Origin: Ceratodon purpureus
Lineage: Eukaryota; Streptophyta; Bryopsida; Pseudoditrichales; Ditrichaceae
Length of the DNA: 64,000 nt
Direction: 5' to 3'
NCBI GenBank assembly: GCA_014871385.1
Contig: CM026431.1
Location: forward strand, 11,933,594 to 11,997,593
Part shown: positions 1 to 64,000 of the stretch, in pieces
Numbering within the stretch: the stretch's first letter is position 1
Layout of the letters: the number at the start of each line of letters is the position of its first letter
The notes under the pieces: model-generated
Seen by the model: only the letters and a program-made list of their open reading frames with translations
Databases searched by the model: none
What the model was told of the DNA's origin: nothing
Program-made: the position numbers and the translations under genes

Positions 1-70
1 CAATTGAGAGTTGGCTTTCTACTCATCTGAAACTCAAGGGTATTGTAACTCTGAAGTACTGTTCATGTAC

Positions 71-2167
<2,097 letters not shown>

Positions 2168-3850
2168 GTTGACGATCGGCTCTTAGAATCTCTGTATTAC
2201 CATGATTATGCAATTAGCATTCAATTTCATTACACAGCTTCGATTCAAAAGTACGAAGAGTAACGGTGATTTTAAAATCGCTACTGCACTGTGTACATGA
2301 GTAATGAAATTATATGCTTGAATGGCTACTAAAATCTTTTCATGTTTCATGGATCTCAAAACCAGCCATAGCGACCACGATCTACACTGCTGAGAAACCC
2401 AATGCTAATGTGAAAGGCTGAAGCAATCAGTGAAGAAATGCTCATAATAATTTAGAACAACTGGAGTTACAGCTAGTAATTATTTAGGAATTAGAATAGC
2501 AACTCAAGATTGATTCCATAGCCGAACCACATATCTAATTAGGAAAGCAATTAACTTCATCTAGAACAAAACCACTACTCTAGTTCCGATCCAGTTTCAG
2601 CGGGACACAGAATTACCAAGTCCGCCTAAAATTCACCATTTAATCACCAGTATAATTCACCAACAAACATCCAGGCTCATAACTTAGACACGATCTCTCC
2701 AGAACTGCACACAACTTAAAGCTGAACATTTTCAAACAATCCACTATCTCTACAACCCTTTGTCACGACTCATAACTTGATCCCCTGCAGATCTACCCAA
2801 CGTGCCTGCAAAATCAAGCAACCCAGCTGCACCGAAACCGATCACAACCACGCCGACCCGCCGATCAGCTTCAAATAAAATGATCCACCAGCTACACTCT
2901 TCAGATCGAACTGTTAAACTCCAACTCTTCGATCAGAAGCTGAAACCGAAACTCTCAACGATTTAATGGATCTCCGACTAATCGGATCTGCAACACTGCA
3001 TGCATGCAGCTCGATCTAGATCTTCAGGCCTCGATCGATCGCTCCCAACACCTGTAGACAATGATCGCAGTAATGACGTATAAGCTGATTTCCGAACACT
3101 GCACGATTCTTCTTCCTTATACTCGATCGCAGTCAGTCAAATCAATCATGTCTGTCCTCTTCTCGCCCCTGCAGTCGGAGCTGCTTTCGATCGATCAGAG
3201 TCGAAGTCGAACGTACTTCCGGATTCAATTGCATGAAAATAGATTTGGATCGAGTGCGCACATTCGCGTCACAGTACGCTGAAGCGGCAATATTGATGTG
3301 GATTGTAGATTATAGGATCTTCGATGTATGTAGCAGTTAGATGGTTGTGGTTTTAGGTGCTGTGGCGGGTTTGGGTGAGGTTTTAATTGGGCCCGGTCAA
3401 GAAGGAGAGAACGGTGGGACCGTGATTTGGCGGGCGGAATCTGACATGGCACTGATTTGGCCAGCTTTTCGCGGTAGTCCCTGCTCCGGGCGAGTCTCGG
3501 GTTTCTGCCACGTGGATTTGGTGCCAAGTAGGTAGTACTGCGGAAGGGGTGACCACTGAGGGGGTGACGTGTGGCGCAGGAGTGTCGGATGTTGCTGTCC
3601 AGGTGGCGGGGAAGGAGTGGTGGGACTGGGTTGGAGGGGTTGTTGCTGGCAGGCATCGATGTTTTTTTTTGGTGGTATCAAAATTTGGCATCAGTTTATG
3701 CTTCTTGCGTACAGCGCACTTTTCATCCATTCTTACCATTCCTCATGTACTTCCATCTATTTTTTGATGAAATTCTTCAGGTAAATTTTATTTCTTTTTA
3801 AATTCAAATCAGTCCGGTGGATTCAACATAATGCCATTTGGATTTTGGAA
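2168..3850 (-). promoter_or_regulatory. Upstream region and leader of the malic enzyme gene
   Basis: No coding gene seen. Bases 2168-2191 look like 5' UTR after a leader-intron acceptor. From about 2800 to 3750 the base composition is more balanced than the flanking AT-rich DNA and contains GATC/CGAT-rich stretches and one G-box core (CACGTG near 3509), as expected for a plant promoter and 5' UTR. Open frames on both strands at 3225-3770 overlap each other and have no recognisable family, so I treat them as chance frames in GC-richer DNA. I could not place the TATA box or transcription start. Confidence 0.4.
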
Positions 3851-6800
3851 AAATGGCCCTATGATGAATCCAAAAATCGCTTTGTGTTTCGATTAAATAT
3901 GTGATGGCTTACAATCATGGGAATGATGGGTCTTTCTACTTTTGAAGTATCTTAGATGAGACTCTCAAAAAACCATCCATTTATTTGTATTTTGGAAGAG
4001 TAGATGTCATATGAATTTCTAAGTTACTTTGTATTTTTCAGATGTAACTAGAATCAAACTTTTGCAGATTCTTTCAAGAAAAATATAGCTTATTATATAT
4101 ATTTGAACCATATAATATTGTATGATATTTTTTTGGATATTGTATCATTTTAAAATCATTAGAATGCGGCCTTCTGTCAAGAATCTTTAAAGGGATTTAT
4201 TCTAAAAGTAGCTTTGAATTTCTTGAATCATATTGGAAAGAACTTTTTAAAATGAAACAATTGATGATCAAAGTAAAGCAATGCATGTGTGTTGTCAAAG
4301 AATTAAACATGGTTTTTAGAAAATGAATGTATCTCAAAGGTGTTTCTTTACAATGATTTGTTATATTTATAAAACTAAATTTTAATGTTAATTAAAGAAT
4401 TTATATGGAATGGTTGTGTGGCACAATTATTTTCAAAAAGCTTCTAATGATTCATATTAAATTTAATATTGTATAGAATTGAACAATTACTTTTGTCCAG
4501 ATGAGCATTTGAAGATTTTTAAATTGAAATTATAATTATAAAATAATGGATAATATTTCCACTTATTTAAGCAATTTAATACATATTGAATAAATATTCT
4601 AAAAACTGTTTTGAATAAAATGCAGTATACAAATTTTATAATCGATGATCAAAAACATAGATAAATCAATTTTAGTACTTTTAATTTTTAGAAGTATTTT
4701 AATAAAAAACATAAATCCTTCTAACAATCAATAGGCTAATATATTCACAACTACCACCACTTCCAACAAGTCTACCCTTATAATTACCACATATTATCCC
4801 TTCAAGGTCAACAAAGCCTCCTTTGTAATGCAACACCCCACAGGTGCACATCCCTGTTTGTTTAATCCATTATTCTTTTACATTATTTAAAAGAGCACGA
4901 CCATTCTTTCCAAGGTTGCATCTCTTCCTCAATTGCATCACAATAAAGATTATCCAAAATAAACAAGATCTCAAGAGATCCATTTTAAACCCTCAAATAT
5001 TGCCAATTTTCAAAATTTTCAAATTTAATTATCCTTTTCCATTTCCAATCTTCTTGGAACACTTTGAAGATATCATAATTTTTCTACTAATTTTCTACAT
5101 AGCCTTAAATTTTGCAAAATGAATAAGAATAAAAGGAATTCAAATCACAAGGTTAAGATTTCCTTTTCAACTTGGCTACAATTCTTATGCAAAATAATCA
5201 ATAATTAAGGGCTTTAATTCTAACTTTATTTATTAGTTCTTCATAAGTTGCCTACAATGTACAACTTTTAAATAATTTGACTTCTTGCATTCCTTATCAA
5301 CATTTTTGTCTATGTATGCCATTCATACTGAATGCCATATAGGTTAATCCTGTAAAGTCTACTTCAAAAATGCTTTGATTTACTAAATTAACTAGTATAA
5401 TTTTGAAGGTTGTACATCAAAATCCAATAAAATCAAATAAACTCTAATCTAGAAGAATTATGTTTTAATATATTTTCCTCTAATTAAATGCAATATACAC
5501 ATCTTAATTTATATCCTTGTTTTTTATTCCATTCCAAGTTACTTTCCCCTAGGCCTTAAATTTTACATCCATTTTAATTTTTGATATTTCTATGAAAATA
5601 TAAATTTAAATTAAACAATTGAATTGCATATTAACATAAGAAATTAAACCATTCAATTAATATACGGATAATATTATCACCATTAATAACATTTCAGACT
5701 TTAAAAATATAAAAACACTTCAATTAAAAAAATTGAATCAATTTAAAAACTCCCTTCTTAGTTAAAATATGTGATTTTAAAAACATTAATTAATTTTTGT
5801 AAAAAAAATAATTTAAATGTTATTTAAATAAGAATTGATTTTTGGGAGATCCAGATTTTTTGGGTAGCCATTTGTATCTTCACACACCCCTCTTTGACTC
5901 TGAGGAACTCCAAAGTATGTAGTCAATTTCAAAAGGTCAGCAAGGAAGACGTAAATAAGTGGATAATGGCAAACGAGGGTATGGCGAGGATTGTGTCAAA
6001 GAGAGCTAGCTTGAGAAGTTTTGAGCTAGATTACAAAGTAGAAGTGTAGAAGCTGATCTCTAATATGTAGAAATGAGACATTGTGAAAGTTGTTATTGGC
6101 ATATTATTAGATAATATATTTTTACGTGGTAGCTGTTCCACTTGAGAGTTGATGAGAAATACGTGGGAGAGACATGTGTTAGTCTTGAGACGATGTCTAT
6201 GAGTCGATTCGAGAAAAATTCTTTGCTTGGCCTTCGCATGAGTGGTGAATGAGCTTTACTTAACATTCGGGTTTGAAAAAGTGGTGTTTATCTCATTACT
6301 TATTATAACCATGAACAAAGTATGAATTATGGAGGCCTTGCATTAAAAAAAAAAATCAAACTTTTTTTCAAGATTTAAATAAAAACCAATCCAAAAAACA
6401 ATAAATTTTTAAATGTTAAATTTTGTAAATGGTCTATTTTTAGCATTAAATATTTGAAAATAATTAATTTTTACTATTATAAAAGTTGTTTTCTAAAAAT
6501 AATTCATGCATTAAAATGAGAATTAAAAAATATAAAATAAGATATAAAATAATCAACAAAATTTTAAATTTATAAACTTAAATTCTTTAAAATAACTTAT
6601 ATTTGAAATTTAAAAAACTAAAAATTAATTATTTTAATTCCATCGACAACGAACTCGGAGAAGTTGGAGTTGAAAATTTGAAAGGTTGTTTGAAAGGATA
6701 TATACATTATATATATGGCTATTCAAAAATTTACTACAAAAGTTATTGTAAACAATATTTAAAAATTAATTGACGTATTTTAAAAACAAAAGCAAAGCTC

Positions 6801-9800
6801 AACTTCATTCATTTTTTTTTTATAATTGAAAAACAATTTTATATAACTTAATCACTAGTTTTTTTACATTTGGAAAAGTGTCTATTTAACCTTGTACATT
6901 TGTTGAACTCTTTCTTTCAATTCAAAGTTCTACTTTTTACATTTGGAAAAGTGTTTACTTAACCTTTTACATTTGGAAATGTGTCTACTTAACCTTGTAC
7001 ATTTGTTGAACCCTTTCTTTCAATTCAAAGTTCTACTTTTTACATTTGGAAAAGTGTTTACTTAACCTTTTACATTTGGAAATGTGTCTACTTAACCTTG
7101 TACATTTGTTGAACCCTTTCTTTCAAATCAAAGTTCTACTTTTTACATTTGGAAAAGTGTTTACTTAACCTTTTACATTTAGAAATGTGTCTACTTAACC
7201 TTGTACATTTGTTGAACCCTTTCTTTCAATTCAAAGTTCTACTTTTTGCTCATATCTTCTACAGTTCTTTTCATTGAATCATCTTTTATTTTATTTTGAA
7301 ATTAAAGATTTTTTTTACTTTTGTAAAGCCAAAAAGGAACAAGCAAAATGAGTATAAACAGATCATATGACAAGCGAAGTTATATAATTTGTAAAGTCTT
7401 TTATGGGTTTGTTATTGCTTATGATTTAATATGTAGAATTATTTGGACAATTGTTTTATATATTTTAAGAACCAATTGTAAGGAATTGATACAGATTTTA
7501 ACAAACAGCACATTTTAAAAAGCAAGTATAGGTAACTCGGGCCCTTCAATATGGTGTTCATGAAGAAGAATAATTGAGGCCCTTCAAGGGATCATATATG
7601 ATGTGCCCAAAATCTGAACTTAGAACTCATAGTCCGCCAGAGAGCAATTGTAGTTACCATGGAATGAATCAGCTACAGAGTTGCATCAAAGAATGGCCCA
7701 AAATTCAAAAGAGGTTTTCCGCGCGCAAGTAAAAATCATTTTGAATTACCATGCGTTCAAGACCCTTTTGCTAGGAAATTTCCAGTGAACTTCTTCAATT
7801 CTCATGGTATGTAGCAGCATGTTATGTTTTATGTTTGGTTTCTAAAACAATGTACATGAGAAACAAAAAAAAAGAACAAGATTGGAAAATGTTGCTCAAC
7901 AATTTTGTAAAAGTTTTTCCACAAATCTCATCATTTATGTGTGAACCATCCATTTTAATTTTTGTCTTATACTTAAGGGTATGTGTAAAAACATAGTACA
8001 TTTGCCTCTATATCAAAGATTGGAGTAGATTCTTCATCACATTCTATAAATCAGTAAATTTAAAACTTTTACATATATATCAATAAATCTGATTATTTTA
8101 TTATCAAATAAAGAAATTCATCTTTATTGAAAATTATTCATCTTTAAGATCAAATATATATATTTTTAAAAAGACTATGAATAGAATATGTTTAATGATA
8201 TTAATGAAACTATCAAAATAATTTACTATGGAACTTAAAAAAATATATATTAAATAAAATAAACTATTCAAACAAAAAATGTATTTGTTTTAAATATAAA
8301 GTATTATCAAAAATTTATTAAATTAATGTTTAAAATTAATTAAAGTAACAAAATATAACAAAAGAATATAAACATATAGAGCATTTTATAACTACTTTTA
8401 ATTGAAGTACACTATATAAAATATTACTATCATCTTTAAAAACGGCTTTAGTAATTAAAAGAAATTAAAAAATACAAAACATTCTTACAAAAAACTCAAT
8501 AAAAATAAATAGAAATAGATAAAAGATAACTAAAAATTCCATAATTGAAAGATAATTCAATTTCAAAGATACAAGAATAGTTGAATGATTAATTGACATT
8601 TAAAATTTTTATTTAATTTTTTTACTTTAAGAGAATTCTTAAAATTAATTTCACAATATTTTATAATTAATTCATCATTAATATTTTTATTGTATTGAGT
8701 TATAAATCCATAATTTTGTATTTTGAAAATAAAAATGTACAGAATTTTTTTCATAATTTAAGCATTTACAAAATTCTTTTAATGATAGAACTTGATTATG
8801 TACAAAATCCAAAATATAAATTTATATCTGTTGACACATCTGATTGATGAATTAGTTTTTAAAAAAGTCATTGATATAATATTATAATTCAGATTTTGAT
8901 GATAAAATCTATTAATAATTTCAAATAAGAAAATACATATTTAAATATTGATATTTAAATGGTTGTCATGTGTCGATTTAATTTCTTAGACAGAAATATA
9001 GTTCTTTGTTTATAGCCTAAGAGTGATTGTTAAAATATAAAGAAGGATCTACAATACCACTAAATTTTTAAAAAGAATCAACTTACTCTTAAAAACAAAT
9101 CTAAAGGCTCAAAATTGAATGACGTGTTTAACAAAACTTCTATCAAAAACAAATATAAAAATATTTCAATGTAAGAGGTAAATCATAACCAATTGAAGAA
9201 TAATTTACAGAAAACAAAGAAATTTGATTAGAGAAATAATTAGTCTTTTGCTTAGAATTATATAAAGTAATTTCAAAGCCACTGAGACTAGCATAGAATG
9301 TGCGCATAGCTACCATAATTTAAAAATAAATAAATTGACTTGGCTTCTTCAAAATTCTTGAAGCTATAACATCTTTCCTTAGAAGATATATAACAAATCA
9401 AGTAAAAAATAAAAACCATAAAAAACATTAAAAAAATAAAAAACAAAAGAAAGACACTACATAATGAAAAATACCTTAACATTATTTGTTTTCTATAGTT
9501 TCTTAAAGCAAACTTCATCGCACTTCAAGAATGTTTTCAAAATAATATAATGACAGCTTTTTCATTTGTAGCTTCAGTGGATTATAATCAAATTGCTTTG
9601 AAATCAATATTAAATAATTTAATAGAATAAATACATATTTTTTTTAATTGAATAAATTTATAAGGGCTTATAAAAATGTTAACACAATTGGTGCTGTAGG
9701 CCCTACTAATTTGCGATGGCCATCAAGCCACCACATAATCTAGTCAAGTAAAATTTACAATTTCACAAAGTTGTATTCTTTGGAATTCTTTTCATAAGAA

Positions 9801-11440
9801 ACTTTAAATTTAAAATTAATAAGCATAAATGATTCAGTCTTATTGATTAGCCGACTATTTTTAATTTTTGAGGTCTAATCATTCATTGAATATGTAAACT
9901 TTCTTTTTAATCTTTTATCTAGATAAGTTGTTTATAATTAAATTGACGACATTTTGATTCTAGTCTTCATTAAGTATTGTAAAGATAGTCAAAGACTTGT
10001 ATAGACCACTTCTTTAATTTCTTGGATTGTTCATGTCTAATCTAAATTTGATTAGATTTTTTAAAATAATAATAATTCAATAGTTGAATGAATAAAATAA
10101 AATAAAATGAAAAATGAAAGAAAATTCAATTAAGAGAGTTTCCCTATATGACTTATCTCACTGCACTTTTTCCACTTTTATAGAGTATTTAGCATATTAT
10201 TTGGCTATTAATAAATAAAATAAAATAAATTCTTTTAAGAAACTCATTTTTTACAAATTATACTATTGTAACTCCTTCTAATGTATCACTCCTTTAACTT
10301 CAATGCGTTTAAAAAGAATTCACAATCTTATGAGTTTTCACAATCAATTCTTCTAAACTACATTGAGGTTGAAAGATAGATATATTTTTGTACATTATAT
10401 AAAGTTAAACAATGATAATTCAAGATACGTCTTGTTTGAGAATTTATTGTTTGAGCATCAACTTGAATGACTCTCTATATTTCAAATGGTAATACATGAT
10501 ATTATTTCAAAAATAAATCTACTTATGATTGCTTTTCATTGCAAGCTAATACTAGAAAGAATGTATAACTTAAGTATCTTTTAAAGTAAAATTGTTGAAA
10601 TAAGGTATCTATTAAAAGTTTAAAATTATGCTTTTATATTTAACCACATAAAATCATGATAGAGGAAAATTTACCCAACAATAATGGCAAATGAAATTTT
10701 GGAATGAAACTTTCAACTTAATTTAGTTTCCTAAGAATTCTTTTTTGTCATCATCGTTAATCTTAATGTCTTTTTTCCAAGTTCTAGCTTATAGTAGAAA
10801 ACCACCCTTATTATGAACAAAACTACCTTCACATTGAACCTTTTGTATATACATTATTCTTGCATCCAAAGAGACTTTACAAAAATTGCATCCATAGTTA
10901 AATAAAAATTGATGACATTATACACAATTATGAATATTGTAGATTTTTTTAAAAATTGTTAAACAATGATGGTTTATCCATCTTCAACTATGACAAAACC
11001 AATTTCAATAATACATGAATTCATTTCCATATGATAAACTATCTTTATTAAAAAGGCATTTTGTTCAATATATTCAATTCATATGAATTAAGTAAAGTTG
11101 AAAACAAATCTAGCTGAGATTGCTTATGGATAAAGGTTAGCCTAGATGCAACCTGGATCAAAGTAAGTATTTTAATCAAATAGACCATAGCTTCAAAAGA
11201 ATCATTCATCATAAATAAAACTTGCCATTGAAATATAAAAAGGTTATGACTAAATTGTATCCAATTACATACATACACACAAATTGAAGTTTTGGTCATG
11301 GAATCTCATACCTATCTTTGCCATATCTCACTAAGCTTGCATAAACTTCAACTCCACAACACTAGATAAATCCCAAATCTTTCAGTCTCAAAATGCGCAA
11401 ATAAATATCTAATTGCATCCAAGTTCCAAAATGCCTCCCT
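3851..11440. other. AT-rich gene-free region
   Basis: About 7.6 kb of strongly AT-rich sequence with only short chance frames and no recognisable coding domain. It contains the 103-bp tandem array described separately and two islands of more balanced composition (about 5840-6340 and 7530-7830) that may be old element or gene fragments but match nothing I recognise. Confidence 0.6.
6859..7248. repeat. Tandem repeat, about 103-bp period, nearly four copies
   Basis: The phrase AAAGTTCTAC recurs at about 6925, 7028, 7131 and 7234, a constant spacing of 103 bp. Each full unit contains two variants of a shorter block, TACATTTGGAAAAGTGT and TACATTTGGAAATGTGT, each followed by CTTAACCTT, so the unit looks like an internal duplication of about 30 bp that was then amplified. 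The first copy has only one of the two sub-blocks. Copies differ by only a few bases, so the expansion is probably recent. Confidence 0.9.
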
Positions 11441-11443
11441 GCA

Positions 11444-11515
11444 CTAATTTGCATTGCTAGCAAACCTGTAACTTTTCATAGCTAATTTGCATTGCTAGCA
11501 AACCTGTAACTTTTA
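11444..11515. repeat. Direct duplication of 38 bp
   Basis: The phrase CTAATTTGCATTGCTAGC followed by AAACCTGTAACTTTT occurs twice, beginning at 11444 and 11482. The two copies are identical apart from the trailing few bases. Confidence 0.85.
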
Positions 11516-11952
11516 ATGCAAAGGATAACTTTTTCTTGTCTTAAAGGGGGTGTTGAGATATATAAAACGGAGATAATTTCGTTTGATTTGAAACCCTACA
11601 TCAAAGAATCTCTCCACCTCTCACTACTCCCTTCCCTTCTCTCTCTTCTCATATGCGAGTCAAACTACTTGAACATACTACATGTAGTACGTCCACCTTC
11701 TCCATCACATCGCGACTCATTTCGACAGAAACCACATCAACTTTGGCAACTGTTTCCTCAACCAAATCATAACCAAAGACCACAGTTGCAGAGATAAAGA
11801 AACGGATCGGAACGTGAAAAAGCAATGCTCAAAGAGCGTGGCGATAATGCAAAAATGTGAAGTGATAGGGACTGGACAAGAGCACTAAATTAGGCTGGAT
11901 AAGAGACAAAGCCCAGACCTAGATCAGTCTTGAGTTCCACACCCTTCTGCCA

Positions 11953-12382
11953 ACCAAATCTTCCATCCACTCATTTTAAACCGAGAGTCCTGGTATATAA
12001 AATGGGGACATACTCTGTACCATTTGTAACCCTAATCTGTGAGGGCGCCCCACCTCTCTCAGAGCTCTCTGCGAATCAAGGGAGTACTCAAGTTCTTTTG
12101 ACTCCGGAAGTAGAAATCATGAGGTAACCTCACCGTTGAGCGCGGATGGGAGCACAAACTTCCGGTTTAAACGAATAGTTCAGGCCCCTGTCCGCACTCA
12201 ATGCGGAGGTTACCTTGCTGTTTCTGATTTTGGAGGTCAGAGAAACTTGAGTGCTCCTCTGATTTGCACAGAGCTCCTAGAGAGGTGGAGAGCCCTAACA
12301 GATTACGGTTACAAATGGTGCAGAGTGTGTCCCCGCTTTACATACCCGTACCCCGGTTTAATTCTAGAAAATGAGGAGAGAA
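11953..12382. repeat. Long imperfect inverted repeat (hairpin), arms of about 205 bp
   Basis: Nearly the whole interval is self-complementary around a centre near 12168. Examples of pairing arms: 12004-12040 (GGGGACATACTCTG, CCATTTGTAACC) with 12300-12345; the block CCACCTCTCT at about 12050 with AGAGAGGTGG at about 12280; GAGGTAACCT at 12121 with AGGTTACCTT at about 12207. By eye, the middle of the arms matches at about four bases in five and the ends somewhat less. Such a structure could be a foldback/MITE-type element, an inverted-repeat small-RNA locus, or an inverted duplication of another repeat. No clean target-site duplication was found. The short open frames inside it are by-products of the palindrome. 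Confidence 0.75.
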
Positions 12383-13985
12383 TAATTGCAGATGATCCCA
12401 AATTTGTGTCAATCTCGTGAGTGATGAGTGTTGTTGTTCTTGCTACCAGGCTTGTGGTTTTGAACTTCCGGAGCCTTCGGTAGCTTTGGTACTCTGCAGT
12501 AAGTCTGGCTTCAGATTCGTGGACAGTTGAGTCGAGAATTGGGAAGTGCAGACGTCAATGTATGTGGTACTTGGGTCGGAGTTTACCCTGAATATGGTAT
12601 CTAGAACGCGTGTTCGTTGTCTCTCGCTGCAGTCTACTACTTCTCATACCAGAATTTGGAGTGACGGGTTTCGAAGGTGATCATGATAAGCTACTCTGGA
12701 ATGTGGTGGCCAGTCGCATGTTCAAGGGAAGAGGAATTGATGTGTTAGCGTTGTGATGAATGCAACGTCTGGAGCTTGGGTTGTTTGGTTCTTACAGTTG
12801 CTGGGAGCCTCCTTCTGATTGCCTTCGAGAGTGGTTCAGTGGTCTTTAGAAAGAATGTTAGGATCCAGCTTTGGAGGCTAAGAAAATATTTGTAAACATT
12901 TGTGTAAGCAGCTGTATTCGAACTTAATATCCTTCTGAAAGATCCGGTATTAGTCAAGGATGCATGGTATGCAGCAAAGTAGATTCATTTGATCTGTTCT
13001 GTCTACTTGTACATTGAGAATATGATGCTAGCGAACCATTCCTGGCTGCGAACAACTGAGCACTTTTGTCAGATATTCAAGCTGTGATGATTAGCTTGCC
13101 CCAAATGCAAGTGTAGATGAATCTGCCGCTGATGCAAGTGATGACCGGGATGAGCCTCTCTTGGTAAGCACTAAATAAATTAATGAAATACCTTGGTCAG
13201 GCTTTGCTGTCCTTGCTACAATGTGAAGCTTCTTGTGTTGTCAAAAGTGAATATATTCTAAGTAGGTGCCCGGAGGTTATTTCCGTTGCAACTACTTCAA
13301 TTCTTGTGTCGCTATTGATGGAATGGAAAATCACGAGACTTCCGTTGTTCCATGTGCTAGCACGATGGAGTTCCAATTTTGACACCTGTTTTTGTTTCTG
13401 TTTCCCCAAGTTGACTGTGTTTTTCTAATCTATGCTGCAGGCTTCAAGGTCCACTTTTATGTTATATCTGGAATTTTGTAACATCACAGACAGACATTTG
13501 TTATAACTCCGGTGTCTGGGGAGGATGTTGATCTGAACGTGGAACTTGAGAAGGCATGTGAAGAGTTTTGCAAGCAGCTACACCCAAACTTTTGATGGAA
13601 TCCGAGCAGGACAGATACGCGTTTGCAGGCAGTGGTGGTCCGTGGACGCTATGGACCACCTTCGGGCGGCATTCCCCAGGTATACACGAATGCATTTTAA
13701 ATGTCACACAAGTAAGGCGTAAAAATATTTCTCCCACATGATTGGTAACATTTGTGGTAGTGTAAGCGATGTCGGGCTGTTTCGTTGTTCACATCAAAAA
13801 TTGAATCTCACTAATCTCTTACACAACCTTATCCCCTCAACATTCGAGCTTCAAAGTTTTGAAAAATTAATCAGTTTTCCCGAACAATGTGGCGAACAAA
13901 GGTCATTGCTGCATTCCTCTAGAACTTACGCAAATATAAATTTGGATTGTGTGATCAAATCTCAACATGTGACTCTTATCACATG
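12383..13985. other. Region without a supported gene; possible degraded exons
   Basis: Composition is less AT-rich than the left flank. Some pieces look exon-like: a stretch ending CCTCTCTTG before GTAAGC at about 13162, and a stretch from about 13441 to 13680 bounded by CTGCAG and CAG/GTATAC. The reading frame of the second contains an in-frame stop and neither resembles a family I know. It may be a non-coding transcript or a dead gene. Confidence 0.3.
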
Positions 13986-13996
13986 ACATACAACAG

Positions 13997-14000
<4 letters not shown>
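13986..14000. repeat. Target-site duplication of the LINE, left copy
   Basis: ACATACAACAGTCTT, 15 bp, is identical to the copy at 20934-20948. It directly abuts the poly-T (minus-strand poly-A) end of the LINE. Confidence 0.95.
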
Positions 14001-14027
<27 letters not shown>

Positions 14028-14238
14028 GGAACAAATGAAACATGTTTCATTGCAAAAAGACAGAGTACACACCCGATCAGCCACAAGTGGCCTGATCAAA
14101 GGGCAACGACCGGACAGACACGAGACAGACGCGACAAAGGAGAGAAAGAGCCCCAGCCAACGCAGGGCACAGAGGAGGCCACAGGGCCGTCCTCGGCCCC
14201 GCCGGAGGCCGGGCCTCCCCGGCCGCGCCGGGGGAGGC

Positions 14239-17200
14239 TCAGGGGGGCTGGAACACGAAACCGCCAGCTGGCCCTTCAGGGATCCACTGCGGGGCACCGT
14301 TACTCATACTAGCGAAAAAGGAAAATCTACACCTTCTAGCAATGAATTTATCAAGGTTCTCGTCAAGCTTCTCAATCATCTTCGGAGTCTTGACATGGAT
14401 ATCAGCCCATTCGATTCTGCCGTAGTCAAGCATGCCGTTCCAGATATGCTGCAAAAGCCTAGCAGGAGGCCACACTTGGTTGTTGAATGCCATATCGTTG
14501 CGCTCCAACCACAAACCCCACATCACAACCGAACGGAGTTCCAACCAGATGCGTTTGAATGGATCAAACTTGCGAGGGATCCTGTTGGAAAAGATCCCTT
14601 GTTTCCAAGTGAGAGGTCTCCATGGCCCACGAGCTTCACGGCCAGCAAGCAAGGAGTTCATGAGGTGGATCGCCCACTGCCAGGCACGTTGGGCAGAGTG
14701 GCATTCCCAGAAGCGATGAAGAACTGACTCTTCTGATCGGCGGGGACAAACAGGGCACCTGATGTCGACCGTTCCGTCGATGCGCCCCCTCCAGTGGTTA
14801 ACAGCTACGGCGCGGTGCCATATCAACCAAATCAGCCCAGCCTCTTTGCGCGTGCGTTCCTTAGCCCACACAGTCTTCCATTCAAGCCGAAAGGTGTCAG
14901 GCAAAACTCCTCCCCATTTCCGGGTCACGGGGTTATGAACTTGGTGTCGGGCTTTGAGTAATTTGCGCCCTATCGAGGCCGTGTACCCCATTAGGTAAGT
15001 GGCATCCGGGACGTCGTATTCCTCGGGCCATTGAAACTTGTGGGGATCCCACTGCAGTTTGTCAATGCGCCCATAATAATGCCGGACTCGAATCTTCTTG
15101 GGACCTCTACGAACCTCCACAATCCGAACTCTGTGGAATTCCCCTACACAAGAGGGGTCTTCACTGCTCAACGAGAGGTCGGGGATCTCTCTAAGGATGC
15201 AGGACGAAGGAAGGACAAAGTAGCATGGGTCGTCGTCTCTAGGCCGCCACCGATGGGCTGGTGGGCCAATGCGAGCTCGGGTGCGAGCAGGAACCTGCAC
15301 TACCCAGCGGGGCGTGTCTGGCTGATCGGTGGTGAACCACCCCAGCCATTCATCTTCTTTGGCAGGCGGGGCTGGCGAGTGAAGGAGCCCTGCCCAGCTG
15401 CTTGAGAGCGCCCCTGTGACAGCATCCCACGCTCCCGCCTCATCAGGCCGAAGGCCAAAGCGGGTCCCAGCTTCAGCTGCTGTAAGGAACCTGTCGCTGG
15501 TAATGGCGTCCTTAATCTGCCTAAGCCCTTGCCTGTGGAGCTGAGCAGCTCGTGACTTAGCGAAGCCGGGGCCAATCAGTGGTTGAAACGCGGACCACCA
15601 GAAGGATTCAATAGCTACTTCCTCTGGGAGCGAGGGCCGTACCGCTAGAAGCTCTGGCTGAAGCTTTCTCCACGACGTGCCGACCCTGTTCCAAGTTTTG
15701 GATCCTTTTGATGCTTGAAAGTGAGGAATGGTGAAATAGTCGAGACTAGGCGCCCATCGCCCACCGGCGTAGGGTTGAAATCGGCTGAGTCGATATCTTA
15801 GAAGCTCATGGAGATTCGAGGTGCCTGGCTCGCATGCTTTGACGATCCACTTGGACATCAGGGCAACCAGAGCGTCATCTGTGTTGATCACATTAATACC
15901 TCCTTTGTCCCTAGTTTGGCAGCACTGGAGCCACGAGACCTTCGTGCGTGCCCTGTGCATAGCTCCCGACCAGAGGTAATTGCGAATGGCTGAGGTAGCT
16001 CTTTGGATCCCTGCTTTCGTGCCTCCCCAAATAGAAGCGAAGTACATGATTGAGGAAAGCAGCACACTGTTGACGATGACGCTGCGCCCGGTTGAGTTCA
16101 CTTTAGCGGTACACCAGTATTTCAGCTTCTTGATGACCTTTTCGCCAAGGAATGTATCCACTGATTTGGAGGACAGGTCCATTCCAAATGGAGTGCCAAG
16201 AAGCTTGCTGGTGTTAGCTTCGTCCACCCAGGCTATATTCAGGTGAGATGTCCACGGTGGCCGAACCGGCATCCTCTTAGACTTCCAGAATCCGCTTGAC
16301 TTAGACCAGTTCAAGACGAGCCCCGAGGCTAAGCAAAACCGATCAAGGATATCAACAAGAGCTTTAACCGGTGCTTCCTCCCCAATAAGGGTGAAGGAAG
16401 TATCATCTGCAAACTGCGCCAAGACTTGTTGCTTCGCACCCCCGGGCAACCGAATACCTTCCACAATGCCTTCTGCAACCCCCTTCTTCACCATGGAGTT
16501 TAACGCCTCTGCGACAATTAAGAACAGGTAGGGTGCCAATGGGCAACCCTGCCTGACTCCCCTCTGAATGTCGAATTTAGGAGATTGAGAGCCATTGACC
16601 TTTACAGCAGCCGTCGCATCGTTGAGCAGCATCTGAGTCATCTGGATAAATTCCTTTGGGATGCCGATACCTGCCATTGCCCGAGCCAGGAACTCCCAGT
16701 CGACCATATCATATGCTTTAGAGAAATCTAATTTTAGGAAAATCAATGGTTGATCGGTGTGATCAGCCCAGGCCATGGTCTCGTGGGTAAGGAGGATGTT
16801 GTCCAAGATAAAACGCATCGGAAGAAAGGCAGATTGATCAAAATCTATGACCTCCATGAGAATAGGTTGGAGTCGGAGTTGAAGTGCCTTGGCAAAAACT
16901 TTGTAGGCGACGTTCAACAGAGTAATCGGCCGCCAGTTAGTAAGGAGATGTCTCACATCGCCCTTGTGCAGGAGAGAAATTAGACCCCTCGTGACTCCCT
17001 CTGGCAGCTTCTGGGCAGCCACAGCCTGCGAGATCATTGCGTGGTAATCCGTCTTGATGAGGTCCCAGAAGGTTCGGAAGAACTCCGTGATGACCCCATC
17101 GGGGCCAGGAGCCTTGCCAGGTGCCATACTGCGGAGGGCAATGCCCAGCTCACTCTCACTGATAGGGCGGCTCAAGGACTCCTTCATGGCTGCTGTGAGC

Positions 17201-18552
17201 CGGTCGTTAAGACTAGCCACGGCCTGATCGGCTGCTGCTGCTTGGGCCGGCGAGGGCCTAGGGGCGGTGTACAGTTTAGCGTAGTACTTAGAACACACCT
17301 CCTCTAAGCTACGCTGATCAGACCGGAGGATCCCATCTTCGTCTTCTAGTTCCGTGATGTTGGAGGCCCCCGTGTGGGCCTTCGAGGCTTTAAAGAATTC
17401 CTTTGTACACGCATCCCCCACGCTCTTCCATTTAACCCTGCTTCGAATCCTTTGGCCTTCGAGGAGGTGAGATTCAAACTCCTTCAGTTTGACACCAATT
17501 TCCTCGACCCGGGTTCGTGTTGGGCCGTCCTGGGGATCACGGTGGAGGGCCGCGTGGAGGCCTTCCAGCTCCTCTCTGAGTGTCACTTCGGCTGACCTGC
17601 GGTCTTTTGCCTTTTGGATGCAGAAGCGCTTATAAAATCTAACTACCTGTCTCAGTTTCCCTGTGAATCCTAGTGTCGGATTCTGGTTCCAGATACGTTC
17701 CACCTCCTCCTTAACAGCTTTATCTTTTAAGTAAAAAGCATTCATTTTGTAGGTGGAGCTCTTCGGACTGGAAGGAATCAGCTGAACAGTATGAGAAATC
17801 GGAAAGTGATCGGAGTGGTTACAATCACCTCGAATGGCATAGCTTGTCACCGGCGAGGGGCCTGCTCCAAGCTGAATGTAGGAGTAGCAACGGTCCAGTC
17901 TTGCCAGTGATCGGACCCCTGTTCGGTGCCTGTTATCCCACGTGAATTTGAGACGGCCACCAACCGGGAATTGATCAGCCACATTGAGCGCGTTCTTTAA
18001 TAGAGAGAAGACCCGGTCCTCCCCTACCGAAATAGTCCTGCCATTGAGATTGGACTTGTCCGCAGCCCGTTCAACTACGTTCCAGTCACCAATCAGTATC
18101 CACCTGCAATCCCGCGGGAGGGTGGTGAGTAGCTCTTCCCATAGAGCACACCTCTCACGGGGGTTGGTGGAAGCATAAACGTTGAGAATAGAAATATCAT
18201 CCCCGGGCACACCGTGCAACCTTGTCCACTGTGCACGCCCACAGGGCGAAGAACCTGACCCCACAATCAAATGGGAGAGTTGAGGAGCAATCCATGTGCA
18301 AACTCCTCCTGTACCTGCCCCAGGGTCCCCGGCTGCGTGACCGAATCCTACCGCAGCCTCAATACCCAAAAAAGTTGCCTGTGGCCACAAGCGGTGGCCC
18401 AATGCAGTAAGCTTCTGCCCTCGGAGGCGGTGCTCCTGTAGGCAGAGAATTTCAACCCCTGGTAAGAGCGGGCGGTAATAGTTTTTGACAACATCGACCT
18501 TCAAGGTGTCGTTAAGACCTTGTACGTTTTGAGAGACGGTCGTAATCTTCAT
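14239..18552 (-). CDS. LINE ORF2: endonuclease / reverse transcriptase
   Basis: 1437 residues. Residues 1 to about 252 form an APE-like endonuclease/exonuclease/phosphatase domain: SQNVQGLN near the start, LQEHR, GDWNVV at about 155-159 and SDHFPIS at about 246. The reverse transcriptase spans about 470-760, with GKAPGPDG, NWRPITLLN, KLDFSKAYDMVDW, RGVRQGCPLAPYLF and the catalytic FADD at 714-717. A zf-RVT region near the C-terminus has CPVC at about 1262 and a following H and WEC. The enzyme nicks target DNA and copies the element RNA in place. All expected catalytic motifs are visible. The start codon overlaps the ORF1 stop as ATGA (18552-18549), which suggests that ORF2 is translated by termination-reinitiation. 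I see no RNase H domain. Confidence 0.96.
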   Translation of the reverse strand: MKITTVSQNVQGLNDTLKVDVVKNYYRPLLPGVEILCLQEHRLRGQKLTALGHRLWPQATFLGIEAAVGFGHAAGDPGAGTGGVCTWIAPQLSHLIVGSGSSPCGRAQWTRLHGVPGDDISILNVYASTNPRERCALWEELLTTLPRDCRWILIGDWNVVERAADKSNLNGRTISVGEDRVFSLLKNALNVADQFPVGGRLKFTWDNRHRTGVRSLARLDRCYSYIQLGAGPSPVTSYAIRGDCNHSDHFPISHTVQLIPSSPKSSTYKMNAFYLKDKAVKEEVERIWNQNPTLGFTGKLRQVVRFYKRFCIQKAKDRRSAEVTLREELEGLHAALHRDPQDGPTRTRVEEIGVKLKEFESHLLEGQRIRSRVKWKSVGDACTKEFFKASKAHTGASNITELEDEDGILRSDQRSLEEVCSKYYAKLYTAPRPSPAQAAAADQAVASLNDRLTAAMKESLSRPISESELGIALRSMAPGKAPGPDGVITEFFRTFWDLIKTDYHAMISQAVAAQKLPEGVTRGLISLLHKGDVRHLLTNWRPITLLNVAYKVFAKALQLRLQPILMEVIDFDQSAFLPMRFILDNILLTHETMAWADHTDQPLIFLKLDFSKAYDMVDWEFLARAMAGIGIPKEFIQMTQMLLNDATAAVKVNGSQSPKFDIQRGVRQGCPLAPYLFLIVAEALNSMVKKGVAEGIVEGIRLPGGAKQQVLAQFADDTSFTLIGEEAPVKALVDILDRFCLASGLVLNWSKSSGFWKSKRMPVRPPWTSHLNIAWVDEANTSKLLGTPFGMDLSSKSVDTFLGEKVIKKLKYWCTAKVNSTGRSVIVNSVLLSSIMYFASIWGGTKAGIQRATSAIRNYLWSGAMHRARTKVSWLQCCQTRDKGGINVINTDDALVALMSKWIVKACEPGTSNLHELLRYRLSRFQPYAGGRWAPSLDYFTIPHFQASKGSKTWNRVGTSWRKLQPELLAVRPSLPEEVAIESFWWSAFQPLIGPGFAKSRAAQLHRQGLRQIKDAITSDRFLTAAEAGTRFGLRPDEAGAWDAVTGALSSSWAGLLHSPAPPAKEDEWLGWFTTDQPDTPRWVVQVPARTRARIGPPAHRWRPRDDDPCYFVLPSSCILREIPDLSLSSEDPSCVGEFHRVRIVEVRRGPKKIRVRHYYGRIDKLQWDPHKFQWPEEYDVPDATYLMGYTASIGRKLLKARHQVHNPVTRKWGGVLPDTFRLEWKTVWAKERTRKEAGLIWLIWHRAVAVNHWRGRIDGTVDIRCPVCPRRSEESVLHRFWECHSAQRAWQWAIHLMNSLLAGREARGPWRPLTWKQGIFSNRIPRKFDPFKRIWLELRSVVMWGLWLERNDMAFNNQVWPPARLLQHIWNGMLDYGRIEWADIHVKTPKMIEKLDENLDKFIARRCRFSFFASMSNGAPQWIPEGPAGGFVFQPP

Positions 18553-20666
18553 AGCGGGGGTTGGGGGGGGGCAGGGTCCGGGAACAATTCGGCACTCCTT
18601 GTGTCTGAGGTGGAGTGCTCTGGCCGAGGTGTCTCCCTCCGTTGCTGGAGGCTTGAAGACCTTCGTCTCTGAGCAGAATCTGAAATAGCCTGTCTTCGTG
18701 CGATTTGGCTGGGGGTGAGGCCGCCTCTCCTCGATTGAGGAGTGAGCTCAGTTCCTCCATGTTGTTGGCGCAGCCATTCAAAAAATTCTGCTTGAAGGTC
18801 TGCAGGTATCCCTGACTGGACCGGAGTGTGCGGGGTGGTAGTTCCTGAACCTGCCCGGGTGAGCTCCGCTGAGGGGGTATTGACTCGAAGTTGGGGGGGA
18901 AAAGCCTCTGATGCCTCCCCTCCACTATTCGAGACGTGGGCAGATTCTGACGCCACCGCTATTGCGTTTAAATCCAACACCCGGTCAACGGGCGGTCGGG
19001 GTTGAGTGCACTGAATGCTATCACTTGCCCCCGGGAGGGCTGGGGGTGGCATGAGAGAGGAGGGCGAGCGAGGGTCCTGCCGAGGTTGCCCTTGGGGCCC
19101 GAGGAGACTGCTCAGAGGGGGCCTCAATCCTGTGGTGAGGTTCTCATCGATGTCCATACCAGCGGGCCCCTCGGTCTCGTGAGCTGTCTGCCCACCCTGA
19201 GGCAGAGGCTGTTCCATCGCCCTGTTCAGAGGGAGCGAAGTCTCCGTACCGGAGGGTATGGGAGCTGGAGTGCTGGCAGAAGGCCGGGGGTACGTGAGGT
19301 CTGAAGAGGGGAAGGGCCTCGCGATCTCTGAGATGCTGCGTTGCTCCACCCGCCTCAGGGTTTTGCTGGTCTGACGTCTTCTCTCTTCCTCGGGGCGACC
19401 ACTGTCCGCAGAGGGGGCTTGAATCTTCACATGCGTAAAACCTGTCGGAGTTCTCACACGTGATTGCACTGTCGGATTACTTCTGCTCGACGGTTTCTTC
19501 TTCCTTGCTACCTTCTCCCATCCGTTCCATTCATACTCGGGGGTGTCTCTTGAAGAGCCATTCGAGTAGTGGTTTCCAGAACGACTTGAGGTGCCTTCGC
19601 CCCCTGCTACCTTATCTGAGTGTCCCGAGGATTCATCGCTCTCGATCAAGATGGTGGGGTTTTGTCCGTCGACGGGCGGAGGCGGAGGAGGAGCTAAGTC
19701 TGTGGGGGCTTCGGTGGTACCTTCGGCCCGAGTTTCCCCCTCGCCTGAGTCAGTGCGCAGGGCCGCACTCTCTCCCTCCTCTGCCTCGCCAGGTAAGGTT
19801 GGCCGCTTAAACCCTGGGCATTCCTTAATCAAATGCTCTGTTGAGTGACACAATCGACATCGAATGGGCAGGTTGCAATAGTCAACCGAAATGAGAATGT
19901 TCTCCTTTGTACTCTCGTTGGTAACCGAAAGTTGGGTTGTCCAACCGGTCCCTGATTGGAGCGCCACGCAGAACCGCTGATCAGAGACGAAAGCGTTACG
20001 CTTGTCGCTGCCGAGCAGCTCCCCTAAGCCCCCTGCAATGTCCTTCGCCACCCCTAAGAATTCACCAGGGATACCTCGGAGGGTAACCCATGTCGGGACC
20101 TTGAGTCGCGTGGGGTGGCTTGCATTAAACCCCGTGGCCCACGTCTGGATGATGCAGGTTCCCCAGCGTGATCTGTGTGGAGTGCGCATAAGCAATTTCT
20201 GCGTAGCAACAAACTGTCGAGTGAGAACTTGAAAAAACCCCTGGCCGAGGTCTCTCCCGAGACCGACCCACTCACCAATCTCTGCCTGCATTGCCGTGAT
20301 CCATTGGTTGAGGATCGGCTGGGCTTGTCTCCCTCCTACAAAGTAAGCCACCACGGCGTGGCGTTGCAATCGGATCGTCTCCTTTGCCACAATCTCTTGG
20401 TCCACTTTGACTTCCAAGACGGTATTGCAGATGAGGAATCCGGTAGAGCTTCGAGCATACCCTTCTGGAAGGACTTCACCTGGCGTAGGTACGGTGGGAT
20501 GAATCTTCGCGTGTCGTCCCATGTTGGTAACCGCAGCCACGAATTCGGGCTCCACAGCATCCTTCGGGTCTTGGCGTTGGTCTTCGTGAGATTGGGGCTG
20601 AACTGGCGCCACAGGCGCATGCTCCAGCTTCGCCCGAAGAGATTCCGCATACGTTGGTTTCTCCAT
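18549..20666 (-). CDS. LINE ORF1: nucleic-acid-binding gag-like protein
   Basis: 705 residues, starting in a good context (AACCATGG). Residues of about 90-265 resemble the DUF4283-type region found in plant LINE ORF1 proteins (ETIRLQRHAVVAYFVGG, then LKVPTWVTLRGIPGEFLG). It is followed at about 271-284 by one perfect CCHC zinc knuckle, C-x2-C-x4-H-x4-C (CRLCHSTEHLIKEC). The remaining 420 residues are rich in Pro, Ser, Glu and Arg and are predicted disordered by composition. The protein is expected to coat the element RNA and form the retrotransposition particle. It overlaps the next ORF by four bases. Confidence 0.92.
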   Translation of the reverse strand: MEKPTYAESLRAKLEHAPVAPVQPQSHEDQRQDPKDAVEPEFVAAVTNMGRHAKIHPTVPTPGEVLPEGYARSSTGFLICNTVLEVKVDQEIVAKETIRLQRHAVVAYFVGGRQAQPILNQWITAMQAEIGEWVGLGRDLGQGFFQVLTRQFVATQKLLMRTPHRSRWGTCIIQTWATGFNASHPTRLKVPTWVTLRGIPGEFLGVAKDIAGGLGELLGSDKRNAFVSDQRFCVALQSGTGWTTQLSVTNESTKENILISVDYCNLPIRCRLCHSTEHLIKECPGFKRPTLPGEAEEGESAALRTDSGEGETRAEGTTEAPTDLAPPPPPPVDGQNPTILIESDESSGHSDKVAGGEGTSSRSGNHYSNGSSRDTPEYEWNGWEKVARKKKPSSRSNPTVQSRVRTPTGFTHVKIQAPSADSGRPEEERRRQTSKTLRRVEQRSISEIARPFPSSDLTYPRPSASTPAPIPSGTETSLPLNRAMEQPLPQGGQTAHETEGPAGMDIDENLTTGLRPPLSSLLGPQGQPRQDPRSPSSLMPPPALPGASDSIQCTQPRPPVDRVLDLNAIAVASESAHVSNSGGEASEAFPPQLRVNTPSAELTRAGSGTTTPHTPVQSGIPADLQAEFFEWLRQQHGGTELTPQSRRGGLTPSQIARRQAISDSAQRRRSSSLQQRRETPRPEHSTSDTRSAELFPDPAPPQPPL

Positions 20667-20933
20667 GGTTCCTCCTCAAAACCCTAAAAAACTACAAAAC
20701 CCTAGATCTCGAATATCAAAAAATTCCACTCCACCCAAATCCGGTTCAACTGTTTGCAAAACGTCTGAACAAAAGGATTTGCCTATCGCAAACCACACAG
20801 ATCGGGATTGAGCAACTAATAACACGGCCGCAAAGGATCAATAATCTGCCCTAAGGCGCTCTGAAACAGAGCGTACCCTCGGAGCTGCATTGCACCGTCT
20901 TTCCATGCCTCTCCAGCATTCAATTGCATTGCC

Positions 20934-20948
20934 ACATACAACAGTCTT
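20934..20948. repeat. Target-site duplication of the LINE, right copy
   Basis: Second copy of ACATACAACAGTCTT, next to the 5' end of the element. Confidence 0.95.
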
Positions 20949-21993
20949 CATGTCTTCCAGATCACAGTACATTTGAATTTATATCTTGGGAATTTTCACT
21001 AAAAGGCTTTTCAGAGAGACGTGTAGACTTAATCAAGAAAATTGCAGTTTATGGCCGTGTTCCTTTTTCTAACCAAGCTGAAGCGCTTGAGTGTGATAAA
21101 GTGAATGCTGAGGTGTTCTCAAATCAAGATAAATAAATTTTCGAGAGCCTTCTGATTGACTATTCAGCTCACATGAGGCCACTCGCCAGATAAGTTATGA
21201 CTCTCCTTGCATATTGACATCAAGGATAACTGCAAAACTCCGGGCTACATAGCAAAAAACAGAGCACATCTTTATGAAGAGAAGGGTGTTGATGAGGCCT
21301 CAAAAAGGTCATCTCCTTCTTGTCTGCTTGCTTGTCTGTTTGTGAATTGTTCATTGGAACAAAATATTTGAATTGCTCATCCTTACTTTTCCATTCTCCA
21401 GACTTACTCAGTTTTGGGATTTATATTGTGTTCGTTGCATGAATGACTTGCATACTAGTCAAGCTACCCACAGTTCAGCATTCAAGGGTGGAGTCGGAAT
21501 AATGCGATTGAATAACGGAGCTTCACGCTCATGGCAGATCGTTCTCGTACACGTGGGTGGGCTGGAGAATCGAATAACCAAATAGTATCGAATCCTGGAG
21601 TGTGTACTGCTCATTTGCTGACTGCTGACGGACGAGATGGGTGATGTCATCCTTGGTTTATAAATAATAATTTGCTACATCACCTTCGAGATGCAATTGT
21701 CTACAGTAAAACTGTAGAAGTTGTCACTTGTCACATGTTGTGCCCGCGCAGCACGCTGCTAATTGCCACCAGGCGACCGATTGACCTGAGATGAGTCAAA
21801 TGTCAAAACGTTTTAACAGTATTCGGTTATAGAGTATCATGCTGGACTCAAAAGACCACAAAATATTCACTACTTCCGAAGCCCGAGTCACAATCCAGCG
21901 CGACCAGTTTAAGACGTCGACAACATAACACGAAGGAGATACATGCCACGGCCGGTCAGTGTAACTTTGTATCACTTTCCGTGTACCATAGGA
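20949..21993. other. Region right of the LINE; possible exon-like fragment
   Basis: Bases from about 20962 to 21136 keep an open frame on the plus strand that ends in TAA and follows a CCAG acceptor-like site. It reads STFEFISWEFSLKGF, then RVDLIKKIAVYGRVP, and looks more protein-like than its surroundings, but I do not recognise it. The rest shows no coding signal. The LINE may have landed in or next to an unrecognised gene. Confidence 0.3.
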
Positions 21994-22148
21994 AGGTTAT
22001 CATTTTATTTTTATTTTTTGATACGAATATAACATTTATTATTCCACAAGAAAGTAAGACACAAAGAACCGAACGGAAGTCAGACAACCTCCATTCCCTG
22101 GCAAACAGTTCCTACTAAACAAGCAGAACCTAAGAGAGGTTATCATTT
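21994..22148 (-). mobile_element. 5'-truncated LINE or SINE retrocopy with target-site duplication
   Basis: A 131-bp insert (22006-22136) is flanked by identical 12-bp copies of AGGTTATCATTT (21994-22005 and 22137-22148). On the minus strand it ends in an A-rich tail (complement of TATTTTTATTTTTTG) preceded by sequence like a plant LINE 3' UTR, with CTTTGTGTCTTACTTTCTTG and AATAAATGTTATA. The arrangement fits target-primed reverse transcription that aborted early. It differs from the 3' end of the large LINE, so it comes from another family. Confidence 0.75.
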
Positions 22149-25100
22149 GATCACGTTGAATAACTGGATGGAAATTACTTGCGAGTAATTACTTCGTCAC
22201 AACATTCTTGTTTTGGTTTTTTTTTAAATGTACTCACTGTTTGTGTTGTGAGAGGCACCGTCACGACAGCAGAATCAAGGATTTCAAGGTCCAGCAAACA
22301 GGGTGGAGTACACATGTCCGTTGCGTGTGCTTCGGGTCTGAGGACTCTGAGCCATTGAGCTTTTTAAAGGACAGCAGGTGTGCCTTATCACGTGCATTGC
22401 CCTTGAATCCAGCCCTGGCCCCTTCCGCCCCCAGCCCAGCCGCTCGGGCCCATCCCAAGGAACCTCCAAAACCTCGAAAAAATCAATTTAAATAACACAT
22501 ATACAGCTACTGTGCAAGAGTGTAAGCCTTGCTTTTAGGTTTGGAAATAAAACTTTTATAATTAAAAATATTCACGATTGCATGCAACCCATCCATGCGA
22601 CCCATGAAGCCCAGCAGCTCAATTTGAATAATGGGTTCCATTCATCTGTCAATACATGTGATGTGCTCTCTAGATTCAAGGTCATCCTTTTGTTTGGATT
22701 GAGGAAAGAAGATCTCAAAGCTGGCCTTGGCAAAGGACCTCGGCTGCCGCTCAAGTTGGACAGAAAAAAAAAGGCATGCCCTGCATTGTCAATCTGTGTG
22801 CTGCTCAGTTGGACTAAATTAATTGTCCGCATGACCTGGAGCAGCATAGTTTAAAGCATCTTAGCATGTTTTATACGAAGCTACATGTGTCATGGCCTCT
22901 CACAGATTTCGTCACGAGTTCAGCAAGTCCCCTCTAAATTATTGCAATATTCAAATTTCACAGTAAATTCCCACCGTAGCAGAAAGTACTGTCGTAAACT
23001 CAACTTCCAATCCTGGTCGGGCTGCGGCTAGGGCGAAGTGCACAACACACGCCAGAGTCGGGTCCGGCAGACCCGGCAGCACTGGTGCTCGAGTCATGAT
23101 TTCTCCCTACGAGTTAAAAGATAAAAAGGGAGAAAAGAAATGATCAACTGCACTGTGCAGTCCCGCCCAACACGTGACCAATGGTGGGCTGGATTGATGA
23201 AAGCAGGCGTGAGCAACATTTGGCCTATCACGACCCCGACCCACCCAACCCAACCTCCTTCGTCAAGCATATCCACCGCCCACACGTCCACCCTCCCCCT
23301 AATTTCTGGAGAACCAAGTGGCCGTGAAACCAAAGTAGTTTATATCGATATTCTAATTTCACGGCCGAGATTGGCTTGAGATCCCATGCTACAAACTGAC
23401 ATGCCAAAACATGCGCTGCTAGTATACTCGTGGAAGTATCTTATCTGTTGAATGTCCCTCCGAGTCGGCCTGACCTCATGGCTTCGACTCTTCGGTGAAT
23501 ACGAAGTACCTGGTCACGAACCACGATGATGGGATCCGATTCTCAACATGTGAGAATTACCACCGAAGCTGTAGCGTATGCGTGAGAGTGTAAATATTTT
23601 GATGCAAGAGAAATACGTACTAGCTCTGTACACTGTGCACATATGCTGGAAAGCGTGACGGTGGGGCGACATGACTGCTGCGCAGTCGCTGCGGGTGTTG
23701 CACGGGGCAGCGCACGACCAGGTCGTCACCACCTACTGTCCAGGTTTCTGGTGCCTGCCGGTGGCAATCAGGTTTCGAGGCAGTAGGTACAGTCGACCCA
23801 GAGGTTAATATTATTTTTAGCACATGAATGAGGTCTTAACACATCAACAAGGAAAATTAACAAGCACATATGAGACACACAGTGTTATCGACAAATGCAC
23901 TATATTGCAGAATGGACTGGGGCATTGCTGATTATTCACTCGTCCAGCCTTTGATAGCAGGGCCACACCGATTTCGTTCACATAGCCAGCAGGAGCAGAC
24001 AGCTCAGAATTGCCTCCGGCAGGTTCTGGATTTGGTTTCCACATCCTGCTGGATGAAACATAAAAGTCCCCCCTCGTTTTGTAAACTCTGAACACACACT
24101 AAGAACTTGATCCAACACACAATTTTCACCTAGACTAACTCCACTAGCGTTGCCAACATAAAATCCACTGAAATCTAGTTTCCTGGCCTACAAAAGTCGG
24201 GTTCCTGCTAACTTGAGATGCCTGCTAATGCAGCATTATTTTTTTCAATCCTCGGCATCCCCAGACCTTCTGGCAAAGAGTGAAAGGAGTTAGCTAGCAT
24301 CCATCCTCACCGGCAGCCCAACCGAGTTTAGCTAGCTCGAGTTGTTGGGATGCAGACTGCAGCAGTTCCACCAAACAGAAATTACTTTCCAAAACTTCAG
24401 AAGTCTGACTTAGGGTGATGTTTTTGGTGGCTGGTCCTGTGTGGTCCTCGGTGGTCCTCGGTGAACTATCTAGCCGGTCAATGAACTCTGATGGTATTAG
24501 AACCCCTGACTTACCTACCTACCAAGCACAGCCCCCTTGAATGGGAGTGAAATTTCAACGACCTTTCCTTGACGGGTTCCAAATCACGTCCGTGCTACAG
24601 TAATGCAGCTAGTCGTCAGTGCACTTTGGGAGTGATGATGATAGAAACATACGAAGGGCACCCCATGAGTTGTTATTAGTACTGGCACTGTGCACATGAA
24701 GTCACGGGTGTGGGACAGTGCGCATTGGAGGAAGGATGATCACGTGCCTCTGGGTTGGCTCCCCCCACGCGGCAGCAGGCGTCAGGTGCTTTGTCCCACC
24801 ACCCCATGCGCTGCATGCTCCCGTGGGGCTCCCCCCTCCGCCCTGCGCTCCCCTGCTCCCCCGCGGCCCCCTCCCGCGTGGGGTCCTCGCTCCCGCATTC
24901 GCAGCCACCGTCTTCGCCCCCCCCCCCCCCCCCCCCCCCCGCTGGTTTACTTTTGTAGATAAACTAGCAAGATATGCCCAATGACAGAATTATGTGAATA
25001 TCGGAAAATTCACCTCACAAATCCAACGATACTGAAACAAATTTCCCGCATCAGCTTTGGAGAGGGCAGGCTTTCATGGCTAAGCTTACGTTCTTCCAAT

Positions 25101-28100
25101 TCGGCGTATTCTTGCAATGTCCAACTTGAAGAATTCCCACTGAGAAAAGCGCACCATTATCATCAAAGGTGAGCATAATTTATCCCAGCTCACTATCACA
25201 GCCAGCTCAAGTGTACTTTGCGAGAGCAAGTTCTGTTCCATTGTTTATCACTGCTGAGCTCATTTTTACACAATCAGTGATATCTTGTGGAGCTTAGAAA
25301 CTTGAAGGGCAAACTCGAGAGACTGTGAGAAGAATGATTGTGTTCTAGAACAAGAAAGAGAGTGACAATATACAATATCATGAAGTGGGGTTGCTAGAGA
25401 TGGAGTAATTCGAAGAATCGATCAAGGATGTCTCGGCGTGTGGAGAAAGTTGCCGGCTGCTGGTCTCACCTGCCTGGTCTTCGTGGACAATGAACTGGTT
25501 GTTTGTGTTGTTTACCAGTTCACTTCGGTTTGAGATTCTGGATAGCTTGGCCCACCGATTTTGGAAACATATTGCTGACGACACCCTATTTTTTAAAATA
25601 AATATTTTTTAATTTTGATATTGATTTTAACTAATTCCAAATATTTCACTAAATTTTGTGTTGCATGTTTGACAGAATAACAATTTTTTCAAAATCTCTG
25701 CTCATTTTTAAAATCATTCATGTCAAACCCACACTACAACTGTTCTTGCCCATGGGTTACATGCTCAAGACTCTTCCGTATGTGATGAATTAAGACTTTC
25801 AATGAGTTTTAGTTTTTTGCAGCAGAGTATGGTTGCTAATATTAGACTTGCAAAGTTTTTAAATTTTCTTGTAAACATTTTCATATGGATTTCTACAAAT
25901 TTTAAAACACATTGTTCCAACATTGTATGATTAAGATATGATATATTTACTTATTTATCGTAGAAACTTTGTTTAAGCCAATAATATGCATATGTTAAAG
26001 ATTCAACCTCTTTTGGATGACTAAAAATGATTTTTATTCAAAGAAATTATAGCTCCAATGCCTACGACTTCTCCATTACAATCCAGAAAAATATATCCTT
26101 TAATTTAAGACTAATTTTTTGAAATAACCAATTAATCACTTCAAAACTAACTTCTCACTTGAAAGTATTCAAGTGAATTCAATACTAAAGACCAAAACAC
26201 AAATAAAAGTAACATTATTTATAGAGTTTATTCCTTTACTGTAGGAAAAGATCTTTTCACCAAAACTACAATCTAAAAAGCCAAAGTTATTGTTTAGATT
26301 CTCCAACTTAGGGTGACACCTTACTTTCAACCCTCCCCCAAGAAGAATGGGAAGAGTAGTAGTAGCACCTACGCCATTGAGCACATTAACCGCAACTCGG
26401 TTTGTCTCCTCAACGAATTCCAACGCGAAACGGTCGAGTGAGACAAACATAGTTGTATTGTATAATAGATTCCCTGCTAAGGGGACGTTGGTGTTTCTAT
26501 CTATCTATGTGTTTAATAGATTCTACCTTCGGAGATTAGAATTCACATGTCCCTGCCAATTCTAAGATTATCCTTTTTTAGATGGTTATTCGGTAATTTA
26601 TTTATGATACTTGTGTAATATTTGGATAATATTCATGTGATACTTAGGTAAGATTTTGGTTTTGAATCAGGAAAAGTCTTTAAACCTCAAAATCAAATCG
26701 GTAATTTACAACTAAAACCGGCGAGTTACAACTAACAGCCGGATCTCCACGATCATTGGTCCCTGCTGGGAGTACTGTTCATCATCATCATGGAATGACC
26801 CTTGGGTTGGTTTGCAACTCATGTGATTGGGCTTCCAGCTACTTTCTGATTCTTTCATGGGGTTTGAGATCGAAAGGTGGCTATGGAGGCGACTGGGAGT
26901 TATTATGATATCGACTTTACCTGATGATTCCATGAGATGATGTGACTCTAGGGCTCATGTGAGTTGTGTGCCTGCAATAAAACAGTATAACTTTTGGGGA
27001 GCCTAGTAGCACTTGCCTGTTGATTTTGTAGATGGTGCGATAGGGATGACTTGGTGAGTCATGGAGCGATGTGGTCCCTTGAAGTGATTGGTTGGGTAGG
27101 AGCCCACTGTTCATGGGGATTGCCGTGTGCTGTAAAGATGTTGCCGGAGGGAGGTGTCATTCAGAAGTGCAAACTGTAAGACTGGAGAATTCAACTTCAT
27201 TTATGACTTTGACATCTCTGTGTGGCACATGGTCATTGTGGAATCTGGTCTTTCCAAGGCAATTGAGAATCAATTCCTCAGTGGGTCATGTCACAAGGTC
27301 ACATGCAGCATGATGGAGGCATGCATCCGGACTTCATCATCATCTACTGGAGCATCTGGCCCATTCATAAGCAGGGTAAGTGGCTCTTGCCATGTGAGGC
27401 TAGACCAGAGGTGGAGCTATAAGCACTACACCTTGGAGGTTGGGCCGGGAGGCCCGCACACATGAACACAACTGTGCTCCCTCAGTTGTGCCCCTACATT
27501 TTGTATTGCCATTGATAACCTCTAGGAAATCGCTTAAGTCTTCTCAAGTTGTGTAGTCATGCAAAAGGTGTGCAAATCTTGGCCCCTTGAAAAACCATTG
27601 TCGTTGGAGCAACGTGAGAGGCGTGTACATCATGTCTATAGTCTTCTATGCATAAAATATGGGAGCACAACTTTGATTACAAGGTTTTCATTGTGATTAG
27701 AATCCTTCAACATCATTATCTTTTCATATCTGCACTTGACTTGGAAAATCAATATTAACCCCTAAAGTTGAAAGGCCTCAAAACTGCCAAAAATCCTCAA
27801 AATTATACTCTTTCAATACAAGGTGTAAGTGTTTAAGTTTTAATGTATTTTGGAGGAAATTTTGGAGGAAATAACCATAGGATGTAGTACCTTATTTGTA
27901 CATGTAAATGTACACCAAATATTAGATTCAAACTCCTTACTGTTTGTGAGATCATAACGTTCTAAGTTGAAAGAAAAGTATTTTTTTCCCTTGTTGCCAA
28001 ATGGGTTTCAAATGTTTTGTGAGCCAAAAAAACCAATTTCAAAAGCAAACTAAATATGAGGCTCTTCAAATTCTTGTTCTTAGATGAGTTAGGAATATGT

Positions 28101-29037
28101 CCATGGAATTGTTTCCCTCATACAACTTACAAAACCTAAAAAAAATGCTTGATTTTTCACATGGCGGTATGCTGAATTCAAATGCAAAGGCCGGTCTATG
28201 ATAGTAAAAAAGGCATACGGAGAAATATTGGATTGAAAATCCAAGCAGTGAGCGCATGCATTCAAATTGTATTTACATGTAGAAAAAACAAAACTTGAAA
28301 AAAAAGTAAAATCTCAATTTTTAGTAAATTATTGAAGTTTCTGTGGTCTAATTAATTTTGGGCAGATTTTGAGCATATACTGCAGTTTTGGGCAGATTTT
28401 AGCATGCCCAAATAGTGTTTTCAAATTTGAACTGCGGATGTTTCCTGAAGTATGAAGAATTTTGAAGCATGAACGGGTCTTGTTAGAAAAATATGAAAAT
28501 TTCCCATGTTGTGCCAAAGTTAGAGCCACATCCAGTAAAATTTGACTCATTGGGAGCCAGACCGGACCCTAAATCTTATGAGCCTGACTAGACCCTAAAT
28601 CATACCAAAACTGTTGAGTTGATGCTTTAGGGATTAATCGAATTTTTTAATTTTTAGTAAAAATAATCAATCTGTTCCAAGTGGAGATGAAAGGATAGTA
28701 TAATAAATCATAAAATAGTTTTTTTTTTTAACAATTTTAGATTATAGTGAAAATATAGATGGTTTTTTTAAAGAGAAAAAAATACTTTAATCTCGGGCTC
28801 CATATCATAGATTAGCTTTTAACATCATGGAAAAATGAGATAGACGGAGCAATAAATTATATATAGGTTGTTTATGCAAACAACCTCTAATTTCTTGCTA
28901 ATCCATCTAACGTTGGTTGAATTAAAAGGCATCAAGAAGGTATGAAATGTCATATTTATTATTGTACAATGGAATACTCTTTGTTTTGTATAAAAAATAC
29001 ATATACTTGAAAAATCATAATTTAAGTTATTTTAAGC
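22149..29037. other. Gene-poor region
   Basis: I find no supported gene in about 6.9 kb. Bases 22250-25600 have balanced to GC-rich composition with overlapping chance frames. Bases 25600-26700 and 27500-29000 are AT-rich. The frames at 26169-26450 (minus) and 27092-27465 (plus) have some codon-like structure but no recognisable family and no convincing splice context. Confidence 0.5.
24917..24940. repeat. Homopolymer run of 24 C
   Basis: Uninterrupted C run at the end of a short, very GC-rich segment (about 24760-24945). Confidence 0.9.
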
Positions 29038-29215
29038 TACTCCTTATGTACTAAAAGAGTGTTGTTTGCTAATAATATTGGATTTAAGGAAAATTGTAAA
29101 TTCAAAAAAAGTTTACCAAAATTAGAAATAAGTTGGACAAATTTAGAAACAATGATCTTATTTAGAAACAGATTTCTTGAGCAAACAATGCTCTTTTAGT
29201 GGGACGGAGGGAATA
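29038..29215. mobile_element. Stowaway-like MITE (Tc1/Mariner superfamily)
   Basis: The element is about 174 bp (29040-29213) between TA dinucleotides at 29038-29039 and 29214-29215. The left terminus CTCCTTATGTAC followed by TAAAAGAGTGTTGTTTGCT pairs with the right terminus AGCAAACAATGCTCTTTTAG followed by GGGACGGAGGGAA. The right end carries the ACGGAGGGA motif typical of Stowaway elements. There is no coding capacity. The mismatches between the two ends indicate moderate age. Confidence 0.82.
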
Positions 29216-30433
29216 TTTTACAATTTGTAGAAAACATCCAAAAAAACACATGCTTATGATTTGTATTTGCAAGGTAATTTGATGATTCTTCTAAGTTACA
29301 TTAAATAGAGATTCTACTTCAAGATTTGCCAACGTGGTGCCTACTACCATAGTCCACCCAACTATGGTTGGGGGTCTTAAGACCTCGTTGTATAGGTACC
29401 CAAAAAGACCTTGAGGGGATGACATGTCGGTTGTCTACTTATTCAAGGCACTAAGTGTAGAGGCACTTAGTGTAGAAAAGTGTTTACCTTCGAAAGGGAG
29501 GAGTAGCTCTAGATTCATTATCCTTTGTCGAGTGGCCATCAGATTAGTGAGTAGAATGAACAAACACCATATTCACGTTGGCTCTTTTGAGGCTGTAGTT
29601 CTTCTTTTACTTCGAGAAGCTTAATATAGGCTATAAAAAGGTTACAATGCTTCAACAATCAAATGTTAAGAAATCGACAAATAAACTTATATTTTCTTTG
29701 CCAAAGATTCAAATCAATTTCAACATTTAGACATGCTTCTGTTAGAAAATAGAATCCAATTTCTGTATATGTTATCATAAGTAGGTGATGAATTTTTTTT
29801 CTAAATTTAGAATTGATATTGAATATGCAACTATAGGATCTTGAACCTACTTTATTCAAAAATGTGTATACCAATTTTGATGACAATCCATTGTACAAAT
29901 TGCGAGACTGCTCCGAGAGTGTACCTAAGTTTTGATGTCCAAAAACTATACTTTGCAAACACATTTGATCCATGGAAGATCATCAATTCCTTTAGGTATG
30001 GAAGTTAGGTATAAGCTGATAAAGTTTGAGCATCATGTATGCTCGGGAAGTGGAAATAATCTTTGATTTTGTGAAAACGGGTGTGCTGAAATTCCCAAAC
30101 ATTCTTCAAAATTGAAAATACTTACAGACTAATTTAAAAATGTCCAATTGGAAATCTGAACGACAGATATGTTGAAGTCAATGACGGAAAGAACCACAAA
30201 AAACTTCATAGCATTTAGAGTAAATCTCAAATTTGTAGAATTTTTTGAAGTGTAAATTGTATATTTCTCTTTTATTTCAAAGAGCAGTTTTGGTAAAAGG
30301 TGGCCGTGTAGATGGACCCCTTGATACGTCATAGATACAAGATGAAATTTATTAAGTTTGGAAGAAATATTTTTATGTGGATGAATAATGGATTTAGGAT
30401 GAAAATTAAGCTCTGGATGATAACTGTTATTTG
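29216..30433. other. Gene-free interval
   Basis: AT-rich sequence with no recognisable gene. A short direct duplication (AGTGTAGAGGCACTTAGTGTAG) lies near 29452-29476. Confidence 0.5.
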
Positions 30434-30611
30434 GATGAAAAAACAACAACCTCTTTAGATAGAAAAGATTAGTTAGATGAAAAAACAACAACCTCTTTAG
30501 ATAGAAAAGATTAGTTAGATGAAAAAACAACAACCTGTTTAGATAGAAAAGATTAGTTAGATGAAAAAACAACAACCTCTTTAGATAGAAAAGATTAGTT
30601 AGATGAAAAAA
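30434..30611. repeat. 42-bp tandem repeat, four copies plus a partial
   Basis: Unit starts GATGAAAAAACAACAACC and ends AAAGATTAGTTA. Copies start at 30434, 30476, 30518 and 30560, with a partial copy from 30602. The copies are almost identical (one C-to-G change in the third). As 42 is a multiple of three, the array stays open on the minus strand as a 14-residue repeat (HLTNLFYLKRLLFF) within a 186-codon frame (30129-30689). I regard this frame as a by-product of the repeat, not a gene. Confidence 0.93.
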
Positions 30612-32100
30612 ATTTATTTGATAAAAATTGTCATGAATGTGTATGGATGAAAAAAATATTGAGCCCATCATTTTGCAAATGCTCACCATTTATCAAACAG
30701 ACACTTCATTCACGTTGGTCTCCTCCGGGGACTGAAGTTTCTCTCTCTGCGCTCACCATTTGAACTTTTGTTTTGTCACTTTCTGCCCTTGTGAATGACG
30801 GGCAACTTCGGCAAAAAATGGGAGATTTTGATTGGTTATTGGCTGCGTAGATTTAGAGCAGATTCTTCTAAAATTCATAACTTTTGCATTGTAATTCCAA
30901 ATGCTTTGAAATTTGCGCCATTGGAAAGCTACCGTTGATAGCTAAGTAGAGGAAAAATTTCACAAAATAGTTAATATTGAAACCTTAGAATATCCTGCCT
31001 AGAAGTGTTGCAATATGAATATGGCCTCAAGGGCCTTTAAGGGTTAATTAGAACATATTGGGTGTTAATGAATTTTCTTTCAAAGTCAATATTTATAAAC
31101 CTAATTATTTGATCAGAACTATAAGAAAAAAATGAATCTCTAGCATTTTGTTTTCTAATTTGCTATTCAATTTGTGATTTTTATGAAATATTTCCTAATA
31201 GACTTCAAAAACTAAACTATGTATGATTACCATTTTCCAAATATTTTTCAAGTATTTTCAAATTCTTTTTGTTGGAATGAAGAAAAAGAAGAAGAAAACT
31301 TCTTGACTTTGAAGGAAATTGGCATGTATAAACATTATGCTTGTTCCACCACTAAACAAATGTCATGAAACAGACAGTAGCGGTGTAAAACTACTATCCA
31401 CTTTTTGTCGGGTAAAAGTTCAAATGTCTATAATAATCACTTCATTTGCGCATTCTTCCACAATTCAACATTTCTACTTAATCAATCCATTTTTTACCAA
31501 AATATTTACACAACTCTAAATTCCAATTACATTTACTTGGTCCAGTACAACAGAACTCCCATTATAACCCACCTTTCCGCAACACACTTGAATAATTTCT
31601 GAAGTGTATCCACAGCTGCAAGAAGACATAATGGTACCTTGGATCCCCACACCTCATGGCTACCCTCCCTAGCTAAAAGAATGTTATAAAGTACCTAGCA
31701 TCAAATTCTTTACACAATCCAAGGACAATGGGACAACCGGCTTTTGTGAACGTGGAAGAGTGAAAAGGAAACGTGGCTCATTTCCTTTGTAGACCGAGCG
31801 CCGCAGCAGCGCCTGTCCTGCCTCCCGCCGGGGAAGGAGCACGAACAAACCACCGCACTTCCGGGGGCACCCGGGCACCCCCAAAATAAAATCCCCAAAA
31901 GCAGCATCCGCGCCTCGGGCAGCAAAACGGGCAGAAAATCACTCCCCTGGGCAGACGGGCAGACGGGGGAGATAATAATGATCCTGAATCTGGTCCTATG
32001 GCCGCGGCTCCGGGGCGCCGGGGCGTAGATTGCGAGCGTTGGCGGAGGTCGCTGATCCGGGCGAGGATTTGGCACTCGAGGGGCGTCATCAAGTCGCACG
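30612..32100. other. Gene-free interval left of the bHLH gene
   Basis: AT-rich to about 31600, then GC-rich (31780-32110) with overlapping frames in several phases and no recognisable domain. The GC-rich part could belong to the distal promoter or an untranslated leader of the bHLH gene. Confidence 0.4.
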
Positions 32101-33186
32101 CGGGGTCGTCACGGGCGAAGCGCCTTGTCGTCAGTGCAATTGGGGGTCCATCTTGACAGCTACTGGACTGGGCTGGCTAGCTGGTCTGGCTACTACTCAG
32201 GCTCTGGCTGCAACCAGGGAGCAGGCAGTAAGTTGGCTAGACAGCAGGCAGCACTGCACAGTGCAGCAGCAGGCGTCACGACTCGTGCGTGTGAGAGGGA
32301 AAGGTCACACTCCCGTGCGGCGTGTCTTGTGTTGTTTTATTGCTTGCATGCATTGCAGCCAATTACCTGGCGAATTACCTCATCTGGTACCAGTGGGTTG
32401 ATGGGACTGGTGTGGTCCTGCTAGAGGTGGTGAGGTAGCTGGGCTGGTGTTGGTGCTGGTGCAACCGGAGTGGAGTGGAGTGGAGTGGACCGGAGTGGAG
32501 TAGAGAGGAGTGGAGTGGAGTGAAGTGGACCGGAGTGGACAGTAGGTGTGTGTGTGTGTGAAGGTGGTGATGGTGTTGGTGGGAGGGTGAGTGCATCACA
32601 AGGATAGAGCCTGGGAGGGAAGGGGAGTGTGGGTGGCGACCCTCCGCGTGATTTCCTAGGATCTCGCCTGGTTGTCCGTGCATGCGCATGTTGTGGACAC
32701 GACGGACACGTGAATTCGTTTCGGGGTCCCCACCAAGGGGTGCCAGCGCCACCACGGGCACACACAAATTGGGCGCACCAGCTAATCTGTGGGGACGAAG
32801 GAAGAGCTGGACGCATGCCAGTTGATGATGTTGACTGCGCAAGCCGGGTGTTTTGGCAGTGGTTGGGTGTGTAGGGAGGATGAGAAGCAAGTTTAAGGCG
32901 AAGAATTGACTTGTTTCGGACTTAAGTGTTTTCTGTAAGGTTCGGCAGGGGGGTGCAAGTGTATTTTTGGTGTTTCAGAGCTGAAAGACAGCGTTGTGGA
33001 GACGAAAATAATTTGCCAGAGTAGGTGTGGTTGATAAGCCTCTGAAACGTGAAGTGTCCGAGGTTATTGGGAGCAAGGATTTGGAGGTGGTTTTGGTAGG
33101 TGGGACCTCGCTTTGAAGTTCGGTATTTCCACATGCAGCCGCCAGGCGAAGGGGATTATTGCTGTTGTTGTTGTTGGAGGAGGTAG
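32101..33186 (+). promoter_or_regulatory. Promoter and leader region of the BIM-like bHLH gene
   Basis: No coding gene. Contains a GGAGT-type minisatellite (about 32467-32540, units GGAGT and TGGACC), a short TG run (about 32548-32560) and a purine-rich GTTGTTGTTGTTGG segment just before the start codon. I could not place a TATA box. Confidence 0.4.
32467..32560. repeat. GGAGT minisatellite followed by a short TG run
   Basis: Imperfect repetitions of GGAGT interrupted by GGACC, followed by (TG)n. Frames across it read as low-complexity TPLHS repeats on the minus strand and are not genes. Confidence 0.85.
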
Positions 33187-36100
33187 ATGGCTTTTGTGGC
33201 TACTGGGAAGCAGAAACAGGTCATAGGATCATCGTTGGGTTTTAGTGGCCTTGGAGATCCGCAGCAACGGGAGTTGCAGGCGGTGCAAAGATACGCCATG
33301 GCGCAGCAGCAGCAGCAGCAGGCCGAAAGGTCTCAGCCCCACCATTTTGCTCGCAGCGAAGGTGTGCACTGCTTGGTTGCTTGCCTATAAGCCTATCCTT
33401 GTGGGTGTTCCTGGGGCTCCAAAATGTTCTCATTCAATGTCGCTTGCATCCCATTTCCTACTCTAGTGTTGCTTCCGCCCTAATTACCGTAGAACCTGTT
33501 TGTCGAAATCCCCACTAGTCTCCTGTCGTTTACATTGCTTCAGTTTAGGTTTCTAACGTTTGCTAGCGTTGGTGCTGAGGTTCTTCGTTTGTTCCAAGGG
33601 TCACGATGCTCAGCGACTTTCAAGCCTTAGCATTGTTGGATGTTACAAATGTTCTGAAATCTGACTGGTGGACAATTTGTAACATCTCTTACCTGTTTGC
33701 AGATACAAAAGCTTCCACACACGACTTCCTGTCGCTCTACGGCAAAGGATCACAACAAGCGGAGAACGGTTCAAGTGCTGGTATGCCTCAGCTTGTTGTA
33801 TTCCTACCCTTTGGGTCTATAGTTGTGCAGAACTTGCTAAAGGATTGGGCAGTCTTCGTAGATTGGTTTATAGTTTCGTAACAACAATCTTAATCTATTT
33901 TATAATTTTAGAGAGTACATGACAAGCCCAGATTCGCACATGGCGACCACTTTGTAGTATCAAGCTCCCATCTACGGTACCAGTTGTTTTCTCTTGCAGG
34001 CTAGGCGAGAAATTGAATGTCATTTAGTGCTGATTTTCGATAAATTGGACACCGGAGAGTGCTTTCTGTTGGTTAGTTTTTCTGCGTGACCTCTCACAGT
34101 TTAGACTTAAGGTTTCTTGCTTGGTTGATATCCAGGAGTATCCTCGTCACTCACTACGCACGACTTTTTACAACCACTGGAAAGGAATGGAGCTCGACCA
34201 ACTCACAGAGACTCGGTTCCTGCACCTCGTGAGAATCACAACGCACGGCTAGACAATATCATACAATCTCGGAACTCCACTCCTGTCCCGAGTGACCGTG
34301 TTCTTCCTACAGCCATGCCTAATTATACATCAATTCAGGTCCCTTATGCGGTGCCCCCGAATTCTATGATTCGCATGGGAGGCGAGCCTGAGGCATTGCA
34401 TCGTCAAGGCAGAGGGTACCCCTTGGCGACTCTTTCGTCACGTGAGGATCACAGTGGCCCTGATTCTATGAGAGGCGTGGAGGTGGCGATGGACCCGGAA
34501 GCTGCAAACGGACGTGGTAAGTGTAGCTGATTAGCTCTTCTGTTGAGTTGCAAGACCCCATCTTCGGAATTGACGACAGTTGTGCTGAATCAAATTATGC
34601 TTTCCTTGCCTGAACCGAGTTACTAAGTTCAGCTTATATTTGCCAACACACTAGTTACCTGCCCCGAGTTACGAAGGCCCTCAATTCTACTTAAGAGTTT
34701 CTTTCAGTCGGAATGGTCTTCGTGCTCTAATTGTGGCATATTTGTTCGTGTGATGCAGAAAATCTTGCATATTGGCCAGGTCCTAGGTTCAAATTTGGTT
34801 TACCATCAGATTTGACTTTTCCTGGTGCTAGTCCAGTAGTAAAAAGCGCAGTCGAGAATGGCCATCAATCAATGCCAGCCGTGGCCAAGTAAGCTTTCAA
34901 GGGCTACGTCCACAAAATTATGAACTCATTTCAGTTCATTTCTGTTCTCCACTGTTTGATTCACGTCATAGAAGCTGGTTGGTGATTTAGGCCCTTTTGA
35001 ATCAAGAGTAATATTGTGGAACTAATCCTGACTTGGTCTGGGTTTGTAGGCAGTGGGCACAAGCCGCTCAAGGCATGATTGAAGTCCCGAAACAAGCTGC
35101 ACGCCCACCATCTGAGGACGAAGATGATGACGAGGATTCATCAGAGCGGCCGAAAGGAGATCGTAAAGAGCCAATGTCACATAAAGGTGGACATTTTATT
35201 TTTTGGGCGCTATGTCTTGGTCAATGGAGATTCTTACAGGTTTCCTTTGATGCAAATGTGACTTGTGCAACTTCCTCTTGTTGTTTCTTGCATCACATGA
35301 AATGAAATTTGGGCGCAAAAAGTTGCATTTCACTTGGTCCGAAGTCTATCAATTTATCATGACTGAACATGGAACGTCTTGTCATGCTCAGGGGATGCAG
35401 CACAGAGAATGGATGCTAAGAATCCAGAGATGAGGGGTGGTACTCCAAGGTCCAAGCATTCAGCTACTGAGCAACGGAGGCGTAGTAAGATCAACGACAG
35501 GTAAATCACTTGTTTTGACAAGAACCTGCACTACTTCTCCTTTGCATGTGATTGTTAGCTCGACGTTCTTGAATCTGTTGTTTGGCGCATGGATGACAAT
35601 TTCGAAGTGGTTGTTTCCAGGTTTCAAATGCTAAGAGACTTGGTTCCTCACAGTGATCAGAAGCGAGATAAAGCGTCCTTCTTACTTGAGGTAAATAATC
35701 GACCTATTTGTGATATGGTTTTTGAATGACAGTAGTTTCTAGTCCTTGGTTGCTTGTATATGGGCAATTATCTGTATCACTGGTAGATTTTAAGGTTTGT
35801 TCTGAATGACAAAATTTTACATTTCCACTTTTAAACTAGAAATGTAACGATTCTGCCCTCCCCGCCTGGTGAGGATGGATTCATCATGAAGTAACAAATT
35901 TCATCTCTATGCAGGTAATTGATTATATCCAAGCCCTTCAGGACAAAGTTCGGAAATTTGAAAACGCAGAACAAATAAGGCATCAGGAGAGACTCAAATC
36001 CATGGTGTGGGACCTCTGCAAGGTGAGAATGTTTAACCACCATCGTTTCTTTTGTGTAAGGTGCTCAGTCAGTGTGCACATTTACTTCTGAAATTTGGGA

Positions 36101-37716
36101 AGCTCAAAGAACCACTGTTCAGCTATAAGCAACCATGTTGTCCGAGTTGTCACTCCCTGGAGTTCTATGGGTTCTTGTAAACACTACTAGTAACTAAACA
36201 TGTCGTACATAAACCTTTTGCAGCGAGGGGCGACTGGATCAGGAGACGAAACATCACAAGTTAATGCACTTGTATTTGCCAAGGACTTGAGCTCAGGAGG
36301 AGGTCCTGTAGATATCAAACCGGTTCCAGAAGTGAATGCTGATATTCGTGCACCACGTCCATCTGAACAAGCAGCACCCATTTCTGAAGCTCATTCCACT
36401 GGCGGCTTGGATGCTCAGCAAGGTCCCAGTCGACCAGCCTGTAGCATACACAGTTGTGTTTCATCATTAGATGGTGAGAAAGAGAATGCCGCTGCTCTTA
36501 CTGCACAACCGTTGGCTATGGGCATGTCTCTTCGGCATACCATTCCATTACCGTATGCTTTGCCCATTGTCCCCTCCAAGCTACAGCGTGATCAGGATTA
36601 TTCTCGAGGAACTCCTGCCCTTGAGCACGGGTATGCTCGAGCGGCTACTCCAGATCACCAGTTTGAAGTGAGGCCTCGCTTCTCCTCTGCTACCCAAGCT
36701 GACCAAACCTCCGGGCAGCAATCAAAAGCAGATCGTCAGATCTCAGCTGCGACATTCATAGGTAGAATAGATGGGGCCCAAGCAGGACTACCGTTCAATG
36801 CTAGTGCTTCTAGGCAACTACATGGAGCACCACAATTCCAAGAGAACGTGAGCAAACACGCAAGGCATCCACAGTTCCACCAAAATGATCATAGTGCTCC
36901 TGCAGATGGTTCTGCTGCTTCTCCGAGTCCAGCTCAATCTTTTCCACGTATTCAGGGAGGGGCCATCAACGTGTCTTCAGTGTATTCTCAAGGGTAAGAG
37001 CCCCCACTGCGTGTGCCTGGATCTACTGCTTTGGAGATATTTCTAGAATTCTATATGTGACTCTTCGTGTAATTTGCAGCTTATTTCGCGCTTACAATGC
37101 AAACTAGTTTTTAGACGCTGGATACTTTCCTTTCTTTTGTGAGCCATTGATTTTGTTCTGAGTTTGTTGATGGCGCTGTCTGCCAACTGCTTGTTTTTGG
37201 TGTTTTCTGGGATCAGTTTTATCTCATCACTTCAAGAAATTTTGTTGAAAGCGGGTATACAAATTTGCTGATATCGTTACATTCTGAATCTGCCAGGTTA
37301 TTGGATACTTTGACACGGGCATTACAGAGCTCAGGAGTCGATTTGAGCCAAGCAAATATCTCTGTCCAAATTGAACTCGGAAAGAATGCCGCAGTTGCTG
37401 CTGCTGACACTTCAGCCAAGGTAAACACTCTTGATGAATAGTTGCATTTAGATGTTGTATGCCCGATGGGCTGTGGAATGGTGAAGCCATGGTTTCGAAA
37501 ATCTTCCATATACGAGGTACTGTGCACTTTTGTCTGGCATTTGCATCGAGCATGTTTGGAGGCTAATATTTTTCTTTTTATTATTGATTTCAGGTTGCTA
37601 CAACACCCGAGTCTTCTGCCCAGAGCCATCAGTCTCAGGGAAGGACACGCCCATCACCTATGGCTGCTGAGCCTGAACCTTCTCTCAAAAGGCCAAAGCT
37701 TGAGACTCACGAGTAG
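33187..37716 (+). CDS. BIM: BIM-like bHLH transcription factor
   Basis: A nuclear DNA-binding regulator of the family that in Arabidopsis partners BES1 in brassinosteroid-responsive transcription and binds E-box/G-box sites. Exons: 33187-33361, 33703-33780, 34136-34516, 34759-34888, 35050-35186, 35392-35500, 35621-35690, 35915-36022, 36224-36993, 37297-37420, 37594-37716. Total 2205 nt, 734 residues. Near the N-terminus are a short polyglutamine tract (CAG run) and the BIM-family THDFLSLY motif. An acidic patch ([10 protein letters not shown]) precedes the bHLH: the basic region [18 protein letters not shown] (about 320-337) carries the H-E-R triad (H323, E327, R331), and helix-loop-helix [20 protein letters not shown] to VIDYIQALQ runs to about 376. 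The C-terminal block [20 protein letters not shown] with [10 protein letters not shown] is also a BIM hallmark, and the protein ends in a basic KRPKLE motif. The gene looks intact. Confidence 0.95.
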
Positions 37717-38819
37717 TGAGATACCTGGAATTGAAGATGTTTTTCCCCCCTCCCCCAAATCCCAGAAAATTGCATCATAACTGTTCATGATTCATTTCAC
37801 TGGGTTGTGACATATCTTATTTGAGGACCCTTTAGCGTCTCAAGGGAGCTGGTTTTTCCTTGAGCAGTGTGATTAAATCTTGATTAATCCTTGAGATTAC
37901 ATGTGAGGTTTTTATGGGTACAAGGGTGCGTTGCCACAGTAGGATCTGAGTAGCAGAAAGGGACTGGGAAGCACGGTCAGGCCCGACTCAAACGACCCAA
38001 TATTGGCCCTTGAAATTTAGAGGTGAGGGCAATGGTTTCATGGTCTTGTTGAAGAGGTGTCCCACCCATCTCAGGTTATCAACGAGCACAGCAACCTTGG
38101 TCCTAAAGTGTTCACTTCATCAGGTACAGCCATTGTCCTAAACACAAGGAATCATCAACATCCACCAGTTGCAGTGGATATGCAAGTTCGGAAGCGAGGT
38201 GCTCCCGGTGGGAGTCAGAACTTGTAAGCTAGATTCATGGCTGTGGTGACGGTATGGGTAATTTCCTGCCATTCTGTAAAGTAGTTATAATCCCCTGAGA
38301 TTTTAAGATGCGAGGTTCCAAAAAAGAGTTGTAATTACTCTCATAACGGTGACCTTTGTAATCAGGTTGTTTGATTATACTTTCGTATTGGACGATGTTC
38401 ATTGACATGTTGAGTCTGCTCAAAGTGTAAGGAGTTATTATTTCCGGTTCTATTTAACTTTTGAAGTATTCTCTTGTATATTGGCTACTCATTGCGTCTG
38501 CAATACATGTGAGAACGAATAGTACTTTGAACAGCAAGTAGAATTTCACATGTAGAATGTAACTTGCAAATCTGTTGCGAGAGCAAGGCCAATGGCTACG
38601 ACAATGGCGCCTGCCAACCTGCTGCGTGCGACAGGCACTGCATGTCTCCCTCCAACCTGCCGTGCCACACCAAGGACCTCTGGGTCTCGCCAAAATCTCT
38701 CAGGGAGAACCCTTCTTCACAGTACACCCACTCAATAACAGTTCTTGAGATGATCTGAATGGATAAAAGAGCAAAATTTTTTTGCAAGTGAAAAGAGGGT
38801 TGTGTAGGAGTTTTTTGGT
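37717..38819. other. 3' UTR of the bHLH gene and spacer
   Basis: No gene supported. The first several hundred bases are probably 3' UTR of the bHLH gene. The frames at 38454-38889 overlap on both strands without a recognisable family. Confidence 0.45.
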
Positions 38820-39832
38820 TGTGTTGAACCATCCTAGGTGTGGGAGTGGCCAATGCAATACAATGTTTTGGAAGTGCATCAGTACTCATTTCAACTACAC
38901 CAAGGTGAAGGGAAGTCCAATTCGCCTTGCATTAGGAGAAATTTGGGGTCACAAAGGTGCCTTTGCCTTTGACACGTTCTAAAAATTTGAGGTAAAATCG
39001 TGCACTTTACAGAGTGGCACCAATGGTGCCAGCAGTGCAGTTTTGTGGGTAGAGCCAATCGACGCTGCCAACCGTTTATGGCTTTCGCGCTGTCAATGGG
39101 CAGCGACTTGCACCAATCGGTTTACATGGAGAGGGATAATTGGGCAACCGGTTCACCTAAGATAGGTTATCTTACAGGGCCCCTTTGCGACCCCATTTTT
39201 CTTCTAATGCAAGATTACTAGAAACAAAATCAGATGCCATTATGCATGATATAGCAATATTTTGTGGGGCATAAAAGTAGGTATTTGATTGTAGGGAGTT
39301 GAGGACTTTGTTGGAGGATGTGCTAAAGCAGGCATTAGAGTATTACAAGGATTGCCACCCCAATCAGTGAGGAATAATTATTGCAATTTTGCATGGCTGA
39401 CACTTGTTGAAGAGCATCCTTAGCTCATGGAATTTACTTCTTCAAGTCCAAAGGCAGGGGAGTTAAGGGGATGACAACCTTGGACTTGTAGCATTGGCAA
39501 CCATGAGGATGCGTGCAACACAAGAGGGAGATGGACAAGGAAGTGAGGAAAGAGCAAGGATCAATGACCTCAACATCACTTGGACTCTTGGGGAGTTCGG
39601 CTTTCAATGCCGAACAAAGCCCCGAAGCAAGACTTTGTGGAGCATGACAAACATGGTTCTACAATATATATTGAAGTTGGAAGCAAGAACATCGGAACAA
39701 GTGGTAGCTGCAAATATGAGGAAAGCGCTGGAGCCCATGATGGATCATGCGGCCACGTCTTTGTTTAGGATGCCAATCAAAGATTTGGATAGAGAGTACT
39801 TCAAGCTCCAACGGAAAGTTGAGCTCAAGTAG
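38820..39832 (+). pseudogene. Harbinger accessory protein (Myb/NAM-like) remnant
   Basis: Fragments in more than one frame. At about 38865-38980 the frame TMFWKCISTHFNYTKVKGSP recalls the FWxRVxxHF region of Harbinger Myb/NAM-like proteins. A stretch reading ALEYYKDCHPNQ at about 39335-39368 is also suggestive. The longest open part (39494-39832, 112 codons) ends in a charged REYFKLQRKVELK. Several stops and frame changes separate the pieces. The assignment rests partly on the neighbouring transposase and is tentative. Confidence 0.4.
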
Positions 39833-40309
39833 ATCAAACGACGCATTAGAGTGGAGCGTTGAATTGTATAGCGGAATAGTCTGAGCATGAGCGCTTCATG
39901 CCTGAGTGTCGTACAAAAATCACCGCCAAGAAGCGGCCCCATATGGAACAACAAGCAAAGAACCCCAACGCATCGTTGCGTCTCACTCCATCCATACCTC
40001 CAACTCTATTGTCACCCACTGCCTCAAATTTGCACCCTCCTGTAGTATAGGGAAATTCAACAAATTTACACCCTCTTATGGCCCTCCCTCTTTCTACATT
40101 AATGCCACAAACTCCCACCCCAATATCCCCAAGTATGCTCTTCTCTACAATTGTTCATGCGTTGATGCACAAAATGCTTGACAATTTTGTTTTTTTTTTG
40201 GGAACATACCGGTTGCTATCAATGTTGACCTATGCTCATGGTCATGTCTCCGTTTTTTAAGTTGCCAATATAGCTTGGTGACAGCATAAGAAAAAATATT
40301 AAAACTTCA

Positions 40310-41135
40310 ATTTCAAATCTCAATGGCTCCAATCTCAAATCCTTCTCATTCTCCAAAATGACGTTGTGCATCTAAATGCAAGCCATCACGATATTATTGA
40401 TGATGTCCAAGTCCAACTACTACACCAAGTTTTTGATGATTTTCCTCTTGGCTTGCAACACTTCAAATGCCCTTAAAGCATCTTTGCTGGCACCTTCTTG
40501 GCGTTTAGCAAAGTGTTGTTTCATCTCACCGAGAGGCTCGTGTATTGGTTGTCCAAAACACGCCATAGGTGGGTAAATACCATCTCCTAACAAATAGTAG
40601 CAAAAATAGACATGTTCATTTATCTCAAAATTGATATTATGCCTTAGGCCCCGCGACATGTTGAATAGAAAAGATGATAAGTTTAGGACATTGATGTTAA
40701 TGTAGCCTCCAAGTAAACCAAAGAAAGCATGCCAAATTCAAAAATCCTTTTTTGCAACTACCTGAAGAATGATGCTCTAGCTCTTGTCTTTGTCTTTGTC
40801 ATTGATAGCTATTTGTTGCACCATTCCTTCTCTTGTGGATTGCCTCAAATTATATGTGGACTCAAAACAATCTAAATAGCAAAGACAAACCTGAGTCATG
40901 TATACTTCTGCAGTAGACTTGCTCAAGTTGCAGTACTCATCACAAGCATCGACAGATATGCCATATGCAAGCATTCAAATGACGGAAGTACATTTCTGCA
41001 AAGTAGATAAACCCATGCAAATCAATGCATCCAATCTTTGCGAAAACCATGGATTAAACTTGACAACTGAATCCAAATTTGATAGGAAAATCTCTCTCCT
41101 CATTCTAAACCAACTTTGGAATTTTACTTGGCGAA
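40310..41135 (-). pseudogene. PIF/Harbinger (DDE_Tnp_4) transposase remnant
   Basis: Read on the minus strand in one main frame. RFRMRREIFL-like FRMRREIFLSNLDSVV is followed by LSTLQKCTSVI, then MLAYGISVDACDEYC and STREGMVQQIAIN, then SIILQVVAKKDF and IWHAFFGLLGG, then YYLLGDGIYPPMACF and HFAKRQEGASKDALRAFEVL, and finally VMACI and MHNVILENE. These are successive blocks of plant Harbinger transposases. In-frame stops replace an Arg just before MLAYG (TGA at 40977-40975) and the Trp before IWHAFF; further TAG codons lie in the C-terminal part. The segment between QQIAIN and SIIL is much shorter than in intact relatives, so the GSIDCMHW-type block with the first catalytic Asp is missing. The copy is certainly dead. 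Confidence 0.88.
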
Positions 41136-42050
41136 TATGTAGGAGTATCAGAGAAATAATTTTGATAAAGAAGAAATGATAACTTTCTTTATCAAGAAAG
41201 GAAAACTTCCTTGTAAATACACTAAAGACTACATTGACTATATGCAAGAAAAGCTCATTATCAAATTCATCTTTAAGGTCTTCTTCAAACCCTAATCCCA
41301 TCCCAAGGTTCATCTCAAGGTCATCCTTCAAAATTCCATGCCTTCAACAAACAAAATACACATTCAACCAAAAATTCTATAGTCTCCTTTCTCTAAATTT
41401 ACTTTAAATATTCTCTTGACAACACAAGCAATAGCTTGTACAAAGAGTCGAGTCAGAGCTGCTTTGCCATGGTGGTTCTCCGCGTTGCTACAATGGCAAT
41501 AAGAAAGGGATGATGTGACCTTTAGACGTCGACGCTCTTTGAGGCAAGATACAACATATGCTTCTAGCTCAACTTTAGGGACACGTCAAAGTTTCATGCC
41601 GGAGGCATTTGACTTGAGACTGTTGGGCTGGTTCTCACATTATTTGAGCTTGAGCTTGGCTCATTAGTGTGATATGTTAGAGACGATGGAAATCTCAAAT
41701 ATCAAAGAATATAAAAAATGGAATATTTTTTGATAATAATGATGTATCAAAGCTCAAAACTCATGTACATCTTGTATATACATCATATCCAAATTTGATT
41801 AAAAGGTTTCAAATTTTGTCAATTTCTTTGCCAATTCACAACAAAAGCAACATGATGTATCTAAATTATGAAGGGCCAATTTAAAGTAATTTGTCAATTA
41901 TATGACGGAAAAGGCGAGTTCTAGTCATTTCTGTGCTTCTGTGTGGTCCAGAGTGTTGTGATGACTCGGCCAGAAAACATGAAATTCCAACTACTGCGAG
42001 CTAATGTGAATCTTCACCAATGCTCAACAGGTATTGAAATAAAAAATTGT
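41136..42050. other. Interval without a supported gene
   Basis: AT-rich. The left part may still belong to the Harbinger element's untranslated or terminal region, and the right part is probably 3' UTR of the Mpv17-like gene. Confidence 0.45.
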
Positions 42051-43527
42051 TTAACATGGTTTAGGTATATTTAGTTGCTCTGGAGATGGAGCCTCGGCTT
42101 TCTTGCCTGCCATGGAAGTGAGGTAGATTGTCCAGATGAATGAGCAGCAATTGTTGAAAAACACCTACATGAGTTTCAAAACAGTCATCAGTCTCGTCTG
42201 GACTGATTTGTTGCAAAGGAACATAATGTTTGAAAATTTACAACTATTCTCTTTCCAGACACAAATGATTACTGATTGGAGTCCAGAATTCAGTACCTGA
42301 AGATGAATTTTGATATAACGAAACGTGATGAAGTCAAGTATGGGCCAGTACATGGCTCCACTTTTCCAAGTGGGCCAAAGGTCACGCTTGATTTTCTCAA
42401 TAGCTTGATCTCCAGTCTCCCCTGCATGCAACATTGTGTACCAACTAAGATTGCATAACTTTCAAGGTGTAAGATTATTCACAGATGAATGCATTTGGTT
42501 TTGAGTGTATATGATACTACAGTACATGTTTAAAGTGGGCACTGATATGAGTTGATGAATTTTGCAAACCTTGAAGGAAGGAATTGACGGCAAAGAAAAT
42601 ACTGTTGACAACAGGTGATGCAAGAAGTTGTCCTGCCAACACTTTCTTCACGGTACTGACCACATCCGAACCTGGCAATATCCTTTGCATCATATTGAAC
42701 CACATGTGAAGAAATGGTGCACTCATAAATGCTCCAATTCCAAGCATCCGCAATGTCCGCATTTTATCCCAATCCTGCTTCGGCTCACCTTCTTTCAGCA
42801 TCAGGTTGCCAAGATACTGTCCAACGTCCAAAAATAATCACATACACTGTCTTCAATCAGAGAGAAGAACTTATTGAGTGCCTTCTCAGACAACACTTGC
42901 AAAATTGATACGAGAGAAGTCCAAAAAGGAGCTGTTTATGATCAATCTAGTACTGTACTTAGTGTTGGCAACATTAATCCAATGCTCAAATTCTTCAAAA
43001 CTCCTCCAACTTCTTGAACTATTAATCTCGTAATTGACCATAGTAGGATATCTGGATTTTTCTGAAGATGGGTAAATTGAAAACGATCTGGAACTCTATA
43101 ATTTCATCAACTTATGACTTACTTGGGCTGTCATGTCTGCAAAGGCAAGTATACTTGCAGCGGTGACACTCTTGGTAGGAAGCGGATATCTGCTGAGCAT
43201 CCGCAAGTACCATGCTGTAAATCCTCCATCCGGTTTTTCAGAAGCTGTAGAAGTAGCCAATCCTCTCAAAGATCCTGAAGATAACGGAACCTTCTGATGG
43301 AGCCTTGCCCTGACAAACACCAACTGGGCATTGGTTCCAACCAAATGTTGGTGGTGCCGGAAGCGTTGATGCCATGGTGATGGTGCAAGAACATTATTGG
43401 CAGCCTGGGTGGAAGAATATTGGCAAAGATGAAGATGATGGCCTCGACCGATTGATCTTCTTAGGTTGCTCACCAATTTGAGCATGCTGAAGGGCGAAAT
43501 TCGATGCCGGTTTTCTGTAGCAAACAC
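42051..43527 (-). CDS. Mpv17/PMP22 family membrane protein
   Basis: Small integral membrane protein of peroxisomes or the mitochondrial inner membrane; family members act as or regulate channels. Exons: 43527-43123, 42816-42570, 42421-42297, 42164-42051. Total 891 nt, 296 residues. The core is typical: LGIGAFMSAPFLHMWFNMM, LPGSDVVSTVKKVLAGQLL, ASPVVNSIFFAVNSFLQG, then IKRDLWPTWKSG with MYWPILDFITFRYIKIHLQ, then SFIWTIYLTSMAGKK. A second in-frame ATG at 43485 (MLKLVSNLRRSIGRG) also has a good context and would give 282 residues. Either start leaves a 100-residue Arg/His/Ser-rich, acid-poor leader before the core, which fits a mitochondrial or plastid presequence. The terminal exon encodes a short tail (EAPSPEQLNIPKPC). 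No break is seen. Confidence 0.93.
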
Positions 43528-45501
43528 ATCTCAAGTGGTGGTTGCACACATGATTTTTCTGGCTGCAGAAAGTGGAGTGACTATTACAATGACTCAAGTC
43601 CTGGAAAGACAATTGATCTCTTTGCATGACCCATGCTGAATTGCAAAAGTCTATCAGGTGATGTTTGTGGAAGTCTATCAGGTGACCAGGAATGTTGATG
43701 TGTGTCGATGATCCTGGTGCATGGCAATGTCCGTGGACAAGAAACTGTACGCTCTTGGTGCCATATGTTTGAAAACACGTGCCAGTGGATTAAATAAGTG
43801 GCACTGCTAACTAACTACCCGGCTTTCATTGTAACCTGATTAACCAACAACCTCGTCACTAATCCGGCTGAAACAGAATTTCGTTCAATTGTTCAGACAC
43901 CTGGCAGAAGGCCAAGGGAATCAATTGCGTTTTGTGATTCTGTTCACACGAAGGAAGACTTCTACCGTATTGCAAATCAATCTGAAGGGAATCAGGCTAT
44001 CGGTGGTGAACTTGGCAGACATCAACTACAGATGCTTTGCAGCCGCAAAATGAAAGGCATGAATCTGGTTACATATGCTTATGATACACTGTCGCGGTTA
44101 TGTTGGCCATGATAGGATACAACTCACTTCTTTGCTGGGTAAGCTCTCAAGATTAACATACTTAGAGCTTTATTTTTAACAATGAAATTAAAAGGAGGTT
44201 AAAAAGGAGAAAAGGTTTGTCACACATGTTAGAGGTTGCCCCTGAGCATCATACACTCGTTTATTTTGTAAATTACTAGTTAGCTTCACCCTTGCCGGCC
44301 ACTGTCACAAAAAAAAATTCAGAATAAATATCAAAAGATCTAACTAGGTTTGGTAGTGAGATGGAATCACACAACCATTGTGACAACCATTTGTGATTCC
44401 CAACTTCAATGTTGAAAATCTTCGTCACAACCATTGAGCATAGAAAGCGAGCAACAAGCAAAGCGCAACGAGTTATTAAATCCTGTTCACTTGGAGCAAA
44501 ACAATTATGAGGCTTCACCATTGGTCACCTACGTTCCTTTGACGAGCTCGATCCAAGAATACTTGTGGAATGGAACAACCAATCACAAAATGCAAGCGAG
44601 AAATAAGGAGAGCCCAATCAAAAAGCTGCACGCAACAATTTCAAGAACCTTTGCAGAATGCCAAAAAACACTCGTAGAATGCCAAGAACGCTCCAAGCAA
44701 GTTTCACACGGGAACTTAGTCAAATAACCACTTATTCCATGTATAAAATGTCATGTGCGGATAGACATACATAAAACATTCTTCTTCCTTGTTATATGGA
44801 TGTTTGGAAGAATGGATCACACAACAACTCATATCAATTCGAAATGATATGTTCTCCTTGTTGCAATAAAGTGTCATCTTGCCCATCCAATTTTTTTATT
44901 AAAGATTTCATTAATGATTTAAAGATGTGTTATTAAAGAAAAAAAATACTTCTTTGAAACAATGTCAATTTTTTATATAATCTTGAATTTCAATAGATCA
45001 AGTAAATAGTATGATTAAAATCAAGGTCATGTAAATCAAGGATGTGTACTACTTATATTATTTACGAAAACCCTTACAAATGTGAATGTCATAAGATCAA
45101 TGTGGTTTTAGTAAAATGTTGAGAATCAAATTCAAAACTTCTTGTCAATGGTAGCAAATATCAAATTATAAGTTACATCATATTTTCAAAGTTGACTCTT
45201 TTAGGCCCTAAAGTGTGTAATCTTGAGACCTTGCAAAGCCAGATCGGAAGAATCAACTATCATATGTATTAACTCTAAGATTTAGTTCAGTAAATTACTT
45301 CTAGGATTTGATAAATAAACACTTAACATTGTAAAGATCACTTTGGTAAAGGATCCAAAGTGCTTCTTGTATGAAATCTTCACACCATCATATGTCAAAT
45401 TTGATTAATCTTATAGGGCACAACTAATAAAGTATTTTTTTTCCCTGAAATATTATGATTTTTTAGTATATGCCATCAAAAAAATTCTAAATATTAACAC
45501 C
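43528..45501. other. Gene-free interval
   Basis: Upstream region of the Mpv17-like gene followed by AT-rich DNA. A 97-codon plus-strand frame (44434-44727) is polar and Gln/Glu-rich but matches nothing I know and has no supporting context. Confidence 0.45.
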
Positions 45502-46327
45502 TTAACCCCTAAAGGACAAAGGGGTATTTCCACGGTTTATCAGTACCTACAGTGCCATTCCTACAGTGCCACTCTTGCATTTTCCAAAGTGAGACATATT
45601 TGAGAATCACCTCGAGCAATTTAACCGTAAGATCTTTGAAAGTAGTGGGCTACCAAAATCTGTACCAAATTTTGAGTTTGGAGAAGCAACGGATTGGAAG
45701 ATACTAAAATGTGAAGCTTGGAAGATTAGTGAATTTCTGAAATACTAACATTGAGTTTCCGAGTTTGACTGAAAATTGCTAATTCAAAAATTTATAAAAC
45801 CTAAGCTAATTCTCTTCCCTAGTATGTTAGGAATATGCACAATTTTTTTAGATTTTTTCGAGTTACCAATTTGGAGAAAATGGGTTTGACATAAGTGTCA
45901 CTCTAAATTTTATTTTTTTCAACATGACATTTTTTGCAAAATTTAAAAGGGTTTATGATAAATCCAAGACGGTGAAGCCATAAAAGAGTGGTCATACAAG
46001 CATTCCCAAAAAAAAAAATGGTAAAAAAATAAATCCACAAGGAGAGATCTTCATTTCGGTTTTCAATGTGCTCAAAGTTTGGTTGAAACATTTTCACTGT
46101 AGAAACACTAACTTCACTGTAGAAACATAGGACCGACTCATGTAGTTTCTTTTTTCTAAAATCAGGTTTTCACTTTTTCACCAAAATTTTAGCGTATTCT
46201 TATTGCCAACTTGATTCTAAAGAGGTTAGGAACAAAAAACACTCAAATCTGACCCTTCTAGGGCATTTTACGAGGTTTTAAATTTCTGGCGCAATCCAAA
46301 AGTGGTTGCTTCGTCCTTTGGGGGTTA
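45502..46327. mobile_element. Candidate Harbinger-type MITE (TTA-flanked)
   Basis: The left end ACCCCTAAAGGACAAAG (from 45505) pairs with the right end CTTCGTCCTTTGGGGG (to 46324). Both sit between TTA trinucleotides (45502-45504 and 46325-46327), the usual target duplication of PIF/Harbinger elements. The interior, about 820 bp, is AT-rich and non-coding. The inverted repeat is short and imperfect, so this call is weaker than the next element. Confidence 0.5.
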
Positions 46328-46932
46328 AATAAGATGCTACTATTGAAGTTAGCAATAAATCAATTTTATTTTATTTTATATGTTTTATTTGTTTTTCCTC
46401 ACATTTCTCTTTATATTAGGAATGGTAATTCCAAGGAGTTTTTATTTTCACATAAATTGTCAAGGAGTTTTAGGAATAAATTCAAACCATAAATAAGTTG
46501 ATACAATCTAATTCTTTTTAGTTGTATTTCATAATGCATCTGTATGTAAAAAAATTCTATAGAATTAGATTCTTTTGGAACTAAATTAAAAATGACAATT
46601 AGTATTACATGATGCTTAGTTCTGTATTGAGTTAATTTGTATGTGATCCTATCCATATAATGTCATAAATATTTTATTAAATCAAACATTTAGAATCAAT
46701 GACATTAACCTAGTTATCATTTTCAGTTTTCAGTGTACCAAGTTACCACATGAATTACTACTCAACTCCTCCGGAAGGAACCCCAACTGAATTTCTTAGG
46801 AAAAAAAATCTGTTCCTTAATACGGTAACTTGACATTCAATTCCTCCAGAAAGAAACCCCATTGAAATTTCTTAGAAAATGAAAACCTGTTCCTGAGTAC
46901 CGTAACTTGACATACAACTCCATGCCCAGCTT
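46328..46932. other. Spacer between two MITEs
   Basis: AT-rich with no gene. The phrase CTCCGGAAGGAACCCCAACTG at about 46768 and its near-copy at about 46843 form an imperfect direct duplication of about 75 bp. Confidence 0.45.
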
Positions 46933-47651
46933 TTAGGGCCGGTTCGGACAGGGCCAAACTTGAGAGGAGAAGCATAATTCCACTGTTCCAAACTAGGTTG
47001 AGAGGAGAAGCCTTTGGGCTGAAAAGTAATAGGAGTATTAAAATAATCAACTTGGGGGCTTTGGCCGGGCATAGTGTGAAGGCCCAAAGGAGAAGGCCAA
47101 AGGCCAAGGCATATGATCCAAAAATTCAGACATTTATAAAAAATAAAAAATAATCAAACAATTTTGAAAAAAATAGAAAAGGTGTAAAAACTAATGAAGA
47201 AGTGTGGAAAAAATTTCAACAAATTTTGCATTGTTATGAGATAGTTATGAGTGATTGACGTTCAACTTATTTTTGGACAGCATTGGTCTAAACCCAATGA
47301 TTGTCAAAAGATTCATTAAATAGTACATAAGAAGGCTAGTGGAGCATGATCAGCTCTTAATAGCCCATGAGCCTTGTCTTCTTGTCCATATTTCAATGAA
47401 TTTTTTTTTTTTCCTCTCGTCGGAAGTTTGGATTGAGCAAAATGCTTGATCCAAACTTTGGTGGGGAGGAGAAACTTTTGGCGCCATAATTTCCCAAAAG
47501 TGTTGCCACCTAAGTTTTTTTGGAGGCGACATCCTTTGGGCCTTAGCCTTAGTGTGAAGATCGAGAGGGATTTTTTTTGTAGTTTTCTGTAATTTCATTG
47601 GTTGGGAGGCTTCTCCTCTCAAAGTTTGGCCAAAGTCTGAACCGGCCCTTA
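46933..47651. mobile_element. Harbinger/Tourist-like MITE with long terminal inverted repeats
   Basis: A 713-bp element (46936-47648) between TTA duplications (46933-46935 and 47649-47651). Its termini match over about 38 bp with few differences: GGGCCGGTTCGGAC, then GGCCAAACTTGAGAGGAGAAGC on the left, against the complement of GCTTCTCCTCTCAAAGTTTGGCC and GAACCGGCCC on the right. A looser inverted similarity continues inward (GTGTGAAGGCCCAAAGG region at about 47070 versus CCTTTGGGCC at about 47531). The short frames on the minus strand (46817-47107) fall inside the inverted repeat and are not genes. Confidence 0.85.
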
Positions 47652-48545
47652 GTCATCACAAGGTTGTACATCTCTGCTCCCAACATTTCCATAGAAGGTC
47701 AATGATTTCTGTTCATTGGGTTCAGAAACTACATTAAAAAAAGGCCAAAAAAAGCATGCCCGAAAGGATACTCACGTGTTCCCGAATCATTCTAGAACAT
47801 TATTCCCACATAATAAGGAACATACAATCCAAACCAGCACTGCACCTAAAACCACTCCCATCTACCCCAAGCTCATATTTCAGTTCCCAAAACCTAAACA
47901 GCGCATAGATATCACAGATACAAGCACAGTGACAAATTTCCGTCACCAAGCAACACCCTCGACGACCCAGTGCACAGAAGCTTCGTGGTCCCCACGAAGG
48001 AAGCCCGCAACGCAACCCAATTGAGACCAACACCGAAAATCCATCACTACACCCAAAACCGTCACCAAAACAAAACCAACACATATGTACATCCCAATCT
48101 CCAAATCTAGAAACCAGAGTACCAGCTTTACGTACCACACTCCATAAACCGATTCCCTGACGTCACTCCGAGTCTCCGAATTCTCTCCGTACCTCGACGC
48201 AAGGCCCACAAGATATGCTAGCACCGAAATTTGGATCAGACGATTACTAGACACGGATGTTGCCGATACTTGAGTAATCGGCACACTAGTATAAAAGGTT
48301 GCGCTTTTAGCAAGTTACATCAGACTCAGCTTTATTCGGTGTCTAGACTTTTAATTTTGGTTCCTGCAAGTTAGACTGTTGCAGGTGCCAGGTTCATCAC
48401 GCAGCTTGTGTGAGCCGGTGGATTGAGTACTAGATGTTGGTTTTGGAGGGTCTGTTGCGGAGTTGATCGGGTGGGAGTTGAAGGAAGGTGGTTGGTGTGG
48501 AGATCTAGGCTAGTTTTCGGAGGATCGATCAGGTTGGTGTCGACG
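47652..48545 (+). promoter_or_regulatory. Promoter and leader region of the acyl-CoA oxidase gene
   Basis: No coding gene. A good TATA box, TATAAAAG, lies at 48290-48297, about 250 bp before the start codon, giving an expected transcription start near 48320-48330 and a leader of about 220 bases. The open frames across 47716-48284 on both strands have no recognisable family. Confidence 0.6.
48290..48297 (+). promoter_or_regulatory. TATA box of the acyl-CoA oxidase gene
   Basis: TATAAAAG in the right orientation and distance upstream of the ATG at 48546. Confidence 0.6.
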
Positions 48546-51500
48546 ATGGAGGGTCGGAGGAGCGGTTTTGGTGATGCTGCGGCGCGGCGGACGTCGGTGC
48601 TAGCTAGGCAGCTGGCGCAGGAATTGAGTCCGGTTTCGTTTCTGCAGCCGGCGCCGTGCCTGGCGTATCAGCCTCCGGAGTTTCATTCCGGTGCGTTGTC
48701 TAGCTTTTTCGGCAACCCTTGTTTTTGTTTCGGTTTTTTGTGTTTCTGGAGTTTTTGTATGTGAATTGGTGGTTGTTTTAGATAATTGGTGAGTGTTTTT
48801 GAGGAGTAGGAATTAGCTGTGGGATAGCGTGTTTTGTGTACTTGGTTTTTGGATAATTGGTTGAGTGTGGGATTAGGCTCAAGTTTGGTGGTGATGTGTA
48901 ACAGACAAGGCCAGCTTCGACAAATCGGCTATGAGGGAGTTGCTGGATGGGCACGATGTGAAGCTGAGGGACTCTTTTACGGATTTGATGTTAAGCAGCG
49001 ATCTGTTTGTGAGCAAACGAGTGGGTGACAGGGTGTTTGCCACTCCGAACTTCAACTCGACGATGGAAGAGCACAGGGAGAAAACCCTAGACCGCATTCT
49101 GTTCTTCCGGAGCAAGGGGGTGTTCAAAGGGTGGTTGACGGACTCGTCTGTCGAGGATGCTCTGAGACGGGCTGCGCTTTTTGAGACTCTTGGCCTCTTT
49201 GATCACTCGCTCGCCATCAAGCTTGGAGTGCACATTCATTTGTGGGGCGGTGCCATTCAGTACTTGGGAAGCAAACGGCATCACGATAAGTGGTTGGCTC
49301 TTACTGAAGCCTACCAAGTCCGTGGCTGCTTCGCTATGAGCGAACTCGGCCATGGCAGTAACGTAAGTACTTGAAGCGATTGCATTTTAAATCAAAGCAG
49401 AAAATTCCTTGAAGTTTTTTTTTTTTTTTTTTTTTTTTTTTCCTCTTTTCGAGATCCCGTAAGAAAGAGTTGGTAATTTTGAAATGGGCAGTATTCAATT
49501 TTGATGATTATGGAGACGTTTCCGTTATCGTCATCATCGAGAAGTATTAAGTTTCTAATCTGGTGGCTGCGTGCTCAGGTGCGAGGCATTGAAACTGTGA
49601 CTACCTATGATCCTTCGACAGAGGAGTTTATCATCAATACTCCATGTGAGTCTGCTCAGAAATATTGGATTGGAGGAGCTGCACAGGTGAGTGTTAGCTA
49701 CGGTGATGTCCCTGTCTAACTTTAAATTTGGTCAATTAGGTTTTTGTTTCGGTGTGATATGGTGCCAAATTGTGGGCGGTTTTGGGAGCTTGAAGTGGGT
49801 TTTGTTCTCACTATATTCTTTAATTATTTCGCAGCATGCTACCCATACAATCGTCTTCTCGCAACTTTTGATCAACGGGAAGAATGAAGGCGTTCATGCT
49901 TTTGTCTGCCAAATTCGAGACCAACATGGACGCGAATGCCCTGGGATTCGCATTGCCGATTGTGGTCACAAGATTGGATTGAATGGCGTGGATAATGGTC
50001 GTATTTGGTGAGTCTTACCTTCACCTCAATTGTACACTTCAACCTAGGTTTTCTTTATTGACTTTGAGCTTGAAAACGCAACTAAATAAAATTGTGTGTT
50101 TGAGACTGCCAATCCACCACGAAGGGTTGGTAGTATATTGTTGTAAAAATGAACAAAAAGTGACATTACATTGATTACGTACACTTTAAAGTAGGTCCTT
50201 ATTTTGTTTTCTCAAGGATTCTGGGAAGTAGTTTTAAGTAACTCAAATTGTCCTGTCAGGTTTGACAATGTGAGAATTCCTCGCGAGAATCTGCTCAACG
50301 CAGTAGCAGACGTTACTCCAGATGGAAAATACGAAAGTGCAATCAAAGATCCTGATCAGGTTGGTGTTCTCTCTTCACTTGAATGGTCCATCGCCAGCTT
50401 GTGTTCATTAGTTCAACTCAAACTCAGAATAAGTATGTTCGTATTCGCATCTGTTATGTGTTCTATGAAGCATGGTAGGTCGGACTTTCGATGGATGTGT
50501 TCATGTTAGGTCGGACTTTCGATGGATGTGTTTAATCATCTTTTGTTCCAGAGTTACAGTCTTACTGTGTTTCTCAACAATCATTTTTTCTGAATATCAC
50601 TGCTGATTGATTACGAATTCTTGCAGAGGTTTGGTGCATTTATGGCTCCTCTTACATCAGGTCGGGTTACGATTGCTGTAAGCGCTGTCTATCAATCAAA
50701 GATAGGCTTAGCAACAGCTATCCGATATGCTCTAGCAAGGCGTGCTTTCTCGTTGACTCCAGATCAGCCCGAGGTGCTTCTTTTGGACTACCCTAGTCAT
50801 CGACATCGGCTGCTTCCTCTTTTGGCCAAAACGTACGTATCCTCGTTACTGTTCTGTCTACTATCAACTTGCAAATGCCGAAGAGTCTCCATTTTTTTTG
50901 AAGTTCGTAAAATCTTTCGACCTAAGGCTTGTATGTATGGTTGCCAATGCAGATATGCAATGAGCTTTGCTGCCGTGGATTTGAAGAACTTGTACGTGAG
51001 ACGTAAACCAGCGGACTCAAAAGTTATTCACGTCTTGTCTAGTGGCCTGAAAGCAGTCCTCTCATGGCACAATCTTCGCGCACTTCAGGTTTGTGTCAGC
51101 ATTTCCTATGCAATCATCAATGCTACTATAACATATTAGGTACTTAAATGTTTTTTGTTAATTGGTGGATTGAAGGCCTCAGTTTTTCAGTGTAAAATAT
51201 TCGTCCTGCAGGAATGCCGAGAAGCATGCGGAGGCCAGGGTTTGAAGACTGAAAACCGAGTCGGGACGCTGAAAGCTGAGTATGATGTCCAATTGACTTT
51301 CGAGGGAGACAATAATGTCTTAATGCAGCAGGTTTGGCCTCCTAGACCCAGTGGATGATATTTGGTACTCTGGGTTTATGAGATTTTCCTCACCTGAATT
51401 TTCGTCCGTTCCGCAATGTGTTATTGCTTGTCTGTGACATTAAGTTAATTGAGTTCTGGTTATTCAGGTCAGCAAAGCACTGTTGGCCGATTACTTGGCG

Positions 51501-52703
51501 GCTAAAAAGAAAGGGAAACCAATGAAGGGAATGGGGTTGGAGCACATAAATGGGCCGGCGCCAGTCATACCCGACGAACTTACCAAAGCTGCACTTCGTG
51601 ACCCTGGCTTTCAGGTATGTGGGAATCTATACCACTGCAAGTCATTTACTTAATCAAGTCTCGACTCCTATTTTCATATCTGTTTCTCCTGATCGTTTAT
51701 ACTTTCTTCAAAGAATAAATTCTGTACAGAAACCTCGATCATCTAGGTTCAATTTCGGTCATTCGTGGTTGATTGACACTAACGTCTATGCCTATTTTGT
51801 ACCAGTTGGCACTGTTCCAGCTGAGGGAGCGGGGTTTGTTGGAGCTCTTGTTCTCCCAAGTTTCTTCCTTTGTGTTAAAGGGAGTCTCTATGACGGATGC
51901 AGTCATCTCGGTATGATTTTATTTCTACTTAATTTTAAGATCAAAGAGGCAAATGAATTGAATATTTCATTGCTTCGTAATGAAGTGTATTGCTCCTATT
52001 GGAGGCCCTTGCGGTGTGTTGAGCCAAGCAATTGGCAAGAGGATTTGCCATTGAGACAAAGCTCACTAATTCTGTTTGGTTGTTTTCCTTTCTTTAGAGT
52101 TATCAACTAGCCGAGGATTTAGGGCAGGCATTCTCGGAGCGCTCGATTCTGGAAAGCTTTTTGAGAGTTGAGCAAAACAGCTCTGGCTCAATGAAGGTTA
52201 GGATTGCTCCAATTCCTTCATATATACATTGCCTTCAACCCACCAAGAATAAATACTTCGTCTGTATTCTCTGTGCACGATCATCATTGTAACAAGCCTT
52301 CTCTTTTATATTTCTATTTGCAGGAGGTGCTTGGACTGCTCAGGTCCCTCTATGTGTTGTCGTCCGCGGATGAGGCACCGGTCTTTTTGAGGTACGTGCA
52401 AAATGAGTCGTCTTCGTTTGCTACTACCGTTTCTGTAAATTATTCGCGTATGATTATTGACCAACCTTTTATCATAACCAATCGACCTGTGAATTATTCT
52501 AATTCAAGGGTGCACGGACTTGCAGGTATGGATTCCTTTCACCGAAACAAGCACAGATCATTCGCACCGAAGTTTCCACCCTTTGCAGCGACCTCCGGCC
52601 TCAAGCTCTCAGCCTCGTCGACGCCTTTGGCATTCCAGAGCCTTTCCTTGGACCGATCGCCTTCGACTGGGTCGAGTACAACTCGTGGAGCAATGTGCAA
52701 TAG
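48546..52703 (+). CDS. ACX3: Peroxisomal acyl-CoA oxidase, ACX3-like (medium chain)
   Basis: FAD enzyme that catalyses the first step of peroxisomal beta-oxidation, acyl-CoA to trans-2-enoyl-CoA with H2O2 release. Exons: 48546-48690, 48905-49362, 49579-49686, 49835-50007, 50260-50359, 50627-50832, 50953-51088, 51212-51331, 51468-51614, 51806-51910, 52098-52196, 52324-52391, 52526-52703. Total 2043 nt, 680 residues, close to Arabidopsis ACX3 (about 675). Motifs include FKGWLTDSSVEDALRRAALF, GCFAMSELGHGSN, RGIETVTTYDPSTEEFIINT, IRIADCGHKIGLNGVDNG, FGAFMAPLTSGRVT, LLLDYPSHRHRLLPLLAKTY and ECREACGGQG, then FEGDNNVLMQQV with the acidic residue expected as catalytic base, and a conserved C-terminus ending NSWSNVQ. 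There is no PTS1. An N-terminal RTSVLARQL (residues 15-23) sits where ACX3 carries its PTS2-like signal. Exon 10 (LFQLRERGLLELLFSQVSSF) is diverged but aligned. Confidence 0.96.
49418..49441. repeat. Poly-T tract in intron 2 of the acyl-CoA oxidase gene
   Basis: About 24-26 consecutive T. No duplication of flanking sequence is seen, so I read it as a simple repeat and not a retrocopy tail. Confidence 0.7.
50476..50532. repeat. 31-bp tandem duplication in intron 5 of the acyl-CoA oxidase gene
   Basis: TAGGTCGGACTTTCGATGG and the following ATGTGTT occur twice, offset by about 31 bp, without changes. Confidence 0.85.
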
Positions 52704-54242
52704 AAGTGCTCTACTGGGAGCTGCATTGATTCTCCACATCCAAGATCTGTCACTAAGTTCATAATCAATCCTTTTGCAGAGGCCATTTTCGGCTTTATCA
52801 TTTGTCCGGAGTTGTATAGAACGCACACATTAGTTCGGACAAACGCGTTACTGGTAGTGTATCATCAGTACCTGCAACATTAATTTAGTTTGGACAAGGG
52901 TATATACACCATTTGACAAGCTGTTACATATTACACGTAATCAAATCATATTCATAATATTAACAGTGATTTTCAAGAAGGTATAGCCACTTGAATTATC
53001 TCAATTGTTGAACAGAGAAGCATCTCAACTATTCGTTCTACAATCGTCTCAAATGTAATTTGGCCCAAGAGTTTTCTCAGTTGTCAATTGGCGTTCTAAG
53101 AATGTATGAAAGTTGTCATTATATAGATACTTTCCTGTGCACAATGTTTTATCATATCATTGAAGGAATGGATTCAAGCATCTTAGATATGATAAAACAT
53201 TCTCGTCGATGTGTTGGCATTCTCGTCGCCTGGCTCCAAGATCATTGAAGTGGAAATTAAGTGAGTGAAAAAGTTGGAAGCGGAAATTCAATCAGATTTT
53301 TCAGAGACCAGATTATCGAAAAAGGTGCAGACGAAACTGTTTACAACTTTAATATTCTTTATACAAATTATACTTATGAATTCATTACAAGTATCCCGTG
53401 GAACAAATCTTTTATCACGGAACAGCTAGTTACGTGCACTGTTATCAATCTAAAAGCCTCGACTCTGCTAATTCAAATACGGGCGTATCCGCTGTCATCG
53501 CGGACACTCACAGTGAACGTCATTACGTCAGCGACATCGCTGATGTCACTGATGCTCACGCCCGAGGGAGCGCCGTTGTAGGCGTTGGTGGAAGGATTGC
53601 TAGTGGCGTTCACGAGCGGGGAAAGTTCGTATGGTAGCGGCGAGCGGCGAGCGGAGAGCGGCGAGCAGAGATGGGAGAGCAGAGATCTGACATTTTACAA
53701 AATTTTTGGAAAAAGAAATGCACCCTATAGCCGTGGAGAAGTACTAAAATTAGTGTTCTGTTTTTAGTAATTAGCTAAAAAAGGATAATTAATTCCGTTG
53801 TATTATTATTCGAAACTACTTTATTTCTCATTCACTTATAAACGACATCTATGTAGAGAAAGAAAATTAGGGCTGACGTCGTGATGACGTCATCATCAAA
53901 GCTATTAAGTGAGAATACTTAGAGTAAAATGAGGTCCAGGTCTTCTTCGCTTCTGGTTCAGTGAAAGAAATCTAGCATTGCAGATAATATACCTTTGAAA
54001 ACTTCTTTGGATATTTCAGAATAGGTGTACAATAATGCTTATAATGAGTCCAAAATTATATACCTCCTAGAAATGCCTGAAATTATTGTTAGTCTCTTTG
54101 TCTTCGGATATAATCTGCTGTACCTTTATAATTCAAGTGTTATACTATATAAACCTAGGTGGGTTGAGTTCAACTTATTTCAATCAGCGGTTGGTTTTAT
54201 GGTAGACATAGTGTTGCTTATGGTAGACATAGTTTTGAGAGT
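52704..54242. other. 3' UTR of the oxidase gene and spacer with bZIP-type motifs
   Basis: No gene recognised. The first few hundred bases are likely 3' UTR. Between 53520 and 53900 there is a cluster of ACGT-core motifs. A short tandem duplication, TATGGTAGACATAGT, lies just before the ORF that starts at 54243. Confidence 0.5.
53525..53893. promoter_or_regulatory. Cluster of TGACG/CRE-like motifs
   Basis: ACGTCA at 53525-53530, TGACGTC at 53875-53881 and the palindrome TGACGTCA at 53886-53893, the last inside a longer symmetric TGATGACGTCATCA. These match binding sites of TGA/CREB-type plant bZIP factors. Function is inferred from the motifs only. The nearest downstream frame is the ORF at 54243. 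Confidence 0.35.
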
Positions 54243-54755
54243 ATGAGCAATTCCATTGAAGTCATTGCTTGTGAAACAATTCTTCAGGATTTGCTACAAA
54301 GGATGGCAGATGGACCTAACCCTTGGGAGTCAGTGGGATCTTGTATAGGACAGTCTTGGTTTCCTCCACCAGTAATTACATTTCAAGATGTTGAGAATGC
54401 TCGTGCTGTTTCGAAGCTTTGGAGACGGGAGATTGACAGCAGTACAGAATACGCTTGCCTTCGACTTGCCAAGTGGGATTATGATTCATACACGGGAGGG
54501 CACTGGACTTCCAGGGATGAGTTTCAAGCGGTTCGCTTCAATGTGAACTGGAACATTTTTAGGAATTCATGGTCATTAGCAAATCCAATTGGAAATGACA
54601 GGCTAGAGACAGCGTCACTTGGGAAACTTAGCTGTAATGAGTTAGATCAGTTGAGGACATTGTTAAGTAGCAATGGTAACCAATCTCTGTGGCTTGAACA
54701 TGGAGAGAAACTTATTCCAGGTGATGGTATTTGGGTTTCACCTAAACATAGATGA
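54243..54755 (+). CDS. Unrecognised protein, 170 codons
   Basis: Single open frame with ATG in an acceptable context (GAGTATGAG), no intron seen. The translation is of normal amino-acid composition with many Trp and Leu (SWFPPPVITF, AVSKLWRREIDS, TGGHWTSRDEFQ, SLWLEHGEKLIPGDG). The segment NARAVSKLWRREI followed by ACLRLAKWDY faintly recalls the region after helix 1 of F-box proteins, but the LP/xP start of an F-box is absent and I do not assign it. It may be a whole small gene or a fragment. Confidence 0.45.
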   Translation: MSNSIEVIACETILQDLLQRMADGPNPWESVGSCIGQSWFPPPVITFQDVENARAVSKLWRREIDSSTEYACLRLAKWDYDSYTGGHWTSRDEFQAVRFNVNWNIFRNSWSLANPIGNDRLETASLGKLSCNELDQLRTLLSSNGNQSLWLEHGEKLIPGDGIWVSPKHR

Positions 54756-56131
54756 GTATGGTATGTTTATGAATATATGGATCCAACATTTTTGCACACG
54801 ATAATAAAATGTTGTTAGTTCGAAAAACAGATATGTCTAGTCTGGTTTAGGGAGAATCATTGTATTCATAAAATCATACCATATTCAAGATGCTTAATTA
54901 AGTTTATTCCATTGTGTTGCTACATGTTTATTCAATACGATTTAATAATATTTCTATAACTCTATAATAGTCTTCTCTGTAATTTCTTTTTTTTCTTTGT
55001 TTTTTTTTTTAACATATACTTGTATCACGCATTATCAAGAGACTTCTAAATATTCTCTAAAAATTTCCATTTAATTCTTTAATTTTATCATTCTTGCATT
55101 CCCGAATCATTTTAAATTTAATTCACCTTTATGTACTGCTTATGTTTTAGAACATCCTTTTTTCATCCCTTTTTTCTTAATATCAATCTTTTTAGTAATT
55201 ACTGTCTCCTTATAATTACCAATAATTTTTAGTAGTTTCACACCTTATATTTACTGTTGCCTTATCCTTATTATTTCATCTCTTCATCATCAACTACGTC
55301 CAGTTTGATTTAGGTTTTCCATTCATATTTATCATCTTCTCTTAACTGGATCACTATCATCCTGTCTAGAAAGTTAAGTTGAATGGTTTATGGGTGACAT
55401 GTTACGGTTCAGCAGTAAATGGCATTGGCACATTTAATGAAGCCAAACGATACCATGTCATTGTCTAAGGTACTTTGAAGAATTTACGCCAAGACCAAGT
55501 ACACTTATACCTGCTCCCTGGATTTACGCTCTTGGTTCTTTTGTCTGCTGATCTCCGAGGGTCTACACTTGTTATGTGTGTATCACAGAAAGCATAGTTT
55601 AGCGAGAAGGGGTTTTTTTTCTCAGAACGTGGTAGGTCAGTGCATAGCTCATTCGGACAATACATTTCTGGTTCAGTTTCTCATTGACAATCACCCTCCA
55701 AGCTCCATTGTTGATGCAGCTGGGCTGTCGTTGTACACTTAACTATCCGAATTCTATGTTTCTAATTTTTACTCTTATCTCCTCTGCCCCATGCCTAAGT
55801 CTGGCCTCTATTCAGGATTTTCTGGACGTTGTGGTTGGAGCACCGTCAAACTCCACTTTCAGTTCACCTCGGACGCTTCAAGCTTCAAGCCCATAACTTT
55901 CGTAACTTCGAGGTACTATTTCATATGTTCTTGAATTGGAACAAGACATTATCATTTCTTAGTAAACAGGAACTGTTAAAATGTAAGTAAGGATTGATTT
56001 AAAGGCCATTGATTTTCATGGCAACGAATTAGTCAATCTACTACTACTTCTGAACCCATTCGCATACGATAAGGGTTAAGTCAAGAATCGTTTTCCATAT
56101 TTGAAAATAGTGTTTGTCTTTTTCCTTGCAG
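54756..56131. other. Interval without a supported gene
   Basis: AT- and pyrimidine-rich to about 55350, then more balanced. I looked here for the missing N-terminal exons of the SNase-like gene and found none that continue its frame. Confidence 0.45.
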
Positions 56132-57226
56132 GGTTTACCGGACTTTTATCATCTACCTTGGTCGAAATCTAACAAGCCAACTGGTAAACCAGCGCCTGAA
56201 GTGATAGTCCCTGAAGCTGATGGAGCATGGCCTGAAGATGTAGAATACGAGATTCGTACTTTGCCGGTATGCATTTATGTTATCATATGGTTTTTTTACC
56301 CCTAATTTTGAGATCTTCCATCAGACCAGCTTAATCTGTGTACTTACAAGTACATGCTTGCTTGAGATCATTGTGTGGTGCACTAGAAGTTGTGCTGTTT
56401 GAGGTGCATTTGGACTTCGACACTAATCCCCTTGTGTTTATCAAATCTTTCCCTGAAACTTAGATATCGACCCTTACCGTAGGTTCATGAGGCAGCAGCG
56501 GGAGACGGAGACGGGCTGACTGTCTATGTGGATGTGTATTAAGATGCGAGAGAGAAAGGAAGTCTGCCAGTAGAGATACGAGATACTGTTATCAGAAGGC
56601 GGGACGCTCGGGCAAAGAGAGACTACAGAACTGCAGACGCTCTGCAAAAACTAATAGAGAAAGCGATCTACAAGTCTGTCCTCGCTTCATTATATATATT
56701 TCATTGGATTATTCTTTCGACTAGTTTGATCGGACCCAGGTAGAATATCTCTCTGTTTACAAGATATAGTTCTAATTGGCTGATTTCGTTCCTGTCCGCA
56801 GGGTTTTCGATGGAAAGTCCGGTGGAATTCAGTGCCTAGCACGCAAGTACCGTATCCGCCTGAAGTACGTTCACTCCATCACCACATCAATCCTTTTTTG
56901 ATCCAGAGGCTGTTTTGTCATCAGAGCCAATTCTCATTTCACCTTGTTAATTCTTGGAAGGGGTGTAGAAGCACCAGAGATTGAGCAACCTTATGGCGAG
57001 GAGTCCAAGGATAAACTCAATAACCTTGTGAATGGTCACCGGCTTGTGGTTCATGTGTACGATAGAGACCTATATGGAAGGGCAGTTGGAGATGTCCACG
57101 GCAATGGTATTTTCATTCAGGTATGCATTTTTGTATCTAAAAAATCATCTCTATTATGATTCTTCGTATGTTGCCACAGGCTTTGTAACAGATTACTACT
57201 TCTCCAAGCCTGGAGAATGGGATTAG
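56132..57226 (+). pseudogene. Plant SNase-like (staphylococcal nuclease fold) gene, broken
   Basis: Related to the plant calcium-dependent SNase-like nucleases (CAN family). Exon-like blocks with good splice sites: 56132-56266 (GLPDFYHLPWSKSNKP, VEYEIRTLP), 56483-56673 (AAAGDGDGLTVYVDVY, then IRRRDARAKRDYRTADALQK), 56802-56864 (QCLARKYRIRLK), 56961-57120 (GVEAPEIEQPYGEESKDKL, DRDLYGRAVGDVHGNGIF). The frame is continuous across all four, but a TAA at 56540-56542 interrupts the second right after VYVDVY. The N-terminal half of the family is not found upstream. After GIFIQ the expected LKKGLAWHYTAYD region is missing; a shifted remnant SKPGEWD (ending 57226) recalls the usual SKPxxPWEW end. In the core, the loop residues normally D-G-D are present, but an APE replaces the usual APE/APEN run. 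Most likely a decayed copy. Confidence 0.8.
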
Positions 57227-57491
57227 AAACAGTACGCATAATTGATATGTAACATGTGTGTAAGTATTTTGTTTTGGTATGGGGTTCCATTAGGAGGTAC
57301 TTCTGAAGGAGCCATGTTCGCCATTTTAACTTCATGTGCTTCTCAATTTGGTCAAGTTTTTCAGAGTTTGCTTGTTGGTGGGACATGTCAGCGAATGAAC
57401 AAATGTTGATTACTATATGCTCTAAATGCTGTATACATTTTGCAGCATTGCGGGAGAAGCTGTTAAGTCCTTGGTCTAGTCTGTTACAACA

Positions 57492-58976
57492 ATGACGTCT
57501 AAAAGGAGTAGAGTAAATAGGAATCAAAGGCCCAAGAATTCAGGTCCTTCTTCTCCTCCAATGGAAGCTGCCGACAGTGGTGATGAAGTGGCCCAGAATC
57601 CAGTGGAAGAGTCATTGATTGAGCGCTCCTACTGCGCAGAGGAATTCGATCAGCCGTTTGACCTAGGAGATATACAAGGAGAGATTCGCGAGAAGATGTT
57701 ACTTGTAGCTCCAATGCTGCTGGGTCAATATGCTGAGTATGGTAAAGATTTCTTCGTGAATGTAGTTGGATTATGTGATCAAGGACCACGAATCCGGGAT
57801 GTGGCAAAAGTATATCCATTTATTAGGGACGAAGAAATTGGTGCAGTCTGGAAAGAAGGGGCAACAAAGGGACGCTACGAGCTAGCAAGGTGCGAAGATC
57901 TTGTGTTGTTGAAGAAGTTCCGACATCATTTCTTCAAGGTCTATGGTAACAAGCCTGACAATACCTACTTTCCTTTGCGTTTTCTCAAGGCTTGTTATGC
58001 AACCTTTGTGCATAACAAGCCTGTCAACTGGTGTGCTGAGGCCCTTGATCGGCACAGAGCAAGACTGAAGAATGCTAGGCGCAATCCGGCTAAGTTGGGC
58101 CCCATTGCGACTCGATGTCAAGTTCAGGGTCTGTGCAAAATAATCCAGGAATTGTCATGGAGGTCTGGAGAAAATGCCGCGAATGTGCAAGAACTCTTAG
58201 CTGCTCAGGAGGAAGAGCAGGGGCGTAGTAAGGAGATGCTATCAACCAAAGCTATCTTTGAGGATTCTGTGAAGAGATACGATGCAGCCTTGGAGAAGAT
58301 GACTACCGAGGCTTCAGAAGTCGCGGAGGAGGCTCTGAACTCGAAGTATTCAGAATTACAGAAGAAGTCAAGGCGCGTCTTAATTGAGGGGGGAGCAGCG
58401 CAGGAATTCAAGGCATTGACAACGGAGATGGAGTTCATTTCAGCTCAAGTTTCAAAGCTACGAGATGCTGATACACAACTACAAAATCGAGTACTTGAAC
58501 TGAGGTCGGAGGTAAATAAGCACAAATTCTCATTGAATTCATCCACTTTGGCATGGGAGAGCGCTAAGGCTAATGTGGAGAAGGTTAGAGGAAAAATGCT
58601 TACCATTAAGACTCCAAGAGTATTCGATTATCCGCATGAGTCAGTACCTCCTTTGGGTATTTTGGGGCAGGATACTTGTTCTTATTGCGGCTTAGGATTT
58701 GTTTGGAAAGCCGCGGTCCTCTGTTCCTGTGGGTGCTTCTTGCATCCTTCTTGCATTGCAGAATTGGTTGCTAGTCAGAACTACAAGTGCAGAAAGTGTA
58801 AGGACCGGCTACTGGCATCGTCGCCCTTACATTTCACAGGTCAATGGGTAGCTCAGTTTGGTGGAGAGTTGGACCAACAACAGCGAATTGAATGTGCGGG
58901 ATTTACAGACGTTCTTCGGATAGTAAAAGAGCAGACCCAGAACTTTGGAGCTAGTGCACATGGAGCCAAGGGGTAG
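57492..58976 (+). CDS. Unrecognised coiled-coil protein with C-terminal C4HC3 zinc module
   Basis: One intronless frame of 494 residues starting AACAATGACG. A basic, Ser/Pro-rich N-terminus (1-30) is followed by an acidic linker, then a globular-looking region (about 60-215: DFFVNVVGLCDQGPRIRDV, YPFIRDEEIGAVWKEG, RHHFFKVYGNKPDNTYFPLR). A long Glu/Lys/Ala-rich segment (about 220-370) has the pattern of a coiled coil. Residues 396-436 hold C-x2-C-x11-C-x-C-x4-H-x2-C-x11-C-x2-C (C396, C399, C411, C413, H418, C421, C433, C436), the ligand order of PHD or RING-CH fingers. I do not recognise the family. It could be a chromatin reader or ubiquitin ligase, or a protein derived from a mobile element. 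It is convergent with the methyltransferase-like gene 2.3 kb downstream. Confidence 0.8.
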   Translation: MTSKRSRVNRNQRPKNSGPSSPPMEAADSGDEVAQNPVEESLIERSYCAEEFDQPFDLGDIQGEIREKMLLVAPMLLGQYAEYGKDFFVNVVGLCDQGPRIRDVAKVYPFIRDEEIGAVWKEGATKGRYELARCEDLVLLKKFRHHFFKVYGNKPDNTYFPLRFLKACYATFVHNKPVNWCAEALDRHRARLKNARRNPAKLGPIATRCQVQGLCKIIQELSWRSGENAANVQELLAAQEEEQGRSKEMLSTKAIFEDSVKRYDAALEKMTTEASEVAEEALNSKYSELQKKSRRVLIEGGAAQEFKALTTEMEFISAQVSKLRDADTQLQNRVLELRSEVNKHKFSLNSSTLAWESAKANVEKVRGKMLTIKTPRVFDYPHESVPPLGILGQDTCSYCGLGFVWKAAVLCSCGCFLHPSCIAELVASQNYKCRKCKDRLLASSPLHFTGQWVAQFGGELDQQQRIECAGFTDVLRIVKEQTQNFGASAHGAKG

Positions 58977-61268
58977 AAAACAGTTAGAGGATTTTTGAAT
59001 TGAAAGAGACAATACATTTTGATGACAATTGTATTTGATTGCTGTTTATTATGCAATTCCTCGAAACTTATTTCCTTCTTTTAATACTTCAGGTTTTAGC
59101 CACCTTGTTTTATAGTACTATTTGGATATGAACTATTTGAACTTTTCTTCATAAAATCAGGATTCGAATTTCTCACAATCATAATAACTTAGATTCGATA
59201 TTAACATTCTATTGTTGATTATCTACGCGGCATTTAGAAAGAGAAACTGTAATATCTGAATACAGATATTGATCCTAAATGAAGACACTAGGCAAGTTTT
59301 GTAAAGAATTTTACGAACATTGGGTCTTTCAGTACTCTGTTAGAAATCCATTATTTACCACATGAAAGGGACGGTTAGTATTAGAGGGTTGAATTATATT
59401 ATGGGATTGGTTTTTGCTCCAATGTGAGATCAATCTGCAGATAAATGTACACTCACAGTATTAGCACAGTATATCAGTGTTATACTGATTCCCGAATCAG
59501 CAGATGGAAGTACTTCTTTGTAGAATAATTGCGGCATGTAATAGTTAAGTAAATCATAATATAACCGTATATATTATAACAAGGAATGTATGAAAAATTA
59601 GTTGTTAGACAATAATACATTAATATGATGGAGTTGTAGGTACTTCAATAATAAACATTTTGTTTCTATTTTATTGCGTGCCAAAGTAATTTTTGCAAAA
59701 TCAAGTTCATGAGTTTATTAACTTTATAAAACAAACATAACTTAGTATGGAATTCCTCAGATGATTCCACTATCAATTCCTACTCTACTGCATCAGAGGA
59801 ATCCAAAAGGAATTCCTTTCTTCAAGCAAGGCTCAAGTGGATTTAGTCAACGTCATCCATTCCCTATCCGGTCTTCTGCATTCGTACAGCTTATGTGGTT
59901 GAAGTTGTAAATCAAGAGAGTGACATAATTGTAAATGTAAGTGATACAATATTCTAACATAGACTCAATCAGTTTCATATTAAAACCATGTCTATATCTG
60001 ATAGAATTATAGTATCAGTGGAGTTCAGAAGTGGATAAAAAAATAAAAAAATTACATGCGTCGGTTAACCCGCAAAAAAGAAACTAAATTTTCAAACTTA
60101 CAGAAGATGTTAACAATAAGTTAGTCTACTTAATTACTGTATCGGTAATGAGGCCGCATTAAACTTTCTTCAAAAAAAGATGGTACCCCAAGGACCAAAA
60201 AATGAGCAAAAGCAAGTCTTTTTAATATCGTTATTAAATGTGCATGTACTGTCACTTGATGGATTAAAGAAAATTACTCTATTCCATTGAGTTATTTTTT
60301 TAGGAAAATTCAATCGTCTAACACATTTCAAATCAGCAGAAAATGGAAAGAGCAAAAGCAGGTCAGCAAAACTGAATTGTGTATATTTTACTTGGCTTTT
60401 GAGAACTTAAAAATTACAAATCTTAGGGGTCTAATTCATTATCCTGCAAAACTCTATAGGAAATTCGAACTTCATTATGATGATTACAAAGTAATTTTTG
60501 ATAACTTAAAAAGTACAAAACTTATGGGACTACTTAAAGCTCCATAATCATAGAGCCAGTGCGCAAGCTGACAGATTAAACTACACTAACTTTGAATTAG
60601 TATTAATCTACCAATTTCAGATGCGTTAAGTTTCAACTCACCGCCTGAAAGGAAGTGAGCTGATTTCTGGAAGGTGACATAAAGAATAATGTTGAATAGG
60701 AGGTCGTATTAATCACCAATACCGGCTCAGTTCGCTTAATTTTAATTTTAATCTTATGACTCTGTGACCTTCTGTAAGGCAGTAGTTTCCATTGAAAGAG
60801 GTTCAGCTACGTGATGTTTATACATTACGTTACCGATAAGCAATTCTAATTTTCAAAGATTATTTTTCGCAATTCAACCAAGTTGCATTCAGATTCCGAA
60901 ATGTTCATCTAAAATTGCCAGGATGAATGTATTGTTCATACAGTTATCGGTTCTGACTGCGTGGTTTTATACGTTGAATTGATGGAGGAGGATTTCATTG
61001 AAAACAATCAAAATTCCTTAACAATTTATTTGGGCGTCGTTTGTGGCCAATTAAGATTCAGGCTGCTAAGCAAAAAGCAATTCCGAAAGAGGAACTGGGT
61101 ACTCTTTTGAGGTCTATAAATCTACTGTGTTTCTTTTAAACAAACATCTAACAACAGAGATGAACAAAACAGAGGAATTCACAGTGACATCTTCAAAATG
61201 TAAATTTTCATGTCAATGCAATAAGACTGAGATCCTAAATGGAGAAACAACATGAAAAAATTAGACAG
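58977..61268. other. Interval without a supported gene
   Basis: AT-rich spacer between two convergent genes, presumably including both 3' UTRs. The frame at 60287-60547 and its opposite-strand partner have no recognisable family. Confidence 0.5.
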
Positions 61269-63614
61269 CTAGGGAGAAAACACATCGTCACTTTCTATTG
61301 CACTGTGATCAATGAATTTGACAACTCTTGGATCATAGCTACGTGGTGAAGATGATGCACTGGAACTATGCTCAGACTCTTCAGCAAGGACCTGGGCTCT
61401 TGCCTCGGCATAGCATGGGAGACTCCAGGTATGTTCCCAGTCGTAGCCTGACTCAGTGGAAGGTGAAGTAGCACTCATGCGACTGCATGACAGATCTCAG
61501 AATTTAGCATTTAAGAATTCAAACATAATAAATATTAAAAATAGCAAAAATTAAATTCAGCGTGAGCAAAAGACTTACTCACATAAATCTATTTTATCCT
61601 CCTCAGGATATGGAGCTTCCTCATCAGACAGCTCTTGGACTTCAGTCTGGTCTTTCCTCGTTGTGCCAATGAGAGGCACTTGAAGTGATAGCAATACCTC
61701 CCCATAAATGTCCCGGTCCCCTTCAAGCGCAACGATGTTTCTATTGGTTGCTATTGCAGCACGGATTGAGGCACCTGTACAAATAAGTGATTTCCATGGT
61801 AAATAGCAGTAAGCATGATCGACTGATTGAAAATCATTTGGTCAAAACAAAAAATTAAATGAGTTGAAATGTGACCTGTTCCGGCTGTGAGGTCGATGAT
61901 GGTACCATGTAACGGACAGATTCCTGCGATGAGGGATTGAAGTAGGGCAAGAGATTTCTCTTTCGGGCCTCTCCAAGGCATTCCATCTTCCTTTTTGAGA
62001 CAGTCCTCCAAAGTAACCCAGTTAAACAGCACGTCGTCTTTTGCGAGGTTAGTCAGTCCAACGCCCTGGCTGGAAGGGAGGAGAAGAGGCTTCGGCTGCC
62101 TGGCCACGTTGGCACCAAAGGATCTCACAAGCAGGTATGCTTTAAATTTTAAAGTCTGATCATTAAGACAAAGCGAACATCAGAAGAAGCATCTTACAAG
62201 TAATATTCATGAGTCAAAAAAAAAAAAACAAAAATAATAATGTAACTCACATAACTGTCGGGGTCTGTGGGATGTGACAAGTGGAGAGCGTTGATTATGG
62301 ACCACTCCTTCAACTCCTTGAGGTCGTTGTTGTTGAGAAAGGCAGTCAACTCTTTCTTAATATGTGAACTATCCGGAGCAAAAATCAACAACGCTCCATC
62401 ATCATGCAAATAGCCCCCGCAAAATCCAATGACAAACTTCATAAAGAATTTGATTTGCTGGTTCCAGGCAGGTACTTGGGAGGGTGGGTCTGACACTCCA
62501 GGAACCGGGAGGCCGTCAGGAAGATCCGCTATAACAAGGTCAACTCCAGGCTTTGACATCAGTTTCCCTCCAAAGTGGAATTCCCGATTCGCACCAGTCT
62601 GGATTCACGTAAGAGGCAGAAAATTAAATGATGAATTCAGAATAAAACATCAAAATAAACTACAAAATGAGTGGATATTAGAAATACCTTAAGAAGAAAT
62701 GCTATCATGGTGTCGAAAGATTTTGGAAATTTCTTCTCCTTGTTCTTGTACTCCATCATCTTTGGAAAGGTGTCGTTGAGGACCAACACCTCAGAGGAAT
62801 GTGCTGAGCTGGACGCAGGCTGGGATATAACCAAGGATTTCAGCGATGGGGGGATAAGTGGGGTACCTGAAGCAATCTCCAAATCTTCGACATGCGGCTT
62901 CTTGTGAACCTGCTGCGTTGGTCCAGGTGACTTGGTGCGATTTGGTGCTATCACAGGGGGCGCTTCTTTCTCAACTAACTCACCGCTCGCAGCGGTTGTT
63001 GCAGGAATGTCTTCATCTTGATTCTCTTCTATCAGATCAGTTGCTTTGCGTTTGGCACCCCGAGTTTTGCTTGCCCCAGCTGCCCTTCTAGACTTCTTTG
63101 TTGCCACAGGTGACACATTCGCTTTAGCTGGAGCAGGGGCAATGTTTGCAAGTGTTGGCTGAAGGGAGTCTCGCAGCTGTATATCAAACGGAGGTGGTTT
63201 CTTCACCGGGCAATCAAGATACCAACCACATCGATCATAGTGGCAATTGTCCCATGCCTTCAAGATGGCACTTGTATACATGCACTCGGGACTTGTGACG
63301 TCAAGATAAGTGGGAAAAAAGGCAGGTACCCGCGTCACTGCTTTCCGAGGAAGCAATACGTATTTGAAATATCGGTAAAGGATCCTTCTCAAAGCTGGCT
63401 GAAAATTAGGCTGTTGGTCCTTAGTTTTATTCTTGTGTGCCTGATCAGCCCCCATGAATTCTCTGAAAAATGCATTGTCCCAAAGGGAGCAACGCATGGC
63501 TTCCACATAATCAAATATTTTCTCAATAGGATTCTCGCCATCAGGGCAGTAATTAATGGTAACCCCTAAGTCGGTGACAACCGCCTCAAATAGCTCCTCA
63601 GCTTCTACTGCCAA
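61269..63614 (-). CDS. Permuted amino-methyltransferase-like protein, 3' exons (partial)
   Basis: Exons: 63614-62688, 62598-62251, 62155-61876, 61774-61579, 61482-61269; 1965 nt, 654 visible residues, then stop. The frame enters from an acceptor at 63615-63616, so earlier exons lie beyond the window. Residues 1-150 are globular with Cys/Trp-rich GWYLDCPVKKPPP. About 170-300 is a low-complexity basic linker (KKSRRAAGASKTRGAKRKA, nuclear-signal-like). The C-terminal part looks like a Rossmann-fold methyltransferase in permuted order: DLVIADLPDGLP (about 329-340) where DNA/RNA amino-methyltransferases have DPPY, a strand reading GALLIFAPDSSH, then IIDLTAGTG (about 511-519, the AdoMet-binding loop) and VALEGDRD (about 535-541, acidic residue that would hold the ribose). 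The tail is acidic and Ser-rich. DLPD in place of DPPY makes catalysis uncertain. I do not know the family. Confidence 0.8.
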
Positions 63615-64000
63615 CTGAACAATCAACGATGTTATTAGCAATTGAGCATCATAAGAAACAAGCATCAAAAACAGCATAAAAAGTAGCTGCTGTCAACTGA
63701 TGCACTAAAACACAGTATCATGAGTGCCAATCAGTCGAAAAAAGAAGGAAGACTCTGGTACTGCCGTTAACGGCAGTACATTGGAAGTCTCTACCGGCAG
63801 AACCAAAAAAGCCCTGAAATGTACCGCCGTTAACGGCAGTACCGAATTTGCTTATTTTAATTGTAACTGAACAGTCAAGGAGACTAAAAGCAATTAGTTC
63901 TCAAGCATTGAAAATATTTAAAATAGTAGGATAACATAACAAATTCAAAATAACATTTGCTGAAACGAAGCCTAATGAAAGACTAAGGTACTACAACTGA
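63615..64000 (-). other. Intron or upstream region of the methyltransferase-like gene
   Basis: No exon recognised; likely intron, since the next exon begins right after an acceptor. Contains the paired palindromes listed separately. Confidence 0.5.
63758..63842. repeat. Two 22-bp palindromes around GTTAAC
   Basis: GTACTGCCGTTAACGGCAGTAC at 63758-63779 is a perfect palindrome (first 11 bases GTACTGCCGTT). The copy at 63821-63842 differs by one base (GTACC instead of GTACT) and so has one mismatch. Centres are 63 bp apart, and a half-like CTACCGGCAG lies between them at about 63791. Confidence 0.9.

Follow-up and report, generated by a model that had tools for sequence, protein, structure and literature searches.

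A methyltransferase-related accessory gene and helically phased palindromes in a repeated DNA transposon of the moss Ceratodon purpureus

In the open-licence literature, the transposon-encoded anti-silencing that we found in print is VANC of Arabidopsis VANDAL21. The VANC report (PMC5735166) describes arrays of a 9-base motif in the introns and upstream regions of VANDAL21; VANC binds this motif and brings about loss of methylation throughout the element. Like the Mutator-type VANDAL transposons presented there, the moss element analyzed here is a DNA transposon with an accessory protein and with a dense short motif in its non-coding parts, including introns. However, the moss motif is longer, palindromic and helically phased, and the moss protein is a different one, related to methyltransferases and matching no other domain in Pfam scans. 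Anti-silencing in the moss is a proposal by analogy.

Transposons with methyltransferase-type genes have also been described, namely retrotransposons with C5 DNA methyltransferases (PMC5890265) and DIRS1-like elements with a methyltransferase domain. The methyltransferase-bearing elements in these accounts are retrotransposons, whereas the moss element is a DNA transposon and its protein has an altered motif IV. Phage ParB-methylase fusions (QBX29237.1, WCZ55008.1) resemble the moss protein in combining an N-terminal module with a C-terminal permuted methyltransferase, but they keep DPPY where the moss has D[LF]PDG, and the moss N-terminus was not supported as ParB. Mutator-like transposons share terminal inverted repeats and a target duplication of about 9 bp with the moss element, but the moss transposase is without a match to their MULE transposase domain. 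Among open-licence papers, we found none on the moss element or its gene.

The transposon and its genes

The window, i.e., the whole stretch of 64,000 nucleotides that was analyzed, corresponds to C11:11933594-11997593 of the 362-Mb genome. Comparison of ten copies, together with extension past the window end, identified a transposon unit of 21,620 bp at 53617-75236 in extended coordinates (window numbering continued beyond the window end at 64000). The features are as follows, in order of position.

53608-53616: 9-bp target-site duplication, GTTCACGAG on the plus strand; second copy at 75237-75245 (extended)
53617-64000: part of the transposon inside the window, from copy comparison and ends; continues to 75236 (extended)
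from 53617: left terminal inverted repeat, GGGGAAAGTTCGTATGGTAGCGGCGAGCGG on the plus-strand side
57480-58976, plus: second accessory open frame, with a coiled coil and a cysteine-rich, RING-like end (weak match)
61269-61482, minus: exon 8, C-terminal tail and stop
61579-61774, minus: exon 7, with ALEGDRD
61876-62155, minus: exon 6, with motifs X and I
61877-61894, minus: AdoMet-binding loop DLTAGT (motif I)
62251-62598, minus: exon 5, with motif IV and the following strands
62512-62526, minus: altered motif IV, DLPDG (canonical DPPY)
62688-63614, minus: exon 4, with a conserved globular start and then a basic linker
63615-64637 (extended; 63615-64000 inside the window), minus: intron 3
63760-63777: palindrome ACTGCCGTTAACGGCAGT, exact
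63823-63840: palindrome with one change, 63 bp after the exact copy; more copies follow past the window end
65051-64638 (extended), minus: exon 3
65337-65139 (extended), minus: exon 2
65977-65422 (extended), minus: exon 1
68610-68349 (extended), minus: exon 0, acidic
69800-73538 (extended), plus: probable transposase

The termini of the element are inverted repeats (GGGGGTAGCTTGTATGGTAGCGGCGAGCGG / GGGGAAAGTTCGTATGGTAGCGGCGAGCGG, both read inward), flanked by 9-bp duplications (CTCGTGAAC at the window element, CTCGTCGAA at a copy on C5). Such a target duplication was present in both of the two copies with both ends in hand. The copy on C5 is 99.2% identical to the element in the window. Given the inverted repeats, the 9-bp duplications and this nearly identical copy, the window element is a DNA transposon with Mutator-like ends that has probably moved recently. 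Repeat structure, inverted repeats and target duplication also rule out that the gene discussed below is an ordinary methyltransferase gene of the host. A preliminary description of this locus had spoken of an unfamiliar plant protein; the methyltransferase relation stood, but the sequence belongs to an accessory gene of a repeated 21.6-kb transposon and not to a single-copy host protein. Rfam and tRNA scans of the window gave no match.

The span 61269-63614, previously taken as the protein, does contain five coding exons, but they are only the C-terminal part of the gene: exons 4-8 (minus strand, 63614-61269) of a predicted nine-exon gene, with four further exons 5' of the span (68610-64638, extended). 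Joining exons 0-8 yields a predicted protein of 1131 residues. The borders of exons 4-8 are AG/GT, and exons 1-3 join in frame. Exon 0 was found in all ten elements (tblastn E-values from 2e-61 to 0.007), and its donor (AAG|GTAAGC, phase-1) matches the phase of exon 1.

The gene structure is largely shared between copies. We could map 17 of 19 copies over exons 1-8, while another copy is without exons 1-3. Exon borders are mostly conserved in copies that are about 25% diverged, with an altered border in several copies. An internal stop is absent from 8 of the 17 mapped copies; in two of these eight (C6a, C1_23.7), one or more borders deviate at the projected place.

A 1.2-kb gene query matched the genome with 75-100% identity at the best 40 of 96 candidate places. 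An exon 5 query found at least 150 places (the best 150 of 1743 candidates), down to 52% identity and mostly open, and an exon 1 query also found at least 150 places (the best 150 of 1851 candidates). The contig C6 (110.5 Mb, 30% of the genome) holds 22 of the best 40 places matching the gene. Among the 17 mapped copies, stops occur in 6 of 7 on C6 versus 3 of 10 on other contigs. No relatives outside the moss genome were confirmed in viral and prokaryotic contig collections.

The methyltransferase-like gene is under strong purifying selection. For the whole gene, dN/dS was 0.06-0.13 in nine copy pairs (overall dS up to 1.6). By region, the values were 0.03-0.10 for exon 1 (three of the nine pairs being saturated), 0.02-0.08 for exons 2-3, 0.02-0.04 for the start of exon 4, 0.14-0.25 for the linker and 0.10-0.24 for the methyltransferase part. 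The values bear on the idea that the element merely captured a host gene and carries it as passive cargo. Mutator-type elements often pick up host genes, as described in PMC6446971, but passive cargo is very improbable here: dN/dS is much smaller than 1 in copy pairs whose overall dS reaches 1.6, a value near 1 was looked for and not seen, and exon 5 and exon 1 each have the many related places reported above.

At least three open frames of the element are conserved. The frame at 57480-58976 has dN/dS values of 0.16-0.23 (five pairs), and its RING-like match reached E=0.25 in Pfam and E=4 for BRE1 in the PDB. In a profile scan of the probable transposase pieces, the MULE domain PF10551 was absent, and a SWIM-like finger (0.072) was outscored by an unrelated family (0.027). 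A genome search with PF10551 placed none of the best 150 of 384 candidates at the window element. Comparing the C11 element with that on C9 gives a dS of 0.11 for the transposase and of 1.34 for the methyltransferase-like gene. This difference points to exchange of modules between subfamilies, with a similar transposase now traveling with old, diverged versions of the methyltransferase-like gene.

Palindrome arrays

The element contains many copies of the palindrome GTACTGCCGTTAACGGCAGTAC. Allowing as many as 4 changes over the 18 bases, we counted 22 copies in the window element, of which 17 are exact; the gene model places 15 of the 22 in intron 0 and 7 in intron 3. All ten elements carry 16-22 palindromes (5-17 exact), with none in the mapped exons 1-8. 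In the whole genome, a 20-base core was found 646 times as an exact match (reversed control, 0), and a 16-base core 1286 times when one mismatch was tolerated (3 for the control).

Among the exact matches listed, 41 of 43 sites on C1 fall into five clusters beside gene copies, and two are solitary. Three of the five clusters adjoin copies that are only 58-60% identical in exon 5. Conversely, four of the nine C1 gene copies (among the best 150 exon 5 matches) have no exact site nearby among the matches listed. CpG ratios did not distinguish introns and flanks.

Spacings between palindromes are multiples of the DNA turn. The best period for the window element was 10.57 (R=0.88). Pooling the distinct spacings of eight elements (n=61) gave R=0.55, and 0 of 20,000 random draws were as high at 10.5. 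With a period of 10.56, derived from pooled data that include the elements tested with it, p was at most 0.011 in each of ten elements, against a null of random spacing (used because a control with other repeated words gave a single usable word); these p values are not independent, because the elements are related, two pairs are near-alike, the period comes from the same data and some spacings recur through tandem duplication. The element on C9 phases less well (own best period 10.99; p=0.05 at 10.5). One element with 60% identity in exon 5 has six sites spaced at exactly 212 bp, or about 20 turns.

Judged from their sequence and arrangement, the palindromes look like putative binding sites, and their phasing suggests that a dimeric protein binds them cooperatively along one face of the helix. 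A role in pre-mRNA, by hairpins or by pairing between copies that affects splicing or makes double-stranded RNA, would also fit sites that are self-complementary and located in introns 0 and 3 of the gene model. This role is improbable, as RNA hairpins would not be expected to be spaced by DNA helical turns, which is the pattern in 10 of 10 elements. For DNA sites, the binder could be a protein other than the methyltransferase-like one. With at least three conserved open frames on the element, the palindromes might serve the transposase, the RING-like protein or a host factor, as an enhancer or an aid to transposition, and the methyltransferase-like protein would then have another target, such as RNA or protein. 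However, the sites lie in introns of the methyltransferase-like gene and not near the element ends, where transposases usually bind. We therefore consider this alternative rather unlikely, and favor binding by the methyltransferase-like protein.

The methyltransferase-related part

The preliminary description had noted a motif IV-like DLVIADLPDG, followed by DLTAGTG and ALEGDRD, downstream of a basic linker. All of these are present in this sequence order on the minus strand, distributed over five exons; the last G of DLTAGTG is split by an intron, and the linker upstream of motif IV reads KKSRRAAGASKTRGAKRKA.

Its proposal of kinship to permuted amino-methyltransferases also held. PHROG_3008 'DNA methyltransferase' was matched with E=1e-6 by the window copy and 1.5e-8 by a sister copy. 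Comparison by hhalign gave 96.9% over 59 columns with four phage methylases, and 9.3% for the methyltransferase part with the two phage ParB-methylases. Pfam N6_N4_Mtase, the sole match in Pfam scans of the protein at the limits used, covered motifs X-I-II with E=0.047 in the window copy and 0.0008 and 2.6e-5 in two sisters, all below the curated cut-off. A PDB search with the methyltransferase profile returned nothing significant, the best entries being two DpnA (0.76, 0.99) and two bleomycin-resistance proteins (1.2, 1.5). A relation of the C-terminal part to permuted beta-class N4/N6 amino-methyltransferases over motifs X-I-II is supported by these profile comparisons. The moss protein shares with this class a significant profile match to motifs X-I-II and, with motif IV assigned tentatively, the order IV, X, I in sequence, but its Pfam scores are under the cut-off, and its methyltransferase is one part of a predicted 1131-residue protein encoded with introns.

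A further difference to the beta class concerns motif IV. The catalytic motif of beta-class enzymes is [DNS]PP[YFW], and its aromatic residue stacks on the flipped base in known members. We compared 18 distinct open exon 5 sequences, 52-100% identical to that of the window. Their motif IV follows the consensus [D/N/E][LFIY]PDG, with D (15), E (2) or N (1) as the first residue, P in 16 of 18 and DG in all 18. Conservation of DLPD had been set beforehand as a check on the proposal of an altered DPPY motif, and the proposal was upheld: the canonical motif did not occur, with an aromatic fourth residue in 0 of 18 sequences and D in its place in every one. Two stop-containing exon 5 sequences, outside the 18, have DFPDG, and one phage methylase has DLPYG, which is near the moss DLPDG.

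We assigned motif IV by position and by local alignments; of 30 comparisons, 24 put [DEN]xPDG opposite D[LP]P[YF], and the scores were weak (z from -1.0 to 5.6). Single-exon AlphaFold models, which bear on the predicted Rossmann methyltransferase fold, were of low confidence (pLDDT 44 for exon 5 with 18 rows, 36 for exon 1 with 12 rows).

Because DG replaces the canonical residues in all 18 open sequences, with P before it in 16, the change in motif IV is, at the sequence level, a stable replacement and not the decay of one copy. The methyltransferase part probably keeps an AdoMet-type core. Since motif IV is without its aromatic residue, a binding module or an altered enzyme is more likely than a standard N6/N4 methylase, consistent with the earlier wording of a modified enzyme or a binding-only relative.

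An active amino-methyltransferase could, despite the altered motif IV, mark the element's own palindromes (on the GTTAAC adenines or CCG cytosines, for example) and so change how host silencing or the transposase treats the element. A palindrome is a symmetric target, the AdoMet loop DLTAGT[GS] and the next acidic position are conserved in open copies, and dN/dS in this part is low. Nevertheless, activity is unlikely with the aromatic residue missing throughout and the first residue of motif IV varying between D, N and E, and the methyltransferase part is less constrained than exons 1-3.

No relative of the N-terminal domain was identified in profile searches and comparisons. A ParB-like N-terminus, prompted by VWDGNHRLQAW in exon 1, was supported by none of the tests. 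A search of the whole moss genome with PF02195 returned 0 candidates (a control matched in 11 of 14 genomes), hhalign of the moss N-terminal domain versus ParB gave 0.1%, and the exon 1 alignment was too shallow for a usable AlphaFold model.

A genome search with PF01555 had 33 of the best 150 of 773 candidates over the cut-off. The best match, at C8:9595672-9596436, covers nearly the full domain (E=1.4e-6) with one stop, and could represent a gene or pseudogene for an unrelated amino-methyltransferase of canonical type.

Proposed role and surroundings

The span at 61269-63614 would encode the methyltransferase-derived C-terminal part of an accessory protein that belongs to the 21.6-kb moss transposon. 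The preliminary description was confirmed as an observation and was half right as an interpretation, and the transposon system in which the span lies is the larger finding.

In the reading that we prefer, with a probability of roughly 40%, this accessory protein on a methyltransferase fold would bind GTACTGCCGTTAACGGCAGTAC cooperatively, as a dimer on one face of the DNA, and binding to the phased palindromes would keep its own element expressed in the manner of VANC. We infer the role of the accessory protein as palindrome binder, the intactness of its fold and the anti-silencing effect. A self-directed, VANC-like role is put first because phased sites lie in the gene of a protein from a DNA-modifying family, and because of the basic linker, the strong selection and the missing catalytic aromatic. 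The element also has its motif arrays in non-coding parts, as in the VANDAL transposons.

More tentatively, the moss element may have arrived at the VANC strategy independently. A methyltransferase turned sequence-specific binder would coat the element via phased intronic palindromes and block host silencing, with diverged versions of the protein in several subfamilies, some perhaps with other palindromes. We regard this wider version, by analogy to VANC, as doubtful.

If true, the preferred reading would add a second anti-silencing system, one that uses a methyltransferase scaffold and whose likely target, a palindrome, can already be seen. The contest between transposons and silencing could then be tested in mosses, and a new module for sequence-specific DNA binding would be available. 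Should only the structural facts stand, the analysis still shows that at least 150 genomic places resembling parts of methyltransferase-like genes are members or derivatives of a gene family of transposons.

The surroundings of the element contain other coding sequences. When the flanks (up to 53616, and from 75237 in extended coordinates; minus strand) are joined, an open frame runs across the insertion point, one side of which has a weak match to an immune-inhibitor-A-like metallopeptidase (PF20774, E=0.027). The transposon may interrupt a host gene in the sequenced individual. About 4 kb from the transposon, at 48895-49374 (plus strand), an exon resembles the acyl-CoA oxidase N-terminal domain (E=0.00012, just under the cut-off). 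Farther away, at 14239-20675 (minus strand), the window contains a LINE-type retroelement with a 1502-codon frame, which has reverse transcriptase (E=3.9e-32), endonuclease and zf-RVT domains, and with a second frame of 708 codons.
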